Shown here: piece by piece, positions 1-64,000 of the stretch
Layout of the letters: each line of letters begins with the position of its first letter
Position numbering within the stretch: the stretch's first letter is position 1
NCBI RefSeq assembly: GCF_020886055.1
Contig: NZ_AP025184.1
Coordinates: forward strand, 1,426,001-1,490,000
Source of the DNA: Flavobacterium ammoniigenes
GTDB taxonomy: Bacteria; Bacteroidota; Bacteroidia; Flavobacteriales; Flavobacteriaceae
Direction: 5' to 3'
DNA length: 64,000 nt
Position numbers and translations under genes: made by a program
Notes under the pieces: generated by a model
What the model saw: only the letters and a program-made list of their open reading frames with translations
Told to the model about the DNA's origin: nothing
Databases searched by the model: none

Positions 1-321
1 ATTGGCCTTCTGAATGTAAATTTCTTCATTGTTTGGCTCAATGGCATACAACTCGTTTAGCATTTTGTCAGCCAAATCCAATTGGTCTTCATAGACAAGC
101 ATTTCGACTTGTACTAGTTTTAAACCCGTTGATTTAGGGTGTTGTTCTAAGGCTAATTTTAATGCTTTTTTGGCCAAAGAAGTTTTTCCAGAATCGATAT
201 AGTGAAGGATGATTTCTTCGAATTCCTCGGAGTCAAAAAACAAGACTTTATTGGTCTTTAACATCGACTCAAATTTGGAAAGAGATAAGTTGTACTCTTC
301 TTCTTCGTTGCTTAATTGCAT
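1..321 (-). CDS. TPR-repeat protein, C-terminal part beyond the left edge
   Basis: The reading frame opens at an ATG at 321 and stays open for 107 codons to the window edge, so only the N-terminus is seen. The start region is very acidic (Glu-rich residues 5-9). After that come helix-turn-helix pairs of the tetratricopeptide type, with the pattern SGKTSLAKKALKLAL near residues 48-62 and DLADKMLNELYAIEP near 83-97. TPR proteins are protein-interaction scaffolds; no partner can be named here. In flavobacteria a longer TPR protein of this kind is common, but I cannot see the rest. It precedes no other gene on the same strand within the window. Confidence 0.75.
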   Translation of the reverse strand, partial: MQLSNEEEEYNLSLSKFESMLKTNKVLFFDSEEFEEIILHYIDSGKTSLAKKALKLALEQHPKSTGLKLVQVEMLVYEDQLDLADKMLNELYAIEPNNEEIYIQKAN

Positions 322-436
322 GCTGTTTTGTTTATGATTTTGGCCTAAATAAAATTAGGGAAATAGATCCCTGATCGAAGAAAAAGTAATAATTGTTGTG
401 AACAATTTAATTAACAAAAAGCAAGATGAAAATTCG

Positions 437-1624
437 CTATTTCTTTTGAATTATTTCGTCCATTACTTGTAGAATAATGGCGCATCCTTCACTAATTTCT
501 TCTTCAGAAATAGTGAGTGGTGGTGTAATTCGAATGGCACATCCTTCAAAAAGTAACCAAAACAAAATCAAGCCTTTATCTTGACATTTTAAAATCACTT
601 CATTGGTAATTTCTGGGGTTTTGGTCATCGCAGCCAACATTAATCCTTTTCCTCGTACTTCTTCAATTAAAGGATGTACTAAGAGAGATCTAAATAGTTT
701 TTCTTTGGCTAAAGCCTCCGCCATCAATGTAGTTTCAGTAATTTCTTTTAAGGTAGCCAAACAGGCTGCCGCTATGACTGGATGTCCTCCAAAAGTAGTA
801 ATATGTCCTAATTTTGGATTATGACTTAACAAATCCATCATAGCTGAAGATGCAGTAAAAGCGCCTACAGGCATTCCGCCTCCCATGCCTTTTCCCATTA
901 CGACTACGTCCGGAACAACATCGTAATTTTGGAAGCCAAAAAGAGTTCCGGTACGTCCAAAACCCGGTTGGATTTCGTCCAATATCATGATGGCACCTAC
1001 TTCGTCGCAACGTTGTCGTACTTTTTTCAAAAAATTATTTTCAGGTTGGATAAATCCTGCCCCACCTTGAATGGTTTCTAGTAATATTCCGGCTGTTTTT
1101 GTTGTAATTTTTGCTAAATCAGCTTCGTTGTTGAACGTTATGAATTCAACATCTGGAATTAAAGGGCGAAAAACTTGTTTGCGTTCTTCAAAACCCATCA
1201 CACTCAACGATCCCATTGTGTTGCCATGATAGGCATTGTGACAAGAAATCAATTGGCTACGACCCGTAACACGACGCGCTAATTTTAAAGCCCCCTCAAT
1301 CGCTTCGGTACCCGAATTGACCAAATAGGTTTTGTCTAAAGGAGCGGGCAGGAGCGAAGCCATTAATTTGCAGTATTCTACGGCAGGACTTTGCGAATAC
1401 TCACCATATACCATCACATGCGAATACAAATCCAATTGATCTTTAATGGCTTGATTTACTCTGGGATGTTGATGTCCTAAGGAACAAGCCGAAACACCGG
1501 CTACAAAATCCAAATAGCGATTATTATTAGTATCGTAAATATAAGATCCTATTGCATGAGAAACTTCCATTCCCAAAGGGTATGGAGAGGTCTGCGCTTG
1601 GTATTGTATAAAATCAGTATTCAC
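437..1624 (-). CDS. Class III PLP-dependent aminotransferase (aspartate aminotransferase family)
   Basis: A 395-residue fold-type I aminotransferase of the acetylornithine/ornithine class. Visible marks are the GTEAIEGALKLAR phosphate-binding stretch near 105-117, the ILDEIQPGFGRTG motif with cofactor Asp216, and the Schiff-base Lys245 in VVVMGKGMGGGMPVGA. The substrate cannot be read from the sequence; acetylornithine, 4-aminobutyrate or another omega-amine are all possible. The start codon is GTG at 1624. The frame upstream runs without interruption straight back to the TAG stop of the OstA-like gene, 27 bases away, so the two genes lie in the same frame and probably share a transcript. The window's true ornithine aminotransferase is a different gene at 56.8 kb. 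Confidence 0.88.
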   Translation of the reverse strand: MNTDFIQYQAQTSPYPLGMEVSHAIGSYIYDTNNNRYLDFVAGVSACSLGHQHPRVNQAIKDQLDLYSHVMVYGEYSQSPAVEYCKLMASLLPAPLDKTYLVNSGTEAIEGALKLARRVTGRSQLISCHNAYHGNTMGSLSVMGFEERKQVFRPLIPDVEFITFNNEADLAKITTKTAGILLETIQGGAGFIQPENNFLKKVRQRCDEVGAIMILDEIQPGFGRTGTLFGFQNYDVVPDVVVMGKGMGGGMPVGAFTASSAMMDLLSHNPKLGHITTFGGHPVIAAACLATLKEITETTLMAEALAKEKLFRSLLVHPLIEEVRGKGLMLAAMTKTPEITNEVILKCQDKGLILFWLLFEGCAIRITPPLTISEEEISEGCAIILQVMDEIIQKK

Positions 1625-1651
1625 TTTATTTTGTTTTGAAATTGAATTTTT

Positions 1652-3277
1652 CTATTTCTTCTTCTTATCGTAATCCAAAGTTTCCTTTCGTACTTTCATC
1701 GGGACATTTTTCTTGTCTTTTTGCGCTTTGGCTTGTTTGGCAATTTTTTCATTATCCTCATTTTCTTCGGGTGGGAAGATGTCGTTTTTAGACAGAATTC
1801 GTTCGTCTGCACGCCAAATAAAACCTTTTAATTTTCTGTCATTTTCGGGTAAATCTTTTTCTGGAAATAAATCGCCATCCACTTGCTTAAAAAAGGTAAT
1901 TTCATCTACCTCGTTTTTATTAAACAAAATATTGATTTTGCTGCTTTTGTTTTTGTTAATGCCAATAAGTTCTTGAGCATCATTTCGCATATAATAAATC
2001 ACTTCCGTATTTTTAATAATGTCAACATCGTGCAATTTTCCCTCTTCAAATTTGCCCAATAGATTTTGTCCTTTGATTTGATTATACCCTGTACCTAGTG
2101 TGTCTTTGGAGACAAGAAAGGTGTTGTTGAGTACTTTAAGTGAATCTAATTTTTGAGTGGTGTTGTTACCAATAAGATGCATGATGTCGCCTGTTATTTG
2201 ACTTTGACCGTTCCAAAGAATGGGTTTTCCAATTAGTTTGGTCAAGGCAATTTTAGAACTGGAATGTATGGAGTCGCATTTGCCACTCATGTCTTTTTTG
2301 AAGAAACGCACATTATTGAACGCACGGATAATTCTGTTACCCTCTTTTCCGGTGACCATTAATTTTTTCCCATGAATGTATACCGAATCATTTTCGACAA
2401 AATTAATTGCAACAGCTCTTTTGGTTACAAAAAGGGAGTCCTTTTTCTTATACATTTCGGCATAATGTCCTTTAATAATGCCTCGATTAATGGAATCGGT
2501 AATTTTTACATTTCGGGATGCCGAAGCGAATTCTTTAGTACGATCGTAATACAAACTATCGCCTCTAATTACCCGATCGTTGTATTTAATGTACGATTTA
2601 TTTAGAAAATGAGCTTTGTTTCTTTTGGTATCGTAAAAGCCTTTTTCGGTATAAATATAATTGGCTTTGCTGGTGATTGTAGAGGGACCCAACAAATAAG
2701 AATGTCCAGAATTACTGTAGTAGTCCAAATGATTGGACTTAATTACATAAGTAGGATTGGTGATGGTAACTTCAGTCAGGAATTGGAATTTTTTTTGTGG
2801 TACAAAGTATTTCCCTGATTTACTAACTAAGGTATTTTGCAGGTTGGTTATCGTTCCTTTTGTTTTGTAAAAAACCTCTTGAGTGTTACGGTCAAAATTA
2901 ATAGTATCAGTTACTAAAGTAGCCTCTGGAGAGCTCATTACAGCATCGCCTGTAGCAAATGCTTTTTTTACATTACCACTGTACTCTGCATATTTACTAT
3001 TCAAAAATAAAGTATCTCCTTGAACTAATTGGACATTACCAAAGGCTTTGATGTAGTTTTCTTTTTGAAAATAATAGGCTTTGTTACAAGTTAAAACCAC
3101 GCCGTCATGATTAACGCGTACATTGCCCGTAAGTAAAAAAGCATCTGGGATTTCCACCTGATTGACATCGGCAAAATCAGAATGTTCTACGATGATTTTT
3201 TTAGGAGCCTGTCCCAATACTTTTGGCACAACCATTAAAAATAAAGCAAAAAAGAATACAATTTGAATTTTTTTCAA
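1652..3277 (-). CDS. OstA-like (LptA/organic solvent tolerance) exported protein
   Basis: 541 residues with a clear signal peptide (hydrophobic 6-20, cleavage after VLGQA). The body is a run of short beta strands typical of the OstA/LptA jellyroll, with phrases such as LTGNVRVNHDGVVLTCNKAYY and IRGDSLYYDRT repeated in variant form. LptA-type domains bind lipopolysaccharide during transport across the periplasm. The flavobacterial OstA-like proteins are longer than E. coli LptA and may carry several such domains; whether this one is the transport bridge itself is not shown. The C-terminus is Lys-rich. It is followed on the same strand by the aminotransferase after 27 bases. Confidence 0.82.
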   Translation of the reverse strand: MKKIQIVFFFALFLMVVPKVLGQAPKKIIVEHSDFADVNQVEIPDAFLLTGNVRVNHDGVVLTCNKAYYFQKENYIKAFGNVQLVQGDTLFLNSKYAEYSGNVKKAFATGDAVMSSPEATLVTDTINFDRNTQEVFYKTKGTITNLQNTLVSKSGKYFVPQKKFQFLTEVTITNPTYVIKSNHLDYYSNSGHSYLLGPSTITSKANYIYTEKGFYDTKRNKAHFLNKSYIKYNDRVIRGDSLYYDRTKEFASASRNVKITDSINRGIIKGHYAEMYKKKDSLFVTKRAVAINFVENDSVYIHGKKLMVTGKEGNRIIRAFNNVRFFKKDMSGKCDSIHSSSKIALTKLIGKPILWNGQSQITGDIMHLIGNNTTQKLDSLKVLNNTFLVSKDTLGTGYNQIKGQNLLGKFEEGKLHDVDIIKNTEVIYYMRNDAQELIGINKNKSSKINILFNKNEVDEITFFKQVDGDLFPEKDLPENDRKLKGFIWRADERILSKNDIFPPEENEDNEKIAKQAKAQKDKKNVPMKVRKETLDYDKKKK

Positions 3278-3386
3278 GTCTAAATATTTTGGGTATAAAA
3301 TTAATCAAATTGTATGAAGCGCAAGTAGATTTAATAAATAATTATGAAGCATTTAGTGGGTATGTGCCCTAATTGAAAGTCATAAC

Positions 3387-3416
3387 TTGCCAATACTTTA
3401 AAATAATTTATATTTG
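3387..3416 (+). promoter_or_regulatory. Promoter of the alpha-amylase gene
   Basis: TTG at 3387-3389, 19 bases, then TATATTTG at 3409-3416. This fits the Bacteroidota housekeeping consensus (TTG, 17-23 bases, TAnnTTTG). The upstream-most in-frame TTG at 3414 lies inside the -7 element and so cannot be the start codon, which supports an ATG at 3429 or 3441. Confidence 0.7.
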
Positions 3417-3428
3417 ATCTTCCCTTAT

Positions 3429-5294
3429 ATGAAGAACAATATGAAATCACTTTTATTATCTGCAACTTTTTTAACTACATTTTTTGCTGTAGCTCAGTCG
3501 AATACAATTAGTAATCAACCTATTAACGCTAAACATAAAACAGTTGTTTATCAAGTTTTTACACGATTATTTGGAAATACTAACACCACTAACAAATCTT
3601 GGGGAACCATTGAAGAAAATGGAGTTGGAAAATTTAATGATTTTACAGATAAAGCCTTGAAGGAAATTAAAGATTTAGGGGTAACTCATATTTGGTATAC
3701 AGGAGTTCCACATCATGCGGTTATTCGAGATTACTCGCAAATCGGTATTTCAAATGACGATCCCGAAGTGGTAAAAGGAAGAGCAGGATCGCCTTATGCC
3801 GTAAAAGATTATTATAATGTCAATCCCGATTTGGCAGTAAATCCAGCCAATCGATTACAAGAATTTGAAGAATTAATTGCCCGTACACACAAAGCAGGAT
3901 TGAAATTGATTATTGATATTGTCCCTAATCATGTGGCACGCAAATACGAAGGAAAAAATAATCCAATAGGAGTCAGAGACTTTGGTGCGGATGATGATGT
4001 CAGCTTAGAGTATCATAGAGATAATAATTTCTATTACATTCCCAATACTCGTTTTGAAATTCCTGAGGGAATTACTCCTTTGAATGGAGAATTGAATCCA
4101 TTGATTGATGGTAAATTCGATGAACTTCCAGCTAAATGGACCGGTAATGGTTCTCGTTTAGTTAAACCAGACAAAAACGATTGGTACGAAACGGTCAAAG
4201 TAAATTATGGCATTCGTCCTGACGGGACAAAAGATTTCGCTTTACTTCCTTCAGGTTTTGAAACCAAAAGTTGTCAAGAACATTTTGATTTTTGGAAAGA
4301 TAAAGATGTACCAAGTTCTTGGAAAAAATTCCGCGCTATAGCCGAATATTGGTTGGCCAAAGGAGTTGATGGTTTTCGATACGATATGGCCGAAATGGTG
4401 CCTTATGAGTTTTGGAGTTATATGAATTCAGCAATTAAAGTACAAAGACCAGACGCATTTTTATTGGCTGAAGTATACAATCCAAAAGAATATAGAAATT
4501 ATATTCATTTGGGAAAAATGGATTATTTGTATGATAAAGTAGAATTGTACGACAAGTTGAAACAAATCGTGCAAGGTAAAAGTCTAACCGATCCAATTAC
4601 GGATATCCAAAAAGGATTGTCTGACATTGAGCATCATATGTTGCATTTCTTGGATAATCATGACGAACAACGATTAGCTAGTCCCGAATTTGCTGGTTCA
4701 GCCGAAAATGGCAAACCATTGATGGTGGTTTCAGCTACTATAAGCACCTCGCCAACGATGATTTATTTTGGACAAGAAGTAGGAGAAGCTGGTAATGAAA
4801 ACGGTGGTTTTGGATCTCATTCTAGAACATCCATCTTTGATTATGTGGGTGTGCCCAATCACCAACGTTGGATGAATGGTGGAAAATTTGACGGGGGTAA
4901 ATTAACTCCTTCAGAGAAATCGTTGCGTGACTTCTACAAAAGAGTGTTGAATTTTACTTTGAAGAGTTCAGCACTAGTAGGCGATTTTAAAGAAATACAT
5001 TCTGCAAACACTACAATTACTGACGGATACTTACCAGAAATCTATTCATTTGTTCGTTGGTCGGATTCGGAGAAATTGATTGTAGTTGTTAATTTTTCTT
5101 CATCAAAAAAGAGCCAATTTGAATTAATTATTCCAAACGAAATCATTCAAAAATGGAATTTAAAAGAGGGCAATTACTTGATTATTGATCAATTGTACCA
5201 AAAGAGTCAATTAATTTTAAAGGTGAAAAATGGTCAAGGAAAAGTAAAAATTGACATGAAACCTTCGGAATCATTTATCTATCGTTTAAAGTAA
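3429..5294 (+). CDS. Secreted alpha-amylase family glycoside hydrolase (GH13)
   Basis: About 621 residues, cleaving alpha-1,4 glucans. All four GH13 signature regions are visible, counted from the ATG at 3429: DIVPNH near 163-168, GFRYDMAE with nucleophile Asp319, LLAEVY with acid/base Glu348, and FLDNHDEQ with Asp412. A signal peptide ends near FAVAQS, so the enzyme is exported. The ATG at 3441 is an equally good start and leaves a more usual leader after the promoter at 3387-3416. A beta-sandwich C-terminal domain follows the barrel. There are no SusC/SusD genes beside it, so it is not part of a polysaccharide utilisation locus here. Its stop lies 9 bases from the end of the convergent SOD gene. 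Confidence 0.9.
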   Translation: MKNNMKSLLLSATFLTTFFAVAQSNTISNQPINAKHKTVVYQVFTRLFGNTNTTNKSWGTIEENGVGKFNDFTDKALKEIKDLGVTHIWYTGVPHHAVIRDYSQIGISNDDPEVVKGRAGSPYAVKDYYNVNPDLAVNPANRLQEFEELIARTHKAGLKLIIDIVPNHVARKYEGKNNPIGVRDFGADDDVSLEYHRDNNFYYIPNTRFEIPEGITPLNGELNPLIDGKFDELPAKWTGNGSRLVKPDKNDWYETVKVNYGIRPDGTKDFALLPSGFETKSCQEHFDFWKDKDVPSSWKKFRAIAEYWLAKGVDGFRYDMAEMVPYEFWSYMNSAIKVQRPDAFLLAEVYNPKEYRNYIHLGKMDYLYDKVELYDKLKQIVQGKSLTDPITDIQKGLSDIEHHMLHFLDNHDEQRLASPEFAGSAENGKPLMVVSATISTSPTMIYFGQEVGEAGNENGGFGSHSRTSIFDYVGVPNHQRWMNGGKFDGGKLTPSEKSLRDFYKRVLNFTLKSSALVGDFKEIHSANTTITDGYLPEIYSFVRWSDSEKLIVVVNFSSSKKSQFELIIPNEIIQKWNLKEGNYLIIDQLYQKSQLILKVKNGQGKVKIDMKPSESFIYRLK

Positions 5295-5303
5295 TTGTAA
5301 TCG

Positions 5304-6074
5304 CTATTCAGCAATAGCTTCTTCGTAATTTTCTTCTACTTTTCTCCAGTTGATCACTTTAAAAAAGGCATCAATGTAGTTTTTTCGTTTGTATTGGTAA
5401 TCCAAATAATAGGCGTGTTCCCAAACGTCTAACGCTAAGATGGGTTTTCCTTGTACTTTAGCATTTCGCATAAGTGGATTATCCTGATTGGCAGTACTAG
5501 TAATTTGTAATTTTCCAGAACGATCTACAATTAACCACACCCAACCTGAACCAAACAATTTGGTTGCTTCGCCTTTAAATTGCGTTGTAAAATTATCAAA
5601 TGAGTCGAAATCTTTTTCGATTGCTGATGCCAATGAATCTTTTGGTTGCCCAGCAGATTTTACGCCAATACATTCAAAATATAAGGAATGATTGTAGTAT
5701 CCGCCAGCATTGTTTTTTTGTTCTTCATTATTGGTATCCAATTGGGACAATACTTCTTCTATAGTAAGGTTCTCTAAATTAGTTCCAGCAATGGCTTCGT
5801 TCAGTTTGTTGGTATACGATAAATAGTGTTTAGAATAGTGATTTTCTAAAGTAATTGCCGATAGATTGGGAGCCAAAGCATCGTAGCCAATTGCTAATTT
5901 TTCCAATTGGAACGAACCATCGTTTGCCTTAACGTCATCAGGAATTCCCATGGTAATTTTCTCTTCTGCACTTGGCAAAGGAACTTCAACTACTTCGGTT
6001 AATTTTTTCTTGTTACAAGCAAATACAATAAAAAAGAATGCTACACAAATAACTTTTAAAAAGTGCTTTTTCAT
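5304..6074 (-). CDS. Fe/Mn superoxide dismutase, lipoprotein form
   Basis: 256 residues. Superoxide dismutases turn superoxide into hydrogen peroxide and oxygen. The metal ligands can be placed at His79 (ENHYSKHY), His129 (YYNHSLYF), Asp216 and His220 (DVWEHAYY). The family motif FGSGWVWL is at 174-181. Unusually there is a lipoprotein signal with a lipobox ending at Cys20 and a linker to about residue 55, so the protein is probably anchored in the cell envelope. The usual Trp of the NHxxYW segment is Phe (LYFECI). Metal preference is not decided. It is the last gene of the run that begins with the LUD gene. Confidence 0.9.
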   Translation of the reverse strand: MKKHFLKVICVAFFFIVFACNKKKLTEVVEVPLPSAEEKITMGIPDDVKANDGSFQLEKLAIGYDALAPNLSAITLENHYSKHYLSYTNKLNEAIAGTNLENLTIEEVLSQLDTNNEEQKNNAGGYYNHSLYFECIGVKSAGQPKDSLASAIEKDFDSFDNFTTQFKGEATKLFGSGWVWLIVDRSGKLQITSTANQDNPLMRNAKVQGKPILALDVWEHAYYLDYQYKRKNYIDAFFKVINWRKVEENYEEAIAE

Positions 6075-6081
6075 GACTTGT

Positions 6082-6351
6082 TTATTTTTTCAATAAAGAA
6101 TTAATGATTTCAATATAGTTTTCCTTGGCTTCTTCTATAGACAGATGACTAATTTGCATCCAAGCATTAGTTTTGAAAGCATTTCTTAAATCAAAATTTT
6201 CAGATTGATTGTATTCGGCTGAACCAAAGGTAGCCTGTTTGTAAAAAGCATACAAACGCAATTGCACATCTTGAGGTAATGAGTCTTGCGTCATTTTAGA
6301 AGCTGCCGCAACAGCTTCATCGAATCTATTATCTAAATCATTTTCAATCAT
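6082..6351 (-). CDS. Acyl-CoA-binding protein
   Basis: 89 residues, the usual size of a free-standing acyl-CoA-binding protein, a four-helix bundle that carries long-chain acyl-CoA in the cytosol. The family core LRLYAFYKQATFGS is at 31-44, and NAWMQISHLSIEEAKENYIE follows in the last third. The start ATG overlaps the psd stop by one base, which indicates translational coupling. Its place after cdsA and psd suggests a role in handling acyl-CoA for phospholipid synthesis; that is inference. Confidence 0.88.
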   Translation of the reverse strand: MIENDLDNRFDEAVAAASKMTQDSLPQDVQLRLYAFYKQATFGSAEYNQSENFDLRNAFKTNAWMQISHLSIEEAKENYIEIINSLLKK

Positions 6352-7004
6352 TACGCTTTGGTTGCAATAACTGTTTTTCCGCCAATGGCTTTTTGATTTA
6401 ATACTACATTAATTGGTGTGCCTAAAGGTAAAAATAAATCTACACGAGATCCAAATTTGATAAAACCAGCATCAGTTCCTTGGATTACTTGCATGCCTTC
6501 TTCGGCATAGTTTACAATTCGCTTAGCTAAAGCACCCGCAATTTGTCGGTATAAAACTTCTCCAAAAGATTTATTTTCAACTACAATAGTCGTTCTTTCA
6601 TTTTCTTCACTAGCCTTAGGATGCCAAGCAACTAAAAATTTACCTGGATGGTATTTGCTAAACTTTACAATGCCTCCCAAGGGATAGCGCGTTACATGAA
6701 CGTTTATCGGCGACATAAAAATAGAAACCTGTATGCGTTTGTCTTTAAAATATTCGGCTTCAAACACTTCTTCAATTACCACTACTTTCCCATCTACAGG
6801 AGATAAAATGTGATCTTCGTTTAAAATAAAGTTACGTTTTGGATTTCTAAAAAATTGTAGGATAATAATTAAAAACAGAATGGCAATCATTTGTATAGCC
6901 ATCTTGATCCAATTGATGTCAATTAAAGTATCGCTTGCTAATACAGCAATAGCAGTAATACATGTACCTAATAATATTGACGGGGTTCCCTCTTTATGAA
7001 ACAT
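6351..7004 (-). CDS. psd: Phosphatidylserine decarboxylase proenzyme
   Basis: 217 residues from the ATG at 7004 (MFHKEGTPS). An upstream in-frame ATG at 7034 exists, but it would put 10 extra residues inside the cdsA reading frame. The enzyme makes phosphatidylethanolamine from phosphatidylserine in the inner membrane. Two membrane segments lie in residues 10-50. The processing site is Gly185-Ser186 in IKFGSRVDL, where self-cleavage makes the pyruvoyl group. It is of the short archaeal/Bacteroidota type. The start overlaps the cdsA stop by 11 bases, so the two steps of phospholipid synthesis are co-translated. Confidence 0.9.
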   Translation of the reverse strand: MFHKEGTPSILLGTCITAIAVLASDTLIDINWIKMAIQMIAILFLIIILQFFRNPKRNFILNEDHILSPVDGKVVVIEEVFEAEYFKDKRIQVSIFMSPINVHVTRYPLGGIVKFSKYHPGKFLVAWHPKASEENERTTIVVENKSFGEVLYRQIAGALAKRIVNYAEEGMQVIQGTDAGFIKFGSRVDLFLPLGTPINVVLNQKAIGGKTVIATKA

Positions 7005-7884
7005 ATGATAAAATTTGATAAAATAAATATACAATTGGTGCTACAAATATAACACTATCTAAACGATCTAAGACCCCTCCATGCCCAGGCATTATTTTAC
7101 CGCTGTCTTTTACTTCAGCAATTCGCTTGAATTTGGATTCGATTAAGTCTCCTATAGTTCCAAAAACACCTACAATTAAAGCAATCATAGTCCATATTAA
7201 AATGGAAGTGTCACTAAAATTTGGATTAGGCTTGATGTATAACTTTGAAATTAAATAACCAGCAAAAACTGCAAATACGACCCCTCCCAAAAATCCTTCG
7301 ATGGTTTTTTTTGGTGAAATACGTTCGTACAATTTATGTTTTCCCATTGATTTTCCTACCAAATAGGCAAAGGTGTCATTGGTCCAAATCAAGATAAAAA
7401 GACCAATAATAATTTTTGGATTGTAATCATTTATTCCAAAAGATATTTTGACGATAAATATGAAAGGTAATAGTATGTACCCCACTAAATACAAGTATTT
7501 CCAAAGTTTGCTGATAGTTTGTTCTTTATTATTGAATAAAAATAATATGCATTTAATAAGTACAACAAGAGTGATTATTAAAAGGACAAGGTTTAACTGT
7601 TCTAGGTCAACACCTAATTGGGTAGGTTTTTCGCGAAGAAAGGATAAGTAATTATCAGTTTCTTTGGAGTAATAGCTAATTAAACTGATGATACTATAGG
7701 AAAGTGTAACAACTGATACAGGTAAAATCGTATTAATTTTAACTAAATTGGCGTATTCAAATGTAGCGATTACTAAAAAAATTCCAAATAATAGGATAAA
7801 ACTTTCAGTAGAGTAAAGAATACAGGATAATAAAAGTGTAATGTAAACTACACCAGAAATTAATCTTTTAAGCGTTTCATTCAT
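6994..7884 (-). CDS. cdsA: Phosphatidate cytidylyltransferase
   Basis: 296 residues, multispanning membrane enzyme that activates phosphatidic acid with CTP to CDP-diacylglycerol. The family signature is clear in the C-terminal third: SPKKTIEGFLGG near 186-197 and KDSGKIMPGHGGVLDRLDS near 260-278. About seven membrane segments fill the rest. It follows the LUD gene by one base and overlaps psd, so it sits in the middle of the envelope-lipid operon. Confidence 0.93.
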   Translation of the reverse strand: MNETLKRLISGVVYITLLLSCILYSTESFILLFGIFLVIATFEYANLVKINTILPVSVVTLSYSIISLISYYSKETDNYLSFLREKPTQLGVDLEQLNLVLLIITLVVLIKCILFLFNNKEQTISKLWKYLYLVGYILLPFIFIVKISFGINDYNPKIIIGLFILIWTNDTFAYLVGKSMGKHKLYERISPKKTIEGFLGGVVFAVFAGYLISKLYIKPNPNFSDTSILIWTMIALIVGVFGTIGDLIESKFKRIAEVKDSGKIMPGHGGVLDRLDSVIFVAPIVYLFYQILSYVS

Positions 7885-7885
7885 T

Positions 7886-8488
7886 TTAAAGATCTTCTAA
7901 AAGCAATAAATATAAATTTTTAGCAGAACTTCCATATTGAGTGAAATCTTCCTCTTTTGCTTTTTCGAAATATTTAATGGTAGTAATATTGGTAGGATAG
8001 TCTCTTTCGTATTTCTTTTTTATAGCACTAAGGCCATCACTTTTAGCTCTAAGAATTTGGCTGGTAGTTGCAACGACAATAATGTTTACAGGTAATTCAA
8101 ATGGTTTTAATTGTTTAATTTGTTTCGAAGAAAATAATATTGAACCTTCCTCGGCAATTAAATTTTCACAACTTGCTAATAAAAAAGTGGGATTGGTTGG
8201 TTTTTCGTAGGGAAGTTTGTTTTCTTCTAACAGCTCAAAAAGAGTAGGGTCAAAACATAAAACTTCATTTTCAAACCAATCGTTTTCTTCTAGAATATTT
8301 TCAAATTGTTCGCCAATTTCTTTTTTGTTTTCACAATAAATAAATTTTCCGCCATTCTTTTTAAAATGATAAATAAATTCTTCATCTACAGCCATGCTTA
8401 CCTCGGGTAAGAATTGACTTTGTTCACTATCTTTATCATCGTCAGATGCCGGTTTATAGGAACTAAAAAATTTTTTAAAAAGACTCAT
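7886..8488 (-). CDS. LUD domain protein (LutC/YkgG-like)
   Basis: 200 residues. The C-terminal two thirds match the LUD (lactate utilisation) family fold. Landmarks are FDPTLFELLEE near 74-84, LASCENLIAEEGSILFSS near 103-120 and INIIVVATTSQIL near 135-147. The first 25 residues are acidic and probably disordered. In LutABC the domain takes part in lactate oxidation, but no LutA or LutB partner lies nearby. A stand-alone copy between ftsH and cdsA is, from memory, a common flavobacterial arrangement whose job is unknown. Confidence 0.78.
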   Translation of the reverse strand: MSLFKKFFSSYKPASDDDKDSEQSQFLPEVSMAVDEEFIYHFKKNGGKFIYCENKKEIGEQFENILEENDWFENEVLCFDPTLFELLEENKLPYEKPTNPTFLLASCENLIAEEGSILFSSKQIKQLKPFELPVNIIVVATTSQILRAKSDGLSAIKKKYERDYPTNITTIKYFEKAKEEDFTQYGSSAKNLYLLLLEDL

Positions 8489-8537
8489 ATCCGTTTTGAA
8501 CTACTTAAAATATTGTTTGAAAACGTTCAAAGATAAA

Positions 8538-8576
8538 AAAATCTTAATTCAAAAGTGTTTTTTGAATTAAGATTTT
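8538..8576 (-). terminator. Terminator after ftsH
   Basis: A long near-perfect hairpin: arms AAAATCTTAATTCAAAA and its complement around a loop of about four bases. On the minus strand it is followed by a run of T. It separates rsfS-ftsH from the LUD-cdsA-psd group, though read-through is possible. Confidence 0.75.
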
Positions 8577-8598
8577 ATAATTTGTTGATAATTTCAAA

Positions 8599-10521
8599 TT
8601 AGGAAACTACTTCTTCTAAATTTTCGTCAAAACTTCTTTTGCCAAATATTGCTTCCAAATCATCTTTAAATATTACTTCTTTCTCAATCAGAATATCAGC
8701 TAATTGATTTAATTTTTCTTTGTTTTCTTCCAATATTTGAATGGCTCTTTGGTATTGACCTTCAATTAAACTAGAAATTTCTTCATCAATCACTTTAGCA
8801 GTTTCATCTGAATAAGGTTTTGAAAAGCTGTATTCACTTTGACCAGAAGAATCATAATAGGTTACATTTCCAATTTTTTCATTCAATCCATAAACGGTTA
8901 CCATTGCTCTAGCTTGGCGAGTTACTTTTTCTAAGTCACTCAAAGCACCAGTTGAAATTCTGTTAAAAATTACTTTTTCAGCAGCTCTTCCTCCCATGGT
9001 TGCACACATTTCGTCTAACATTTGGTCAGGACGAACGATCAAACGCTCTTCAGGTAAATACCAAGCAGCACCTAAACTTTGTCCTCTTGGAACAATTGTT
9101 ACTTTAATTAATGGTGCGGCATGCTCCAACATCCAACTTACTGTGGCGTGACCAGCCTCGTGAATAGCAATTGCTTTTTTCTCCTCAGGAGTTACAATTT
9201 TATTTTTCTTTTCTAATCCGCCAATAATTCGATCTACAGCGTCTAAGAAATCTTGTTTGTCTACAGCAGTTTTATTATTTCTAGCAGCAATTAAAGCCGC
9301 TTCGTTACACACGTTAGCAATGTCAGCTCCTGAAAAACCGGGTGTTTGTTTGGCTAAAAAGTCAACGTCCAAACCTTCCACTTTTTTCAAAGGCGCTAAA
9401 TGTACTTTAAAGATTTCACCGCGTTCGCGAATGTCTGGTAAGTCTACAAAAATTTGTCTGTCAAAACGACCAGCACGCATTAATGCTTTATCTAAAACGT
9501 CTGCACGGTTAGTAGCGGCTAGTACGATAACATTTGAATTGGTTCCAAAACCATCCATCTCTGTTAACAACTGATTCAATGTATTTTCACGTTCGTCGTT
9601 ACCACCTGACATATTGTTTTTTCCTCTAGCTCTACCCACAGCATCAATTTCATCAATGAAGATAATGGCAGGTGCCTTTTCTTTGGCTTGTTTGAATAAA
9701 TCACGCACTCTAGACGCACCAACACCTACAAACATTTCCACAAAATCAGAACCTGACAATGAGAAAAAAGGTACTTGTGCTTCGCCAGCAACTGCTTTGG
9801 CTAACAAGGTTTTACCAGTCCCAGGAGGCCCAACAAGCAATGCTCCTTTCGGAATTTTACCTCCTAAATTGGTGTATTTTTCAGGATTTTTTAAGAATTC
9901 TACGATTTCTTGAATTTCTTCTTTAGCACCTTCTAAACCGGCTACATCTTTGAAAGTAGTTTTAATATCTGTTTTTTCATCAAACAATTTGGCTTTTGAT
10001 TTTCCGATATTGAAAATTTGCCCGCCACCACCAGCTCCACCACCAGACATTCTTCTCATGATGAAGATCCATACGGCAATGATTACAATTATTGGTAATA
10101 GGCTAACAAAAATATCGGTCCAATTGCTTTTTTGTAAGAAGTTGAAATCTTTTAATTTTCCTTCTCCTACCGCTTTTTCTAATTTGGTTTGGAAAATTTG
10201 GTCGTTACCAATTTCTAAAGTGTAGTGAGGACCAGCATTTGGACGATCGAAAACATCTTTCGCTACTTTCGAGTTAGATTTGTCCTTTAAAGCTGCAGCT
10301 GTTAGGTATACTTCTGCTTCACTTTTGTTGTATACAATTACTTTTTCAATTTGTCCTTTTTCAAGTAAATTATTGAATTTAGACGAGGTTAATTGGGCTG
10401 GTTCCTCAAAATTACTTCCGCCAGTCGCAAAACTGATGAAAAGAAAAATAAGAAGAATTCCTACGTAAACTAACCAAGGACTTACTTTAAATTTATTCGG
10501 ATTCGGATTATTATTCGCCAT
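8599..10521 (-). CDS. ftsH: ATP-dependent zinc metalloprotease FtsH
   Basis: 640 residues, membrane-bound AAA+ protease that degrades unfolded or regulatory membrane and cytosolic proteins. Two transmembrane segments (about 14-32 and 137-155) flank a periplasmic domain. The AAA module has Walker A GPPGTGKT at 231-238, Walker B IIFIDEID at 287-294 and the second region of homology near 338-355. The zinc site is HEAGH at 454-458. Length and order are as in the family. It follows rsfS by 15 bases and is closed by a strong hairpin at 8538-8576. Confidence 0.97.
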
Positions 10522-10536
10522 TACTCTTTTTTTTCT

Positions 10537-10908
10537 TTAGTATTTGTTTTCGATTGAAGTAATTTTTGCATCTCCCCAAAGGCTTTCGATATTGTAGTAT
10601 TCACGAATGTGTTTTTGAAATACGTGAACCACAACATTAACATAGTCCATTAAAACCCATTCGGCATTATCAGTACCTTCAACATGCCAAGGCTTGTCTT
10701 TCAATTCTTTGGATACGGTTTTTTGTATGGAGCTTACAATGGCGTTAACCTGAGTGTTAGAGGTTCCGTTGCAGATGATGAAATAATCGCAAACTGCGGT
10801 ATCTATTTCTCTTAAATCTAAGATATCAACATCATTTCCTTTTACTTCTTCGATTCCCTTAATGATGTTTGCAATAAGTGCATCATTATTTATAGTCTTT
10901 TTCGCCAT
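10537..10908 (-). CDS. rsfS: Ribosome silencing factor RsfS
   Basis: 123 residues. RsfS binds the large ribosomal subunit protein L14 and blocks subunit joining when nutrients are low. The family landmarks DYFIICNGTSNTQVNAI (41-57) and KPWHVEGTDNAEWVLMDY (77-94) are plain, and the C-terminal FYNIESLWGD-like end is present as YYNIESLWGDA. It leads into ftsH and is divergent to birA across about 98 bases. Confidence 0.93.
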   Translation of the reverse strand: MAKKTINNDALIANIIKGIEEVKGNDVDILDLREIDTAVCDYFIICNGTSNTQVNAIVSSIQKTVSKELKDKPWHVEGTDNAEWVLMDYVNVVVHVFQKHIREYYNIESLWGDAKITSIENKY

Positions 10909-10927
10909 GAATTATTTTTAATATAAG

Positions 10928-10961
10928 TTGGTAAAGTTACCATTTTTTGTGTTTATTTTTG
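10928..10961 (+). promoter_or_regulatory. Candidate birA promoter
   Basis: TTG at 10928-10930, 23 bases, then TATTTTTG at 10954-10961. It fits TTG-N17-23-TAnnTTTG and lies about 45 bases ahead of the birA ATG. Confidence 0.5.
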
Positions 10962-11006
10962 AACCATTAACAGAATATTAAGTTCTGACTTTCAAAAAAT
11001 AGTTCC

Positions 11007-11735
11007 ATGAAACTAATCAAACTCGATGCCATAGATTCGACCAACGAATTTCTTAAAGGATTATCGGCCCAACAAGATCTTGAAAACTTCACAGTCGTTA
11101 CTGCTGAGAACCAAACTAAAGGAAAGGGACAAAGGGGTGCAGTTTGGAATTCAGAGGTTGGTAAAAACCTAATTATGAGTGTTTTGGTCCGTGATTTTTT
11201 AACGGATATCAATGCTATTTTTAATTTAAATATAGCTTTTTCTTTAGCAGTTATCGCAGCCTTAAAAAAGAAAAATATTCCGGATTTGAGTATTAAATGG
11301 CCCAACGACATTCTGTCAGCCAACAAAAAAATTGGAGGTATTTTGATTGAAAATAGTATTAAAAGTGATGCAGCTATACTTTCAATAGTTGGTTTGGGTT
11401 TAAATGTGAATCAAACAAATTTTGAAGGATTGCCTAAGGCCTCTTCTTTATCAATAATAATCGGACAGAACTTGGACAAAGAAGAATTGCTTTCAGAAAT
11501 TATGGCCAACTTGGAAAAGAACGTTGCTGAGAGTCTACAAAACCCAACGAATTTGCGTCAACAGTATGTAGACTTAATTTATAAAAAAGATATCCCGATG
11601 CCTTTTATGAATCAAAATAATAAAAAATTCATGGGAATAATTCAAGGCATTTCTCCTATTGGAAGATTACTAGTTTTGCTGGTGGACGATTCAGTTGTTG
11701 AATTTGATATCAAAGAAGTTCAAATGTTATACTAA
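11007..11735 (+). CDS. birA: Biotin--[acetyl-CoA-carboxylase] ligase
   Basis: 242 residues, attaches biotin to the carboxyl-carrier protein through biotinyl-AMP. The catalytic domain begins at once with DSTNEFLKG (10-18). The biotinyl-AMP loop reads KGKGQRGAVW near 42-51, and SIKWPNDILSANKKIGGIL near 93-111 is the substrate pocket. There is no N-terminal helix-turn-helix, so this is the enzyme-only form and not a repressor. It is divergent to rsfS-ftsH and ends at a bidirectional hairpin. Confidence 0.93.
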   Translation: MKLIKLDAIDSTNEFLKGLSAQQDLENFTVVTAENQTKGKGQRGAVWNSEVGKNLIMSVLVRDFLTDINAIFNLNIAFSLAVIAALKKKNIPDLSIKWPNDILSANKKIGGILIENSIKSDAAILSIVGLGLNVNQTNFEGLPKASSLSIIIGQNLDKEELLSEIMANLEKNVAESLQNPTNLRQQYVDLIYKKDIPMPFMNQNNKKFMGIIQGISPIGRLLVLLVDDSVVEFDIKEVQMLY

Positions 11736-11771
11736 AAAAAAAGGCTGTAATTCAATTACAGCCGTTTTTTT
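11734..11771. terminator. Bidirectional terminator between birA and the SRPBCC gene
   Basis: GGCTGTAAT at 11743-11751, loop TCA, ATTACAGCC at 11755-11763, with nine A before it and seven T after. It serves both converging genes. Confidence 0.8.
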
Positions 11772-11784
11772 AATTCAGTCGATC

Positions 11785-12177
11785 TTATATTTTGTGCATA
11801 TTTTCTGATAAGGTTTCTATGAATTTTTGAATTGGCCCTTTAATCATCATGGCCATCATTGGATTAAAATCACCTTCAAAATCTAATTTTACATCAGCGC
11901 TATTTTCTGTAACTGTGTCAATTGAAGCGGTTAAAGTAAAAGGTAGTTTGTCGCTAGCAGCACCTAAAACTAATTTACTAGGAGCTACTTTTTCTTTGAT
12001 TACTAATTTGATTTCAGGCATTCCTTTCAAACCAAAAATAAAAGCATCAGCACCAATCACTTCAAATTTTGCAATATTTTCAGGCATTAATTGTTCAAAG
12101 TTTTTCACTTCAGACAATAGATCAAACAATTCTTGAGCTGATTTTTGAACACTTACTTTAGGACTTTCTAAATTCAT
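11785..12177 (-). CDS. SRPBCC (START-like) family protein
   Basis: 130 residues with the helix-grip layout of the polyketide cyclase/START superfamily: helix QKSAQELFDLLSEVKNFEQLMP (12-33), a run of paired strands, and a long C-terminal amphipathic helix GPIQKFIETLSENMHKI. Such proteins bind lipids or other hydrophobic ligands; no ligand can be assigned. It follows pyrE by 16 bases on the same strand and probably shares its transcript. Confidence 0.8.
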   Translation of the reverse strand: MNLESPKVSVQKSAQELFDLLSEVKNFEQLMPENIAKFEVIGADAFIFGLKGMPEIKLVIKEKVAPSKLVLGAASDKLPFTLTASIDTVTENSADVKLDFEGDFNPMMAMMIKGPIQKFIETLSENMHKI

Positions 12178-12193
12178 CTGTTTTAATTTCTAG

Positions 12194-12835
12194 TTACACA
12201 TTCCAAGTTGAAGGATTTACATTCCATTCGCTCAAGGTTTGTTGTTCTTCTTCGGTGATATAGGTTTTGGCTACAGCTAAATTCAATAAGTTTTTGTAAT
12301 TGCTTAAAGTGTATAATTCCACATTAGCTTTTTTGAAATTTTCCTCGGCTACATCAAATCCATAGGTAAATATAGCGGCCATACCTTTGATGTTAGCGCC
12401 TGCTTCTTTCAAAGCTTCTACAGCAAGTAAACTACTATTTCCGGTGCTAATTAAGTCTTCTACTACCACTACATTTTGTCCTTTTTGTAAAAAGCCCTCT
12501 ACTTGATTTTGTCTTCCGTGTTTTTTAGGTTCTGGGCGTACATATACAAAAGGCAATCCCATGCTTTCAGCAACAAGAATACCAATTCCAATAGCTCCAG
12601 TTGCAACACCGGCAATGACGTCTGGTTTCCCAAATTGTTTTTCAATATTTTTGGCAAACTCATCACGAACATAATTTCGGATAGCTGGAAATGAAAGGAT
12701 TAGGCGGTTGTCGCAATAGATTGGCGATTTCCATCCAGAAGCCCATGTAAAAGGATTTCTTGGATTCAATTTAATTGCATTTATTTGCAAAAGCAATTCG
12801 GCTGTTTTTTCGGCTGTTTCTTTATTAAAAATCAT
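12194..12835 (-). CDS. pyrE: Orotate phosphoribosyltransferase
   Basis: 213 residues from the ATG at 12835 (MIFNKETAEK). An upstream in-frame ATG at 12868 would run into the NUDIX gene and the promoter, and is unlikely. The enzyme adds phosphoribosyl pyrophosphate to orotate, giving OMP in pyrimidine synthesis. The PRPP loop VVVVEDLISTGNSSL is in the middle of the protein, and the dimer region KKHGRQNQVEG precedes it. The start codon lies only 7 bases from that of the divergent NUDIX gene. The best promoter (12840-12869) places transcription start at about the ATG itself. Confidence 0.94.
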   Translation of the reverse strand: MIFNKETAEKTAELLLQINAIKLNPRNPFTWASGWKSPIYCDNRLILSFPAIRNYVRDEFAKNIEKQFGKPDVIAGVATGAIGIGILVAESMGLPFVYVRPEPKKHGRQNQVEGFLQKGQNVVVVEDLISTGNSSLLAVEALKEAGANIKGMAAIFTYGFDVAEENFKKANVELYTLSNYKNLLNLAVAKTYITEEEQQTLSEWNVNPSTWNV

Positions 12836-12839
12836 AGCG

Positions 12840-12869
12840 CAAATGTATAAAGTTTTTGTGAACGACAAA
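12840..12869 (-). promoter_or_regulatory. pyrE promoter inside the start of the NUDIX gene
   Basis: Read on the minus strand: TTTG (12866-12869), 18 bases, TACATTTG (12840-12847). This is a full match to the Bacteroidota consensus. The complement of the -7 box contains the NUDIX start codon (ATG at 12843-12845). Transcription should begin within a few bases of the pyrE ATG, which leaves almost no leader. Confidence 0.7.
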
Positions 12870-13442
12870 CCACTTTTTTTAACAAATCATATCTCTAAGG
12901 AGACCGATTTTCAATTGTTTTTGTTAGAAAGTATTGACATCGAACAGCTTATTGTAAAAATTTTTCAAAATAAAATTCAAAAAGCCTATCTCTATCATCC
13001 TGATGAAAAGGAAATTTTGAAGACTTTAAAAGAAAAAATCCCTGTAAATAAAGCGGGAGGAGGTTTAGTATACAACAAAAAAGGGGAGGTGCTCTTTATT
13101 TTTAGAAATGGAAAATGGGATTTACCCAAAGGCGGAACCAACAAAGGCGAAGAAATTGAAGATACCGCTATGCGTGAAGTAGAAGAAGAAACCGGAGTTG
13201 GTCAATTAAAAGTAACCAAAAAGCTCCAAAAAACCTATCACGTATTTAAGCGCAATGGAAAATATCGACTCAAAATTACGCATTGGTTTGAAATGACTTC
13301 TGATTATGAAGGTACACTTGTAGGGCAAGCCGAAGAAGGAATTGAAAAAGTAGCTTGGCTAAGTCCGATACAAATTAAAGAAGCCTTGAAAAACTCCTAT
13401 GAAAATATCAAATTATTATTTGAAGAAGAATCACTCGGATAA
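12843..13442 (+). CDS. NUDIX hydrolase
   Basis: 199 residues. The NUDIX box is complete at 97-119 (GX5EX7REVXEEXGV, from GGTNKGEE to EETGV), so hydrolysis of a nucleoside diphosphate linked to another group is expected. The exact substrate is unknown. An N-terminal domain of about 68 residues precedes the NUDIX fold and has no motif I can name. The gene is divergent to pyrE with a 7-base gap between start codons, so its own promoter must lie inside or overlap pyrE. Confidence 0.9.
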   Translation: MYKVFVNDKPLFLTNHISKETDFQLFLLESIDIEQLIVKIFQNKIQKAYLYHPDEKEILKTLKEKIPVNKAGGGLVYNKKGEVLFIFRNGKWDLPKGGTNKGEEIEDTAMREVEEETGVGQLKVTKKLQKTYHVFKRNGKYRLKITHWFEMTSDYEGTLVGQAEEGIEKVAWLSPIQIKEALKNSYENIKLLFEEESLG

Positions 13443-13509
13443 AAATAATGCCTCAATAAAATTATTTAAATTCTTTTAAGGCATTATATAGTAAGATAAA
13501 TTGCTTTTA

Positions 13510-14727
13510 TTAGATAGTTTTTCTTTCTAACAGTGCCATATAAAATCCATCAAAACCTGAGTCCGAGGCCAATATTTTTCGGTCTTCAACAAAATGAAAT
13601 TGTTTTCCAATTTCAGTATTCAAGAAACGTTGTACTTGTTCTTGGTTTTCTGAAGGTAAAATAGAACAAGTTGCATAGACTAATTTACCACCAGGCTTTA
13701 CAATTTTTGAATAATTCTCCAATACTTCAGCTTGAACTTTTCGAATATTATCGATGAATTCTGGTTGTAATTTCCATTTAGCATCAGGATTTCTTTTTAA
13801 AACTCCCAAACCGCTACATGGTGCGTCAATCAACACACGATCAGCTTTTTCATGTAGTTTTTTGATCACTTTTGTAGAATCAATAATTCGGTATTCTATA
13901 TTGAAAGCGCTGTTTCTTTTAGCTCTTAATTTTAATTGCTTCAATTTACTTTCGTACAAATCCATAGCAATCAATTGGCCTTTATTTTCCATTAAAGATG
14001 CAATATGCAAGGTTTTACCACCAGCACCAGCACAAGTATCTACAACACGCATTCCAGGCTTTACATCAAGAAAAGCAGCTACTAATTGTGAATTGGCATC
14101 TTGTACTTCAAAGAAACCTTGTTTGAAAGCATCTGTTAAGAATACATTGGCTCTTTCTTTTAAAACTAAAGCATCCGGTTGGTCTTTCAAATAATCAGTA
14201 TCGATATTCAAATCCATGAGGATGGCTTTCAGTTTTTCTTTAGTAGTTTTTAATGTATTGACACGAAGAATCACTTTTGCAGGTTGGTTTTGAGCCGTAA
14301 TTTCTTTTGACCAAACTTTCTCACCTAACTCTTTTACACCTAATTCATCCATCCAATCGGGAATAGATTCTTTGAAGGTTCTTATTTTAGATAATTCATC
14401 AAAACGTCCTTTAATTTTTCGTTCAGGGGTTCCATCTAATTGACGCCAATCAGGAATAGGGTAGCCTCTAAGTACAGCCCAAACTGCAAAAATTCGCCAT
14501 AAATTATCTCTATCAAAAGGTTCTTTAACTTCGGCAATTTCTGAATATAATCGTTTCCATCGTACTATTTCATATATTGTTTCAGCAACAAATTTTCTGT
14601 CAGAACTTCCCCAACGTTTGTCTTTTTTTAAAGAACGTGCCACTACTTTGTCAGCATATTCTCCTTCGTTGAAAATGGCATTTAAAGCGTCAATGGTTGT
14701 GTAAACTAAATTTCTATGTAATCTCAT
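13510..14727 (-). CDS. RsmB/NOP family SAM-dependent RNA cytosine methyltransferase
   Basis: 405 residues. It makes 5-methylcytosine in RNA. The SAM site reads VVDTCAGAGGKTLH. The two family cysteines lie in DAPCSGLGVLKRNPDAKW and YATCSILPSENQ. The N-terminal helical part (LVYTTIDALNAIFNEGE) resembles the NusB-like domain of RsmB but diverges. Whether the target is 16S rRNA or another RNA is not decided. It is convergent to the NUDIX gene. Confidence 0.9.
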   Translation of the reverse strand: MRLHRNLVYTTIDALNAIFNEGEYADKVVARSLKKDKRWGSSDRKFVAETIYEIVRWKRLYSEIAEVKEPFDRDNLWRIFAVWAVLRGYPIPDWRQLDGTPERKIKGRFDELSKIRTFKESIPDWMDELGVKELGEKVWSKEITAQNQPAKVILRVNTLKTTKEKLKAILMDLNIDTDYLKDQPDALVLKERANVFLTDAFKQGFFEVQDANSQLVAAFLDVKPGMRVVDTCAGAGGKTLHIASLMENKGQLIAMDLYESKLKQLKLRAKRNSAFNIEYRIIDSTKVIKKLHEKADRVLIDAPCSGLGVLKRNPDAKWKLQPEFIDNIRKVQAEVLENYSKIVKPGGKLVYATCSILPSENQEQVQRFLNTEIGKQFHFVEDRKILASDSGFDGFYMALLERKTI

Positions 14728-14790
14728 TGTAAAAAATTGAAATGCAAAGGTACTATTTATTGATTGGAAAGCTAAAATTTAATAGTTTAA

Positions 14791-14820
14791 ATAAAAAAGA
14801 CACTGTAGCGATACAGTGTC
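14791..14820 (-). terminator. Terminator after kup
   Basis: GACACTGTA (14799-14807), loop GCGA, TACAGTGTC (14812-14820), a perfect 9-bp stem. On the minus strand it is followed by six T. Confidence 0.85.
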
Positions 14821-14843
14821 TTGTCTATATGAAATAAATAGAA

Positions 14844-16805
14844 TTAATTAACTCTTGTTAATCCAATGTTTTCTGGAGCGTGAAGAACCATTGGAAATTT
14901 TTCGATCTTTACAGAACTACTGTCAAGTCCGAATGCTCTCTCTTCAGATAAACTAAGTTTTTTGATGAAGAAATACGAATTCATTACTAATTTTTCATGC
15001 CATAATAAATCACTATCATTAGATAAGAATTTTTCAGACAGAACAAATTTAAAGTCACCTAGAATATTGTTTTTATTCAATGATTCATAACGGCTAGTAA
15101 TGTCTACCTCCCCATTTTTTACCATATCTTTTAATACTTCTCGAAACATTAAATTGATTTTTGTAGGTTCTCTAAAACCTAAATTGAAATCAATACGGTA
15201 AATGTCATCTTTTAAAATTTCAGTTACTTTATATTCAGTTTTGTAAGGCTCAGATAAAATATTAACATGAACAAACCAGTAGATATCGGCTCTTTTAGGT
15301 CTTTTTTGAAGAATAGAATACATAACTTTTTCTTCAATTTCGTCAACTCTACCAGCATTCGTCATGTATACCAAATGAGTTGCATATTTTGGAATGGTTA
15401 AATCAGCACTTAATTCACCCAATACTTTTTTGTAATGTTCAATCTTCACAATTTTGGTGTACGCTTTATTAATTTTCTTGGCTAAATACCAAATGGTCAT
15501 AATTGAAATTAAAGTAAGTGCGATGCACAATGTTACATAACCCCCTTCTGTAAATTTGGTAATATTAGCAGCTAAGAAGCTAAATTCAATTATTAAATAA
15601 ATACTAATTAAAGGAACATACAAGAACCATTTTACTCGTTTCATTATCAAATAAAAATTCAATAAAATGGTTGTCATAATCATACAAAGAATAATTGCTA
15701 AGCCATAGGCATGCTCCATATTACTGGATTCTTCAAAGTGCAAAACGATTCCAACACAACCAAAAAATAGCAACCAGTTGATAGAAGAAATGTATAATTG
15801 TCCTTTCAATTCAGTTGGGTATTTTATTTTGGCTTTAGGCCAAAAGTTCAAACGCATCGCTTCATTAATTAATGTAAATGAACCGCTTATCAACGCTTGC
15901 GATGCAATTACGGCAGCCAAAGTTGCCACTACGATTCCAATTGGTTGAAACCAGTCAGCCATAATTAAATAGAAAGGGTTTCCGTTTTTTCCACCCAAAT
16001 CAGCTAAAGTTTTTCCTTCGTGATGAATTAGGTATGCACCTTGCCCAAAGTAGTTGAGTAGTAATGCTATTTTTACGAAAATCCAACTGATTCGAATATT
16101 TTTTCGTCCACAATGACCCATGTCTGAATACAAGGCTTCAGCTCCAGTCGTACATAGAAACACAAAACCAAGAACAAAGAAACCATCAGGGTGAATTGAA
16201 AGTAATTTGTAGGCATAATAAGGGTTGATAGCCTGAAGTACTTCGGTATGTTTTGCTATTTGAATTCCCCCCAACACGGCTAACATAGTAAACCAAATTA
16301 ACATCATAGGAGCAAAAAATTTTCCTACTAATTTGGTTCCAAATTGCTGAATTGTAAACAATATAAACAAAATTCCAATTACGATCGGAATGGTGTTAAT
16401 TTCAGGATAAAAAGTTCTAACTCCTTCTACAGCAGAAGATACCGATATAGGCGGGGTTATGATGCCATCGGCTAATAAAGCACTACCACCAATAATGGCA
16501 GGTACAATAAGCCATCGTATTTTTGTTTTTTTAACCAAAGCATATAAAGCAAAAATTCCGCCTTCACCATGGTTATCAGCACTTAAAGTGATAAGTACGT
16601 ATTTAATTGTAGTTTGTAGAGTTAATGTCCAAAAAACACAGGATATTCCTCCTAGAACAATATCGGCATTAATAATATGGTCTCCCAAAATGGCTTTCAT
16701 TACGTACAAAGGAGAAGTTCCAATGTCACCATATATAATACCTAAAGAAACTAATAGACCGCCAAGAGTTAATTTACTATGCAGATCTTTGTGCGCTACG
16801 CTCAT
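14844..16805 (-). CDS. kup: KUP/HAK/KT family potassium uptake transporter
   Basis: 653 residues, proton-coupled K+ uptake in the inner membrane. The N-terminal GGLLVSLGIIYGDIGTSPLY is the family hallmark. About 12 membrane segments fill residues 15-445, and a soluble C-terminal domain follows, ending near VLHAPENIGLTRVN. A TAAATTTG element lies about 20 bases upstream of the start, and a hairpin closes the gene, so it is likely transcribed alone. Confidence 0.94.
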   Translation of the reverse strand: MSVAHKDLHSKLTLGGLLVSLGIIYGDIGTSPLYVMKAILGDHIINADIVLGGISCVFWTLTLQTTIKYVLITLSADNHGEGGIFALYALVKKTKIRWLIVPAIIGGSALLADGIITPPISVSSAVEGVRTFYPEINTIPIVIGILFILFTIQQFGTKLVGKFFAPMMLIWFTMLAVLGGIQIAKHTEVLQAINPYYAYKLLSIHPDGFFVLGFVFLCTTGAEALYSDMGHCGRKNIRISWIFVKIALLLNYFGQGAYLIHHEGKTLADLGGKNGNPFYLIMADWFQPIGIVVATLAAVIASQALISGSFTLINEAMRLNFWPKAKIKYPTELKGQLYISSINWLLFFGCVGIVLHFEESSNMEHAYGLAIILCMIMTTILLNFYLIMKRVKWFLYVPLISIYLIIEFSFLAANITKFTEGGYVTLCIALTLISIMTIWYLAKKINKAYTKIVKIEHYKKVLGELSADLTIPKYATHLVYMTNAGRVDEIEEKVMYSILQKRPKRADIYWFVHVNILSEPYKTEYKVTEILKDDIYRIDFNLGFREPTKINLMFREVLKDMVKNGEVDITSRYESLNKNNILGDFKFVLSEKFLSNDSDLLWHEKLVMNSYFFIKKLSLSEERAFGLDSSSVKIEKFPMVLHAPENIGLTRVN

Positions 16806-16826
16806 GATATTTGATTAAAAAGTGGG

Positions 16827-16834
16827 CAAATTTA
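16827..16834 (-). promoter_or_regulatory. -7 element of the kup promoter
   Basis: TAAATTTG on the minus strand, about 20 bases before the ATG. I find no TTG at the right distance upstream, so the -33 part is weak. Confidence 0.45.
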
Positions 16835-16967
16835 CTCTTTTTAAATATATTAGGATTAAAAATTGAAAAAAATCACATTGTAGATTGTTATTTAGTAATT
16901 CATTTTTTCTAGTAGTTTTCCTTCTAAAATTTTGATATCGAATTTTGGTTACGTTTTAACAGATCAA

Positions 16968-16994
16968 TTGCATTTTAAAATAATTGTATTTTAG
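16968..16994 (+). promoter_or_regulatory. Possible promoter of the BNR lipoprotein gene
   Basis: TTG (16968-16970), 16 bases, TATTTTAG (16987-16994). The last box differs by one base from TAnnTTTG and the spacing is one short. It lies 19 bases before the ATG. Confidence 0.3.
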
Positions 16995-17013
16995 CATTCT
17001 AAATGAATATTTT

Positions 17014-18057
17014 ATGAAAAAACTAGTGCTTATTGTAATCGGAATTCTGTTATTTTCTTGTAAATCCACAAATTCAGTTAATAGAGGGGATGCAGTAAAA
17101 ATTGCTCTAGACACTTTATTACAAGATAAAATTAGTATTCGTGCTTTGGTATTGGATCATGATAAGGTTTGGTATGCAGCAGATCAGTCTAGATTTGGTT
17201 GTATCGATTTGAATTCAAATCAAAAAAAAGAAATTAAAATAATCTCTGAAAAAAATGTTGAGTTTAGAAGTATTGCTCAAACCAAAAAGTATGTTTTTAT
17301 TCTAAACGTTGGTAATCCAGCTTTACTATACAAAATTTCAAAAATAGATTTGAGTTATGAATTAGTTTACCAAGAAAATCACGACAAAGTGTTTTACGAT
17401 AGTATGCAATTTTGGAATGATAAGGAAGGGATAGCGATTGGTGACCCAATTGAAGGTAGTTTTTCGGTGATAACAACTAGAGATGGAGGAGCTTCTTGGC
17501 AAAAAACACCTTCGATTCAATGGCCTCAATTGGTAGAAGGTGAGGCTGCTTTTGCGGCGAGTAATACTAATATTGTTATCAAGGGCAATGCTACTTGGGT
17601 GGTATCTGGCGGAAAAAAAGCAAGAGTATTTTACTCAAGTGATAAAGGTAAAAGTTGGTCAGTAGTGGAGACGCCAATTGTTCAAGGAAAGCAAATGACA
17701 GGAATTTTTACAGCCGATTTTTATAATTCAAAAACAGGATTTATTTCCGGTGGGAATTATGAAGTATTGAATCAAAACTTTGATAACAAAGCAGTGACTT
17801 ATGATGGTGGAAAATCCTGGAAATTAGTAGCACAGAATCAGGGTTTTGGATATGCATCTTGCATACAATATATTCCCAATAGTCATGGAAAAGGATTGAT
17901 TAGTGTCGGTGCTTCAGGGATTAATTACTCTAATGATGGTGGTACTAGTTGGAAACAATGTAGTACAGATTCAGGTTTGTTTACCATCAGATTATTGAAT
18001 AAAAATACAGCTATTGCAGCAGGAAAAAATAAAGTGATCCGTATCCGATTTAAATAA
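17014..18057 (+). CDS. BNR/Ycf48-like beta-propeller lipoprotein
   Basis: 347 residues from the ATG at 17014; the frame extends upstream only through a TTG that gives no signal peptide. MKKLVLIVIGILLFSC is a lipoprotein signal with Cys16 as the anchor. The body has repeated Asp-box-like units (TRDGGASWQKT, SSDKGKSWSVV, TYDGGKSWKLV, SNDGGTSWKQC), typical of BNR/sortilin-like propellers and of the photosystem assembly factor Ycf48. Flavobacterial homologues are often labelled oxidoreductase without evidence. I infer a binding or scaffold protein at the envelope, not an enzyme. Confidence 0.82.
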   Translation: MKKLVLIVIGILLFSCKSTNSVNRGDAVKIALDTLLQDKISIRALVLDHDKVWYAADQSRFGCIDLNSNQKKEIKIISEKNVEFRSIAQTKKYVFILNVGNPALLYKISKIDLSYELVYQENHDKVFYDSMQFWNDKEGIAIGDPIEGSFSVITTRDGGASWQKTPSIQWPQLVEGEAAFAASNTNIVIKGNATWVVSGGKKARVFYSSDKGKSWSVVETPIVQGKQMTGIFTADFYNSKTGFISGGNYEVLNQNFDNKAVTYDGGKSWKLVAQNQGFGYASCIQYIPNSHGKGLISVGASGINYSNDGGTSWKQCSTDSGLFTIRLLNKNTAIAAGKNKVIRIRFK

Positions 18058-18058
18058 T

Positions 18059-18086
18059 AAAGCCACTCCGGATGGGAATGGCTTTT
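18059..18086 (+). terminator. Terminator after the BNR lipoprotein gene
   Basis: AAGCCACTCC and GGGAATGGCTTTT form a stem with one mismatch, ending in four T. It lies between converging genes. Confidence 0.6.
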
Positions 18087-18104
18087 GGGGGTATTAATTT
18101 GAAT

Positions 18105-18560
18105 TTATTCTTTTCTTTGTCCTCTGTTTCGATACTGTAATAACAATTTTCTATTGAAGTCTTCTTCTGATTTTTTAAGTTTTATAATTTTTGAGGCTGG
18201 AAGAATTCCTTTTAAATTAAGTATGAATTTTTTACGAAGTAGATAAAATTCTTCTTCATTAGTTTCCATTTGATTTAAAAGGAAACCGGCTTCTTTCTCT
18301 GTTATTTTATCTTTTCCTTCACGGTATCGTTTTATAAACGATCTCATTTTTAAATGTTTTAATTCAAATTCCTTTTCTTCGAAGGAATTGTAAATGGGCC
18401 AAAATTTTTCTGCTTCAGAACTATTTAAATCTAATTCGTTAGTTAAAAATGCAACTTTCATGGATTTAATTTGTTCTCTTTTTTCTTTCATTTCGTTTTG
18501 TGCAAAAGTGCTCAACGAGCTAAAAAAAAGTAATGCAATAAATACGTTAAGAAGTTTCAT
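18105..18560 (-). CDS. Small exported protein of the ECF sigma operon
   Basis: 151 residues with a signal peptide (cleavage near STFAQ). The rest is almost wholly helical and charged: FLTNELDLNSSEAEKFWPIYNSF near 39-61, then MRSFIKRYREGKDKITEKEA. This resembles the Spy/CpxP-type periplasmic proteins whose LTxxQ-like helices sense damage, but the LTxxQ motif itself is not present. Flavobacterial homologues are called sensor of ECF-type sigma factor. It follows the probable anti-sigma gene by 22 bases. Confidence 0.7.
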   Translation of the reverse strand: MKLLNVFIALLFFSSLSTFAQNEMKEKREQIKSMKVAFLTNELDLNSSEAEKFWPIYNSFEEKEFELKHLKMRSFIKRYREGKDKITEKEAGFLLNQMETNEEEFYLLRKKFILNLKGILPASKIIKLKKSEEDFNRKLLLQYRNRGQRKE

Positions 18561-18582
18561 AGTTGTATAAATTATTGAATTA

Positions 18583-18996
18583 TTATTCGGATAAAAGTCT
18601 CTCTAAATCTGAATTGGAAGTTAAATGGTCTTCAATGATTTCATCATTTAAGGGTGTTGTAGTGCTCATTTTTTTTAAATCTTCCTTATCCAACTCACTA
18701 ATAAGATCATATTGATTGATATTCGTTTGATAACTTAAATGGTTTTCTAAGGTTATTGTGTCTAATTCCTCCGAAGGTTGAACTAGTTGATTATAAACAG
18801 GGAGAAATAATCCAAAAACTAAAACAGCTGCAACTGCTATAAAGAGTTTCTTTTTTTGATTATAAAGAGGAATAACCTTTTTAGTGTCTGTGGGTAATTG
18901 ACCCATTACCTTTTCAGAAAAATTATCAAAGTATTGTTCGGGAACTTTAAATCCGGAGGTAATTTTCGGGTCTTTTTCTAAATTAAATTTTTTCAT
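18583..18996 (-). CDS. Probable anti-sigma factor (single-pass membrane protein)
   Basis: 137 residues with one membrane segment, LFIAVAAVLVFGLFLPVY, at about 51-68. A cytosolic N-terminal part with the phrase SGFKVPEQYFDNFSEKVM and an acidic outer part rich in Asp and Leu flank it. Size, topology and place directly after an ECF sigma gene suggest an anti-sigma factor; no zinc-binding anti-sigma motif is present, so this is by context only. Confidence 0.65.
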   Translation of the reverse strand: MKKFNLEKDPKITSGFKVPEQYFDNFSEKVMGQLPTDTKKVIPLYNQKKKLFIAVAAVLVFGLFLPVYNQLVQPSEELDTITLENHLSYQTNINQYDLISELDKEDLKKMSTTTPLNDEIIEDHLTSNSDLERLLSE

Positions 18997-19029
18997 AACT
19001 TGTTTTTGACTTCTTAGTGTTTAAAAGGT

Positions 19030-19572
19030 TTAATTGGAAGTAACATAAGCTTCTATTTTTTTTACCGCATGATGATAAGAAGCCTTTAGCGCTCCAACAG
19101 AAGTGTTCAAAATTGCAGCTATTTCTTCGTATTTTAATTCTTCAAAATATTTCATTTTAAAAACTAATTGTTGTTTAGTCGGTAAAAGTGCAATTGCTTT
19201 TTGTAATTTTAATTGAATTTCATCACCTTCAAAATAGACATCAGAAACAAGGTTGTCAATAGATTTTGTGTTTAATTCTTCAGTTGAAACCTTTAATTTT
19301 CTTGCTTTCTGTTTTATAAATGTAAGCGACTCATTGGTGGCTATTCGATACATCCAAGAGAAGAGTTTGCTTTCGCCTTTAAAATTTTTTAGATTTTGAA
19401 AAATTTTTATAAACGTATTTTGAAGTACATCATCAGTATCATCATGATTTAGTACAATATTTCTAATATGATGATACAAAGGTCTTTGATAGGTATGCAA
19501 GAGTTTTTGAAACGCTTCATTTTGCGTTTTAGGATCCAATAATTCTTGAATAAATTCTTTTTCTTCTTGCAA
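19030..19572 (-). CDS. ECF-type RNA polymerase sigma factor
   Basis: 180 residues. Region 2 reads DDTDDVLQNTFIKIFQNL, then FSWMYRIATNESL. Region 4 reads KYEEIAAILNTSVGALKAS, a helix-turn-helix for the -35 element. The start is TTG at 19572: an in-frame TAA stands four codons upstream and the next ATG falls inside region 2. The gene heads a three-gene group with a membrane anti-sigma candidate and an exported helical protein, which together look like an envelope-stress circuit. Confidence 0.9.
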   Translation of the reverse strand: MQEEKEFIQELLDPKTQNEAFQKLLHTYQRPLYHHIRNIVLNHDDTDDVLQNTFIKIFQNLKNFKGESKLFSWMYRIATNESLTFIKQKARKLKVSTEELNTKSIDNLVSDVYFEGDEIQLKLQKAIALLPTKQQLVFKMKYFEELKYEEIAAILNTSVGALKASYHHAVKKIEAYVTSN

Positions 19573-19626
19573 GATTTTTGTTTAACAGATTAGAATGTAA
19601 GCAATCCAAAAGGTTTAATTAAACGA

Positions 19627-20721
19627 TTAAATTTCCGTTGGATTGGTTTCTGTTTCTGAATCTGAATTTTTTTTAGTTTCTGGAATTATTATAGGAGTTG
19701 TTTTTTTGGGTTTAATAGGAAAGTACAATTCGGTTTTCCATTTGGAAGGATTTTTTATTTCGGTTTTACTAATAGTAAATACTTCCAAATGGGAAAAAGG
19801 AGAGTCAGGTGTAATTACTTTTTGATTAATGTACGATTTGGATTTTTTAAGTGCTTCTTTGGTATGCGAATAATCGCCATAAAGCGAAGTTTTAATGGCA
19901 GTAAACGATATTAACTCGTCGGCTAAAATATCGCTACCCTCACTTGTAATTATGGCTTCTTTGATAGGAATGCACAGAGAGATTTTTGCTAAGTCATTTG
20001 TAGCATCATAAGTATGGTAAATAATGAAGGGTTTACCAGTACGTTCAATGTTGTTCTGTTCGCAAAAAGCAATTATTTTGGGAAAAACAATTCTTGAATT
20101 TTTTACCACCTTACTAATTTTACTAGTAAAACTTTGATAAAGATATGGGGTTCCCAATTTTTTAACTAATCCATTTACTTTGATTTTGTAGGTATTGATT
20201 TCATATACCAAACTATGATCTAAGTTTACCAAACTTTTTTCAAAAAGACTACCAATAATTTTTTTGGCACCACCATGCAATGCAGTGTAAATTTTGTAAG
20301 AAAAACTCATTTCCCCTTCAGATTTTAGGGTAACTTTCGTACCTCCTAGAGTGTCTTTGAATATCCAAGTGATTTTAAATTTGGAATCATCCCAATCCAT
20401 TTTCTGATGAATACTATCGTTGTTTTTTACAGAAAAAGTTTGAATAGTGCCAGCAGCTTCTGAACCCTCCCATGAGAATTTGGCACCTTTTCCGATAGTA
20501 TTTTTGTTGAATTTGCCTTTTAGGTTTGTTTCTTCTGAAATATGATTCATGAAATCTTGCCAGTTTTCAGCATCATTCACATAATTAAAAACATTAGATT
20601 TTGAACTGTGTATAATTTTACTTTTTTCAATTGAAAAATTGCCTTTTTGTGTTGCTATAAAAACAGAAAAAGATATTAAACTTAGTAAAAGTAAAAGGAA
20701 GATATATTTTAAGATTTTCAT
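19627..20721 (-). CDS. SRPBCC plus GyrI-like effector-binding protein
   Basis: 364 residues. A hydrophobic N-terminus (KYIFLLLLLSLISFSVFIAT) serves as signal or anchor. Residues of about 30-175 form an SRPBCC domain (ENWQDFMNHISEE, FSWEGSEAAGTIQ). Residues of about 190-335 resemble the GyrI/AraC effector-binding fold (GKPFIIYHTYD, FTAIKTSLYGDYSHTKEAL). The C-terminal tail is rich in Pro, Thr and Lys. Two ligand-binding folds in one envelope protein point to small-molecule or lipid binding; no function is known to me. Confidence 0.72.
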   Translation of the reverse strand: MKILKYIFLLLLLSLISFSVFIATQKGNFSIEKSKIIHSSKSNVFNYVNDAENWQDFMNHISEETNLKGKFNKNTIGKGAKFSWEGSEAAGTIQTFSVKNNDSIHQKMDWDDSKFKITWIFKDTLGGTKVTLKSEGEMSFSYKIYTALHGGAKKIIGSLFEKSLVNLDHSLVYEINTYKIKVNGLVKKLGTPYLYQSFTSKISKVVKNSRIVFPKIIAFCEQNNIERTGKPFIIYHTYDATNDLAKISLCIPIKEAIITSEGSDILADELISFTAIKTSLYGDYSHTKEALKKSKSYINQKVITPDSPFSHLEVFTISKTEIKNPSKWKTELYFPIKPKKTTPIIIPETKKNSDSETETNPTEI

Positions 20722-20794
20722 AGTGACAATAAATAGGTTGCTTACGTAAAGTTACGTTTTTTTTATCTCTTTTTTACGGCTATGAAATAAAATA

Positions 20795-20983
20795 CTAGCG
20801 TTTGAAAAAAATCTTTATTGCAAAAAGTAATCCAATAAATAGTAAGAAACCAACTAATATTTTATAGTTTCCTTTGTAAAAAAGTTGGTGTAACTGTGCG
20901 TCTTTTTTATAAGCAAAAAACATTGCGATTACAAAAGCTATAAAAAAAAGGAGTCCGAAGATTAATTGTCCTGTACTAAACAT
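20795..20983 (-). CDS. Small membrane protein of unknown function
   Basis: 62 residues with two membrane helices, LIFGLLFFIAFVIAMFFAY (8-26) and YKILVGFLLFIGLLFAIKIF (40-59), joined by a charged loop KKDAQLHQLFYKGN. The composition is that of a real small protein, and similar ones are, from memory, usual in flavobacteria. It stands alone, divergent to the MazG-like gene. I do not know what it does. Confidence 0.65.
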   Translation of the reverse strand: MFSTGQLIFGLLFFIAFVIAMFFAYKKDAQLHQLFYKGNYKILVGFLLFIGLLFAIKIFFKR

Positions 20984-21064
20984 CTGTTGATAATTTTTAT
21001 AGCAAATTTAGACATTTATTCAAGAATAGTTGTTAATTTCCCAATCCATTTAACGAATCGTATT

Positions 21065-21451
21065 ATGCAAAAACAAATTAAAGCGGTTAAGGAATTTCAT
21101 ACCGCATTCCGAATAGGACACAGCGAGTTTCCAATTGCTGATTTAGGAGAAACTAAAAAACAGCTTCGCTATAATTTAATGAAAGAAGAGAACGAAGAAT
21201 ATCTTGAAGCTGTTCTTAATAATGATTTAGTTGAAATTGCAGATGCTCTAGGGGATATGATGTACATTTTATGCGGTACTATTATTGAACATGGATTACA
21301 ACATAAAATAGAGGAGGTATTTGACGAGATTCAACGATCTAATATGAGTAAATTAGGAGAAGATGGAAATCCGATCTATCGTGAAGACGGGAAAGTAATG
21401 AAAGGTCCAAATTATTTCAAACCTGATTTTTCAAAAATTTTAGGAGAATAA
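21065..21451 (+). CDS. MazG-like / phosphoribosyl-ATP pyrophosphohydrolase family protein
   Basis: 128 residues from the ATG at 21065 (MQKQIKAVKEF); the longer frame to 20966 would run into the divergent small gene and is unlikely. The all-alpha NTP pyrophosphohydrolase metal site is visible as EENEE (41-45) and EIADALGD (57-64). The family cleaves nucleoside triphosphates to monophosphate and pyrophosphate. No his genes are near, so a role in histidine synthesis is not suggested; house-cleaning of abnormal nucleotides is likelier. Confidence 0.82.
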   Translation: MQKQIKAVKEFHTAFRIGHSEFPIADLGETKKQLRYNLMKEENEEYLEAVLNNDLVEIADALGDMMYILCGTIIEHGLQHKIEEVFDEIQRSNMSKLGEDGNPIYREDGKVMKGPNYFKPDFSKILGE

Positions 21452-21470
21452 GTTGACTAGTACTAAATAA

Positions 21471-21504
21471 AAAAAAGCGATTTTCATTTGAGAATCGCTT
21501 TTTT
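21471..21504. terminator. Bidirectional terminator between the MazG-like gene and ilvE
   Basis: Arms AAAAAAGCGATT (21471-21482) and AATCGCTTTTTT (21493-21504) around a 10-base loop. Both converging genes can use it. Confidence 0.8.
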
Positions 21505-21522
21505 GTTTGGGATTGATTTTGG

Positions 21523-22590
21523 TTAAACTTTAACAGTCCATCCAAAGGTGTCTTCGGCAAGTTTGTTTTGAATATTTGTCAATTTTAATTTTAAATCGGC
21601 TGCTACTGAATTCTCTAATTTAGGTAATTCATAGTAGTGGTCTTTATAAGAGAATCCCTTAATAGGGCTAATAACAGCAGCTGTACCTGCACCAAAAATT
21701 TCTTTTAGACTTCCATTATTAGCAGCTTCAACTAATTCATCTATTAATACAGATCGAACTTCAACTTGTATACCTTCACTTTTAGCTAAATCTATTAGTG
21801 TTTTTCTTGTAACTCCATCTAAAATACGTTCACTTGTTGGCGCTGTATATAAAGTATCATTAATTCTAAAGAAAACGTTCATAGTCCCCGCTTCTTCTAA
21901 TTTCGTATGGGTTGCATCATCGGTCCAAATAATTTGTTGGAATCCTTCTTTGTTAGCTAAATTAGTTGGGTAAAATTGACCTGCATAATTTCCTGCAGCT
22001 TTTGCAGCTCCAATTCCTCCATTTGCAGCTCTACTGTAATGTTCTGCTACAATTACTTTTACTTCACCTGCATAGTAGGATTTAACAGGGGATAAGATGA
22101 TCATGAATTTGTAATTATCTGAAGGATTTGCAATTACTCCAGTTCCAGTTCCAATCATGAAGGGTCTAATATACATGGAATTTCCATTACCTTTTTTAAC
22201 CCAAGCCTGATCTATTTTTAGTAATTCTTTTAATCCGTCCATAAAAATAGCTTCTGGAACTTCTGGCATTGCCATTCTAACGGCTGATTTATTAAAACGC
22301 TTGTAGTTTTCATCTGGTCGAAATAACCAAATGGCATCTTGCTCGTCTTTATAGGCTTTCATTCCTTCAAAAATAGCTTGACCATAATGAAAAACTCGAG
22401 TAGAAGGATCTACCAAAAAAGGAGCGTAGGGTTTGACAGTAGGAGTTTGCCATTCGCCATCAATAAAATCACACTCAAATAAATGATCTGTAAAAACGGC
22501 TCCAAAACTTAAGTTCTCAAAATCTACTTCATTAATTTTTGAAGTAGTTGATGGTATTATTTCGATTTTTTTGGTTTGAGTTGCACTCAT
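21523..22590 (-). CDS. ilvE: Branched-chain amino acid aminotransferase
   Basis: 355 residues, a fold-type IV PLP enzyme catalysing the last step of leucine, isoleucine and valine synthesis and the first of their breakdown. Landmarks are FHYGQAIFEGMKAY at 67-80, IRPFMIGTGTGVI at 141-153 and the PLP Lys197 in GAAKAAGNYAG. It is of the long type II form found in mitochondria and many bacteria. It appears monocistronic. Confidence 0.94.
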   Translation of the reverse strand: MSATQTKKIEIIPSTTSKINEVDFENLSFGAVFTDHLFECDFIDGEWQTPTVKPYAPFLVDPSTRVFHYGQAIFEGMKAYKDEQDAIWLFRPDENYKRFNKSAVRMAMPEVPEAIFMDGLKELLKIDQAWVKKGNGNSMYIRPFMIGTGTGVIANPSDNYKFMIILSPVKSYYAGEVKVIVAEHYSRAANGGIGAAKAAGNYAGQFYPTNLANKEGFQQIIWTDDATHTKLEEAGTMNVFFRINDTLYTAPTSERILDGVTRKTLIDLAKSEGIQVEVRSVLIDELVEAANNGSLKEIFGAGTAAVISPIKGFSYKDHYYELPKLENSVAADLKLKLTNIQNKLAEDTFGWTVKV

Positions 22591-22813
22591 AATAAAGAAT
22601 AATTTTTATTGTATAAATAATAAGCAATAGCTTCTATATTTTAATGATTACAAAATTAAATAAAAATCGGCAAAAAACTTATGAAAACACTATTAATTAA
22701 AGCAATTATCTGCGATTTATGTATATTTAAAAATAATCATTCAATTAGGGTTGATTTATAGGAATTATATAAAAAATTTAGTTTTTTTTCGAACGAAACG
22801 TTTTTGTTTTAAC

Positions 22814-22821
22814 TAATTTTG
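22814..22821 (+). promoter_or_regulatory. -7 element upstream of mnmD
   Basis: TAATTTTG, about 48 bases before the TTG start. No TTG is seen at 17-23 bases upstream. The rest of the 279-base gap from 22591 is AT-rich and I see nothing else in it. Confidence 0.4.
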
Positions 22822-22869
22822 AGCATAAAATCAAACGATTTGGTTTGAATTAATTTAAAGAAATAGACA

Positions 22870-23544
22870 TTGGAAAGAGAAATTATCCAAACTCTAGACG
22901 GTTCAACTACAATTCATCTCAAAGAATGGGATGAATGTTATCATTCAAAACACGGCGCCATTCAAGAAGCGCAACATGTTTTTATTCAAAATGGACTTTC
23001 CTTATTTCCAAATCAAACTATTTCTATTTTGGAAATAGGTTTTGGTACGGGTTTGAATGCATTTATTACTTATTTAGAATCTCAAAAACTAATTCAAACT
23101 ATTAATTATGTTGGAGTAGAAGCTTATCCAGTCCATCCGACGGAGGTTCTTGCAATGAATTATGTGGCAGAATTGAAAGCGATATCGGATGAAGCCATAT
23201 TTATAAAAATGCATGAAAGCAGTTGGGGTGATAAAGTAGAATTAAATTCTGTATTTTCTTTAACCAAACGAAAGCAGTTTTTTGATAAAATTGATGACAT
23301 CGAAGAATTTGATTTGATTTATTTTGATGCTTTTGGTTATCGAGTTCAGCCTGAACTGTGGAGTACGTCTATATTTAAAAAAATGTATGAGGCACTAAAA
23401 CCAGGAGGAAAATTAGTTACTTATGCCGCTCGTGGCGTAGTTAAACGAAGTATGATTGAGGTTGGATTTACAGTAGAAAAGTTAGCTGGCCCACCTGGAA
23501 AAAGGGAAATGTTTCGCGCAAGTAAAGCATCGGTTACCAAATAA
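22870..23544 (+). CDS. mnmD: tRNA (5-methylaminomethyl-2-thiouridine) methyltransferase MnmD
   Basis: 224 residues. The domain adds the final methyl group of mnm5s2U34 in the anticodon of certain tRNAs. The SAM site is ILEIGFGTGLNAF near 49-61, and the MnmD signatures DAFGYRVQPELWS and PGGKLVTYAARG-VKR follow. The oxidase half found in fused MnmC proteins is absent, as is usual in Bacteroidota. The start is TTG at 22870: a TAG lies two codons upstream and no ATG falls near the conserved N-terminus (EREIIQTLDGS). Confidence 0.9.
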   Translation: MEREIIQTLDGSTTIHLKEWDECYHSKHGAIQEAQHVFIQNGLSLFPNQTISILEIGFGTGLNAFITYLESQKLIQTINYVGVEAYPVHPTEVLAMNYVAELKAISDEAIFIKMHESSWGDKVELNSVFSLTKRKQFFDKIDDIEEFDLIYFDAFGYRVQPELWSTSIFKKMYEALKPGGKLVTYAARGVVKRSMIEVGFTVEKLAGPPGKREMFRASKASVTK

Positions 23545-23658
23545 AATTTTAGATAAAATAATTTACTTAAAACTTCGTTAATTTAGTATTAGGGTTTTTA
23601 GAATTGAAGTAATTTTATACGACTTGAAATGAAATTTTAATCCAAAATAGAAATCGTT

Positions 23659-23856
23659 ATGACAAAAGTAATGCTTGACTACACAAAATCTATTCTAGAA
23701 AGAGTTAGTTTTAATCCTGAACTTTTTAAAAGAGAATTGCAAAAAGCAATTAAAACTTTGCTACCCTACGAAATGGAGTATTTAAAAAAATGGTTATTGA
23801 GATTTACCTGTAAAAAACCAGAATTAAAGTCCTGTTTAGTGGTAATTAATACATAA
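23659..23856 (+). CDS. Small conserved-looking protein of unknown function
   Basis: 65 residues, soluble, mostly helical, basic. It begins MTKVMLDYTKSILERVSF and contains LLPYEMEYLKKWLLRF, an amphipathic helix. ATG start, own stop, and a hairpin directly after it make it a believable gene; I recall similar proteins in other flavobacteria but cannot confirm. The C-terminal KKPELKSCLVVIN ends in a short strand. No function can be given. Confidence 0.65.
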   Translation: MTKVMLDYTKSILERVSFNPELFKRELQKAIKTLLPYEMEYLKKWLLRFTCKKPELKSCLVVINT

Positions 23857-23858
23857 CA

Positions 23859-23886
23859 AAAAAGAAACCTTTCACGGTTCCTTTTT
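23859..23886. terminator. Terminator between the small gene and oxyR
   Basis: AAAAAGAAACC and GGTTCCTTTTT form an 11-bp stem with one mismatch around TTTCAC. It touches the oxyR stop and can serve both strands. Confidence 0.55.
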
Positions 23887-24827
23887 TATTTCTTTTGTAG
23901 TGGGCTAATAATTTCTACATTTTGAAAAACAATTGCTCCTTTAATTACTCCTGCAATAGTAGCTCGCAAAGCATCTATAATATGAATTTTCAATTCGCTT
24001 TTTGGATAAATCAAACTGACTTCTCGAGCAGGTTTAGGTTCTTTAAAATGGCGTAATTTATTTTTATCCGATTCTTTCAAATCCAAAGTGTGTAAAAACG
24101 GGAGTAATGTAGTTCCCAGACCTTCATTAGCTAATTTGATCAAGGTTTCGAAACTTCCACTTTCAATTTGAAAATGATTGATTTCGTTTCGGGTGTTATT
24201 TCTACACAAATTAAGGATACCATCTCTAAAACAGTGTCCGTCTTGTAACAAGAGTATTTCGTCTAAATTCAAATCAGCTACTTCAATTTCTTTTTTCTGA
24301 AAATGTTGATGACCTTCAGGAATATAGGCCATAAAGGGTTCGAAGTAAAGGACAATCTCTTTGATTTTTTCTTCATGCAATGGAGTAGCTGCAATAGCGG
24401 CATCCAAATGACCATTATTTAATTTTGTAATTATTTCAGCAGTGTTAAGCTCTTCAATAATCAACTTTACCTTTGGATATTTTTTAATAAAATTATTTAA
24501 AAACATTGGAAGTAATGTAGGCATAATTGTAGGGATTATTCCTAACCTAAATTCGCCACCTATAAATCCTTTTTGTTGCTCAACAATATCTTGGATTCGA
24601 TCTGCCTCATTGACAATATTTTTAGCTTGCGTCACAATTTTTTGACCTATATCCGTCAGTTGAATCGGTTTTTTGGTACGGTCAAAAATTTGAATACTGA
24701 GTTCGTCTTCAATTTTTTGAATTTGCATACTCAAAGTAGGTTGAGTTACAAAACACTTGTCTGCTGCTAAAGTAAAATTTTTGTACTCAGCAACTGCAAG
24801 TACATATTTAAGTTGAGTAATTGTCAT
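23886..24827 (-). CDS. oxyR: Hydrogen-peroxide-sensing LysR regulator OxyR
   Basis: 313 residues. An N-terminal LysR helix-turn-helix (NFTLAADKCFVTQPTLSMQI, 17-36) precedes the effector domain. The redox pair sits at Cys199 and Cys208 in DGHCFRDGILNLC, exactly the positions known for E. coli OxyR, so peroxide sensing by disulfide formation is well supported. There is an additional Cys25 in the DNA-binding helix region. A TATATTTG box lies upstream, with a perfect palindrome just behind it (24862-24876) that may be its own binding site. Confidence 0.93.
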   Translation of the reverse strand: MTITQLKYVLAVAEYKNFTLAADKCFVTQPTLSMQIQKIEDELSIQIFDRTKKPIQLTDIGQKIVTQAKNIVNEADRIQDIVEQQKGFIGGEFRLGIIPTIMPTLLPMFLNNFIKKYPKVKLIIEELNTAEIITKLNNGHLDAAIAATPLHEEKIKEIVLYFEPFMAYIPEGHQHFQKKEIEVADLNLDEILLLQDGHCFRDGILNLCRNNTRNEINHFQIESGSFETLIKLANEGLGTTLLPFLHTLDLKESDKNKLRHFKEPKPAREVSLIYPKSELKIHIIDALRATIAGVIKGAIVFQNVEIISPLQKK

Positions 24828-24847
24828 AAGTATAGTTTGTATTGATG

Positions 24848-24855
24848 CAAATATA
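24848..24855 (-). promoter_or_regulatory. -7 element of the oxyR promoter
   Basis: TATATTTG on the minus strand, 20 bases before the ATG. No clear -33 box. Confidence 0.5.
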
Positions 24856-24861
24856 AAAACA

Positions 24862-24876
24862 ATAAGTTTAACTTAT
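24862..24876. promoter_or_regulatory. Candidate LysR-type operator upstream of oxyR
   Basis: ATAAGTT-T-AACTTAT, a perfect palindrome with one central base. It holds a T-N11-A pair, the LysR-family box. It sits just behind the -7 element, where a bound protein would block RNA polymerase, as in autorepression of oxyR. Confidence 0.45.
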
Positions 24877-24937
24877 AGACTCTAACCAACATTTAAAGCA
24901 TAAAAAAAGAAAATAAAGATTTCAACGATTTTGTTAA

Positions 24938-25903
24938 TTATGTTGTGCAATTTATAATTGACAAATATATTGGCATACCTATAGTAATGTTTACTGGAAA
25001 TGTTACTGCTAAAGCCATAGGTAAATAAAGCCCAGGATTGGCTTTTGGAACTGTTATTTTCATAGTAGCCGGAACTGCAATATAAGAAGCACTAGCAGCT
25101 AATACTGAAAATATAAATCGGTTTGAAATATCATCAGTTACTATAGAACTTATGATGGCAAATAAACATCCATTTACAATTGGGATTAAAACAGCAAAGA
25201 CTAAAGGAAACCATCCACTATTGAAGAATGACTTTAATTTTTTACCACTCGTAATTCCCATATCCAATAAAAATATAGCTAGAAAACCTTTGAACAAATC
25301 ATTTGTGAATGGTTTGATCCCTTGGGCCTGCTCTGCATTGGCAAGATATCCAATAACCAAACTTCCCAGGATTAGTAGCACACTACCATTGGTTAACGAA
25401 TGTTTTACAATTGATTTTTTTTGGAATTTAGTATTATCTCCTTTATAGAATATTGAAATGAGCATTAAACCAATTATTATTGATGGAGATTCCATCATTG
25501 CCATAACTGCTACCATATGACCATGAAGTTGCAACTGATTGGCTTCCAAATAGGATACTGCTGTGACAAATGTTACCGCACTTACGGATCCATAGGCTGC
25601 AGCAATAGCTCCTGAATCAAAAAGGTTTAATTTTCTTTTCAGAATAAAAAAGGTGTATATAGGAATTACAGCAGATATTCCAATTCCAAATAGTAAAGAC
25701 CATATTATTTCAGTTGAAAATGTTTCATGAGATAATTCTTGTCCTCCTTTAAATCCGATTGCAAATAAAAGATATAAAGAAATGAATTTTGATGAGTTTT
25801 CAGGGATTTCCAAATCACTTTTTAAATAAACTGCTAAGATTCCAAGGACAAAAAAGAGAAGCGCTGGATTTGTTAAGTTTTCAATGAGTAAGTTTACATT
25901 CAT
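24938..25903 (-). CDS. sbtA: SbtA-type sodium-dependent bicarbonate transporter
   Basis: 321 residues with about ten membrane segments and the layout of the SbtA family, which imports bicarbonate with sodium. Marks are NPALLFFVLGILAVYLKSDLE near the N-terminus, AAAYGSVSAVTFVTA near 100, AVMAMMESPSIIIGL near 132-146 and FLLDMGITSGKKL near 210. In cyanobacteria SbtA serves the carbon-concentrating mechanism; other bacteria carry it without carboxysomes. No SbtB (PII-like) gene lies beside it. It is the last gene of the minus-strand operon headed by the small gene at 29574, 27 bases after the dihydroorotase. Confidence 0.88.
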   Translation of the reverse strand: MNVNLLIENLTNPALLFFVLGILAVYLKSDLEIPENSSKFISLYLLFAIGFKGGQELSHETFSTEIIWSLLFGIGISAVIPIYTFFILKRKLNLFDSGAIAAAYGSVSAVTFVTAVSYLEANQLQLHGHMVAVMAMMESPSIIIGLMLISIFYKGDNTKFQKKSIVKHSLTNGSVLLILGSLVIGYLANAEQAQGIKPFTNDLFKGFLAIFLLDMGITSGKKLKSFFNSGWFPLVFAVLIPIVNGCLFAIISSIVTDDISNRFIFSVLAASASYIAVPATMKITVPKANPGLYLPMALAVTFPVNITIGMPIYLSIINCTT

Positions 25904-25930
25904 AATATTAATATCTAGTTAAGTGTTTGT

Positions 25931-27283
25931 TTATCTAATTTTTGAAAATTGTAATCTCATACCTTTTGGGGTATAATCAAATACTCCGTTACAATATACT
26001 ATATTTCCGTTTACAATTGTTGTCATAATTTTGCTTTGAAAAACTTGCTCTTCAAAAGGTGACCAATTGCATTTGTATAAAATATTTTCTTTAGTTACTT
26101 TCCAAGGTTGGTTTAGATCAACCAAAACTAGATCAGCAAAATAACCTTCTCTAATATAGCCACGTTCTTTAAGTTTATAAATTTCGGCAACATTGTGAGC
26201 TGTTTTCTCAGCAATCATTTCTAACGACATTTTATTTTGATGATGCATTTCAAGTAAAGCAGGAAGAGCATGTTGTACCAAAGGACCACCAGATAAAGCT
26301 TTGAAATAATTACCCGTTTTTTCTTTAATTGAGTGGGGAGCATGATCAGTAGCGATGATATCTAATTTCCCGTTATGCAAAGCATCAAATAATCCTTTTT
26401 GATTGACTTCTGATTTTATTGCTGGATTCCATTTAATTTTAGCGCCTAATTTTTTGTAATCTTGGTCTGAAAACCACAAATGATGAACGCAGGCTTCAGC
26501 TGTTATTCGTTTTTTATTTAAAGCTGTTTTATTGTCAAATAATTCAGCTTCAGCGAGAGTGGAAATATGAAATAAATGCAATCTATTACCGTATTTTTTG
26601 GCAATGTTAATTAATTCTTTAGTGGTTGAGTAGCAGGCTTCTTCATTTCGAATTAAAGGATGGTATTCAAATGGAATGTTTTCATTGAATTCTTGTTTTA
26701 GTTTTTCAGTATTTCTTTTGATTATGGCATCATTTTCACTGTGCAATGCAATCAAGGTATTTGAATTGGCAAAAATTTTCTCAATATATTCTGGGTAATT
26801 GGCAATGATGCCATCCTCTTTAGAAAAGTACAATCCATCATCTGTAACACCACATACATTTTCAGTATCGGTATTTAATGTTTCCTGCCAGTTATCTTTG
26901 GTTAAACCCATAAAAAAAGAATAATTTGCCAAGGATTTTCCAGCTGCTAACGAATATTTTTGTTCTAGTAATTCATTAGTAAGTGTATTGGGTAACGTAT
27001 TAGGCATATCCATGAACGAGGTTATACCTCCGGCTACAGCTGCTTTGGATTCGGTGAATAGGTCAGCCTTGTGTGTCAATCCAGGTTCTCTAAAATGAAC
27101 TTGATCGTCAATAAATCCGGGAAGCAGGTATAAGCCTTCTGCATTGATTTCATTACAAACTAGTTCTTTATTTATCGTTATTGAATGATCAATTTTCTCG
27201 ATTCTATTTTTGTTAATTAAGACATCTTTGGTAACAATTCTCCCTTCGTTAACAATCTGTGCATTTCGTATTATTAATCTCAT
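25931..27283 (-). CDS. Dihydroorotase (amidohydrolase superfamily)
   Basis: 450 residues. Dihydroorotase closes carbamoyl aspartate to dihydroorotate in pyrimidine synthesis. Metal and substrate residues visible: DDQVHFREPGL (59-69), MDMPNT (91-96), VTDDG (146-150), His181 in LIALHSEND, His239 in LFHIST and Asp313 in ATDHAPH. The first His of the usual HxH pair is Gln61; from memory this is shared by other Bacteroidota dihydroorotases. The Asp in the VTDDG loop marks the class that lacks a carboxylated lysine. It overlaps the Sua5 gene by 4 bases. The genome may carry a second copy elsewhere; that cannot be seen here. Confidence 0.9.
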   Translation of the reverse strand: MRLIIRNAQIVNEGRIVTKDVLINKNRIEKIDHSITINKELVCNEINAEGLYLLPGFIDDQVHFREPGLTHKADLFTESKAAVAGGITSFMDMPNTLPNTLTNELLEQKYSLAAGKSLANYSFFMGLTKDNWQETLNTDTENVCGVTDDGLYFSKEDGIIANYPEYIEKIFANSNTLIALHSENDAIIKRNTEKLKQEFNENIPFEYHPLIRNEEACYSTTKELINIAKKYGNRLHLFHISTLAEAELFDNKTALNKKRITAEACVHHLWFSDQDYKKLGAKIKWNPAIKSEVNQKGLFDALHNGKLDIIATDHAPHSIKEKTGNYFKALSGGPLVQHALPALLEMHHQNKMSLEMIAEKTAHNVAEIYKLKERGYIREGYFADLVLVDLNQPWKVTKENILYKCNWSPFEEQVFQSKIMTTIVNGNIVYCNGVFDYTPKGMRLQFSKIR

Positions 27284-28242
27284 AATTCAGCTACTGCTCT
27301 GTTTAATCTATCGTTTATAGATTTTCCTAGGTTTATATTGGGTAATTTTTCAATTAAGAGTATGTCTAGACTTAGAGCATCCAATTCATGTAAATAAGAA
27401 TATAAATTCTTTGAAGCTTCCTTAAAATCTCCTGTTGGAGATAAAATGTACTGTACAATTGGCTTCGATGTTTTTACCTTATTTTGAAATAGAAGTACTC
27501 CAATTTTTTCAGATGAGATAGATTTTAATTTTTTTTCAATATCCTCAACAAGAAAAGATTTTGTTTTTGGCGCATAATGTTTAGTAAACATTCCAGGTGC
27601 ACTTGGGGCAATAGAATCTTTATTGTGGACCTTTATTGGGCCTACAATTTTTTCAATTTCTTCGATCGGAATAGCACCAAATCTATAAAGCACTGGTTGT
27701 TCTCCTTCAAATCCGATAATGGTTGATTCAATTCCATTAGGACAATTCCCCCCATCTAAAATGACATCTATTTTATTTTGGAAGTAATCAAATACATGTT
27801 TTGCATTTGTCGGACTTATTGATCCAAACGGGTTGGCGCTTGGAGCTGCTAAAGGGAAATTTAAATGATGTAATAGCTCCAAAGTCAATGGATGATTTGG
27901 AACTCTCACCGCAACTGTAGTTTTTCCGGAGGTGACCCAATCAGAAATACAATCTTGTTTATTCAGAACAAGGGTAAGTGCACCTGGCCAAAATTGAGTT
28001 GCTAATTGAGTTGCTAAAGGAGGTATTTCTTTGGCGACTTCTTTCAGTTGTTCAGTTGACTTAAGATGAACGATTAGCGGATTATTATTGGGTCTGTTTT
28101 TGATTTCGAATATTTGCTTAACTGCAGTTTCGTCAAAAATATTGGCAGCCAAACCATAAACTGTTTCAGTGGGAATAGCTGCCACATTACCTTTGTTTAG
28201 TGTTTTGATTGCGTAAGAAATATCATTAGTTATTAATGTCAT
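27280..28242 (-). CDS. Threonylcarbamoyl-AMP synthase, Sua5 type
   Basis: 320 residues. The enzyme joins threonine, bicarbonate and ATP to threonylcarbamoyl-AMP, the first step of the t6A modification at position 37 of ANN-decoding tRNAs. The YrdC domain occupies about 8-195, with PTETVYGLAAN at 24-34, KNRPNNNPLIVHL at 48-60 and PLAAPSANPFGSISPT near 130-145. A C-terminal Sua5 domain follows from about 205 (PSAPGMFTKHYAPK), so this is the long form, not the short TsaC/YrdC. Its direct use of bicarbonate links it to the SbtA gene of the same operon. Confidence 0.93.
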   Translation of the reverse strand: MTLITNDISYAIKTLNKGNVAAIPTETVYGLAANIFDETAVKQIFEIKNRPNNNPLIVHLKSTEQLKEVAKEIPPLATQLATQFWPGALTLVLNKQDCISDWVTSGKTTVAVRVPNHPLTLELLHHLNFPLAAPSANPFGSISPTNAKHVFDYFQNKIDVILDGGNCPNGIESTIIGFEGEQPVLYRFGAIPIEEIEKIVGPIKVHNKDSIAPSAPGMFTKHYAPKTKSFLVEDIEKKLKSISSEKIGVLLFQNKVKTSKPIVQYILSPTGDFKEASKNLYSYLHELDALSLDILLIEKLPNINLGKSINDRLNRAVAEL

Positions 28243-28250
28243 AATTTATT

Positions 28251-29087
28251 TTAAGGATTACAATAGTCGCAGTACATTGGATCTTCATACTGTTTAGTGT
28301 TGGGAAATAGTTTTGTCTCTTTGTGCAAACACTTTTTGCAGTGATAATTAACGCTTAAAACTGATTGTGTAGGGGAGTTGCATAAATTACATGGTAATCC
28401 TCGAGTCACTTCTTTAATTTCAAATCCAGGGGTTTTACAAAGGGGGCATTTGTTTTTTATTTTTTCAACTAATTGGTAAGTTGTTTGTTCTATAACCTTC
28501 ATCCTAGTTGGATTATAACAGGCTCTCATATCAGTCTCAACAAACACTTTTCCAAATGAATTTAGGATTTCATTAAATTTTAATTTCAATTCTTCTTTAT
28601 TGGTTATTCCTTTGTAACATTTTGAAAAATTAGTTTCATTTGATTTTAGAATTAGTCCGTGAGACGGGAATTGGGCGGTAGATGAAAACTCTATAAGTTC
28701 CTCTTCGGAGTTGATATAGGTTCCGTTAAAATTGGTTGAAGTACTTAATACATTGGCTACAATTTCCAAATTATTTTCCAAGTCCAATAGCATTAAGTGT
28801 TCTTCATTTGCAGGAATAAAAAATACCGAAGGGTGTGCACCAAAAGATCCCTCACTTGCAATCACTAAATCACATTGGTAATACTGTAAAGCGGATAAGC
28901 ATTTTTTGCGAAGGGTTGTAATTACATCATTTTTTCTTTCCATTTCCCCACTAAATGTTCCTAATGAATCGGTATCAAATTCTTGATTTACAATACAGGT
29001 GACTCCAAATTCTTTTTCCAATACCGGAGCAATTATTTTTTCTTTTCCATGTTGAGTAGCAATCAGTAATTTCCTTCCTTCAAACAT
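28251..29087 (-). CDS. DUF6671 zinc-ribbon protein of the SbtA operon
   Basis: 278 residues from the ATG at 29087 (MFEGRKLLIATQHGKEK); a longer frame to 29117 would overlap the preceding gene. I recognise the DUF6671 family, whose function is unknown. The N-terminal two thirds hold short alpha/beta units such as CDLVIASEGSFGAHPSVFF near 72-90 and an invariant-looking ETDMRACYNPTRMKVI near 184-199. The C-terminus has four CxxC pairs, at Cys214/217, 233/236, 250/253 and 273/276, enough for two zinc ribbons. It begins 2 bases after the 91-residue gene and ends 8 bases before the Sua5 gene. Confidence 0.82.
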   Translation of the reverse strand: MFEGRKLLIATQHGKEKIIAPVLEKEFGVTCIVNQEFDTDSLGTFSGEMERKNDVITTLRKKCLSALQYYQCDLVIASEGSFGAHPSVFFIPANEEHLMLLDLENNLEIVANVLSTSTNFNGTYINSEEELIEFSSTAQFPSHGLILKSNETNFSKCYKGITNKEELKLKFNEILNSFGKVFVETDMRACYNPTRMKVIEQTTYQLVEKIKNKCPLCKTPGFEIKEVTRGLPCNLCNSPTQSVLSVNYHCKKCLHKETKLFPNTKQYEDPMYCDYCNP

Positions 29088-29089
29088 TA

Positions 29090-29365
29090 TTAACGGACTG
29101 TTATTTTGATGATGCATTCAATTTCCAAAGTATGTTTTTCTGTCTCTGCTTGAATGATTACATCATTTATCAAAGTATTCATTTTATTTAATTCTTCAAT
29201 CCTTTTTTTGGAATGATCAGTGTCCTTGTTGAAACGAATTTGACTGCTAAAATCTTCTAGACTATGAAAACTAATTTTGTTGTCAATAAGAGAGTTTAAT
29301 AGAGTTTTGGCTTCATTTGGTTCAAAAATGCCCTCTATTAATTTATGTTGTGATACGTTTCCCAT
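29090..29365 (-). CDS. Small protein of unknown function in the SbtA operon
   Basis: 91 residues, soluble, probably alpha/beta. It begins MGNVSQHKLIEGIFEPNEAK, has the phrase NKISFHSLEDFSSQIRFNKD in the middle, a charged helix, and a C-terminal strand LEIECIIKITVR. It is not similar to the PII-like SbtB partner of SbtA: the T-loop and glycine-rich signature are absent. It is tightly packed (gap of 2 bases on both sides) between the small membrane gene and DUF6671, so it belongs to the operon. No family can be named. Confidence 0.75.
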   Translation of the reverse strand: MGNVSQHKLIEGIFEPNEAKTLLNSLIDNKISFHSLEDFSSQIRFNKDTDHSKKRIEELNKMNTLINDVIIQAETEKHTLEIECIIKITVR

Positions 29366-29367
29366 AG

Positions 29368-29574
29368 TTATAATTTTACATTAGTTATTTTTAATAAATA
29401 AGCTGAGAGGAATATTGATATTCCAAGAATAATTGTTGACAAAAATGAATATTCTGAGAGTATATTATATAGCATTGCCGAACACAATAAAATAATTATT
29501 GTTTTATAAACTGTATTATGTGATTTACAGTAAATTTGAATTCTCCTTCTCAATAGTAATTTTATATTTAGCAT
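29368..29574 (-). CDS. Small membrane protein, first gene of the SbtA operon
   Basis: 68 residues from the ATG at 29574 (MLNIKLLLRRRIQIY); a longer frame reaches 29607 but that part contains the -7 element. A basic N-terminal stretch of about 20 residues precedes two hydrophobic segments, TIIILLCSAMLYNILSEY and LSTIILGISIFLSAYLL. Nothing in it is recognisable. By position it is the first cistron under the control of the LysR-bound gap. Confidence 0.62.
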   Translation of the reverse strand: MLNIKLLLRRRIQIYCKSHNTVYKTIIILLCSAMLYNILSEYSFLSTIILGISIFLSAYLLKITNVKL

Positions 29575-29591
29575 CTTTTTTTTGCAAAGTT

Positions 29592-29599
29592 CAAATTTA
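29592..29599 (-). promoter_or_regulatory. -7 element of the SbtA operon promoter
   Basis: TAAATTTG on the minus strand, 17 bases before the ATG at 29574. No -33 TTG is present at the proper distance, as expected for a promoter that needs an activator. Confidence 0.5.
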
Positions 29600-29653
29600 T
29601 AAATCATATATTTTTATTTATATTTGTTATCATTTACATAAATATATTTTATG
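29599..29653. promoter_or_regulatory. Two candidate LysR-binding dyads between the SbtA operon and its regulator
   Basis: Site 1: CATAAA-TATAT-TTTATG at 29637-29653, a perfect dyad with a T-N11-A pair, overlapping the LysR start codon. Site 2: ATAAAT-N11-ATTTAT at 29599-29621, abutting the operon's -7 box. Relative to a start near 29585 the two centres lie near -60 and -25, the layout known for LysR regulators (recognition and activation sites). The region is very AT-rich, so chance dyads are possible. Confidence 0.45.
29619..29626 (+). promoter_or_regulatory. -7 element of the LysR gene
   Basis: TATATTTG, 24 bases before the LysR ATG. It lies between and partly inside the two dyads, which would allow autoregulation. 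Confidence 0.5.
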
Positions 29654-30574
29654 AATTATACATTTCATCAATTAAAAGTCTTTTTGAAAGTTTCTCAAAC
29701 AAAAAGTATTACAAAGGCTGCAAATGAGCTTCATCTTACACAACCAGCGGTTTCTATACAATTAAAAAACTTTCAAGATCAATTTGATATTCCGCTTACA
29801 GAGGTCATTGGACGGCAATTGTATGTAACTGAATTTGGAAAAGAAATTGCAGCTACCGCAGAACAAATTTTAAATGAGGTTGAAAAAATCAATTTCAAAA
29901 CTCTTGCATATAAAGGAATTTTATCTGGAGTTTTAAAATTATCGGTTGTATCTACAGGTAAATATGTAATGCCATATTTTTTGAGTGATTTTTTGAATTT
30001 AAACAATGGAATCGAGCTAGATATGGATGTTACTAATAAAACAAAAGTGATTAAAGCTTTGAGAAATAATGAAATAGATTTTGCATTAGTTTCTAGTCTG
30101 CCAAGTGAAATCAATGTAGAATCAGAAACATTAATGCAAAATAAATTGTTCCTGGTCAGTAATAAAGAGTATTTGATTGATTCAAAAATACCTAGTAATG
30201 TTTCTTTAATTGATGTGCCTTTAATCTATAGAGAAGAAGGTTCTGCTACAAGATTACATATGGAAAATTATTTTTCTAAAAAAGGATATATAATTAAAAG
30301 TAAATTGCAATTAACTTCTAATGAAGCAGTTAAACAGGCTGTTATATCAGGAATTGGCATGTCCATCATGCCGTTAATTGGTTTGAAAAACGAATTGGAA
30401 AAGGGTGATATTAAAATAATTCCTGCTAAAGGACTACCCATTGTGACTAATTGGAAATTGGTTTGGTTAAAAGGAAAGAAAATGAGTCCAGCTGCAGCCG
30501 CTTATTTAGAGTACATACAAAAACAAAAAATAATTATTAATGAAAATCAATTTTCATGGATTAATAATTATTAA
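29651..30574 (+). CDS. LysR-family regulator, CbbR/CmpR-like
   Basis: 307 residues. The winged helix reads KSITKAANELHLTQPAVSIQLKNF near 18-41. The start of the effector domain, LKLSVVSTGKYVMPYFLSDFL near 92-112, resembles CbbR and CmpR, the regulators of CO2 fixation and bicarbonate uptake genes, more than the OxyR-type gene at 24 kb. It is divergent to the SbtA operon with 76 bases between start codons, the usual arrangement of a LysR gene and its target. The effector is unknown. Its stop overlaps the stop of the convergent LETM1-related gene by four bases. Confidence 0.88.
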   Translation: MNYTFHQLKVFLKVSQTKSITKAANELHLTQPAVSIQLKNFQDQFDIPLTEVIGRQLYVTEFGKEIAATAEQILNEVEKINFKTLAYKGILSGVLKLSVVSTGKYVMPYFLSDFLNLNNGIELDMDVTNKTKVIKALRNNEIDFALVSSLPSEINVESETLMQNKLFLVSNKEYLIDSKIPSNVSLIDVPLIYREEGSATRLHMENYFSKKGYIIKSKLQLTSNEAVKQAVISGIGMSIMPLIGLKNELEKGDIKIIPAKGLPIVTNWKLVWLKGKKMSPAAAAYLEYIQKQKIIINENQFSWINNY

Positions 30575-31767
30575 TCATTCAAGTTTTCATTGAAAGCCGA
30601 AGGGAGTAGGGTAGGAATGAACTTGATTAAAATGGGTAACAATAAACTACCGCCTGGTAATAGAAAAATTGCCAAGGAGGGAATTGATTTGCAAATATCT
30701 AAGAGTTGTTTTTTTATTTTTTTCTTTTCTTTTTCATCCAAGTCTCTACTAGTTGAATAGGCTAGTAGTACCATAAGTTCTTTACTTTGAACAATTTCTT
30801 TTACCAAACGAGTTCGGTTACGTGCTATAAGAGTTACGACACTCTGCGTTGTTTGATCGTAAAAATGTTTAACAGGATTGGAATAATTAAAATAAGGGAT
30901 TTCCTTTTTATGTTTGGAAATAAAGAGATTGGTATCTTGAATACTTTGATTTACAAACGCGTCTGAAACTGTAAGAGCTTCGGCTAATTGGTATAAATAA
31001 TACGATTCATTAGTTTCTAAAACACCATCGTTCCATAGCGCCATACCTGCCATATCAATTAGGTAATTCTTTTCTAATTCATGGGTAAAAAAATCTAATT
31101 CTAGTGTTTCTATGCTTAAATTAGAGTTTTTTGAAAATTTACTATAGCGTATTGATGCTTCAAAAAGTTTAATCAACAAATCGTCATATTGGGATTTATT
31201 GGTTTTCACCTTCAAGGCTAAAGTGACAATATTGACAATCGTCTCTTCTATTTTTTTAAGGTATTTTTCAGGAATTGTTCCATGAATTAAATATTGGCGA
31301 AAAGCCAAAACATCAATAAACAAAAGCGCATTAGTAACTAGATGAGAAAAGTTTTTACTAATAATATTTTCATTGGTTTGAACCCGCTCATCTATAAATT
31401 TCTCTAGGGTTAGCGAAGGACTGTTTTTGGGCAGTAGTTTTTTAAATAAGTTAAACTCTTCGGGATGCATTTCATTATAAAAAGAAACTGATTCTGTGAT
31501 GAATTCTTTCCAGTTTAAGTCCTTTTTGGTTACTGTATAAACTTCTAGAAGACTATTGAATAAGGCAACTTTAGATACTTCTTCTTTGAACCATCCTTTG
31601 ATAGGAATTGGTAATTTTGTATTAAGAGAAATAATATGCCCATAAACAAACCCCGTGTTTCTTAACGCTTCATAGAACGAGTCACTTTCAATGACCAATT
31701 TCTGTTCTGAAATTTTTTGTTCACTGAAAAATTTATCTATCCAACCAGGTACCGAAGGGTTTATCAT
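30571..31767 (-). CDS. LETM1-related protein
   Basis: 398 residues, cytosolic for most of its length and helical. The C-terminal part carries the LETM1-like stretch: ARNRTRLVKEIVQSKELMVLL, an acidic-basic linker, then SIPSLAIFLLPGGSLLLPIL, where LETM1 proteins have LPGG and a membrane-associated helix. LETM1 in mitochondria works in cation exchange. In flavobacteria this family is listed as LETM1-related biofilm-associated protein; its action is not known. The stop overlaps the stop of the convergent LysR gene. Confidence 0.75.
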   Translation of the reverse strand: MINPSVPGWIDKFFSEQKISEQKLVIESDSFYEALRNTGFVYGHIISLNTKLPIPIKGWFKEEVSKVALFNSLLEVYTVTKKDLNWKEFITESVSFYNEMHPEEFNLFKKLLPKNSPSLTLEKFIDERVQTNENIISKNFSHLVTNALLFIDVLAFRQYLIHGTIPEKYLKKIEETIVNIVTLALKVKTNKSQYDDLLIKLFEASIRYSKFSKNSNLSIETLELDFFTHELEKNYLIDMAGMALWNDGVLETNESYYLYQLAEALTVSDAFVNQSIQDTNLFISKHKKEIPYFNYSNPVKHFYDQTTQSVVTLIARNRTRLVKEIVQSKELMVLLAYSTSRDLDEKEKKKIKKQLLDICKSIPSLAIFLLPGGSLLLPILIKFIPTLLPSAFNENLND

Positions 31768-31830
31768 TAACTTGAATTAAAGTTACAAAGCTAGTTTTTT
31801 TTCTTATTCTAAAGATGAAATTAAAATTAA

Positions 31831-31864
31831 AAAACCGTTTTGTAAATGCCTACAAAACGGTTTT
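31831..31864. terminator. Terminator after the Cu/Zn SOD gene
   Basis: AAAACCGTTTTGTA (31831-31844), loop AATGCC, TACAAAACGGTTTT (31851-31864), a perfect 14-bp stem. It ends the SOD transcript on the minus strand. Confidence 0.85.
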
Positions 31865-31883
31865 AATTGAAATTGAATTAATG

Positions 31884-32408
31884 CTATTTAATAATGGCGG
31901 AACAGGCTAAACGAGCACCAGAATTCCCTGTAGGTTGCGTTACAAAATCATCGGCACCTTGATGTACTATCAAACCTTTTCCCAAAACATCTTTAGCAGG
32001 ATCTCCACATCCAATGCACCATTCTTGAGTAGTTAAAGTGATTGTTCCATTTCCATTTTCGTCTGCTGTGAAGTTTCCAATATCGCCTTTATGGTATTCA
32101 CCTTCTCCCCATTTACCGTGTTTTTTAAAGGTAGGGTTCCAATGGCCACCTGCTGAACTTCCATCAGCGGATGAACAATCTGATTTTTCATGGATATGAA
32201 TGGCATGAACACCAGGTTTTAACCCGGATAATTTGGCTTCAAAAATAACCTTCCCATTTTTTTCAATAAAAGTGGCAGTTCCTGAAACAGTACTGTTACT
32301 TTTGGGTTCAAAATTCAAAGCTAATTTTTTTTCATTATTTGAATTAGCTGTTTTGCAGCCAATAATAACAGCTACAATAACAAGAATGGATACTACTATT
32401 TTTTTCAT
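31884..32408 (-). CDS. Cu/Zn superoxide dismutase, lipoprotein form
   Basis: 174 residues with a lipoprotein signal (VIIGC, anchor Cys18). Copper and zinc ligands can be placed at His71 and His73 (HIH), His89 (GGHWNP), His97, His106, Asp109 and His149 (IVHQGADD). The structural disulfide is likely Cys78 with Cys168. An additional CIGC pair (131/134) lies in the loop before His149 and has no counterpart in the classic enzyme. It is the second envelope SOD in this window. A weak promoter-like TAACTTTA box lies upstream. Confidence 0.92.
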   Translation of the reverse strand: MKKIVVSILVIVAVIIGCKTANSNNEKKLALNFEPKSNSTVSGTATFIEKNGKVIFEAKLSGLKPGVHAIHIHEKSDCSSADGSSAGGHWNPTFKKHGKWGEGEYHKGDIGNFTADENGNGTITLTTQEWCIGCGDPAKDVLGKGLIVHQGADDFVTQPTGNSGARLACSAIIK

Positions 32409-32479
32409 TTTTATGTTTTTTTATTAGGATAAAGTTACATCTATTAGTAGAAATATATTCAATATAATCTTAAAATATA

Positions 32480-32513
32480 AAAACCGCTCTGAAAAAAATC
32501 AGAACGGTTTTTA
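32480..32513 (-). terminator. Terminator of the beta-oxidation operon
   Basis: AAAACCGCTCTGA and TCAGAACGGTTTT pair with one mismatch around a run of A. It follows the acyl-CoA dehydrogenase gene on the minus strand. Confidence 0.7.
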
Positions 32514-32550
32514 AAACAAATTAAATTCAAACTAAAAACTATCTTTCTGC

Positions 32551-34341
32551 TTAAAAGCAATATTTGTTTTCGGCAACTAATTTTGCCGTAATGATTTCTC
32601 TTAAACCAACTACATTAGGCATGTTGGTATATTTTGTAAATCGGCGTAATCCCATTAACATCATGCGTTGTTCATCGCCTTCAGCAAAAGAAACAATACC
32701 TTCTTTTCCTTTTTGAGTTACAATATCAACTGCTTGATACAAGTACAATTTTGCCATTGCAATTTGTTCTTGAACATTCGTTTCACCTTGTTTTTTGGCT
32801 AATTTCTCTGTACGTAATACTGTACTTTCCGCCATATAAATTTCAATCAACATATCTGCAGCAGCCATTAATAATTGTTGGTGTGCTTCTAAATCGGTTC
32901 CGAATTTCTGAATAGCACCACCCGCAACCATCAAAAAGGCTTTTTTCAATTTGCCAATCATTTCTTTTTCCTCCGAAAATAATTCGGAATAATCGGGTGA
33001 ATCAAAAGAAGGAATACCCATTAATTCTTCTTGTACTTTCATGGCAGGACCTAATAAATCTACTTGGCCTTTCATGGCTTTTTTGATTAACATTCCAACA
33101 GAAAGCATTCTGTTAATTTCGTTTGTTCCTTCGTAAATACGCGCAATACGAGCATCTCTCCAGGCTGATTCCATTGGGGTATCTTCAGAAAATCCCATTC
33201 CACCATACACCTGAATTCCTTCATCGGCACAATGTTGAACATCTTCGGATACGGCTACTTTAAGAATGGAACATTCGATAGCAAATTCTTCCACACCTTT
33301 CAATTCCGCTTCTTGATGCGAAACTCCTTCTGCTTCACGAATTTTAATTCGGGTTTCAATATCTTGAGCAGCACGGTAGGTAGCACTTTCACCTGCATAG
33401 GTTGAGGTGGCCATTTCGGCTAATTTGGCACGAATAGCACCAAAACTTGCGATAGGCGTATTGAATTGTACTCTATCATTTGCGTAACTGATAGCGTTAG
33501 AGGTAACACGACGTTGTGCATCTAAACAAGCTGCAGCTAGTTTTATACGTCCAACATTTAAGGCATTCATGGCTATTTTAAAACCGTTACCTCTTTCTGA
33601 CAACATATTTTCAACTGGAATTTTGGTCTCGTTAAAAAATACTTGACGCGTAGAGGAAGCTCTAATTCCTAGTTTATGTTCTTCTTCTCCGAAAGAGATT
33701 CCGTTGTCTTGAGTGTTTTCTAAGATGAATCCTGTAATGTTTTTGTCATCTTCAATTCGGGCAAAAACGATGAATAGCGAACAAAATCCAGCATTGGAAA
33801 TCCACATTTTTTGTCCTGTAATTTTGTAATGCGTTCCGTCTTCAGACAAGACTGCTTTGGTTTTTCCAGAATTGGCATCACTTCCTGCACCAGGTTCTGT
33901 CAAACAATAAGCGCCAAACCATTCGCCAGAAGCTAATTTTGGCACGTATTTTTGTTTTTGTTCTTCAGTTCCATATAAAGTTATTGGCATGGTTCCAATT
34001 CCGGTGTGAGCTCCAAAAGCAGTTGAAAATGAACCTGTAGCTCCGGAAATATAATCGCAAACCAAACAGGTGTCTACAAATCCCATTCCCATCCCGCCAT
34101 AGGCTTCTGGAACAGCAATGCTCAAGAAACCCATTTCACCGGCTTTACGCATGGTTTCTTCGGTTAAAGCGTAATCTTTCTTTTCAAAACGGTCTTTGTG
34201 TGGCCAAATTTCTTTATCAACGAATTCTTTTACAGAATCTCGCATCATGATTTGTTCTTCTGAAAAATCTTCGGGTGTGAAAATGTTCTCACATTTTGTT
34301 TCTTTTACTAAAAACTGTCCACCTCTGGTAATATCTTCCAT
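32551..34341 (-). CDS. Acyl-CoA dehydrogenase (FadE-like)
   Basis: 596 residues. It oxidises acyl-CoA to enoyl-CoA with FAD in the first step of beta-oxidation. Visible marks are YCLTEPGAGSDANSGKT near 146-162, KMWISNAGFCSLFIVFA, YGGMGFSEDTPMESAWRDARI and IYEGTNEINRMLS with the catalytic Glu of the long-chain type. A C-terminal extension of about 170 residues makes it resemble very-long-chain acyl-CoA dehydrogenases. It is the last gene of marR-fadB-fadA-acd. Confidence 0.94.
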   Translation of the reverse strand: MEDITRGGQFLVKETKCENIFTPEDFSEEQIMMRDSVKEFVDKEIWPHKDRFEKKDYALTEETMRKAGEMGFLSIAVPEAYGGMGMGFVDTCLVCDYISGATGSFSTAFGAHTGIGTMPITLYGTEEQKQKYVPKLASGEWFGAYCLTEPGAGSDANSGKTKAVLSEDGTHYKITGQKMWISNAGFCSLFIVFARIEDDKNITGFILENTQDNGISFGEEEHKLGIRASSTRQVFFNETKIPVENMLSERGNGFKIAMNALNVGRIKLAAACLDAQRRVTSNAISYANDRVQFNTPIASFGAIRAKLAEMATSTYAGESATYRAAQDIETRIKIREAEGVSHQEAELKGVEEFAIECSILKVAVSEDVQHCADEGIQVYGGMGFSEDTPMESAWRDARIARIYEGTNEINRMLSVGMLIKKAMKGQVDLLGPAMKVQEELMGIPSFDSPDYSELFSEEKEMIGKLKKAFLMVAGGAIQKFGTDLEAHQQLLMAAADMLIEIYMAESTVLRTEKLAKKQGETNVQEQIAMAKLYLYQAVDIVTQKGKEGIVSFAEGDEQRMMLMGLRRFTKYTNMPNVVGLREIITAKLVAENKYCF

Positions 34342-34389
34342 TGTTTTATGTTTTTTATTGTTGATGATTTATAATCTTGATAGTTTATT

Positions 34390-35571
34390 TTATAATAGCT
34401 CGTAAATACCAGCTGAACCTTGACCTGTTCCTACACACATACTCACGATTCCATATTTGCTGCCACGACGTTTCATTTCGTCAAATAATTGCACCGATAA
34501 TTTGGCTCCTGTACAACCCAGCGGATGGCCTAGTGCAATAGCACCTCCATTCACATTGACGATGTCAGGATTCAAATCCAATTCGCGAACAACAGCTAAA
34601 GATTGGGAAGCAAAGGCTTCATTTAATTCAATTAAATCTATGTCGTTTAATGTTAATCCGGCTTGTTTTAAGGCTTTCGGAATGGCTTTTACTGGACCGA
34701 TTCCCATAATTCTAGGTTCTACACCAGCTGAGGCATAATTCACTAATCGTGCGATTGGTGTTACTCCTAATTCTTTAACCATTTCTTCGCTCATGATCAG
34801 GACGAAGGCGGCTCCGTCACTCATTTGCGAAGAGTTTCCAGCGGTTACACTACCATCTGCTGAAAAAACGGGTTTTAAATTACCTAGGGCAGCTATATTA
34901 GTATCTGCTCTTGGGCCTTCATCTTTAGTAACTGTATACGATTTGGTTTCTTTCTTTCCGTTTTCATTGATGAAAGTTTGTTCTACAGTTATTGGTACAA
35001 TTTGGTTGTCAAATTTTCCTTCAGCTTGGGCTTTCAAAGCTTTTTGGTGGGAATGATAAGCAAATTTATCTTGATCTTCTCGAGAAATCGAGTATTGTTT
35101 TGCAACTGCTTCAGCCGTTAGACCCATTCCCCAATAGTAATCTTCATTTCCTGCTGCGGCAACGGCGTAATCCGGTGTTGGTTTGTAACCTCCCATCGGA
35201 ATAAACGACATACTTTCAGCACCACCTGCAATTATACAATCGGCCATACCACTTTGAATTTTGGCAGTAGCCATTCCAATGGTTTCCAAACCTGAGGCAC
35301 AATATCTATTGACGGTTACACCAGGAACATCGGTTACTTTTAATCCCATTAATGAAATTAATCGGCCTACATTTAAACCTTGTTCAGCTTCCGGCATGGC
35401 ATTTCCTACCATCACATCATCGATTCGGGTTTTGTCGAAATCAGGCAATTCATTCATCATGAATTGAATGGTCTCTGCAGCCAATTCATCGGGTCTTTTG
35501 AATCGAAATACACCCTTTGGTGCTTTACCAACTGCCGTTCTGTATGCTTTTACTATATATGCTGTTTTCAT
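34390..35571 (-). CDS. fadA: Acetyl-CoA C-acyltransferase (thiolase)
   Basis: 393 residues. It cleaves 3-ketoacyl-CoA with CoA in the last step of beta-oxidation. The nucleophile Cys is in VNRYCASGLETIG near 88-92, the base pair His and Cys in GGAIALGHPLGCTGA and SMCVGTGQGSAGIYE. It sits between the fused dehydrogenase/hydratase and the acyl-CoA dehydrogenase with gaps of about 50 bases. Confidence 0.95.
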   Translation of the reverse strand: MKTAYIVKAYRTAVGKAPKGVFRFKRPDELAAETIQFMMNELPDFDKTRIDDVMVGNAMPEAEQGLNVGRLISLMGLKVTDVPGVTVNRYCASGLETIGMATAKIQSGMADCIIAGGAESMSFIPMGGYKPTPDYAVAAAGNEDYYWGMGLTAEAVAKQYSISREDQDKFAYHSHQKALKAQAEGKFDNQIVPITVEQTFINENGKKETKSYTVTKDEGPRADTNIAALGNLKPVFSADGSVTAGNSSQMSDGAAFVLIMSEEMVKELGVTPIARLVNYASAGVEPRIMGIGPVKAIPKALKQAGLTLNDIDLIELNEAFASQSLAVVRELDLNPDIVNVNGGAIALGHPLGCTGAKLSVQLFDEMKRRGSKYGIVSMCVGTGQGSAGIYELL

Positions 35572-35623
35572 CTTTTATATTTTTGGAACACAAATAATCA
35601 ATCTGTGTTATTACATTAGATTA

Positions 35624-38014
35624 TTAATTACGAAGCGGTTTTCCTTTAGTTAACATGAATTGGATTCTTTCCAATGTTTTTCTTTCGGTACATAAACTCA
35701 AGAAAGCTTCACGTTCAATATCTAAAAGATACTGCTCGCTAACTAAAGTTGGTTCAGATAAATCACCGCCCGCCATAACATAGGCTAATTTGTTGGCAAT
35801 TTTACGATCGTGTTCAGAGATGTATTTTCCAGCTTGCATTTGGTCAATTCCCACTAAGAACATTCCAAGTGCTTGTTTTCCTAGAACTTTTACATCTTTT
35901 CTTTGAATTGGTTGAGTATAACCTTGTTCTGCCATTTGAAGCGCCACCTGTTTGGCAGTTGCAATTTGGCGGTCTTTATTGACTACAACTATGTCTTTCC
36001 CTTTTTGTAATACACCCATATCAAAAGCTTCATAGGCAGATGTCGCTACTTTTGCCATTCCAATGGTTAGGAAATATTCTTGTAATACGTTTAGTTCTAC
36101 GTCGTTTTTGTGAAATAAATCGGAAGCACGTAAGGCCATTTCTTTAGATCCACCACCACCAGGAATCACACCTACACCAAATTCCACTAATCCAATATAG
36201 GTTTCAGCTGCAGCAACCACTCGGTCAGCGTGCATGGTCATTTCGCAACCACCTCCTAATGTCATTCCGTGAGGAGCAACAATTACAGGAGTTGCTGAGT
36301 AACGCACGCGCATCATCGTGTCTTGGAACATTTTGATCGCCATATTCAATTCGTCGTATTCTTGTTCGACTGCCATCATGAAAATCATTCCGATATTGGC
36401 ACCCACAGTGAAATTAGCCGCTTGATTTCCAATGACCAGTCCATTGTATTCTTTTTCAGATAAATCAATAGCTTTATTGATGGCTTGCAGAACATCTCCG
36501 CCAATGGTATTCATTTTGGATTGGAATTCTAGGTTTAAAATTCCGTCACCTAAGTGCTGAATAATGGCTCCACTGTTGCTCCATACTTTTTTGCTTTCGC
36601 GAATGTTATTTAGAATGATAAAGGCATCTTGACCAGGGATTTTAGTTTGTGATTTTGAAGGTATAGCATAATAATATGTAGCGCCTTCTTTTACAGTGTA
36701 AAAACTAGAGTTGCCTGAAGCTATCATTTCGTTAACCCATGCAGCCGGTTCATAGCCTTCGGCTTTCATTAATTCGATTCCATTAGCAACACCAATGGCA
36801 TCCCAAATTTCGAATGGACCATTTTCCCATCCAAAACCAGCTTTCATGGCATCGTCTATTTTATAAAAATCGTCTGATATTTCAGGAATTCGGTTTGAAC
36901 AATAAGCAAACATAGCTGCGAAGTTTTTTCTGTAAAACTCACCTGCTTTGTCTTTTCCTTTTACTAACACTTTGAAACGATCAATAGGTTTATCGATGGT
37001 TTTTGTTAATTCTAAAGTAGCAAATGAAGCTCTTTTTGAAGCTCTATATTCTAATGTATTTAAATCTAAGGATAAGATTTCTTTTCCTTCTTTTTTATAA
37101 AAACCTTGCCCAGTTTTACTACCTAACCAATTATTTTCCATCATTTTGGAAATAAAATCAGGCAATTGGAACAATTCGTGTGCTTCGTCATTAGGGCAGT
37201 TTTGATACAATCCGTTGGCTACATGAACCAAAGTATCTAAACCAACTACATCGACAGTTCTGAAAGTAGCCGATTTTGGTCTACCAATTACAGGTCCGGT
37301 TAATTTATCTACTTCTTCAATAGTCAATCCCATTTCTTTCACTAAATGGAACAAGCTTTGGATACCAAAAATCCCAATACGGTTTCCAATGAAGGCAGGT
37401 GTATCTTTGGCAACAACCGAAGTTTTTCCTAAAAATTTAGAACCATATTCAGTTAAGAAATCCAACACTTCCGGATTGGTTTTTGGTCCAGGAATAATTT
37501 CGAATAATTTAAGGTAACGTGCTGGGTTAAAAAAGTGTGTCCCACAAAAATGAGCTTGAAAATCATCTGATCTTCCTTCGCTCATGAATTGGATTGGAAT
37601 TCCAGAAGTATTTGAAGTAACTAAAGTTCCAGGTTTTCTGAATTTATCGATTTGTTCAAAAACTAATTTTTTGATATCCAAACGTTCTACAACTACTTCA
37701 ATAATCCAATCGCAAGAAGCAATTTTGGACATATCATCTGTTGTATTTCCGGTTGAGATTCGATTAGCAAATTTGGCATGATAAATAGGAGAGGGTTTTG
37801 ATTTTAAAGCATTGGCTAAATGGTCATTGACTATTCTATTTCGTACCAATTTGCTCTCTAATGTCAATCCTTTTTTCTCTTCTACCTCAGTCAATGCATT
37901 TGGTACGATGTCAAGAAGGAGTACTTCTAATCCAATGTTAGCCAAATGACAGGCAATTCCAGAACCCATTATTCCAGATCCTACAACTGCTACTTTTTTA
38001 ATGATTCGTTTCAT
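35624..38014 (-). CDS. 3-hydroxyacyl-CoA dehydrogenase/enoyl-CoA hydratase
   Basis: 796 residues. The two middle steps of beta-oxidation are fused with the dehydrogenase first: NAD site VGSGIMGSGIACHLANIG at 11-28, the family signature HFFNPARYLKLFEI near 160, and the C-terminal hydroxyacyl-dehydrogenase domain. The hydratase half follows from about 465, with GGGCEMTMHADRVVAAAETY and GVGVIPGGGGSKEMALRA. This order matches Bacillus FadN rather than E. coli FadB. The start overlaps the marR stop by 17 bases, so the two are translationally coupled. Confidence 0.95.
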   Translation of the reverse strand: MKRIIKKVAVVGSGIMGSGIACHLANIGLEVLLLDIVPNALTEVEEKKGLTLESKLVRNRIVNDHLANALKSKPSPIYHAKFANRISTGNTTDDMSKIASCDWIIEVVVERLDIKKLVFEQIDKFRKPGTLVTSNTSGIPIQFMSEGRSDDFQAHFCGTHFFNPARYLKLFEIIPGPKTNPEVLDFLTEYGSKFLGKTSVVAKDTPAFIGNRIGIFGIQSLFHLVKEMGLTIEEVDKLTGPVIGRPKSATFRTVDVVGLDTLVHVANGLYQNCPNDEAHELFQLPDFISKMMENNWLGSKTGQGFYKKEGKEILSLDLNTLEYRASKRASFATLELTKTIDKPIDRFKVLVKGKDKAGEFYRKNFAAMFAYCSNRIPEISDDFYKIDDAMKAGFGWENGPFEIWDAIGVANGIELMKAEGYEPAAWVNEMIASGNSSFYTVKEGATYYYAIPSKSQTKIPGQDAFIILNNIRESKKVWSNSGAIIQHLGDGILNLEFQSKMNTIGGDVLQAINKAIDLSEKEYNGLVIGNQAANFTVGANIGMIFMMAVEQEYDELNMAIKMFQDTMMRVRYSATPVIVAPHGMTLGGGCEMTMHADRVVAAAETYIGLVEFGVGVIPGGGGSKEMALRASDLFHKNDVELNVLQEYFLTIGMAKVATSAYEAFDMGVLQKGKDIVVVNKDRQIATAKQVALQMAEQGYTQPIQRKDVKVLGKQALGMFLVGIDQMQAGKYISEHDRKIANKLAYVMAGGDLSEPTLVSEQYLLDIEREAFLSLCTERKTLERIQFMLTKGKPLRN

Positions 38015-38465
38015 CGTTTATTAAATCTGTTTGATTAAATATATTTTTATCTTGTATTAACTCATTTATTGCATCAGACACTTCCATGAAATGTTTCAGT
38101 TTTTCTTGAGAAACATGTTGTTTAATTGTTTCATTAAATTTAAGCACCGTGTTTTTTGAAAGTTCTCGTTTTTCTTTGCCCAAATCGGTCAGGTAAATTA
38201 AGACACCACGACCATCAAATGGATTTCTTTTACGGATGATTAATCCTTTCTCTTCCATTGATTTTAGGGTGCGGGTTAGACTCGTTGCTTCCATTCCCAT
38301 TTTAGGTCCTAAAGTCGTAGAAGGTGTTCCTTTATCTTTGTCAATGCTAAGTAAAACAAATCCTGTTGCCATAGTGGCACCATATTTAGCGGCCTCCTCA
38401 TTGTACATTCTAGAAACTGCTTGCCAGGTTGCTCGGAGCACATAATCTATAGTTTTATCTTTCAT
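37998..38465 (-). CDS. MarR-family transcriptional regulator of the beta-oxidation operon
   Basis: 155 residues. The winged helix reads TPSTTLGPKMGMEATSLTRTL near 51-71, followed by KGLIIRKRNPFDGRGVLIYL, the wing. It is the first gene of the fatty-acid operon, so an acyl-CoA or fatty-acid ligand is likely; that is inference by context. A TACATTTG box and a TATGC-AC-GCATA dyad lie upstream. Confidence 0.9.
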   Translation of the reverse strand: MKDKTIDYVLRATWQAVSRMYNEEAAKYGATMATGFVLLSIDKDKGTPSTTLGPKMGMEATSLTRTLKSMEEKGLIIRKRNPFDGRGVLIYLTDLGKEKRELSKNTVLKFNETIKQHVSQEKLKHFMEVSDAINELIQDKNIFNQTDLINDETNH

Positions 38466-38484
38466 ATCATTCGGTCTAACGAAT

Positions 38485-38492
38485 CAAATGTA
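38485..38492 (-). promoter_or_regulatory. -7 element of the fatty-acid operon
   Basis: TACATTTG on the minus strand, 19 bases before the marR start. No consensus -33 box. Confidence 0.5.
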
Positions 38493-38504
38493 AGAAATAA
38501 ATAC

Positions 38505-38516
38505 TATGCACGCATA
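38505..38516. promoter_or_regulatory. Possible MarR operator
   Basis: TATGC-AC-GCATA, arms of five bases with two between, about 20 bases behind the -7 element where the -33 contact would be. A bound dimer there would block the promoter. Confidence 0.35.
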
Positions 38517-38542
38517 ATAAAAATAATTATTTTTCAAAAAAA

Positions 38543-38574
38543 AAACTCCCTAATGAATTACATTGGGAGTTTTA
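38543..38574 (-). terminator. Terminator after the acyl-CoA ligase gene
   Basis: Arms AAAACTCCC and GGGAGTTTT at the base with an inner TAATG/CATT pairing. On the minus strand it ends in a run of T. Confidence 0.65.
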
Positions 38575-38591
38575 AATTTTGAAATCGAATT

Positions 38592-40364
38592 CTAGTTGTA
38601 TATTTTATTGAATAAATCCTTGTATTTTTCCATGACTACTTTTCGTTTCAATTTAAGAGTTGGCGTTAAATGTCCTCCTTCAATACTCCATACATCAGGA
38701 GTCAATTCAAAACGTTTTATTTTTTCCCAATTTCCAAATTTCTCATTCAATTGATCGACTTCTTCTTGAATTCGTTCAATTACTTTAGTACTAGAAATAA
38801 TTTCAGCATTGGTAGTTCCAATATTAATTTTATGAATTTTAGCCCATTCTTTTACAAAATCAAAACTAGGCTGAATGAAAGCAGCTGGCATTTTTTGGCC
38901 ATCGCCAATCACCATAATTTGTTCTATAAAACGAGATTGTTTCATTGTATTTTCAATTAACTGCGGTGCAATGTATTTTCCACCAGAGGTTTTGAACATT
39001 TCTTTTTTACGATCTGTAATTTTAAGGAACCCATCGTTATCAAATTCACCGATATCACCGGTGTGGAAAAAATCATCCGTCATTACTTCTGAAGTAAGTT
39101 GTTCATCTTTGTAGTACCCCATCATTACATTGGGACCTTTGCAAAGAATTTCACCATCTTCGGCAATTTTGACTGTTAATCCATCAATAACTTTTCCTAC
39201 TGTTCCTACTCTGAAACCGAAATTTCTCATATCGTTTACTGTAATAACCGGAGAAGTTTCGGTTAAACCATAACCCTCCATTACGGGAATTCCTGCTGCA
39301 GCAAAAACACGAGTTAGTCGAGTTTGTAATGCGGCACTACCAGAAACCATTAGGTCTAAATTACCCCCCAAACCTTCTTTCCATTTACTAAAAATTAGTT
39401 TTCTAGCCATTTTAAGTTGCAACTCATACCACCAACCATTTGCGCCATAAGGCTCAAAACGCAATCCTAAGTCGATCGCCCAAAAGAAAAGTTTCTTTTT
39501 GATACCAGTTAACTGCGTTCCTTTTGCAATAATACTATCATATACTTTTTCAAGTAATCTAGGTACAGCCGACATAACATTTGGTTTTACCTCTTTTATA
39601 TTGTCACTAATTTTATCGATTGATTCCCCAAAGTAAATGGATACACCATAATATTGGTACAAATACAAAATCACTCGTTCGAAAATATGACAAACAGGAA
39701 GAAAACTTAAGGCACGACTTTTTCCTTTTTCAAATGGAATTCTAGGGGCACTATTAATTACGTTGGAAACAATATTGTTATGAGAAAGCATAACGCCTTT
39801 AGGTCTTCCAGTGGTTCCAGAAGTATAAATTATTGTTGCTAAATCTGAGGGAAGAACTCCATTTTTACGTTCTTCAACATCCTTTTGATTGGCTTCGTCT
39901 TTACCCAATTCCAATAATTCAGTCCAATGTTTACATCCTTCAATGGTATTGAAAGAATAGACTTCTTTTAAGGTTGGAACATTGGATTTAATGGCATTTA
40001 CTTTTCGTAAAACGTCTTCGTCAGAAACAAAGCAATACGAAGATTCAGAATGATTCAGAATGTATTCATAATCCTCTTCTGAAATAGTAGGGTAAATAGG
40101 AACTGTTTGTGCGCCAGTTTGAAGCGCTCCAATATCCATGATGTTCCATTCTGTTCTATTATTAGAAGAAATGATGGCAATTTTATCATTTTTTTGAACT
40201 CCTATTTGTACTAAAGCTCTTGAAATAGCATTTGCTTTAGCGATATATTCTTGGGTAGATGTTTTGATCCATTTCCCATCTTGTTTGGTCACTAAAGCAT
40301 CAGAAATAGTAAAGTTTTCTAGCTGATAGTAGGGGAAGTCAAAAAGTCGTGTAATTGAAATCAT
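38592..40364 (-). CDS. Long-chain acyl-CoA ligase (AMP-dependent synthetase)
   Basis: 590 residues. It activates fatty acids to acyl-CoA through an acyl-AMP. The ATP loop is IIYTSGTTGRPKGVML near 178-193; GYGLTETSPVI and LKITDRKKEMFKTSGGKYI mark the adenylate site and hinge. The C-terminus retains GGHLTPTLKLKRK with the catalytic Lys, as in the FadD15 group. It lies directly after the fatty-acid operon and probably feeds it, but has its own terminator. Confidence 0.93.
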   Translation of the reverse strand: MISITRLFDFPYYQLENFTISDALVTKQDGKWIKTSTQEYIAKANAISRALVQIGVQKNDKIAIISSNNRTEWNIMDIGALQTGAQTVPIYPTISEEDYEYILNHSESSYCFVSDEDVLRKVNAIKSNVPTLKEVYSFNTIEGCKHWTELLELGKDEANQKDVEERKNGVLPSDLATIIYTSGTTGRPKGVMLSHNNIVSNVINSAPRIPFEKGKSRALSFLPVCHIFERVILYLYQYYGVSIYFGESIDKISDNIKEVKPNVMSAVPRLLEKVYDSIIAKGTQLTGIKKKLFFWAIDLGLRFEPYGANGWWYELQLKMARKLIFSKWKEGLGGNLDLMVSGSAALQTRLTRVFAAAGIPVMEGYGLTETSPVITVNDMRNFGFRVGTVGKVIDGLTVKIAEDGEILCKGPNVMMGYYKDEQLTSEVMTDDFFHTGDIGEFDNDGFLKITDRKKEMFKTSGGKYIAPQLIENTMKQSRFIEQIMVIGDGQKMPAAFIQPSFDFVKEWAKIHKINIGTTNAEIISSTKVIERIQEEVDQLNEKFGNWEKIKRFELTPDVWSIEGGHLTPTLKLKRKVVMEKYKDLFNKIYN

Positions 40365-40448
40365 TTGGTAAAAATTTGATGCAAATTAATTAATTTAAAC
40401 TGATTTGCAATATTTATTTATAATTTAAAATTCTTTGTTTGAATTAGC

Positions 40449-40456
40449 TAATTTTG
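40449..40456 (+). promoter_or_regulatory. -7 element of the LtaS-like gene
   Basis: TAATTTTG, 24 bases before the ATG at 40481. The upstream in-frame TTG at 40454 is part of this box and so is not the start codon. Confidence 0.5.
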
Positions 40457-40480
40457 TCCATTGAATTTTTTAAAACCAAT

Positions 40481-42403
40481 ATGAAACGATTTCCAAGATT
40501 TGAGGAGTATAAAGTAGTATTCTACAGGATTTTACTAGCGTATGTTTTTTATACTATTGCTCGTTTGTTATTCTTTTTTTACAATCGGAATTTAATTCAA
40601 ATTGATGGAGTTACAGATATTGTTAGTATGTGTTACCATGGTTTGACCTTTGACACGGCGTCTATCTTGTATTTGAATTTGTTGTTTATTGTGTTTTCAA
40701 TTCTTCCTTTGCGAATTAATCACAGTAAAAAGTACCAAGGATTCTTATTTTATTTGTACTTCATTCTGAATCTTTTGGGTTATGCTACTAATTATGTTGA
40801 TTTTATATATTACCGTTTCAATTTTGGAAGATCCACTATTGCAGCCTTAGATTCTTTGAAACATGAAAGTAATAAATCTTTGTTGCTGATAAATTTCTTG
40901 TTTCATTATTGGCATGTATTCGTATTGTTTTTTGTAGTTTCTTATGCATGGATTTACCTGTACAAAAAAGTGTCTTTACAAAATGAATCGTCTCATAAAG
41001 GGATTACTTATTTTGGTACATCAGTGGTTAGTTTTTTAGTAATTGTTACTTTGATTATTGGAGGTATTCGAGGTGATTTTAAAAAGAGTACCCGACCAAT
41101 TAATTTAATTGATGCCAGTCGTGATGTGAAAAATGTGTCCCAAGCCGATGTGGTTTTGAATACCCCTTTTGCTTTGATTCGAACATTGTTTAGCAACAAT
41201 TTTAAGAAAATGCATTTTGTCGATGAAACGACAATAAATACCTTGGTTCAACCCATAAAGCAGTATAAAAACAACCCAAAATCAAAACCCAATGTGGTGA
41301 TCTTTATTTTGGAAAGTAATGCCAAAGAATATTTTGGGTCGTTTAATAAAAATACAAAAATCCCCAATTACAAAGGATATACGCCTTTTGTAGATTCATT
41401 AGCGCAACACAGTTTGATTTTTACCAATGCCTATGCAAATGGATATAAATCGATTCATGCCATGTCATCTGTTTTGGCTGGAATCCCTTCTTTTAAAGAC
41501 GCGTTTACGTCATCACCTTATCCTAAACAAAAAACGGAATCGTTAGTTTCTACTTTAAAAAGTGAAGGATATGCTACTTCATTTTTCCATGGTGCGCCTA
41601 ATGGTTCTATGGGATTTTTAGGTTATGCTAACATCTTAGGCTTTGATCATTATTATGGCAAAAATGAATACAATAACGATGACGATTTTGATGGTGTGTG
41701 GGGTATTTGGGATGAGCCATTTTTTCAATATTTCAATACTACAATTAGCAAAGAAAAACAGCCGTTTATGGCTACCTTATTTTCAGTTACTTCTCATGAG
41801 CCTTATCAAGTTCCTGAAAAATACAAAGGGAAGTTTCCAAAAGGCGATGTTAATATCCATCAATGTATTGGGTATACCGATTTTGCGTTGCAACAGTTTT
41901 TCGCTTCAGCCAAGAAGCAACCCTGGTTTAAGAACACCATTTTTGTTTTTGTAGGCGATCATGGAAATACTATTTTTTATGATGAGTACAAGAAAGAAAT
42001 GAATAAGAATGTGGTCGCGATGATGATCTACAAACCCAATTCCAATTTAAATGGTGAATCAACTACATACGCACAGCAAATTGATTTGTATCCAACTATC
42101 TTAGACCTGATTGGTTATGAAAAACCGTTTCGAAGCTGGGGTAGGAGTTTGGTAGGAGATAAGCAAATTCAACCCTTCGTAATTCGTTATTCTTCTAATC
42201 TCTACCAATTCATGAGCGGTAATTATAGCTGTACTTTTGATGGAAATAAAGTAATTGGTTTTTATGCCAAAAACGATAAAGATTTAAAGTATAATTTGAT
42301 TGCCAAAAGGAATCCTGAAATGAATCAAATTGAGTTGAAATGCAAAGCCTATCTGCAAGATTATATGGCAAGGGTGATGGATAAAAAATTAGCAGAGCAT
42401 TGA
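40481..42403 (+). CDS. LtaS-like membrane sulfatase-family transferase
   Basis: 640 residues from the ATG at 40481. About five membrane segments fill residues 15-200. The outer domain belongs to the alkaline phosphatase/sulfatase superfamily: FILESNAKEYFGSF with metal ligand Glu278, NGYKSIHAM with Ser324 in the place of the LtaS catalytic Thr, and VGDHGN with Asp and His ligands. In Firmicutes LtaS polymerises glycerol phosphate. Gram-negative relatives transfer phosphoglycerol or phosphoethanolamine to envelope glycans or lipids; the substrate here is unknown. It ends at a bidirectional hairpin facing purL. Confidence 0.86.
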   Translation: MKRFPRFEEYKVVFYRILLAYVFYTIARLLFFFYNRNLIQIDGVTDIVSMCYHGLTFDTASILYLNLLFIVFSILPLRINHSKKYQGFLFYLYFILNLLGYATNYVDFIYYRFNFGRSTIAALDSLKHESNKSLLLINFLFHYWHVFVLFFVVSYAWIYLYKKVSLQNESSHKGITYFGTSVVSFLVIVTLIIGGIRGDFKKSTRPINLIDASRDVKNVSQADVVLNTPFALIRTLFSNNFKKMHFVDETTINTLVQPIKQYKNNPKSKPNVVIFILESNAKEYFGSFNKNTKIPNYKGYTPFVDSLAQHSLIFTNAYANGYKSIHAMSSVLAGIPSFKDAFTSSPYPKQKTESLVSTLKSEGYATSFFHGAPNGSMGFLGYANILGFDHYYGKNEYNNDDDFDGVWGIWDEPFFQYFNTTISKEKQPFMATLFSVTSHEPYQVPEKYKGKFPKGDVNIHQCIGYTDFALQQFFASAKKQPWFKNTIFVFVGDHGNTIFYDEYKKEMNKNVVAMMIYKPNSNLNGESTTYAQQIDLYPTILDLIGYEKPFRSWGRSLVGDKQIQPFVIRYSSNLYQFMSGNYSCTFDGNKVIGFYAKNDKDLKYNLIAKRNPEMNQIELKCKAYLQDYMARVMDKKLAEH

Positions 42404-42413
42404 TAATTGAGAT

Positions 42414-42444
42414 AAAAAAAGCGACCATTTGGTCGCTTTTTTTT
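42414..42444. terminator. Bidirectional terminator between the LtaS-like gene and purL
   Basis: GCGACC-ATTT-GGTCGC (42421-42436), flanked by seven A and eight T. Both converging genes use it. Confidence 0.85.
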
Positions 42445-45400
42445 ATTTGTTTTCAATCCATTTTCTAGCATTGACAAAGGCTTCTTCCCAAGGAGTAACT
42501 TCGTCATTTCTATCTTTTGGATAATTAGCCCAGTTCCATTGAAAAATAGAACGTTCAATATGCGGCATCATGACCAAGTGGCGACCTGAAGCATCACACA
42601 GCATAGCCGTATTGTAGTCTGAACCATTTGGATTGGCTGGATAACCTTCGTAACCGTATTTGGCAACAATATTATAGTTTTCTTCTCCCATTGGTAAATT
42701 GAATTTTCCTTCACCATGCGATACCCAAACTCCTAAAGTGCTACCAGCTAAACTAGAAAGCATAACGGACTTGTTTTCTTGAACTTTCACCGAAGTAAAA
42801 ATACTTTCGTGTTTATTACTGTTGTTGTGGTGCATTTTTCCGTGTACTTCGTGCTCTGGATTGATTAATTCCAATTCCATCAGCAATTGACAACCGTTAC
42901 AAATTCCTACAGACAAAGTATCTTCTCTTTTATAGAAATTAGTTAAAGCTGTTTTTGCTTTTTCATTGTATAAAAAGGCCCCGGCCCAACCTTTAGCTGA
43001 CCCTAAAACATCGGAGTTAGAGAAACCACCAACGGCTCCAATAAACTGAATATCTTCTAAAGTTTCACGACCCGAAATCAAATCGGTCATGTGTACGTCT
43101 TTCACATCAAATCCAGCTAAATACATGGCATTGGCCATTTCACGTTCAGAGTTACTTCCTTTCTCACGAATAATAGCGGCTTTTGGACGTGGTTTGCTCG
43201 CATCTACAATTGGTTTTTTACCCGTAAAATGAGTTGGAAAACTAAATTGAAGTGCTTGATTTTTATAGTTGTCGAAACGCTCTTTTGCGGTTCCGTTCTT
43301 AGCTTGCTTTTGGTCTAACAAATACGAAGTTGTAAACCAAACATCGCGGTATTCTGCAATGTCTAATTTCCAATCGGCTATTTCTAAAGTAGCTGTATTG
43401 GTTGCGTTTCCAATTTTGAAAAACTCAATCTGATTGGCGTTTAATTTCGCTTCTACTGCAGCATCCGATTTGGCTTGAAGTACTATTCCAATATTTTCAG
43501 CAAAAAGAATCTTAACTAAGTCTTTCTCTGCGAAAGCACTAAAATCCAATTGTGCTCCTAAATTCACATCGGCAAAACAAAGTTCTAAAAGCGTAGTGAT
43601 TAATCCACCGCTTCCAATATCGTGTCCTGCTGCAATTTGGTTGTCGCTAATTAATTCTTGAACTGTGTTGAATGCTTTTTTGAAGAAAGCCGCATCTTTT
43701 ATAGTTGAAGTTTCAGAACCAATCGTATTTAATATTTGTGCAAATGAAGAACCACCTAATTGGAATTCATCTTGCGACAAATTGATATAATAAATAGAAC
43801 CCGCGTCTTTTTGTAATACAGGTTCCACTACTTTTCTAATATCGGTACAATTTCCACCTGCAGAGATGATAACAGTTCCAGGCGCAATTACTTCGTCGTT
43901 AGGGTATTTTTGTTTCATCGAAAGCGAATCTTTTCCAGTTGGAATATTGATTCCTAATTCGATGGCAAATTCCGAACAACCTTCCACCGCAGCATACAAA
44001 CGCGCATCTTCTCCTTCGTTTTTACAGGCCCACATCCAGTTGGCTGACAATGAAATTCCTTTTAATCCGTCTTTGATTGGTGCCCAAACAATATTGGATA
44101 AAGACTCTGCAATCGCGTTTCTACTTCCAGCAACGGGATCAATTAAAGCAGCAATGGGAGCATGTCCAATTGAAGTGGCAATTCCTTCTTTTCCATTATA
44201 ATCCAAAGCCATGACACCGCAATTGTTCAAAGGCAATTGTAAGGGTCCAACACATTGTTGTTTGGCTACTTTTCCACCTACACAACGATCGACTTTATTC
44301 GTCAACCAGTCTTTACTAGCTACTGCTTCTAATTGCAATACTTCTTTTAAATAGGAAGTAAATTGCGTCGTATCGTATTGAACGTTTTTATAGTTATACG
44401 TAACCGTTTTGTCTGTCATGATGGTTTTTGGCGAACTTCCAAAGAAATCTTCCAAAGCATAATCCATAGGTTTTAATCCTGTAGATTTAGATTCGAAAGT
44501 AAAACGATGGTCGTTAGTCACATCTCCCACTTGGTACATTGGCGAACGCTCTCTATCGGCAATGCGTTGTAAGGTGTCAATGTCTTTTTTTCCAATAACT
44601 AATCCCATTCTCTCTTGGGATTCGTTACCAATAATTTCTTTTGCAGAAAGTGTTGGGTCTCCTACAGGTAATTGGTCCAAATCAATTAAACCTCCAGTTT
44701 CTTCTACTAATTCTGAAAGACAGTTCAAGTGTCCACCCGCACCGTGATCGTGAATCGAAACGATAGGGTTGGAGTCGCTTTCGACCAAACCACGAATGGC
44801 ATTGGCAGCACGTTTTTGCATTTCTGGATTCGAACGTTGGATGGCGTTCAATTCAATTCCTGAACCAAAAGCGCCAGTATCTGCAGAGGAAACCGCAGCA
44901 CCGCCCATTCCAATTCTATAATTTTCACCTCCAAGAATAACAATTTTATCACCTTCCTGTGGTTTGTGTTTGATCGCTTGATCTAATTTTCCATAACCAA
45001 TTCCGCCCGCTTGCATGATCACTTTATCGTACCCAATTTTGCGGTTGTTTTCTTCGTGTTCAAAGGTTAAAACGGAACCAGTAATCAGCGGTTGTCCAAA
45101 TTTATTTCCAAAATCAGAAGCTCCATTCGAGGCTTTGATTAAAATATCCATGGGAGTTTGGTACAACCATTTTCTTTCGGCAACCCCATTTTCCCAATTT
45201 CTATTGTTTTCCAATCGAGAATACGAAGTCATATATACCGCTGTTCCTGCCAAGGGCAACGAACCTTGACCACCGGCCAAACGGTCACGAATTTCTCCTC
45301 CCGAACCAGTAGCAGCTCCGTTGAATGGCTCTACAGTTGTTGGGAAATTATGTGTTTCGGCCTTTAATGAAAGTACCGAATCAAATTCTTTTTCTTCGTA

Positions 45401-46096
45401 AAAATCGGGTTTGTCAGCACTTTTTGGAGCAAACTGTGTTACTCTTGGTCCTTTTACAAACGCCACATTGTCTTTATAAGCGGATACAATATCGTTTGGA
45501 TTTTCTTGAGATGTCTTCTTGATTAATTTGAATAAAGACGTTTCTTTTTCTTGACCATCAATCACGAAAGTACCATTGAAAATTTTATGACGACAGTGTT
45601 CTGAATTGGCTTGCGAAAAGGCAAAAATTTCAGAATCTGTTAATTTTCGGCCTAATTTGGCAGCTAAATTATCCAAGTATTCAACTTCTTCTGGGCTTAA
45701 CGCCAAACCTTCTACTTTGTTATAAGCATCAATATTTTCAATTTCCAAAATTGGTTCTGGAGTAACATTGATGGTAAAAATATCTTGGTGTAATTCGGTG
45801 TATTTTTGCGAAAGCATCGGATCGAAATCGGTAAAATCTTCAGATGCTGGATAAAATTCTTCAATTCGAATGATTCCTGAAATCCCCATGTTTTGAGTAA
45901 TCTCAACGGCATTGGTACTCCAAGGCGTAATCATAGTGGCGCGGGGACCAACAAAAAAATCCGCTAGTACGGATTTCTCAATTTTATGCGCGTCGGCAAA
46001 AAGCCAGTTTAGTTTTGAAATGTCTTCAGCCGAAATTTCGTTTTGCGTTTGAACGGCAAAAACAGTTTTACTTTGGTTTTCAAAGAAATGAATCAT
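42443..46096 (-). CDS. purL: Phosphoribosylformylglycinamidine synthase
   Basis: 1217 residues, the large single-chain form. It converts FGAR to FGAM with glutamine and ATP in purine synthesis. The N-terminal and two AIRS-like halves show SEHCRHKIFNG near 165, ETHNFPTTVEPFNGAATGSGG near 250 and DHGAGGHLNCLSELVEE near 449. The C-terminal glutamine amidotransferase has GICNGCQLLMEL with the nucleophile Cys and a His in MMPHIERS. It has a good promoter (46123-46153) and stands alone. Confidence 0.97.
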   Translation of the reverse strand: MIHFFENQSKTVFAVQTQNEISAEDISKLNWLFADAHKIEKSVLADFFVGPRATMITPWSTNAVEITQNMGISGIIRIEEFYPASEDFTDFDPMLSQKYTELHQDIFTINVTPEPILEIENIDAYNKVEGLALSPEEVEYLDNLAAKLGRKLTDSEIFAFSQANSEHCRHKIFNGTFVIDGQEKETSLFKLIKKTSQENPNDIVSAYKDNVAFVKGPRVTQFAPKSADKPDFYEEKEFDSVLSLKAETHNFPTTVEPFNGAATGSGGEIRDRLAGGQGSLPLAGTAVYMTSYSRLENNRNWENGVAERKWLYQTPMDILIKASNGASDFGNKFGQPLITGSVLTFEHEENNRKIGYDKVIMQAGGIGYGKLDQAIKHKPQEGDKIVILGGENYRIGMGGAAVSSADTGAFGSGIELNAIQRSNPEMQKRAANAIRGLVESDSNPIVSIHDHGAGGHLNCLSELVEETGGLIDLDQLPVGDPTLSAKEIIGNESQERMGLVIGKKDIDTLQRIADRERSPMYQVGDVTNDHRFTFESKSTGLKPMDYALEDFFGSSPKTIMTDKTVTYNYKNVQYDTTQFTSYLKEVLQLEAVASKDWLTNKVDRCVGGKVAKQQCVGPLQLPLNNCGVMALDYNGKEGIATSIGHAPIAALIDPVAGSRNAIAESLSNIVWAPIKDGLKGISLSANWMWACKNEGEDARLYAAVEGCSEFAIELGINIPTGKDSLSMKQKYPNDEVIAPGTVIISAGGNCTDIRKVVEPVLQKDAGSIYYINLSQDEFQLGGSSFAQILNTIGSETSTIKDAAFFKKAFNTVQELISDNQIAAGHDIGSGGLITTLLELCFADVNLGAQLDFSAFAEKDLVKILFAENIGIVLQAKSDAAVEAKLNANQIEFFKIGNATNTATLEIADWKLDIAEYRDVWFTTSYLLDQKQAKNGTAKERFDNYKNQALQFSFPTHFTGKKPIVDASKPRPKAAIIREKGSNSEREMANAMYLAGFDVKDVHMTDLISGRETLEDIQFIGAVGGFSNSDVLGSAKGWAGAFLYNEKAKTALTNFYKREDTLSVGICNGCQLLMELELINPEHEVHGKMHHNNSNKHESIFTSVKVQENKSVMLSSLAGSTLGVWVSHGEGKFNLPMGEENYNIVAKYGYEGYPANPNGSDYNTAMLCDASGRHLVMMPHIERSIFQWNWANYPKDRNDEVTPWEEAFVNARKWIENK

Positions 46097-46122
46097 TGTA
46101 TTGAGTTTGTTGTATTGCGATG

Positions 46123-46153
46123 CAAATTTAGTTTAAATAAATAGTTCGAGCAA
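46123..46153 (-). promoter_or_regulatory. purL promoter
   Basis: On the minus strand TTG (46151-46153), 20 bases, TAAATTTG (46123-46130). A full match to the Bacteroidota consensus, 26 bases before the ATG. Confidence 0.65.
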
Positions 46154-46180
46154 GAATCAAAAGCAAAGACTTATGAAAAA

Positions 46181-47680
46181 TTAGTTAACAAATGGTTTGC
46201 TTTGGTAGGCACCCAAATCTGGTGGTAAAGTTCGGGTTGTTCCTAAAATATCAAACGGAATGAGATAGCTAGCATTTCCTTTTGCGAAAGCTGCGGATGT
46301 CGCATCAATATTGAGTTTGTTTTTAGTACTACTTTGAAATTTTGGATCCTGATTCAAGAGTATGTTATTATAATGCGTGGGATCATTAGTAAACTGATAT
46401 AATGGATTTGTTGCCGCGAATTTCGAATCCAATTTAATTAAACAATTATTGAATTGGTATTCAAATGCAGCTCCCGTTTTTTTGTTTAGTTCCAATTCGT
46501 TAGTGTACGAGCCGTAAATAATGCAATTGTTGAAAGTAGCTTTACTTAATGCATTTGTTTCTGGAACAGCCCCTAATTTGAAATTACTTAGGGCAACTGC
46601 CATTTGATTGGGAGAATTCCAATTGTTATTAAAAGTACAATGGGTAAAGGTGTAATTCCCACCGTAAGTACAAGCTAAAGCGGCTTCTCCGGCATTGTTA
46701 ACTAACAGATTTTCCGCAACTATTTTTCCGTTTTGAGCTAAAATTCCATAGTGAGCCGAATTGTAGATTTGAGTGTTTTTGATGTTAATTGAGGTTCCAT
46801 TGTTATTTTGGATCAACAAACCAATAGATGCATTTTTAATCGTTAAATGATCAATATTTACATTGGTTGACTCGCCAAGCCAAACGGTTTCCCATTGCCC
46901 GGGCACATTGGCGTAGTCAGCTTGAAGTCGGTCGCCTAGGAAAACAATTTCGTTTTCCAATTGGCTAGTTGATGAACTTCGTCCATTGATTTGCAGAGAA
47001 GCATTATTACCTACAACCAATCCCGAATTGGCGTGAAAATAAACTCTGGCTCCTGCATCAAAAACGGCGGTTTTTCCCAGAGGTACAGCAGCGTAACCAT
47101 AAATCACATAAGCCTTTTGGTTGGTAAAATGCAATTCGTTATCGTCCAAATAAAAACCTTCTACTATTTTGTTTCCAAGGGGAATTGTTTCTTTTCCTCC
47201 GTTGGATAATCGTTTTGGAAAAAGAAAAACAGCCTCTTTGACTAAAGTTACTAGTTCCACTTTTTGAAGGTTGGCTCCGCTGCCAAATTGAATTTGGTCG
47301 GTGTACAGAAAATCGGTTGGATTGGCATCAGCCGCATTGGCAGTAGTTTCGATAAATATATAGAGACTGTCTTTGGCCAAAAGTGTCACGTCTTGGAATA
47401 GTTTGCCTTGATTACCCGACATACCGTCTACCGTCATTCGGTATTTCGAACTCAATCCTTTGCCTAATTGAATCGAAGGAATGGAAATGTCTTGGTTACT
47501 TTTGTTGTATACTTTGAGTTGGAAAGTGCTGGAACCGATAGTGCTAAAAACAGTATCAAAAAAAATGGTGTCTTGTGAAAAAACTAGATCTCCTTTGCTG
47601 GCAACAGTCTCAAAATCGGAACGGCAGGCGCAAACCGTGAATAGGATTCCGAGAATAAATAACAATCGATTCAGTTGCAT
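46181..47680 (-). CDS. Right-handed beta-helix lipoprotein
   Basis: 499 residues with a lipoprotein signal (VCAC, anchor near Cys19). Residues of about 40-125 form a beta-sandwich-like part. From about 195 on, short repeating strands with Asn and Gly turns give a parallel beta helix, as in VNIDHLTIKNASIGLLIQ and INIKNTQIYNSAHYGILAQ. Such folds occur in polysaccharide lyases and surface proteins, but no catalytic site is seen. Likely an outer-membrane or surface lipoprotein of unknown ligand. Confidence 0.78.
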   Translation of the reverse strand: MQLNRLLFILGILFTVCACRSDFETVASKGDLVFSQDTIFFDTVFSTIGSSTFQLKVYNKSNQDISIPSIQLGKGLSSKYRMTVDGMSGNQGKLFQDVTLLAKDSLYIFIETTANAADANPTDFLYTDQIQFGSGANLQKVELVTLVKEAVFLFPKRLSNGGKETIPLGNKIVEGFYLDDNELHFTNQKAYVIYGYAAVPLGKTAVFDAGARVYFHANSGLVVGNNASLQINGRSSSTSQLENEIVFLGDRLQADYANVPGQWETVWLGESTNVNIDHLTIKNASIGLLIQNNNGTSINIKNTQIYNSAHYGILAQNGKIVAENLLVNNAGEAALACTYGGNYTFTHCTFNNNWNSPNQMAVALSNFKLGAVPETNALSKATFNNCIIYGSYTNELELNKKTGAAFEYQFNNCLIKLDSKFAATNPLYQFTNDPTHYNNILLNQDPKFQSSTKNKLNIDATSAAFAKGNASYLIPFDILGTTRTLPPDLGAYQSKPFVN

Positions 47681-47827
47681 GAAGTAAGTTTTTGGTAAAA
47701 ATAACGAATAATTAGAAAATTATTGTGGAAAGAATTGGATTCTTGGCCTCAAACCCAACATCTTTAGCTCATTTTATTTTAGGACTTATTATTTATATCC
47801 TATTTTTACATCTTCAAAAACTAGAGT

Positions 47828-48259
47828 ATGACATTCGACAAACAAAAGATACTAGACTATTGCAATAGTTTTGCAAACACCACTTTAATGGGCACTTTGA
47901 ATATTGACTATGTAGATGCTGGGGAAGATTTCTTGGTAGCTACTATGCCTGTGAATCCTTCGGTACATCAACCTATGGGATTGTTGCACGGAGGAGCCAC
48001 TGTAGCTTTGGCTGAAAGTGTAGGAAGCGCGGCATCAATGTTGTTTGTTAATTCTGATTTATTCGAAGTGCGTGGCATCGAGATTGCGGCCAATCATTTA
48101 AAATCGAAACGCAACGGAATCGTTACGGCTACCGCCAAAATTGTTCATAAAGGCAAAAGTATTCACCTTTGGGAAATTCGAATTGTGGATGAAAATGGAA
48201 GTTTAGTTTCCCTTTGTAAATTGACCAATATGGTATTACCAAAACGAAAAATCGAATAA
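47828..48259 (+). CDS. menI: Hotdog thioesterase, probably DHNA-CoA hydrolase
   Basis: 143 residues, PaaI/MenI type hotdog fold. The active-site segment is HQPMGLLHGGATVALAESVGS near 57-77 with the HGG and the catalytic Glu. In menaquinone synthesis this activity frees 1,4-dihydroxy-2-naphthoate from its CoA ester. The direct neighbour menF (14 bases on) supports that role; on sequence alone other aromatic acyl-CoA thioesterases are possible. Confidence 0.82.
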   Translation: MTFDKQKILDYCNSFANTTLMGTLNIDYVDAGEDFLVATMPVNPSVHQPMGLLHGGATVALAESVGSAASMLFVNSDLFEVRGIEIAANHLKSKRNGIVTATAKIVHKGKSIHLWEIRIVDENGSLVSLCKLTNMVLPKRKIE

Positions 48260-48273
48260 ATAGAAACATTCCC

Positions 48274-49320
48274 ATGATTTCATTAGTCGATAAGATCGTT
48301 CTTCAGCACCAACAAAATTTACCTTTTGTGGTGTATTCCAAACCGAATTCGGATACTGTTTTGGGTTTGTTTCAGCAAAATGATACCTTGTATGAAGTAA
48401 ACGATTTTTCTGAGAAAGGTTTTGTTTTTGCTTCGTTTGATGGAATTCAAAACTATTTCATTCCTGAAAAGGAATCGGAACAATGGAGTGAAGATTGGTT
48501 ATCCAACCCGGAAGCATTTTCGAATAAGGAGATGGTTGCTGATAATGATTTAGTTGCACAAACTAATTTTCAGGATTTGGTAGGTAAGGGGATTCAAGCT
48601 ATACAAAATAAAGAGTTCCAAAAAGTAGTAGTCGCACGAAAGGAAAGTGTTACTCTCGAACATTTCGATTTGGGTACTACTTTTAAAAAATTAGTAGCCC
48701 AATACCGTTTGGCTTTTGTGTATTGTTTCTATCATCCAAAAATCGGTACTTGGCTAGGCGCCAGTCCAGAGCAATTGCTAAAAGCAACTGCCAATTCGTT
48801 TGAAACAATGGCTTTGGCAGGAACGCAAAAAGATACAGGTGAAGCAACGGTGAGTTGGCCACAAAAAGAACAAGAAGAACAACAATTTGTAACTGACTAT
48901 ATAGTTTCCAAATTAAAGGACTCGGGTGCCCAAATTCAAGTTTCCGATGCTTACAGCGTCAAAGCGGGTAGTCTATGGCACATTAAAACGGATATTTCGG
49001 GTGACTTTGGGCCTGCCTTAGATTTGCAAAAAGCGATTCAGTTATTGCATCCTACTCCGGCGGTTTGTGGCGTGCCTAAATCGGTTTCAAAAGCTTTTAT
49101 TGTAGCCAATGAAAATTACAATCGTAGTTTTTACACTGGTTTTTTAGGCGAATTGAATCGGGATTTTGTATCGGATTTGTTTGTAAATTTGCGCTGTATG
49201 CAAATTGAAAACAATCAAGCACATTTGTATATGGGTTGTGGAATTACCAAAGATAGCGATCCAGAAAAAGAATGGAAGGAAAGTGTGAATAAGTCCATGA
49301 CGATGAAACGAATACTATAG
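48274..49320 (+). CDS. menF: Isochorismate synthase
   Basis: 348 residues of the chorismate-binding family, short at the N-terminus. It isomerises chorismate to isochorismate, the entry to menaquinone. The family core is KVVVARKESV near 115, LGASPEQLLKA near 165, and HPTPAVCGVPK with the C-terminal LYMGCGITKDSDPEKEW. Entry by MenF and hydrolysis by MenI are side by side; other men genes are not in the window. It is followed by bshB1 after 22 bases. Confidence 0.92.
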   Translation: MISLVDKIVLQHQQNLPFVVYSKPNSDTVLGLFQQNDTLYEVNDFSEKGFVFASFDGIQNYFIPEKESEQWSEDWLSNPEAFSNKEMVADNDLVAQTNFQDLVGKGIQAIQNKEFQKVVVARKESVTLEHFDLGTTFKKLVAQYRLAFVYCFYHPKIGTWLGASPEQLLKATANSFETMALAGTQKDTGEATVSWPQKEQEEQQFVTDYIVSKLKDSGAQIQVSDAYSVKAGSLWHIKTDISGDFGPALDLQKAIQLLHPTPAVCGVPKSVSKAFIVANENYNRSFYTGFLGELNRDFVSDLFVNLRCMQIENNQAHLYMGCGITKDSDPEKEWKESVNKSMTMKRIL

Positions 49321-49342
49321 AATTACAAAAAACAATATCAAG

Positions 49343-50059
49343 ATGAAATTAGATATACTGGCTTTTGGCGCACATCCGGACGATGTTGAATTGGGTTGCG
49401 CAGGGACAATTTTAAAAGAAATTGCATTAGGCAAAAAAGTCGGAATTATTGATTTGACTCGTGGCGAATTAGGTACGCGTGGTTCGGCTGATTTGCGTGA
49501 TCAAGAAGCCGATGCTTCTGCTCAAATCTTGGGTGTTTCAGTACGTGAGAACCTTCGTTTTAGAGATGGTTTTTTTGCCAATGACGAAGCGCACCAATTG
49601 GAAGTAATAAAAATGATTCGCAAATACCAACCTGAAATAGTTTTGTGTAATGCTATAGACGACCGTCATATTGATCATGCTAAAGGCAGTCAATTAGTTT
49701 CAGATGCCTGTTTTTTATCAGGTTTGATGAAAATAGCAACGCAATTGGACGGACAAGCGCAACAAGCTTGGCGCCCAAAACTAGTCTATCATTACATTCA
49801 ATGGAAAGATATTAAACCCGATTTTGTTGTTGATATAACCGGTTTCACCGATAAAAAAACCGCTTCCATTTTAGCTTATAAATCTCAATTTTACGATCCA
49901 AATTCAAAGGAACCGGAATCACCAATAACCAGTAAAAACTTTTTAGAAAGTTTGAATTATCGTTCAAGAGATTTAGGACGATTGGTAGGAGTAGAGCATG
50001 CTGAAGGTTTTACTGTCGAAAGGTATTTGGCTGTCAATAGCTTAGGAGATTTGATTTAA
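49343..50059 (+). CDS. bshB1: Bacillithiol biosynthesis deacetylase BshB1
   Basis: 238 residues, LmbE-like zinc hydrolase that removes the acetyl group of GlcNAc-malate in bacillithiol synthesis. The zinc and catalytic residues are in FGAHPDDVELGCAGT (8-22) and DDRHIDHAKGS near 112-122. LTRGELGTRGSADLRDQEA near 38-56 is typical of the BshB1 group. Bacillithiol as the low-molecular-weight thiol is usual for this phylum. It is co-directional with menF. Confidence 0.93.
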   Translation: MKLDILAFGAHPDDVELGCAGTILKEIALGKKVGIIDLTRGELGTRGSADLRDQEADASAQILGVSVRENLRFRDGFFANDEAHQLEVIKMIRKYQPEIVLCNAIDDRHIDHAKGSQLVSDACFLSGLMKIATQLDGQAQQAWRPKLVYHYIQWKDIKPDFVVDITGFTDKKTASILAYKSQFYDPNSKEPESPITSKNFLESLNYRSRDLGRLVGVEHAEGFTVERYLAVNSLGDLI

Positions 50060-50086
50060 AATTGCTTTATTTTTTTTTAAAATTTC

Positions 50087-50117
50087 TTTGCGAAAGCGAA
50101 CATTTGTGCTATATTTG
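50087..50117 (+). promoter_or_regulatory. tRNA-His promoter
   Basis: TTTG (50087-50090), 19 bases, TATATTTG (50110-50117), 16 bases before the tRNA. One of the best matches to the consensus in the window. Confidence 0.75.
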
Positions 50118-50133
50118 CACCCGTTATACAAAT

Positions 50134-50208
50134 GGTGGTTGTAGCTCAGCTGGTTAGAGCATCGGTTTGTGGTGCCGAGGGTCGCCGGTTCGAACCCGGT
50201 CATCCACC
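50134..50208 (+). tRNA. tRNA-His (anticodon GTG)
   Basis: A complete cloverleaf. The anticodon GTG is at 50169-50171 in loop TTGTGGT, with D-arm GCTCAGCTGGTTAGAGC and T-loop TTCGAAC. The extra 5-prime G opposite C73, a mark of tRNA-His, is encoded. The CCA end is not fully encoded. The acceptor stem GGTGGTTG/CATCCACC has one T-T mismatch. A hairpin terminator follows. Confidence 0.95.
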
Positions 50209-50220
50209 CAAAAGGCAAAA

Positions 50221-50247
50221 GCCTCGAAGCAATTCGGGGCTTTTTTT
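50221..50247 (+). terminator. Terminator after tRNA-His
   Basis: GCCTCGAA, loop GCAA, TTCGGGGC, then seven T: an 8-bp stem with one G-T pair. Confidence 0.8.
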
Positions 50248-50300
50248 GTACTTATAATCGAAAAATATTTGTTAGGTTTATCTTGATTAATTTTACCGAC

Positions 50301-51140
50301 ATGAATCCAATAATTACTCCCAATCAATTAATTGAAGCAGTACAGACCAATACAATCGTATTGGTTGACGCTACTAATAGTCCGACTGCTTTTCAGAATT
50401 ACCAACAATCCCATTTAGAAGGGGCTTTGTTTGTAGATGTCAATACGCAATTGGCGGATATCAAAGAAGATGTTGCTGTAGGCGGACGTCATCCTTTACC
50501 ATCTCCGGTAGAGTTTTCCAAAACAATGTCCGATTTAGGAATAATAACCGAAACTTGGGTAGTAGTGTATGACGATAAAAATGGCGCCAATGCAGCTGCG
50601 CGATTTTGGTGGATGTTGCGTTCCGTAGGACACGAAAATGTACAAGTGTTGAGTGGTGGCATACAAGCTGCAATTCAAGCGGGTTTTCCAGTTAGTTCTG
50701 CTGTCGAAATCCCGAACAAAGCTCCATTATATCCTATTCAAAATTGGCAATGGCCAACGATTGATTTAGAAGGAATGGATGTAATGATTCAACAAGATGC
50801 TTTTGTAGTAATTGATGTTCGCGAATCGCATCGCTTTAAAGGCGAAGCAGAACCAATTGATTTGGTTGCGGGACATATTCCAGGAGCGACCAATATTCCT
50901 TTTATGGCTAATTTAGACGACCATGGTTTTTTCTTGTCGTCAGAAGAGTTAAAAACCAAATACCAAAATACTCTCGGGTCAATTCCTGTCGAGAATAGAG
51001 TAGTACATTGTGGATCAGGAGTAACTGCTTGTCACACAATTTTAGCATTAGCGATAGCCGAATTACCATTACCCAAATTGTATGTGGGTTCTTGGAGCGA
51101 ATGGTCTAGGAATTACAGAGAGATTGCAACAGATATATAA
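50301..51140 (+). CDS. Thiosulfate/3-mercaptopyruvate sulfurtransferase
   Basis: 279 residues from the ATG at 50301; the open frame upstream runs through the tRNA and is not coding. Two rhodanese domains: an inactive first half (LEGALFVDVNTQLAD) and an active second half (VVIDVRESHRF, VAGHIPGATNIPF). The persulfide Cys237 lies in VVHCGSGVTACH, the CGSGVTA loop of mercaptopyruvate sulfurtransferases. It ends at a strong hairpin. Confidence 0.92.
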   Translation: MNPIITPNQLIEAVQTNTIVLVDATNSPTAFQNYQQSHLEGALFVDVNTQLADIKEDVAVGGRHPLPSPVEFSKTMSDLGIITETWVVVYDDKNGANAAARFWWMLRSVGHENVQVLSGGIQAAIQAGFPVSSAVEIPNKAPLYPIQNWQWPTIDLEGMDVMIQQDAFVVIDVRESHRFKGEAEPIDLVAGHIPGATNIPFMANLDDHGFFLSSEELKTKYQNTLGSIPVENRVVHCGSGVTACHTILALAIAELPLPKLYVGSWSEWSRNYREIATDI

Positions 51141-51142
51141 AA

Positions 51143-51172
51143 AAAAGCGCTTTGAGTTATCAAAGCGCTTTT
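51143..51172. terminator. Bidirectional terminator after the sulfurtransferase
   Basis: AAAAGCGCTTTGA (51143-51155), loop GTTA, TCAAAGCGCTTTT (51160-51172), a perfect 13-bp stem between converging genes. Confidence 0.85.
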
Positions 51173-51192
51173 CTTTTACTAAATACTTAAAA

Positions 51193-52212
51193 TTATTTTT
51201 TAATCACATCCACAACAATTCGGTCTTTTCGGTTGGCTAATTCCCAAGCTATAACGAAAGCTAGTTGTGTTCTTTTTTCTAAAGCATCGTATTCGATTTT
51301 GTTAGGTTCGTCTGACTTTTTATGGTAATCAGCATGAACGCCATTAAAGAAAAATACAGATGGAATTCCAAATTTTGCAAAGTTGTAGTGATCAGAACGT
51401 TCGTAAAAATGATTAGGATCTTTAGGGTCGTTAAAACGGTAATCCAAATCAAGACCTACATATTTCTGATTCATTGTGGCGCTAATATGATCTAATTCAG
51501 AGGACAAACGATTGGCTCCAATAATGTATACGTAATTGTTGGTGTCGGCATGTAACGCATCGCGACGTCCAATCATATCGATATTCACATCGGCAACTGT
51601 ATTGGCTAATGGAAACAATGGATTTTCAGAATAATAACGAGAGCCTAATAAACCATGCTCTTCACCAGTAACGTGTAAAAACAGAATAGAGCGCTTAGGC
51701 CCGTGTCCAGCTTTTTTTGCTGTTTGGAACGCTTGTGCAATTTCTAATAATGCCGAAGTTCCTGACCCATCGTCATCCGCACCATTAAATGCGTCACCAT
51801 TTTCTATACCCACATGATCGTAATGCGCCGAGATGACAATTACTTCCTCTGGTTTTTCTGAACCTTCAATGAAAGCCCAAATATTTTCTGAATCTGGTAA
51901 ATTATTATTGCGTTTTTTGTTCAAAAAAGAAGCGGGAACTACTTGGTAAAAATCAGATGCTCCTTTTGGGAATGATACTTGATTTTGTTGGTATTGACTA
52001 ATTAAATATTTTCCTGCTTTTTTCTGGCCAGTCGAACCTGTTTCACGTCCTTCCATAGAATCGGCAGCAATGATATAAAGGTGTTTTTTTAAATCGTCTG
52101 CTGAAATCGTTTTCATGTATTGGGTTGGGTCAACGTTTTTAGTCGCAACCAAGGCCCCATTTTTACAAGAAGATCCTAAAGCGATTAAGGAAAGAAAAAG
52201 AATTTTTTTCAT
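51193..52212 (-). CDS. M28-family zinc aminopeptidase, lipoprotein
   Basis: 339 residues with a lipoprotein signal (ALGSSC, anchor near Cys16). Zinc ligands and catalytic residues are in SAHYDHVG near 128-135, GADDDGSGTSALLEIA near 143-158, HVTGEEHGLLGS near 178-189, DMIGRRD near 211 and the late HY of SDHYNFAKFGIPS. Enzymes of this group release N-terminal amino acids from peptides. Next to the acylase and cyanophycinase genes it fits a peptide-scavenging role at the envelope. Confidence 0.9.
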   Translation of the reverse strand: MKKILFLSLIALGSSCKNGALVATKNVDPTQYMKTISADDLKKHLYIIAADSMEGRETGSTGQKKAGKYLISQYQQNQVSFPKGASDFYQVVPASFLNKKRNNNLPDSENIWAFIEGSEKPEEVIVISAHYDHVGIENGDAFNGADDDGSGTSALLEIAQAFQTAKKAGHGPKRSILFLHVTGEEHGLLGSRYYSENPLFPLANTVADVNIDMIGRRDALHADTNNYVYIIGANRLSSELDHISATMNQKYVGLDLDYRFNDPKDPNHFYERSDHYNFAKFGIPSVFFFNGVHADYHKKSDEPNKIEYDALEKRTQLAFVIAWELANRKDRIVVDVIKK

Positions 52213-52236
52213 TGTAATTTAAAATTGGTTAGTTAA

Positions 52237-53010
52237 TTATTTAAGTAATACTTCGTTTAAGAACAATTTCATATGCTCAAAAGAGCGAGTTGCTGCTTTT
52301 TCATTGTAAGCTGCTCCTTTTGAATTGTCGTTTCCGGCATCGATATCTGTAAATGAATGCACTGCATTGGCATAATACACCATTTCCCAATCGGCTTTAG
52401 TATCGCGCATTTCTTGTTGGAAACCAGCAATTTCATCTTTAGAAACAAAAGGATCATCGGCACCATGACAGGCCAATACTTTGGTAGTGATCGGATTGAT
52501 AGGGAGTGTAGTATCTCTACCCAAACCTCCATGAAAAGAAACCACTCCTTTTACTTTCAAATTTTTTCTAGCTGCTTCCAATGCGCCTGTTCCGCCAAAG
52601 CAAAAACCAATTACCGCAATATTATCAGGATTGGCACCCGATTGGATCAATTGCGCTAAAGCCAATTCGATTCTTTTTTGATATAAGAGTGTATTTTTTT
52701 TATAAAATCCAGACATTTTACCTGCATCAGCGGTAGTTTGTGGATAATTTCCTTCTCCATAAATATCCGCTACAAAAGCATAGTAGCCCAATTTTGATAG
52801 TTTTTCAGCAGTAGCTTTGGCATGGGCATCGATTCCTTTCCAAGCTGGGAGTACCAAAATTCCTGGTTTTTGAGCAGTTGCTTTATTGGGTTTGATGGCT
52901 AAACCATTTAAAATTTGCGCTTCATCTTTGTACTGAACTGCTTGTAATTGTGCGAATACACCAGTCGTGAAAAGGAGTGCGCCTAATAGAAGGTATTGGA
53001 AGATTTTCAT
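52237..53010 (-). CDS. Exported dienelactone hydrolase family protein
   Basis: 257 residues, alpha/beta hydrolase with a signal peptide (cleavage near VFAQ). The nucleophile is Cys137 in IGFCFGGTGAL, as in dienelactone hydrolase; Asp in HGADDPFV and His in NAVHSFTDI complete the triad. The true substrate is not likely to be a dienelactone in this setting. It precedes the M28 peptidase gene on the same strand by 24 bases. Confidence 0.86.
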   Translation of the reverse strand: MKIFQYLLLGALLFTTGVFAQLQAVQYKDEAQILNGLAIKPNKATAQKPGILVLPAWKGIDAHAKATAEKLSKLGYYAFVADIYGEGNYPQTTADAGKMSGFYKKNTLLYQKRIELALAQLIQSGANPDNIAVIGFCFGGTGALEAARKNLKVKGVVSFHGGLGRDTTLPINPITTKVLACHGADDPFVSKDEIAGFQQEMRDTKADWEMVYYANAVHSFTDIDAGNDNSKGAAYNEKAATRSFEHMKLFLNEVLLK

Positions 53011-53057
53011 TGTTTTTATGTTTTCAACAAATATCGAATTAATATTTGAAATGATTG

Positions 53058-55253
53058 CTATTCTCCTGGATGGTATTTTCGTTCCGTATTTTTTTCAACA
53101 TCTTCTTTATAAAAAAGTACCTCTTTGAATTGTGCTTTTTGATACATTTCAGCTTGGTCATTAAAATGTTTTGATTTTGGATTACCACTATTTCCTCCAG
53201 CAAGGAGTGATTTTGCTTTTACCTTATCACCAAACTCCACTGCGCAAACAAAACTGTTACCACTGTAACCGTAGCGTTTTTTAGTGTCTTTTTGATATGC
53301 ACTTTTAAAAGCAGGCAAAGCACCCCACAATACCGATGTATAGCTAATTGGTAGACTTGGAGCAGCATCATCAAAACGATTATCTATTTCGCCAGAGAGT
53401 CTTTGAAAGCGATTGATTTCGCCCCATGGCATTTTCCAGGTTCCAAATTGGGTCGTTAATTCAGTAATCACTTCTTGTAATTGTGGAAGGACTTGTTCTG
53501 CTGTAAGATGCTGTATGAAATTACGACTGTTTTCTACCTGATCTAATTCGCCTTGATCGATATAGGTTTTTCGTAAAAGCGGGTCTATTTTGAACCCCCA
53601 TTCATTTGCCAAAGTTAAAGCAATCGAATTTTCAGAACTTGTAAAATCCCATGCAGCTAAAACTTGTATAGCTTCTGAAAGGCTACTGTATTTCGTTTCT
53701 CCATTTTGTCTGCTTTTTTCAAATTGTTTGACCGTGGCAGGAATTAGCTCTTCAAAGAAAGGAAGTTGGTTGTTGTATCCGTCAGCAATGATTTTGTCTA
53801 AAGTATATTGACCTCCTTTTTGTAAAGTTCTAACCGCATTAATTCCTCTAAAGGTTTCTCCATCAGGTGCCATATATGGTGGGTAATTTTCTTCTTTTGG
53901 GCTCTCGTTTCCAGATACTGAAAAGGGAGTAGAGTTACAGTTTTGCAACCAGCCATTTTTTGGATTAAAGAGATGCACTGTTTCTTCTACAGGATGCAAG
54001 CCTTTCCATTCAGTTGCAGCAATACTGCCGTCTACTGGTTGTGCCCAATTGAGTTGTGGATCTCTTATGGGAACAAAATTGCCATGCCAATAAGCTATAT
54101 TTCCTTTATTGTCAGCATAAACTGTATTGTTAGAAGTATTTGCTTTCCAATCCATGGCTCTTTGATACTCAGCAAAATTTTTCGATTTGGTACGTTCCCA
54201 ACTTTGAATCAAACTATTCATCGAACGGTTATTGGATTTTAAACTAATCCATTTACATTCTCTTTGCGCCATAACGGGACCGTGATGCGTAAAATAAGTA
54301 GTGAAAATTTTAGGAACCAACTTTCCGTTCTCTAGATATTTTATAGTTATTTCTTTCTCTTTGACAGGAAGAAGTTTGTTTTCATATTCGTAAAATAAAC
54401 CGTCTTTCTGACGAACAATTTTTTCGATATAGGTGTCGGCAACATCGACATTGCTAGAGGTGTGCATCCAGCCACAATTTTCGTTAAATCCTTGGTAAAC
54501 AAAGAATTGCCCCCAAGTTACTGCGCCGTAAGCTTGTAAACCTTCTTCGCTACTAATTTGAATCTCGGGTCTGAAATAAAAAGTAGTATGCGGATTGATA
54601 TACAAAATCGCATTTCCCGAAGCCGTTTTATTAGGTGCAATAGCAAAACCATTCGAACCGGTTTGCATGTCTTTTTCTTTGGCTACAAAAGCTATTTTAT
54701 CGTCTGAATTGCCATAGAAATCTTTTAATTCTGTTGTGGTTAGATCGGCAGTACTAATGGCGCCAATACTTCCATCTGTCCACAGTAAAGGAAACCAAGG
54801 TTCAAAATGGGTTAAAAGTAGGGGTTTAACTTTTGGGTTTTTGTACAAATAATAATTGATTCCATCGGCATAGCTGTTGAGTAATTTTTTTAGCCAAGGT
54901 GCCGCTTTTTGATAATCAGATTTTGCTTCAGTGGCATCAATTAATAAGCGTGTTTCTAAATCATTATATAAAGTAGCCGAACCTTTAATTTCAGAAAGGC
55001 GTCCTAATTTTTCAATATAATTCATTTCAACGCGTTGGAAATCGTCTTCACATTGGGCATATAGCATTCCGAAAACAGCATCCGCATCTGTTTTACCATA
55101 GACATGAGCAATTCCCCATTGATCTCTAATTATAGTTACTCGTTTGGCTAGTTGTGTTAATCGAATACTTTCGGTGCGACTGACTTGTGCCAATCCTAAA
55201 AAGTTAGTTCCTATTAGAAGAACCAATACAATGGTATTATTTATACTTCTCAT
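53058..55253 (-). CDS. Penicillin-acylase-family N-terminal nucleophile hydrolase
   Basis: 731 residues. The signal peptide ends near GLAQ. The self-processing site is Gly199-Ser200 in QTGSNGFAIAPNKT; Ser200 becomes the N-terminal nucleophile of the beta chain. The beta-chain Asn of the oxyanion hole cannot be placed with certainty. The family removes acyl groups from amides, including beta-lactams, acyl-homoserine lactones and acyl-amino acids. The start overlaps the cyanophycinase stop by one base (TAATG), so the two are translationally coupled. Confidence 0.88.
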   Translation of the reverse strand: MRSINNTIVLVLLIGTNFLGLAQVSRTESIRLTQLAKRVTIIRDQWGIAHVYGKTDADAVFGMLYAQCEDDFQRVEMNYIEKLGRLSEIKGSATLYNDLETRLLIDATEAKSDYQKAAPWLKKLLNSYADGINYYLYKNPKVKPLLLTHFEPWFPLLWTDGSIGAISTADLTTTELKDFYGNSDDKIAFVAKEKDMQTGSNGFAIAPNKTASGNAILYINPHTTFYFRPEIQISSEEGLQAYGAVTWGQFFVYQGFNENCGWMHTSSNVDVADTYIEKIVRQKDGLFYEYENKLLPVKEKEITIKYLENGKLVPKIFTTYFTHHGPVMAQRECKWISLKSNNRSMNSLIQSWERTKSKNFAEYQRAMDWKANTSNNTVYADNKGNIAYWHGNFVPIRDPQLNWAQPVDGSIAATEWKGLHPVEETVHLFNPKNGWLQNCNSTPFSVSGNESPKEENYPPYMAPDGETFRGINAVRTLQKGGQYTLDKIIADGYNNQLPFFEELIPATVKQFEKSRQNGETKYSSLSEAIQVLAAWDFTSSENSIALTLANEWGFKIDPLLRKTYIDQGELDQVENSRNFIQHLTAEQVLPQLQEVITELTTQFGTWKMPWGEINRFQRLSGEIDNRFDDAAPSLPISYTSVLWGALPAFKSAYQKDTKKRYGYSGNSFVCAVEFGDKVKAKSLLAGGNSGNPKSKHFNDQAEMYQKAQFKEVLFYKEDVEKNTERKYHPGE

Positions 55254-56125
55254 TAGTTTTGGATACTAAATTGTTGTCCTGCTACATACATTCTCATTTG
55301 CATGCTTTCTAAAGAAATCAATTTCTTTGACGGGTATTTTTGAATTCCGATTGGTTTTTTCATGACAACCACTTCACTTTCTCCGACTACTTTGACATTA
55401 TTTCCATCTACAATAATGGCGGTGCTCTCATCAATTCCAATTCCAGTCAAATTCGGAAACTCTACCATGGCAGAAATCAAGCGGTTGAAACGGCTTCTTA
55501 CCAAAAAATGCTGGTCAATTATAGCATTGGTAACCAATCCTAAACCTGGAGTGGTTTCTAAGTTATCGTAACGGATAGATTCAAATGTCCCTGAATATTC
55601 TTTTTCCAATTTCTGATTACCTGTAATCATATTTTCAGACATTACAGCCGCTCCAGCACTAGTTCCGGCAATAATGCTTCCGTTTTGAAATGCTTTATGT
55701 ATGGATGAATAAACAGGTGTATTGATCACCACATTCATAAAACGTGTTTGGTCACCGCCACTTATAAAAATAAGTTTTGCTTTTTGTAAGGAGTCGTTGA
55801 GCTTTGGATTTTGAACGGTGTTTTTGTCAAAATTTAACATAACTATTTTATTTGGCACTAATTTTTGGAACTGATCTTTAAAATAAATATAAGCGCTATC
55901 GGGCTCTTCGCTCGACATTGGCAGTACTACGACATAGTCTGTTTTTTTAAATTGAGCAAGATCAACTACATGCTGCATTAATTGGTCAGAGCGGTTTCCA
56001 CCGCCAATGATGAATAATTTTCCTTTTGGTTTTTGGGCATTCGTCAATGAAAAACAAAAAATAAGAATTAAACTAAATACAATTTGAATTGTTTTTTCTA
56101 TTTGATTTTGATATGTAGGTTTCAT
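55253..56125 (-). CDS. Exported cyanophycinase (peptidase S51)
   Basis: 290 residues from the ATG at 56125. A signal peptide ends near LTNAQ, so the enzyme works outside the cytosol. Cyanophycinase splits the Asp-Arg polymer cyanophycin to beta-Asp-Arg dipeptides. The nucleophile is Ser156 in IAGTSAGAAVMSENM, the S51 motif; FISGGDQTRFM near 120-130 and LGLVTNAIIDQHF further on are also typical. It lies 12 bases after the Lrp gene. Substrates other than cyanophycin are possible, since S51 also holds dipeptidases. Confidence 0.88.
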   Translation of the reverse strand: MKPTYQNQIEKTIQIVFSLILIFCFSLTNAQKPKGKLFIIGGGNRSDQLMQHVVDLAQFKKTDYVVVLPMSSEEPDSAYIYFKDQFQKLVPNKIVMLNFDKNTVQNPKLNDSLQKAKLIFISGGDQTRFMNVVINTPVYSSIHKAFQNGSIIAGTSAGAAVMSENMITGNQKLEKEYSGTFESIRYDNLETTPGLGLVTNAIIDQHFLVRSRFNRLISAMVEFPNLTGIGIDESTAIIVDGNNVKVVGESEVVVMKKPIGIQKYPSKKLISLESMQMRMYVAGQQFSIQN

Positions 56126-56136
56126 TTTGGTGAGGA

Positions 56137-56589
56137 TTAAAGTGAAATATTTCTTTTGAAAGCACATCCTAATTCTATGATTGAATCGGTTTTCGCAATT
56201 CCGGGGATGGAATCAATTTGTTCGTAGAGAATTTTACGCATGTGTTCGTGATTTTTAGCAATCATTTTGATATACAAAGTGTAAGAACCAGTAATGTAAT
56301 AACATTCGGTAATTTCCGGAATCTTTTTAAGTGCTTCGATAACTCGATCTGAATCGTGGTCTTTGTTTAAAGTAATACCAGTAAAAGCCCCCCAGTCGTA
56401 GCCCACTTTTTTTTCGTTGATTATGGGGCGAATACCTGCTAAAATTCCTTGTTCGGTTAATTTGTTAATCCGTTGGTGCACCATTGTATTGGATATCTTC
56501 AAATTAGTGGCAATGGTGGAGTAGGCAATGCGACCATCTTTTTCCAATTCTTTGATGATTTGGATATCGAATTCATCTAATTTTTCCAT
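56137..56589 (-). CDS. Lrp/AsnC-family transcriptional regulator
   Basis: 150 residues. The helix-turn-helix is RIAYSTIATNLKISNTMVHQRINKL near 19-43; the RAM ligand-binding domain follows (VIEALKKIPEITECYYITGSY). Lrp-type regulators sense amino acids. It is divergent to rocD and upstream of the cyanophycinase and acylase genes, so arginine or ornithine metabolism is the likely target. The 235-base gap to rocD holds several inverted repeats. Confidence 0.92.
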   Translation of the reverse strand: MEKLDEFDIQIIKELEKDGRIAYSTIATNLKISNTMVHQRINKLTEQGILAGIRPIINEKKVGYDWGAFTGITLNKDHDSDRVIEALKKIPEITECYYITGSYTLYIKMIAKNHEHMRKILYEQIDSIPGIAKTDSIIELGCAFKRNISL

Positions 56590-56718
56590 TGATAGGCATA
56601 TTAAAAGTTAAATTTACTTTTTTGTGGCCAATAAAAGTAAGTTATTTTTCATTTTGAATTTATGTTTTTATAATAAATTTAAATAAATTAACTTTTTAAA
56701 GTTTAATTAATTAAATAA

Positions 56719-56747
56719 TTGACTTTTATTAAAATTAATTAAGTCAA
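56719..56747. promoter_or_regulatory. Candidate Lrp operator between lrp and rocD
   Basis: TTGACTT-N15-AAGTCAA, perfect 7-base arms, with another half site TTGACTA at 56780-56786 and an imperfect AACTTTTTAAAGTT at 56690-56703. The gap is extremely AT-rich, so some of this could be chance. Confidence 0.45.
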
Positions 56748-56784
56748 AAAGTATTTTTAAGTGTTAATTATATATTGAATTGAC

Positions 56785-56792
56785 TAAATTTG
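56785..56792 (+). promoter_or_regulatory. -7 element of rocD
   Basis: TAAATTTG, 32 bases before the ATG. The overlapping TTGACTA half site suggests regulation at this point. Confidence 0.45.
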
Positions 56793-56824
56793 TTTTGTAA
56801 TTTTTCAAAATAAATAAACTACTT

Positions 56825-58108
56825 ATGAGTCACGATACTACTACATTATCTGCTACATCAGAAGCATTGATTGCCAAAGAAAATCAATACGGAGCACATA
56901 ATTACCATCCGCTTCCAGTGGTTTTGGAAAAAGGAGAAGGTGTCTATGTTTGGGATGTAGATGGAAAACAATACTTTGATTTTTTATCGGCCTATTCAGC
57001 AGTCAACCAAGGCCATTGTCATCCAAAGATTGTTGGTGCAATGGTGAAACAAGCACAAAAATTAACATTGACTTCTAGGGCATTTTTTAATGACCAACTA
57101 GGTCCTTATGAAGAATATGTAACGAAGTATTTTGGTTTCGATAAAGTATTACCAATGAATACGGGTGCTGAGGCAGTAGAAACAGCCTTAAAATTGTGTA
57201 GAAAATGGGCTTATGAAGTAAAAGGAATTCCTGAAAATGAAGCGCAAATCATCGTTTGTGAGAACAATTTCCACGGAAGAACGACTACCATAATTTCGTT
57301 TTCAAATGACGAATCGGCACGCAAGAATTTTGGACCATTTACCAATGGATTTATTAAAATACCTTATGATGATGTTGATGCTTTGGCGAAAGCCTTGGCT
57401 TCCTCGAAAAATATTGCCGGTTTCTTGGTAGAACCAATTCAGGGTGAGGCAGGAGTATATGTACCAACTGAGGGCTATTTGGCGCAAGCCAAAGCATTGT
57501 GCGAAGCCAATAATGTGTTGTTTATTGCTGATGAGGTACAAACGGGAATTGCTCGCACAGGAAGATTATTAGCGACTTGTGGCAACTGCGAATGTAAAAA
57601 AGGATGCGAAAACAAACCGGAAGTTAAACCGGATATTTTGATTTTAGGTAAAGCACTTTCGGGAGGTGTTTTTCCAGTTTCGGCAGTATTGGCCAATAAT
57701 GCCATTATGAATGTGATTCAGCCAGGACAACACGGTTCTACTTTTGGTGGAAATCCAATTGCAGCAGCCGTTGCAATTGCAGCTTTGGACGTAATCAAAG
57801 AGGAAAATCTGGCTCAAAATGCTGCTTATTTAGGGGAAGTTTTCCGTCATGGATTGAAAGAAATTCAATCTCGAAATCCCTTGATTCAATTGGTTAGAGG
57901 AAAAGGATTGCTAAATGCGATTGTGATTGACAGTGAAGAAGATTCAGATTTGGCTTGGGAAATTTGCTTAAAATTCAGAGACAATGGTTTGTTAGCCAAA
58001 CCAACTCACGGTAATAAAATTAGATTGGCACCACCCTTAGTAATCACCGAAAGTCAAATTCATGAATGTCTCGGAATTATTGAACGTTCCTTGAATGAGT
58101 TTAGATAA
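56825..58108 (+). CDS. rocD: Ornithine--oxo-acid aminotransferase
   Basis: 427 residues. It converts ornithine to glutamate semialdehyde, the main route from arginine to glutamate. Marks are [11 protein letters not shown] near 57-67, [14 protein letters not shown] at 111-124, [14 protein letters not shown] with Asp236, and PLP Lys276 in [11 protein letters not shown]. Between residues 250 and 268 lies an insertion with four cysteines (252, 255, 257, 261), absent from the plant and animal enzymes I recall, that could bind a metal. It is divergent to lrp. Confidence 0.94.
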
Positions 58109-58114
58109 AATAAC

Positions 58115-58146
58115 AAACCCCAAAAGCGATTTCGTTTTTGGGGTTT
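58115..58146. terminator. Bidirectional terminator after rocD
   Basis: AAACCCCAAAA (58115-58125) and TTTTGGGGTTT within 58135-58146 around about 10 bases, between converging genes. Confidence 0.75.
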
Positions 58147-58166
58147 CTTATTTTCAATAGTTTTGC

Positions 58167-59069
58167 TTATTGGATGACCTGAATGTTTCTCTCAAATTTA
58201 TTGTGGATTACTATAATTAAAAGGCCAAATACCACAGCGGTAATTACCAATATATTATTCATTACACCTTCGACAGTAAATGAAAGTCGAATCAAAATGG
58301 TTGAAATGATGAATCCTGAATTCCGAATCACTTTGTGGAATTGGTCAGTGTAAAAAAACGATACGAGTAATAAAATTACATCTACTATTATCAGTAAAGA
58401 GAAAAATTGCTCGAAGAATATATTATTGATGTTTTTAAATACTTCGGCCGATTTTTCAAATGTAATTGCTATTTCGACCAACCAACTTACAAAAGAATAT
58501 ATAGCCAAAATAAATACAACTGGAACTAAAAGAGATGCTACATTTTTTTTAATTGCGGTATATTTTAATCTTCCTTTTTCAGTTTTTTCATCGGTTATAT
58601 CAACATGATATTTTTTTTTGCTCTGGGAATAAAAGATATAAATCAAATAGAAAAGCAATAAAGAGCTAAGTAAATCATAAGTGAATTGCAAATCATATTT
58701 TATGGTAAACCAATCGGATGATATTTTTAAATTAGAAAGATCTTTAAAGAGACGTCGCATTATTATCAATAATATGATTTCATATTGCTTGTTTACATAA
58801 CTAGTAACTGATCGGGGTAAATAGTATATTAATAAATACACTTCGTACACAATAAGGAAAGAGAAAGGAGTATATATAGCCGCTATTGGGCTTTTTAATA
58901 GATCTGAAGTGGCATCAATTGAAAGTATAGAAAAATTGATTAAGAAAATTAACCCTAGATGAATTACAAAACTAATAATCGCAATTTGCAAAAAAAAGCG
59001 TTCTACTTTAAGTTGTGTATTAGCTGTAAGTAATTGATGTAAATACGAATTAAATATAGATCTAAACAT
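58167..59069 (-). CDS. Multispanning membrane protein of unknown function
   Basis: 300 residues with six or so membrane segments, including FFLQIAIISFVIHLGLIFLI near 26-45, FSFLIVYEVYLLIYYLP, LLSSLLLFYLIYIFY, LLVPVVFILAIYSFVSWLV and LLIIVDVILLLVSFFY. A pattern of helix 1-6 with Phe-rich short loops recalls ion-channel-like proteins, but no selectivity filter is seen. It stands alone between rocD and the NIPSNAP gene. I do not recognise it. Confidence 0.68.
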   Translation of the reverse strand: MFRSIFNSYLHQLLTANTQLKVERFFLQIAIISFVIHLGLIFLINFSILSIDATSDLLKSPIAAIYTPFSFLIVYEVYLLIYYLPRSVTSYVNKQYEIILLIIMRRLFKDLSNLKISSDWFTIKYDLQFTYDLLSSLLLFYLIYIFYSQSKKKYHVDITDEKTEKGRLKYTAIKKNVASLLVPVVFILAIYSFVSWLVEIAITFEKSAEVFKNINNIFFEQFFSLLIIVDVILLLVSFFYTDQFHKVIRNSGFIISTILIRLSFTVEGVMNNILVITAVVFGLLIIVIHNKFERNIQVIQ

Positions 59070-59183
59070 TACGGTTAGTTGTTAATTTCTAGCCAAAGTA
59101 CTATAAATAATTGATTATAAATAATTTAACCTATTTTTCTGCTTGCCAATTAGAAAAAATATACAACTTTTTTTACTGTTGAA

Positions 59184-59960
59184 TTAATAATCCGAATAGT
59201 CAGTTGGATATAAAAATAGAATATCCATGTGCGAAATGGTGTTTTTGTATTTTTCCATTTTAAGTAAGGCTTTCCATTCCGGCGAATCGACAAAAGCTTT
59301 CCAATGTGCATCTCTACTTTCTTGGTTGGCAAAGGTGGTTAAGTACATCAAGTTGGGCATTTTTCCACCTGAAACCACTTCGCCATAAAAGACCGGATTG
59401 AACTCCAAACGATCAAATATTTTACTTTCTTCTCCACCAATGAACATATCCACTTTGGTGTTATAAATCGCTTCGGTTGCCGATTCATAACTACGCAATT
59501 CATACACACGTCCAGAACGCGGGCTGTCTAATTTGGGTAAGGTTAACATAGGATGATTGGAAAAAGCAGTCAAAAGAACCGATTCAATTCGTTCATAGGG
59601 TGCTTGATTGTATTTGGCATTGATGTAATCAGTACCAGCTTTAAGATAGACTGGATCTTTGGCTAACTTTTGATCCAATTGTAGAAATTTTTTAGCATTT
59701 TTAAACGGGATTACAACAATCAATTTAGTAATGGAATCTGCTGAAAATGTTTTGGGTTTTAAAACCCCAACCGATTTAATTCCTAATTTTTTTAATGCAG
59801 GCAAATAGGCGTCTTTTAAATAGTTTTCTGTGACAGTTAATTGCGCTTCTGATTTAAGATTGTAGGTTTTAATTTGGTACAATTCTTTATTTTGTGCTGT
59901 GCTAGTAGCGTAGATGGCAATTAGGGCAAAACAATAAAGTAAGGTTTTTATGGTTTTCAT
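59184..59960 (-). CDS. Exported NIPSNAP family protein
   Basis: 258 residues. A signal peptide ends near TSTAQ. Two NIPSNAP (ferredoxin-like) domains follow: YQIKTYNLKSEAQLTVTENY near 28-47 and YELRSYESATEAIYNTKVDMF near 148-168. The second has the typical ending RDAHWKAFVDSPEWKALLKM. NIPSNAP domains resemble dimeric alpha-beta barrels of monooxygenases; no cofactor site is seen here. Function unknown. Confidence 0.85.
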   Translation of the reverse strand: MKTIKTLLYCFALIAIYATSTAQNKELYQIKTYNLKSEAQLTVTENYLKDAYLPALKKLGIKSVGVLKPKTFSADSITKLIVVIPFKNAKKFLQLDQKLAKDPVYLKAGTDYINAKYNQAPYERIESVLLTAFSNHPMLTLPKLDSPRSGRVYELRSYESATEAIYNTKVDMFIGGEESKIFDRLEFNPVFYGEVVSGGKMPNLMYLTTFANQESRDAHWKAFVDSPEWKALLKMEKYKNTISHMDILFLYPTDYSDY

Positions 59961-60340
59961 AGTGAGTTTTATTTTGTACTAAAGTAAGGTTTGTTTTAGA
60001 ATAACCGTATGTATTGCAAGATTTATTCTTGTTCCAATGGGTTTAATAGTAAGTTGCCTTTTTCAAAATTGTCTCCAGAAAGAATAAAATAAAGATGTTT
60101 TGTTGAAAATATGCGCAACGATTTTTTGAATAATTTTACCTTTTACTTTAAAGTTTTGTACTATTATTTTCAGGTAAAGCATGAAATAAATACATTTAAA
60201 AATGTCATCTTGTCAGCCATTTATACGTCAATAACCTTAAAAACTGACAATTTAATTGCTGTCAGTGCCTTGGCACAAAGATTGACTTGTCGACAGCGAG
60301 TGATTAAAATGAATATCAAATTAAATTAAATATAATCAAA
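59961..60340. other. 380-base intergenic region upstream of dnaK
   Basis: The longest gap in the window. 59961-60200 is AT-rich and I see no gene or clear signal in it; a possible 72-codon frame at 60111-60329 is probably not coding, since it covers the dnaK control sites. The last 140 bases hold the dnaK regulatory array described separately. No CIRCE (TTAGCACTC-N9-GAGTGCTAA) element is present. Confidence 0.6.
60203..60295 (+). promoter_or_regulatory. dnaK control region: sigma-54-like promoter with TGTCA array
   Basis: TTGGCAC (60270-60276), 5 bases, TTGAC (60282-60286): the GG and G of the -24/-12 boxes stand 12 bases apart as in sigma-54 promoters, with one mismatch (A for C in GC). Upstream lies the perfect dyad ACTGACA-N10-TGTCAGT (60243-60249, 60260-60266). 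Further TGTCA copies stand at 60203 and 60211, and TGTCGACA at 60288-60295. GTGCC-TT-GGCAC (60265-60276) is a nested palindrome, so a repressor operator is the alternative reading. Confidence 0.5.
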
Positions 60341-62227
60341 ATGGGTAAAATCATCGGAATTGATTTAGGTACAACCAACTCTTGTGTTTCTGTAATGGAA
60401 GGTAACGAGGCAGTGGTAATCCCTAATGCGGAAGGAAAAAGAACAACTCCTTCTATTATCGCTTTTGTTGAAGGCGGAGAAATTAAAGTAGGAGATCCTG
60501 CAAAAAGACAAGCGGTAACAAATCCTACCAAAACTATTGCTTCTATCAAACGTTTTATGGGACAATCTTTTTCTGAAACTACTTCAGAAGCAAAAAGAGT
60601 TCCGTATTCAATTGTAAAAGGAGACAACAACACACCACGTGTGGATATTGACGGTCGTTTATACACTGCTCAAGAATTGTCAGCAATGACACTTCAAAAA
60701 ATGAAGAAAACAGCTGAAGACTATTTAGGTCAAACAGTTACTGAAGCAGTTATCACTGTTCCAGCTTACTTTAATGATGCACAACGTCAAGCTACAAAAG
60801 AAGCAGGTGAAATTGCTGGTTTGAAAGTTATGCGTATTATCAACGAACCAACTGCTGCAGCTTTAGCTTACGGTTTGGATAAAAAAGGACAAGATCAAAA
60901 AATTGCAGTATACGATTTAGGTGGAGGTACTTTTGACATTTCTATCTTGGAATTAGGAGACGGTGTTTTTGAAGTATTGTCTACTAATGGAGATACTCAC
61001 TTAGGTGGAGATGACTTTGACCAAACAATCATTGACTGGTTGGCAGATGAATTCAAAGCAGAAGAAGGTATTGACTTGCGTTTAGACCCAATGTCATTAC
61101 AACGTATCAAAGAAGCAGCAGAGAAAGCTAAAATTGAGTTGTCATCTTCAGCTGAAACTGAAATCAACTTACCATACGTTACAGCTACAGCTTCAGGACC
61201 AAAACACTTAGTTAAAAAATTAACTAGAGCTCAATTCGAAAAATTATCTGATACTTTGGTAAAACGTTCTATGGAGCCAGTTGCTAAAGCATTAAAAGAT
61301 GCAGGTTTATCTACTTCTGATATTGACGAAGTAATCTTAGTAGGAGGTTCTACTCGTATGCCAAGAATTGCTGACGAAGTAGAAAAATTCTTCGGTAAAA
61401 AAGCGTCTAAAGGGGTAAACCCAGATGAGGTAGTTGCTATTGGAGCTGCTATTCAAGGTGGAGTTTTATCTGGAGATGTAAAAGATGTATTGTTACTTGA
61501 CGTAACACCTCTTTCTTTAGGTATCGAAACTATGGGTGGTGTAATGACTACATTAATTGAGTCAAACACAACGATTCCAACTAAAAAATCACAAGTATTC
61601 TCTACTGCTGCTGATTCTCAACCATCGGTTGAAATCCATGTATTGCAAGGAGCTAGAGCTATGGCTGCTGATAATAAAACTATTGGTCGTTTCCATTTAG
61701 ATGGAATTCCACCAGCACCAAGAGGCGTTCCTCAAATTGAAGTAACTTTTGATATTGATGCTAATGGTATCATCAAAGTATCAGCTACTGACAAAGGAAC
61801 TGGAAAATCTCATGATATTCGTATCGAAGCTTCTTCTGGATTAACAGCTGAAGAAATCGAAAAAATGAAAAAAGATGCTGAAGCAAATGCTGAATCTGAT
61901 AAAGCAGCAAGAGAAAAAGCAGAAAAATTGAACGAAGCAGACGGAATGATCTTCCAAACTGAAAGTCAATTGAAAGAATTAGGTGATAAATTATCTGATG
62001 ACAACAAAGTGGCCATCGAGTATGCTTTAACTGAATTGAGAATGGCACATCAATCTCAAGACATTCCAGCTATTCAAACAGCTTTGGACAACATCAATGC
62101 AGCTTGGAAAAAAGCTACTGAAGCGATGTATGCTCAAGGAGAACAAGGTCAAGCAGAGGCACAACCTCAAGGGGATGCGCAATCAGGTGACAATGTTGAA
62201 GACGTTGACTTCGAAGAAGTGAAATAA
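60341..62227 (+). CDS. dnaK: Molecular chaperone DnaK (Hsp70)
   Basis: 628 residues. Hsp70 binds and releases unfolded chains with ATP, in concert with DnaJ and GrpE. The nucleotide domain starts [20 protein letters not shown] and has [19 protein letters not shown] near 190 and [12 protein letters not shown] near 330. The linker [14 protein letters not shown] precedes the substrate domain at about 385; the C-terminus ends [10 protein letters not shown]. Neither dnaJ nor grpE is adjacent. The control region upstream is unusual. Confidence 0.98.
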
Positions 62228-62250
62228 TTTTTATTTCATTTATATAAACA

Positions 62251-62280
62251 AAAAACCGAGCTAGAAATAGCTCGGTTTTT
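62251..62280. terminator. First terminator after dnaK
   Basis: AAAAACCGAGCTA (62251-62263), loop GAAA, TAGCTCGGTTTTT (62268-62280), a perfect 13-bp stem, usable on both strands. Confidence 0.88.
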
Positions 62281-62292
62281 TTATGGAATAGG

Positions 62293-62320
62293 ATCCGACT
62301 TTTGCAAGCCGGATTTTTTT
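62293..62320 (+). terminator. Second terminator after dnaK
   Basis: ATCCGACTT and AAGCCGGAT form a 9-bp stem with one mismatch, loop TTGC, followed by seven T. It runs into the stop codon of the convergent metalloprotease gene. A tandem pair suits a highly expressed gene. Confidence 0.6.
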
Positions 62321-64000
62321 ATTTCGGATCTAAAGCTTTGTCAATACGTGCTACTAAATCCAATAAATGTAGTTTACTTAATCGGTCAGTTGCACGGGCG
62401 GCAGCCGCTTTTACATTAGATTTTAAACTTACTAATTGACCTCTAGCGATAGATGGTAAATCAGTTTGGTTTAAGTTAACTGTTCTCGTGTTAAAACCAT
62501 AAGTTACACCAACTGGAACTGATCGAACGGTCGCATTTCCAGGGTTTAATAATCCAGTTACTTTATCCACAAATACTTTTTGAAGATTTCTTCTGTAAAT
62601 ATCGATTGGTTTATTCGTTTTTAATTCAGCAAAAATTCCGTTACGTACATCAGTCATTAATTCATCTACAGTATAGTTGTTTTTGTTGATAGATGAACCT
62701 TCAAACAAACGTACCATTCGGTCACCAGCTAATAAATTACTTAATGTTGATTCTTGCATCGCTTTAATCGCTTCCACACCGTTGTCTGGGTTGATTTTTG
62801 CTAACACATTTTGATCCATTAACCATTTAGGCGTAGCAAACAATTGTGTGTTTAAGAAGCTAACAGCTTCCTTTTGAATACTTCTTGGCACCACTTCAAA
62901 TTGGTTACCACCCATATCGTAAGTTTTTGGAGTATCATAAATACCACCAACATTTTTCGTTACATGACCTAAATAACGTCTGAATTGACCTGTAAGTGCA
63001 GAGTATAATTCATCTAACTCAGCATAACTTTCTCCTTTTTCAGCACTCCATTTTAATAAATTAGGTAGAATGCGTTTCAGGTTTTTGATTCCGTAAGCTG
63101 AGGCTTTCATAGCATTGTCACCAATATCTTCTGTTTGATATCTTGGGTCATATGGACTAGATTCAGTACCAAACCAAAGGCGACGATTTTTGTAAGCTTC
63201 TTTAGTCATTTCATTCAAGATAGCTTTCTCTTCTTTATCAGTTTTGGCATCTTCAAAATAAGAGTACCCCCATTTAATAGCCCATTTGTCATAATCTCCA
63301 ATTTTTGGGAACAAATGTTTTACTCCATCTTCTGGTTGAGCAACATAATTGAAACGTGCATAATCCATGATCGAGGAAGTGTGCCCATTTTTCTCTTGGA
63401 AGGCAGCATCTCTTAATTTTTCTACAGGAGTAGCAGAACTTGCTCCCATATTATGACGCAATCCTAAAGTATGTCCTACTTCGTGAGAGGATACAAAACG
63501 AATTAATTCGCCCATTAAATTATCATCAAATTGTTTTTTTCTAGCTTCTGGATCAACCGCTGCAGTTTGAATTAAATACCAGTTGCGCAACAAACTCATG
63601 ATGTTGTGGTACCAACCAATATGACTTTCTAAGATTTCTCCAGTTCTAGGATCGTGAACATTAGGTCCGTAAGCATTTTGAATTTCAGCAGCAAAATAAC
63701 GCAATACAGAAAAACGAGCATCTTCCAAACTCATTGTTGGGTCGTTTTCTGGCCAATATTCGCCACGAATAGCATTTTTCCAACCGGCATTTTCAAAGGC
63801 TACTTGCCAATCGTCAATACCTTGTTTGATGTATTTTTTCCATTTATCTGGCGTAGCAGGGTCAATATAATATACAATCGGTTTTGCTGGTTCAATCAAT
63901 TCACCTCTTTTTTGTTTAGCCGCATCTTCTTTTGATTTTGGTTCCAAACGCCATCTTACCGCAAAAACTTCGGTATCCGATTTGTGTGATTCTTCTTCGA
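62319..64000 (-). CDS. Zinc-dependent metalloprotease, N-terminal part beyond the right edge
   Basis: The frame is open from the stop at 62319 to the window end, about 560 residues; the in-frame TTG at 63947 is not the start, since conserved-looking sequence (VRWRLEPKS) continues across it. The zinc site is SSHEVGHTLGLRHNMGAS, an extended HExxHxxGxxH metzincin motif, near the first third of the visible part. PIVYYIDPATPDKWKKYI precedes it, as in the DUF5117/DUF4953 exported proteases of Bacteroidota. The signal peptide and start lie outside the window. Confidence 0.9.
   Translation of the reverse strand, partial: EEESHKSDTEVFAVRWRLEPKSKEDAAKQKRGELIEPAKPIVYYIDPATPDKWKKYIKQGIDDWQVAFENAGWKNAIRGEYWPENDPTMSLEDARFSVLRYFAAEIQNAYGPNVHDPRTGEILESHIGWYHNIMSLLRNWYLIQTAAVDPEARKKQFDDNLMGELIRFVSSHEVGHTLGLRHNMGASSATPVEKLRDAAFQEKNGHTSSIMDYARFNYVAQPEDGVKHLFPKIGDYDKWAIKWGYSYFEDAKTDKEEKAILNEMTKEAYKNRRLWFGTESSPYDPRYQTEDIGDNAMKASAYGIKNLKRILPNLLKWSAEKGESYAELDELYSALTGQFRRYLGHVTKNVGGIYDTPKTYDMGGNQFEVVPRSIQKEAVSFLNTQLFATPKWLMDQNVLAKINPDNGVEAIKAMQESTLSNLLAGDRMVRLFEGSSINKNNYTVDELMTDVRNGIFAELKTNKPIDIYRRNLQKVFVDKVTGLLNPGNATVRSVPVGVTYGFNTRTVNLNQTDLPSIARGQLVSLKSNVKAAAARATDRLSKLHLLDLVARIDKALDPK

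Follow-up and report, generated by a model that had tools for sequence, protein, structure and literature searches.

A candidate bicarbonate-limitation regulon under an NdhR-like LysR regulator in heterotrophic Flavobacterium

Low-CO2 regulons are known from autotrophs, and the bicarbonate need of heterotrophs has long been known. The open-access literature searched yielded no account of a regulon dedicated to bicarbonate shortage in heterotrophs. The closest described systems are the cyanobacterial NdhR/CcmR and CmpR regulons of the CO2-concentrating mechanism, whose regulators belong to the same LysR group as the one studied here and whose inverted-repeat box has the same eight-base spacer (available parts of PMC13249358). 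There, high-affinity bicarbonate uptake is controlled, CmpR is laid out divergently and CcmR represses itself (excerpts of PMC13249358 and PMC3401165); at our locus a similar control would apply. As may be the case here, MpsAB/DabAB of Staphylococcus aureus supplies bicarbonate for anaplerosis in a non-autotroph, where a transporter can stand in for carbonic anhydrase and vice versa (PMC6689103, in part). Marine Flavobacteriia, of the same bacterial class, carry an sbtA of the same transporter family, discussed as serving anaplerotic, proteorhodopsin-linked carbon uptake (PMC5932025 and PMC4148732, in part). Finally, in the CO2-sensitive t6A formation of human mitochondria bicarbonate limits threonylcarbamoyl-AMP synthesis, human YRDC having a Km for bicarbonate of 13 mM, or 31 mM in the full t6A reaction (available text of PMC5951830).

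Gene content of the locus

The window analysed is a 64,000-nucleotide stretch of the Flavobacterium ammoniigenes genome. ORF calls and family profiles place six genes in a single minus-strand operon with a LysR gene divergent from it, and both the ORFs and the families match those of the initial annotation:

24938..25903, minus strand: SbtA-family Na+-dependent bicarbonate transporter (PF05982), from a profile match and a solved relative; transport itself is predicted
25931..27283, minus strand: second dihydroorotase, NF006688 type, from a profile match and paralogue comparison
27280..28242, minus strand: Sua5, threonylcarbamoyl-AMP synthase with C-terminal Sua5 domain (PF01300 and PF03481, TIGR00057)
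28251..29087 (ORF to 29117), minus strand: DUF6671 protein, likely 278 aa (PF20376, 300.6 bits; homologue starts)
29090..29365, minus strand: 91-aa protein of a family without Pfam match, an ORF with homologues at SbtA and DabAB loci
29368..29574 (longest ORF 79 aa, to 29607), minus strand: small protein of no family, 68 aa from M12, with two apparent membrane helices (by eye)
29651..30574, plus strand: LysR regulator of the NdhR/CcmR-CmpR-CbbR group, from profiles and solved relatives

Since the closest homologues of the DUF6671 protein begin with MFEGRK, its start is likely at 29087, and with this correction the gaps from SbtA upward are 27, -4, 8, 2 and 2 bases. The 79-aa ORF likely starts at M12 (29574) because its first ATG sits within the conserved control region described below, and this start reproduces the 76-base gap to LysR reported earlier; short two-helix ORFs similar to the small protein occupy the same place in several kin. 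No carboxysome or RuBisCO gene occurs in the stretch read.

SbtA matches PF05982 (Sbt_1) with 380.8 bits (cut-off 27) over residues 13-317, and is distant from the characterised transporter, its solved relative being Slr1512 SbtA (7cye; 84 bits, E 1e-22); it is the only SbtA of its genome. The dihydroorotase scores 617.9 bits against NF006688, above the curated cut-off of 535, and Sua5 matches PF01300 (201 bits), PF03481 (87 bits), TIGR00057 over its cut-off and the solved relative 6f87 (E 2.4e-69). Neither enzyme is the sole copy, a point on which the initial annotation had made its reading depend: the genome encodes a further dihydroorotase, 51% identical to that of the operon, and two short YrdC/TsaC-like proteins beside the operon Sua5. 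The window dihydroorotase is 64-67% identical to operon copies at 12 genus loci, and the 13 operon-type enzymes of the genus, the window's included, separate in the tree from the housekeeping copy and the other rows (support 0.958). A dihydroorotase lies near DUF6671 in just 16 of 80 genus loci, and in three of these (L047, L058, L144) it is 53-55% identical and groups with the housekeeping copy.

The N-terminal domain of DUF6671 may, by prediction, have an ITPase/HAM1/YjjX-like fold, and its Cys-rich C-terminal part, with eight invariant cysteines, probably binds zinc. A nucleotide-handling role is a guess. Searching the DUF6671 profile by sequence against solved structures gave nothing useful, PelC, the first Foldseek match, was discarded (rmsd 9.6), and the open-access literature searched holds no mention of the family. 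The 91-aa protein has a start motif LI.G.F...EA and a predicted beta-alpha-alpha-beta arrangement, and occurs at both SbtA and DabAB loci. An SbtB-like PII identity is unlikely for it, given this model, the lack of a significant PDB match and its accompanying DabAB as well as SbtA.

The regulator and the conserved DNA element

Judged by sequence, the nearest solved relatives of the LysR protein are those of the cyanobacterial NdhR/CmpR group: 5y2v, titled 'Rubisco operon transcriptional regulator' (E 2.5e-54, 35% chain identity), and CmpR 5z49 (E 2.1e-26), followed by 8sbf (5.3e-24) and OxyR (3.3e-13). We take 5y2v to be NdhR; its letters agree at the same numbers with all ten fully printed NdhR contact residues. 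The 2-oxoglutarate contacts are kept, window K104, Y105, S223 and N224 corresponding to NdhR K104, Y105, S224 and N225, and across the LysR proteins compared they are found in 91/91, 91/91, 78/91 and 91/91 (NdhR numbering); the contact lysine is printed 'Lys10' in the available part of PMC13249358, and K104 is the reading adopted here. Four of the seven 2-phosphoglycolate contacts of NdhR are identical, and T101S, H130K and R267T differ. With 181.1 bits against the Rhodobacter-type CbbR model NF045990, below the curated cut-off of 450, the protein is related to CbbR but outside that equivalog.

The intergenic DNA between LysR and operon is almost invariant across 81 dereplicated regions, and the following features were recognised in it:

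29585..29643, no strand assigned: bidirectional control region gCAAANNT-N13-CATaWATTTTTATTTATATTTG-taATG-N5-CATaA, from conservation; 0 mismatches to the search pattern
29606..29621, no strand assigned: near-perfect inverted repeat ATAW-N8-TTAT, a LysR-type box laid out like the ATAG-N8-CTAT of NdhR
29585..29592, minus strand: putative -7-like element of the operon, reverse of CAAANNT
29619..29626, plus strand: TATATTTG, putative -7-like element of the LysR gene, overlapping the box

The two -7-like elements were called on TAnnTTTG, which we take to be the -7 consensus; the overlap of the LysR one with the box suggests that LysR would regulate its own gene. For NdhR, the box is that given in the available part of PMC13249358.

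We scanned 249 whole Flavobacterium genomes for the pattern, allowing up to 2 mismatches, and obtained 113 matches, compared with 4 for the reversed pattern; the control region is the single match in its own genome. All but the match in G003 were read in context, and of these 112, 86 lie beside LysR, 24 beside genes for isocitrate dehydrogenase (IDH), the 91-aa protein, DabB, carbonic anhydrase, Band 7 or SbtA, and 2 elsewhere, so that 110 adjoin LysR or an inorganic-carbon, IDH, Band-7 or 91-aa gene. Two matches, L284 (matrix score 5.8) and L285 (no matrix match), were taken as chance. The element is present in 92 genomes, about one third of the sample: 88 of the 92 with SbtA or DUF6671 and 4 of the 157 with neither (88/4/4/153; Fisher p 8e-57, relatives being counted as independent). 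The SbtA- or DUF6671-positive genomes G152, G160, G208 and G214 gave no match in the scan, and G152 has a weaker-matching one (L186).

Elements far from LysR lie upstream of carbonic anhydrase (L276, L277), of IDH (L274, L275, L279) and, directly or via an intervening 91-aa gene, of DabB (L208, L209, L213, L254, L255, L283). As an internal control, the 15 loci (L238-L252) of another DabA type, which has no ~480-aa DabB beside it, lack the element, and the whole-genome scan added none there. Membership of this 829-aa DabA type in the regulon is thus not supported, nor is that of the SulP-carbonic anhydrase cassettes by DNA element, since none was found upstream of those neighbouring the locus.

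It could also be that the regulon balances carbon and nitrogen, with LysR sensing nitrogen status via 2-oxoglutarate and carbon uptake being one of several outputs, next to glutamate, pyrimidine and tRNA functions. The retained 2-oxoglutarate site would fit, as would the IDH of kin, which produces 2-oxoglutarate, and the place of dihydroorotase in a nitrogen pathway. However, the far-off elements read precede carbon transporter, carbonic anhydrase, IDH, Band-7, 91-aa or LysR genes, with no glutamine or ammonium gene recognised, and what SbtA, DabAB, SulP and carbonic anhydrase have in common is bicarbonate, not nitrogen. We consider this explanation unlikely, if the best of the alternatives.

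Conservation of the neighbourhood and exchange of carbon genes

Conservation was surveyed at 80 DUF6671 loci with a radius of 7 kb, drawn from 74 of the 75 DUF6671-positive genomes in the 249-genome sample and from three further congeners. Within this radius, and with some loci ending at a contig edge, Sua5 was found at 74 loci, the 91-aa protein at 73, divergent LysR at 69, SbtA at 69, IDH at 39, carbonic anhydrase at 22, dihydroorotase at 16, SulP at 13 and DabA at 1. The operon in the window is a reduced version, many kin additionally carrying IDH and/or carbonic anhydrase. Its lack of IDH, carbonic anhydrase and Band-7 members made these invisible to the initial annotation. The neighbourhood is also kept outside the genus (L003-L006, L162, L167) and extends beyond close strains; on this point, as on the paralogue copies, the refuting conditions named at the outset came out in favour of the initial reading.

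SbtA and DUF6671 occur together in 71 of the 249 genomes, SbtA alone in 17, DUF6671 alone in 4 and neither in 157 (Fisher p 2e-40, uncorrected for kinship); DUF6671 is therefore missing from 17 of 88 SbtA genomes. Of the 75 genomes with DUF6671, 71 hold SbtA; among the four without it, G087 has DabB-DabA, and G059 and G061 show neither DabA nor any carbon gene within 7 kb. Altogether 8 of the 80 loci have no carbon gene in that radius; SbtA lies elsewhere in G019, G175, G193, G206 and G275, and G386 was left out. The context reading also left out the SbtA loci of G003, G160 and G214 and the DabA loci of G175 and G208.

Across kin, the non-homologous SbtA, DabAB, SulP and carbonic anhydrase replace one another at the locus. 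In G087, which lacks SbtA, LysR-DabB-DabA adjoins DUF6671 (L072); in G284, likewise without SbtA, SulP-carbonic anhydrase stands in its place (L149), and the same pair is found at L146, where SbtA is on another contig. Outside the genus, DabB-DabA occupies L162 and L167; the nearest LysR at L162 is only 26% identical. The order DabB-DabA-DUF6671-Sua5-91aa is found in G557. The Dab association amounts to three changes on the LysR tree, at least two of them forced by starred branches. Transporter swapping, the shared DNA element and the NdhR/CmpR kinship of the regulator together strongly support the tie to inorganic carbon claimed at the outset.

In one distant genome (L168), CarA-CarB adjoin SbtA, a P-II protein and carbonic anhydrase, with IDH, a DUF6671-related gene and a CbbR-like LysR alongside. 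The DUF6671-related gene matches the family in the C-terminal part only (61.6 bits, 22% identity), CarB and SbtA are separated by a hairpin and T-run recognised by eye, the CarB ORF falls short at the C-terminus, and no control element was found at this locus. It is also the sole case noticed of a P-II protein beside SbtA, which likewise counts against a PII role of the 91-aa protein.

If proximity were all, SbtA and LysR would form the functional pair, and Sua5, dihydroorotase and DUF6671 would be passengers through shared transcription, as SbtA, LysR and the 91-aa protein alone at L195, L198, L200, L201, L205, L206 and L214 might suggest. Yet DUF6671-Sua5 accompany DabAB outside the genus (L162) and IDH without a nearby transporter (L070, L073), and the well-supported split of the 13 operon-type dihydroorotases from the housekeeping copy speaks against it as well, which makes this explanation very improbable. 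Least credible of all is a zinc-starvation paralogue set: spare dihydroorotase and carbonic anhydrase genes do occur in zinc-uptake-regulator regulons, and the former is present here and the latter in kin, but the regulator is a LysR and not Fur/Zur, DUF6671 with its eight invariant cysteines would be a poor choice under zinc shortage, and SbtA, Sua5 and IDH are not known to be zinc enzymes.

A proposed regulon for bicarbonate limitation and its known counterparts

We regard it as quite probable that the operon represents, in a locally reduced form, a regulon by which Flavobacterium responds to inorganic-carbon (bicarbonate) limitation under an NdhR-like LysR, and the same good confidence attaches to this explanation as a whole, with DUF6671 and the 91-aa protein as new members. 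Within the common promoter region, the NdhR/CcmR-like LysR would bind a second inverted repeat besides the ATAW-N8-TTAT box, repressing its own gene and switching the divergent operon. Its signal would probably be 2-oxoglutarate, whose pool in a heterotroph presumably depends on anaplerosis fed by bicarbonate. A shortage of bicarbonate would turn the operon on: internal bicarbonate would be raised by SbtA (in kin by DabAB, SulP or carbonic anhydrase), and the extra Sua5 and dihydroorotase would sustain t6A and pyrimidine synthesis; in kin only, the extra IDH may support 2-oxoglutarate supply.

A wider version, to which we give about an even chance, is that heterotrophic Bacteroidota possess a bicarbonate-starvation regulon under a 2-oxoglutarate-sensing NdhR-type LysR, comprising an importer, isozymes where shortage bites (t6A, pyrimidines, isocitrate/2-oxoglutarate) and two new families. 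One of these, DUF6671, would be an ITPase-like enzyme of nucleotides with a Cys-rich tail and may remove those misformed when carboxylation stalls; the other, the 91-aa family, accompanies unrelated carbon transporters. The gene set and the shared control site suggest that heterotrophs carry a dedicated low-CO2 programme, and a single DNA element would mark such a response in about one third of sampled Flavobacterium genomes (92/249). In the gene layout, bicarbonate supply is linked with pyrimidine synthesis and with the t6A modification of tRNA, a testable function class is offered for DUF6671 and for the small-protein family, and the element could be read in metagenomes as a marker of bicarbonate limitation of Bacteroidota.

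In contrast to the cyanobacterial regulons, the stretch read is without carboxysome or RuBisCO, and the targets here or in kin include DabAB, carbonic anhydrase, IDH, Sua5, dihydroorotase, DUF6671 and the 91-aa protein. For marine Flavobacteriia, the available parts of PMC5932025 and PMC4148732 do not mention a regulator or the Sua5/dihydroorotase/DUF6671/IDH set, and the excerpts of PMC11394868, on bicarbonate depletion in S. aureus, do not mention pyrimidine, isocitrate, threonylcarbamoyl or LysR. No gene regulation is named for mitochondrial t6A in the accessible part of PMC5951830, whereas in our operon a bicarbonate importer is accompanied by an additional synthase. Finally, MpsAB/DabAB of S. 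aureus, as far as the part of its description at hand goes, is a single transporter operon, whereas the system described here combines enzymes from pathways that depend on bicarbonate with a regulator and a DNA element.

Gene content of the operon and its paralogues

All genes of the initial annotation were recovered, six on the minus strand and a LysR gene pointing the other way, both among the open reading frames of the window and by family searches. Two gene starts were corrected, that of DUF6671 because its nearest homologues have 278 aa and that of the small membrane protein because its upstream ATG sits within the conserved control region. The positions discussed here are:

24828-24937: merely 110 bases, between an OxyR-like gene and SbtA
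29087, minus strand: corrected start of DUF6671
29574, minus strand: corrected start of the small membrane protein
29585-29643: control element between LysR and the operon
30571-31767: LETM1-related biofilm-associated protein (NF040639), adjoining LysR and convergent

The biofilm-associated protein is also near 18 of the 80 DUF6671 loci of the genus. In many related Flavobacterium loci the interval between the OxyR-like gene and SbtA holds a SulP transporter and carbonic anhydrase cassette (L052, L067, L069, L186-L189, L194), and so this cassette was lost in the window or gained in kin; the control element was not found ahead of it in these relatives.

The genome is a single contig of 2.26 Mb with one copy of SbtA. 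As anticipated, it has a second dihydroorotase (392354-393481, L076; 446 aa, NF006688 739 bits) and further TsaC/Sua5-type genes, namely two short YrdC proteins (L078, L079). The operon dihydroorotase is 51% identical to the L076 copy versus 64-67% to the copies at 12 other loci of the genus, and these 13 operon-type proteins are split from the remaining rows of the tree with a support of 0.958. The 478-aa IDH of relatives was missing among the Iso_dh proteins of this genome, of which the two present are shorter (open frames of 377 and 355 aa). Monomeric IDH occurs here, as it does throughout the 16 genomes tested; the seven occurrences of the long type in those 16 all lie within regions fetched around DUF6671.

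Bicarbonate is the source of carbamoyl phosphate, and dihydroorotase acts downstream of that compound. Threonylcarbamoyl-AMP synthesis also consumes bicarbonate; the Km for it is 13 mM with human YRDC and 31 mM in the complete t6A reaction (PMC5951830). The synthesis of lipids, nucleotides and arginine makes the growth of heterotrophs dependent on bicarbonate (PMC9894237), and a bicarbonate transporter and carbonic anhydrase can stand in for one another (PMC6689103).

Conservation of the neighbourhood

Surroundings of up to ~18 kb were examined for DUF6671 in 74 of the 75 positive genomes of a 249-genome sample of the genus plus three further congeners, for SbtA in 14 of 17 SbtA-only genomes and for DabA in 26 of 28 DabA genomes. 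Gene labels came from BLAST to a few reference proteins, a subset being checked by Pfam, and p-values are descriptive only because genomes of one genus share kinship. At the 80 DUF6671 loci of the genus, in counts biased by picking loci through SbtA, DUF6671 or DabA and with some loci cut by contig ends, the partners were Sua5 (74), the 91-aa protein (73), SbtA (69) and divergent LysR (69), and more rarely IDH (39), carbonic anhydrase (22), dihydroorotase (16), SulP (13) and DabA (1); at least one of SbtA, SulP, DabA and carbonic anhydrase lay within 7 kb at 72 of them. Sua5 is missing from the named MAG loci L003 and L005, which carry IDH, DUF6671, 91-aa-like proteins, dihydroorotase and SbtA; L004 begins at DUF6671.

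Conservation past close strains, on which the initial reading depended, was borne out. DUF6671 was found in 12 genomes of a 395-genome phylum sample, five in the genus (own included) and seven outside, three of the latter being weak partial matches. Outside the genus it accompanies carbon genes as DabB-DabA-DUF6671-Sua5-91aa with a different regulator (L162) and as DabB-DabA-DUF6671 with a LysR of the window's type (L167), and IDH-DUF6671 occurs in L163 and L166. At L168, a weak match, IDH, a DUF6671-related gene and a CbbR-like LysR have as their neighbours carbamoyl-phosphate synthase itself (CarA, CarB), SbtA, carbonic anhydrase and a P-II protein.

In this distant Bacteroidota genome (L168:2781-8948) CarA and CarB stand immediately ahead of SbtA, the P-II protein and carbonic anhydrase, with a hairpin and T-run, judged by eye, between CarB and SbtA; the CarB ORF is without the C-terminal end of its model. 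SbtA is broken by stops in two genomes (G290:C15, G208:C51). A recurrent cassette of ~555-, 450- and 460-aa genes lies near the SbtA operon (L002, L071, L177, L179, L193), encoding an ABC-type exporter in L071 (Pfam) and, by eye, HlyD- and TolC-like proteins.

The control element

Alignment of the 110 bases upstream of the LysR start, at 81 dereplicated loci out of 92 (L186 being left out for its start call), gave the consensus gCAAANNT-N13-CATaWATTTTTATTTATATTTG-taATG-N5-CATaAAA. By the Bacteroidota -7 consensus, CAAANNT is read as the putative reversed -7 element of the operon and TATATTTG as that of LysR; ATAW-N8-TTAT is read as the putative LysR box and ATG-N5-CAT, of which the window has an imperfect copy, as a second site.

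A scan of the fetched loci gave 113 matches, 20 of them away from LysR (threshold 16; 60 loci shuffled once each, 1.0 Mb, best -15.7). The whole-genome scan of 249 genomes with at most two mismatches gave, by coincidence, also 113, in 92 genomes, and four in the reversed control; it is free of locus-choice bias, but its pattern was derived from those chosen loci. All except one match, in G003, fall in regions examined, and these 112 comprise 86 next to LysR, 23 next to another regulon gene and three others. L279, one of these three, proved to be an IDH gene whose ORF was called with too early a start; the remaining two look like chance. The test with the least bias comes from matches distant from the operon, because the pattern alone found them, and they lie at carbonic anhydrase (L276, L277), IDH (L274, L275, L279), 91-aa protein-DabB-DabA (L283), Band 7 (L281, L282), LysR itself (L278) and a degenerate LysR (L280, G220). 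The element was absent from 15 Flavobacterium loci with a second DabA type (L238-L252) and from L253, whose DabA has an internal stop.

This second type is ~830 aa long, without the ~480-aa DabB, and at most of its loci has a ~600-780-aa protein and at least one small gene as neighbours. Band-7/SPFH genes carry the control element in front of them or lie within the operon at L281, L282, L275, L050, L145 and L186; L275 and L056 additionally encode a DUF2490 protein and a ~221-aa protein that may be a lipoprotein.

The regulator and its possible signal

The best solved relatives of LysR are 5y2v ('Rubisco operon transcriptional regulator'), which we take to be NdhR, and CmpR. In cyanobacteria, 2-oxoglutarate builds up when inorganic carbon is high or nitrogen is limiting, and it acts as the NdhR co-repressor (PMC3401165, PMC13249358). 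When the NdhR contact residues were mapped onto LysR from PMC13249358, where a lysine is printed incompletely, the 2-oxoglutarate site was found to be kept and the 2-phosphoglycolate cleft partly altered. NdhR H130 is replaced by K in 86 of 91 LysRs, and R267 by T or S in all 91. In a heterotroph, 2-oxoglutarate derives from oxaloacetate fed by anaplerotic carboxylases, and therefore the signal used by cyanobacterial NdhR could here serve as a gauge of bicarbonate supply.
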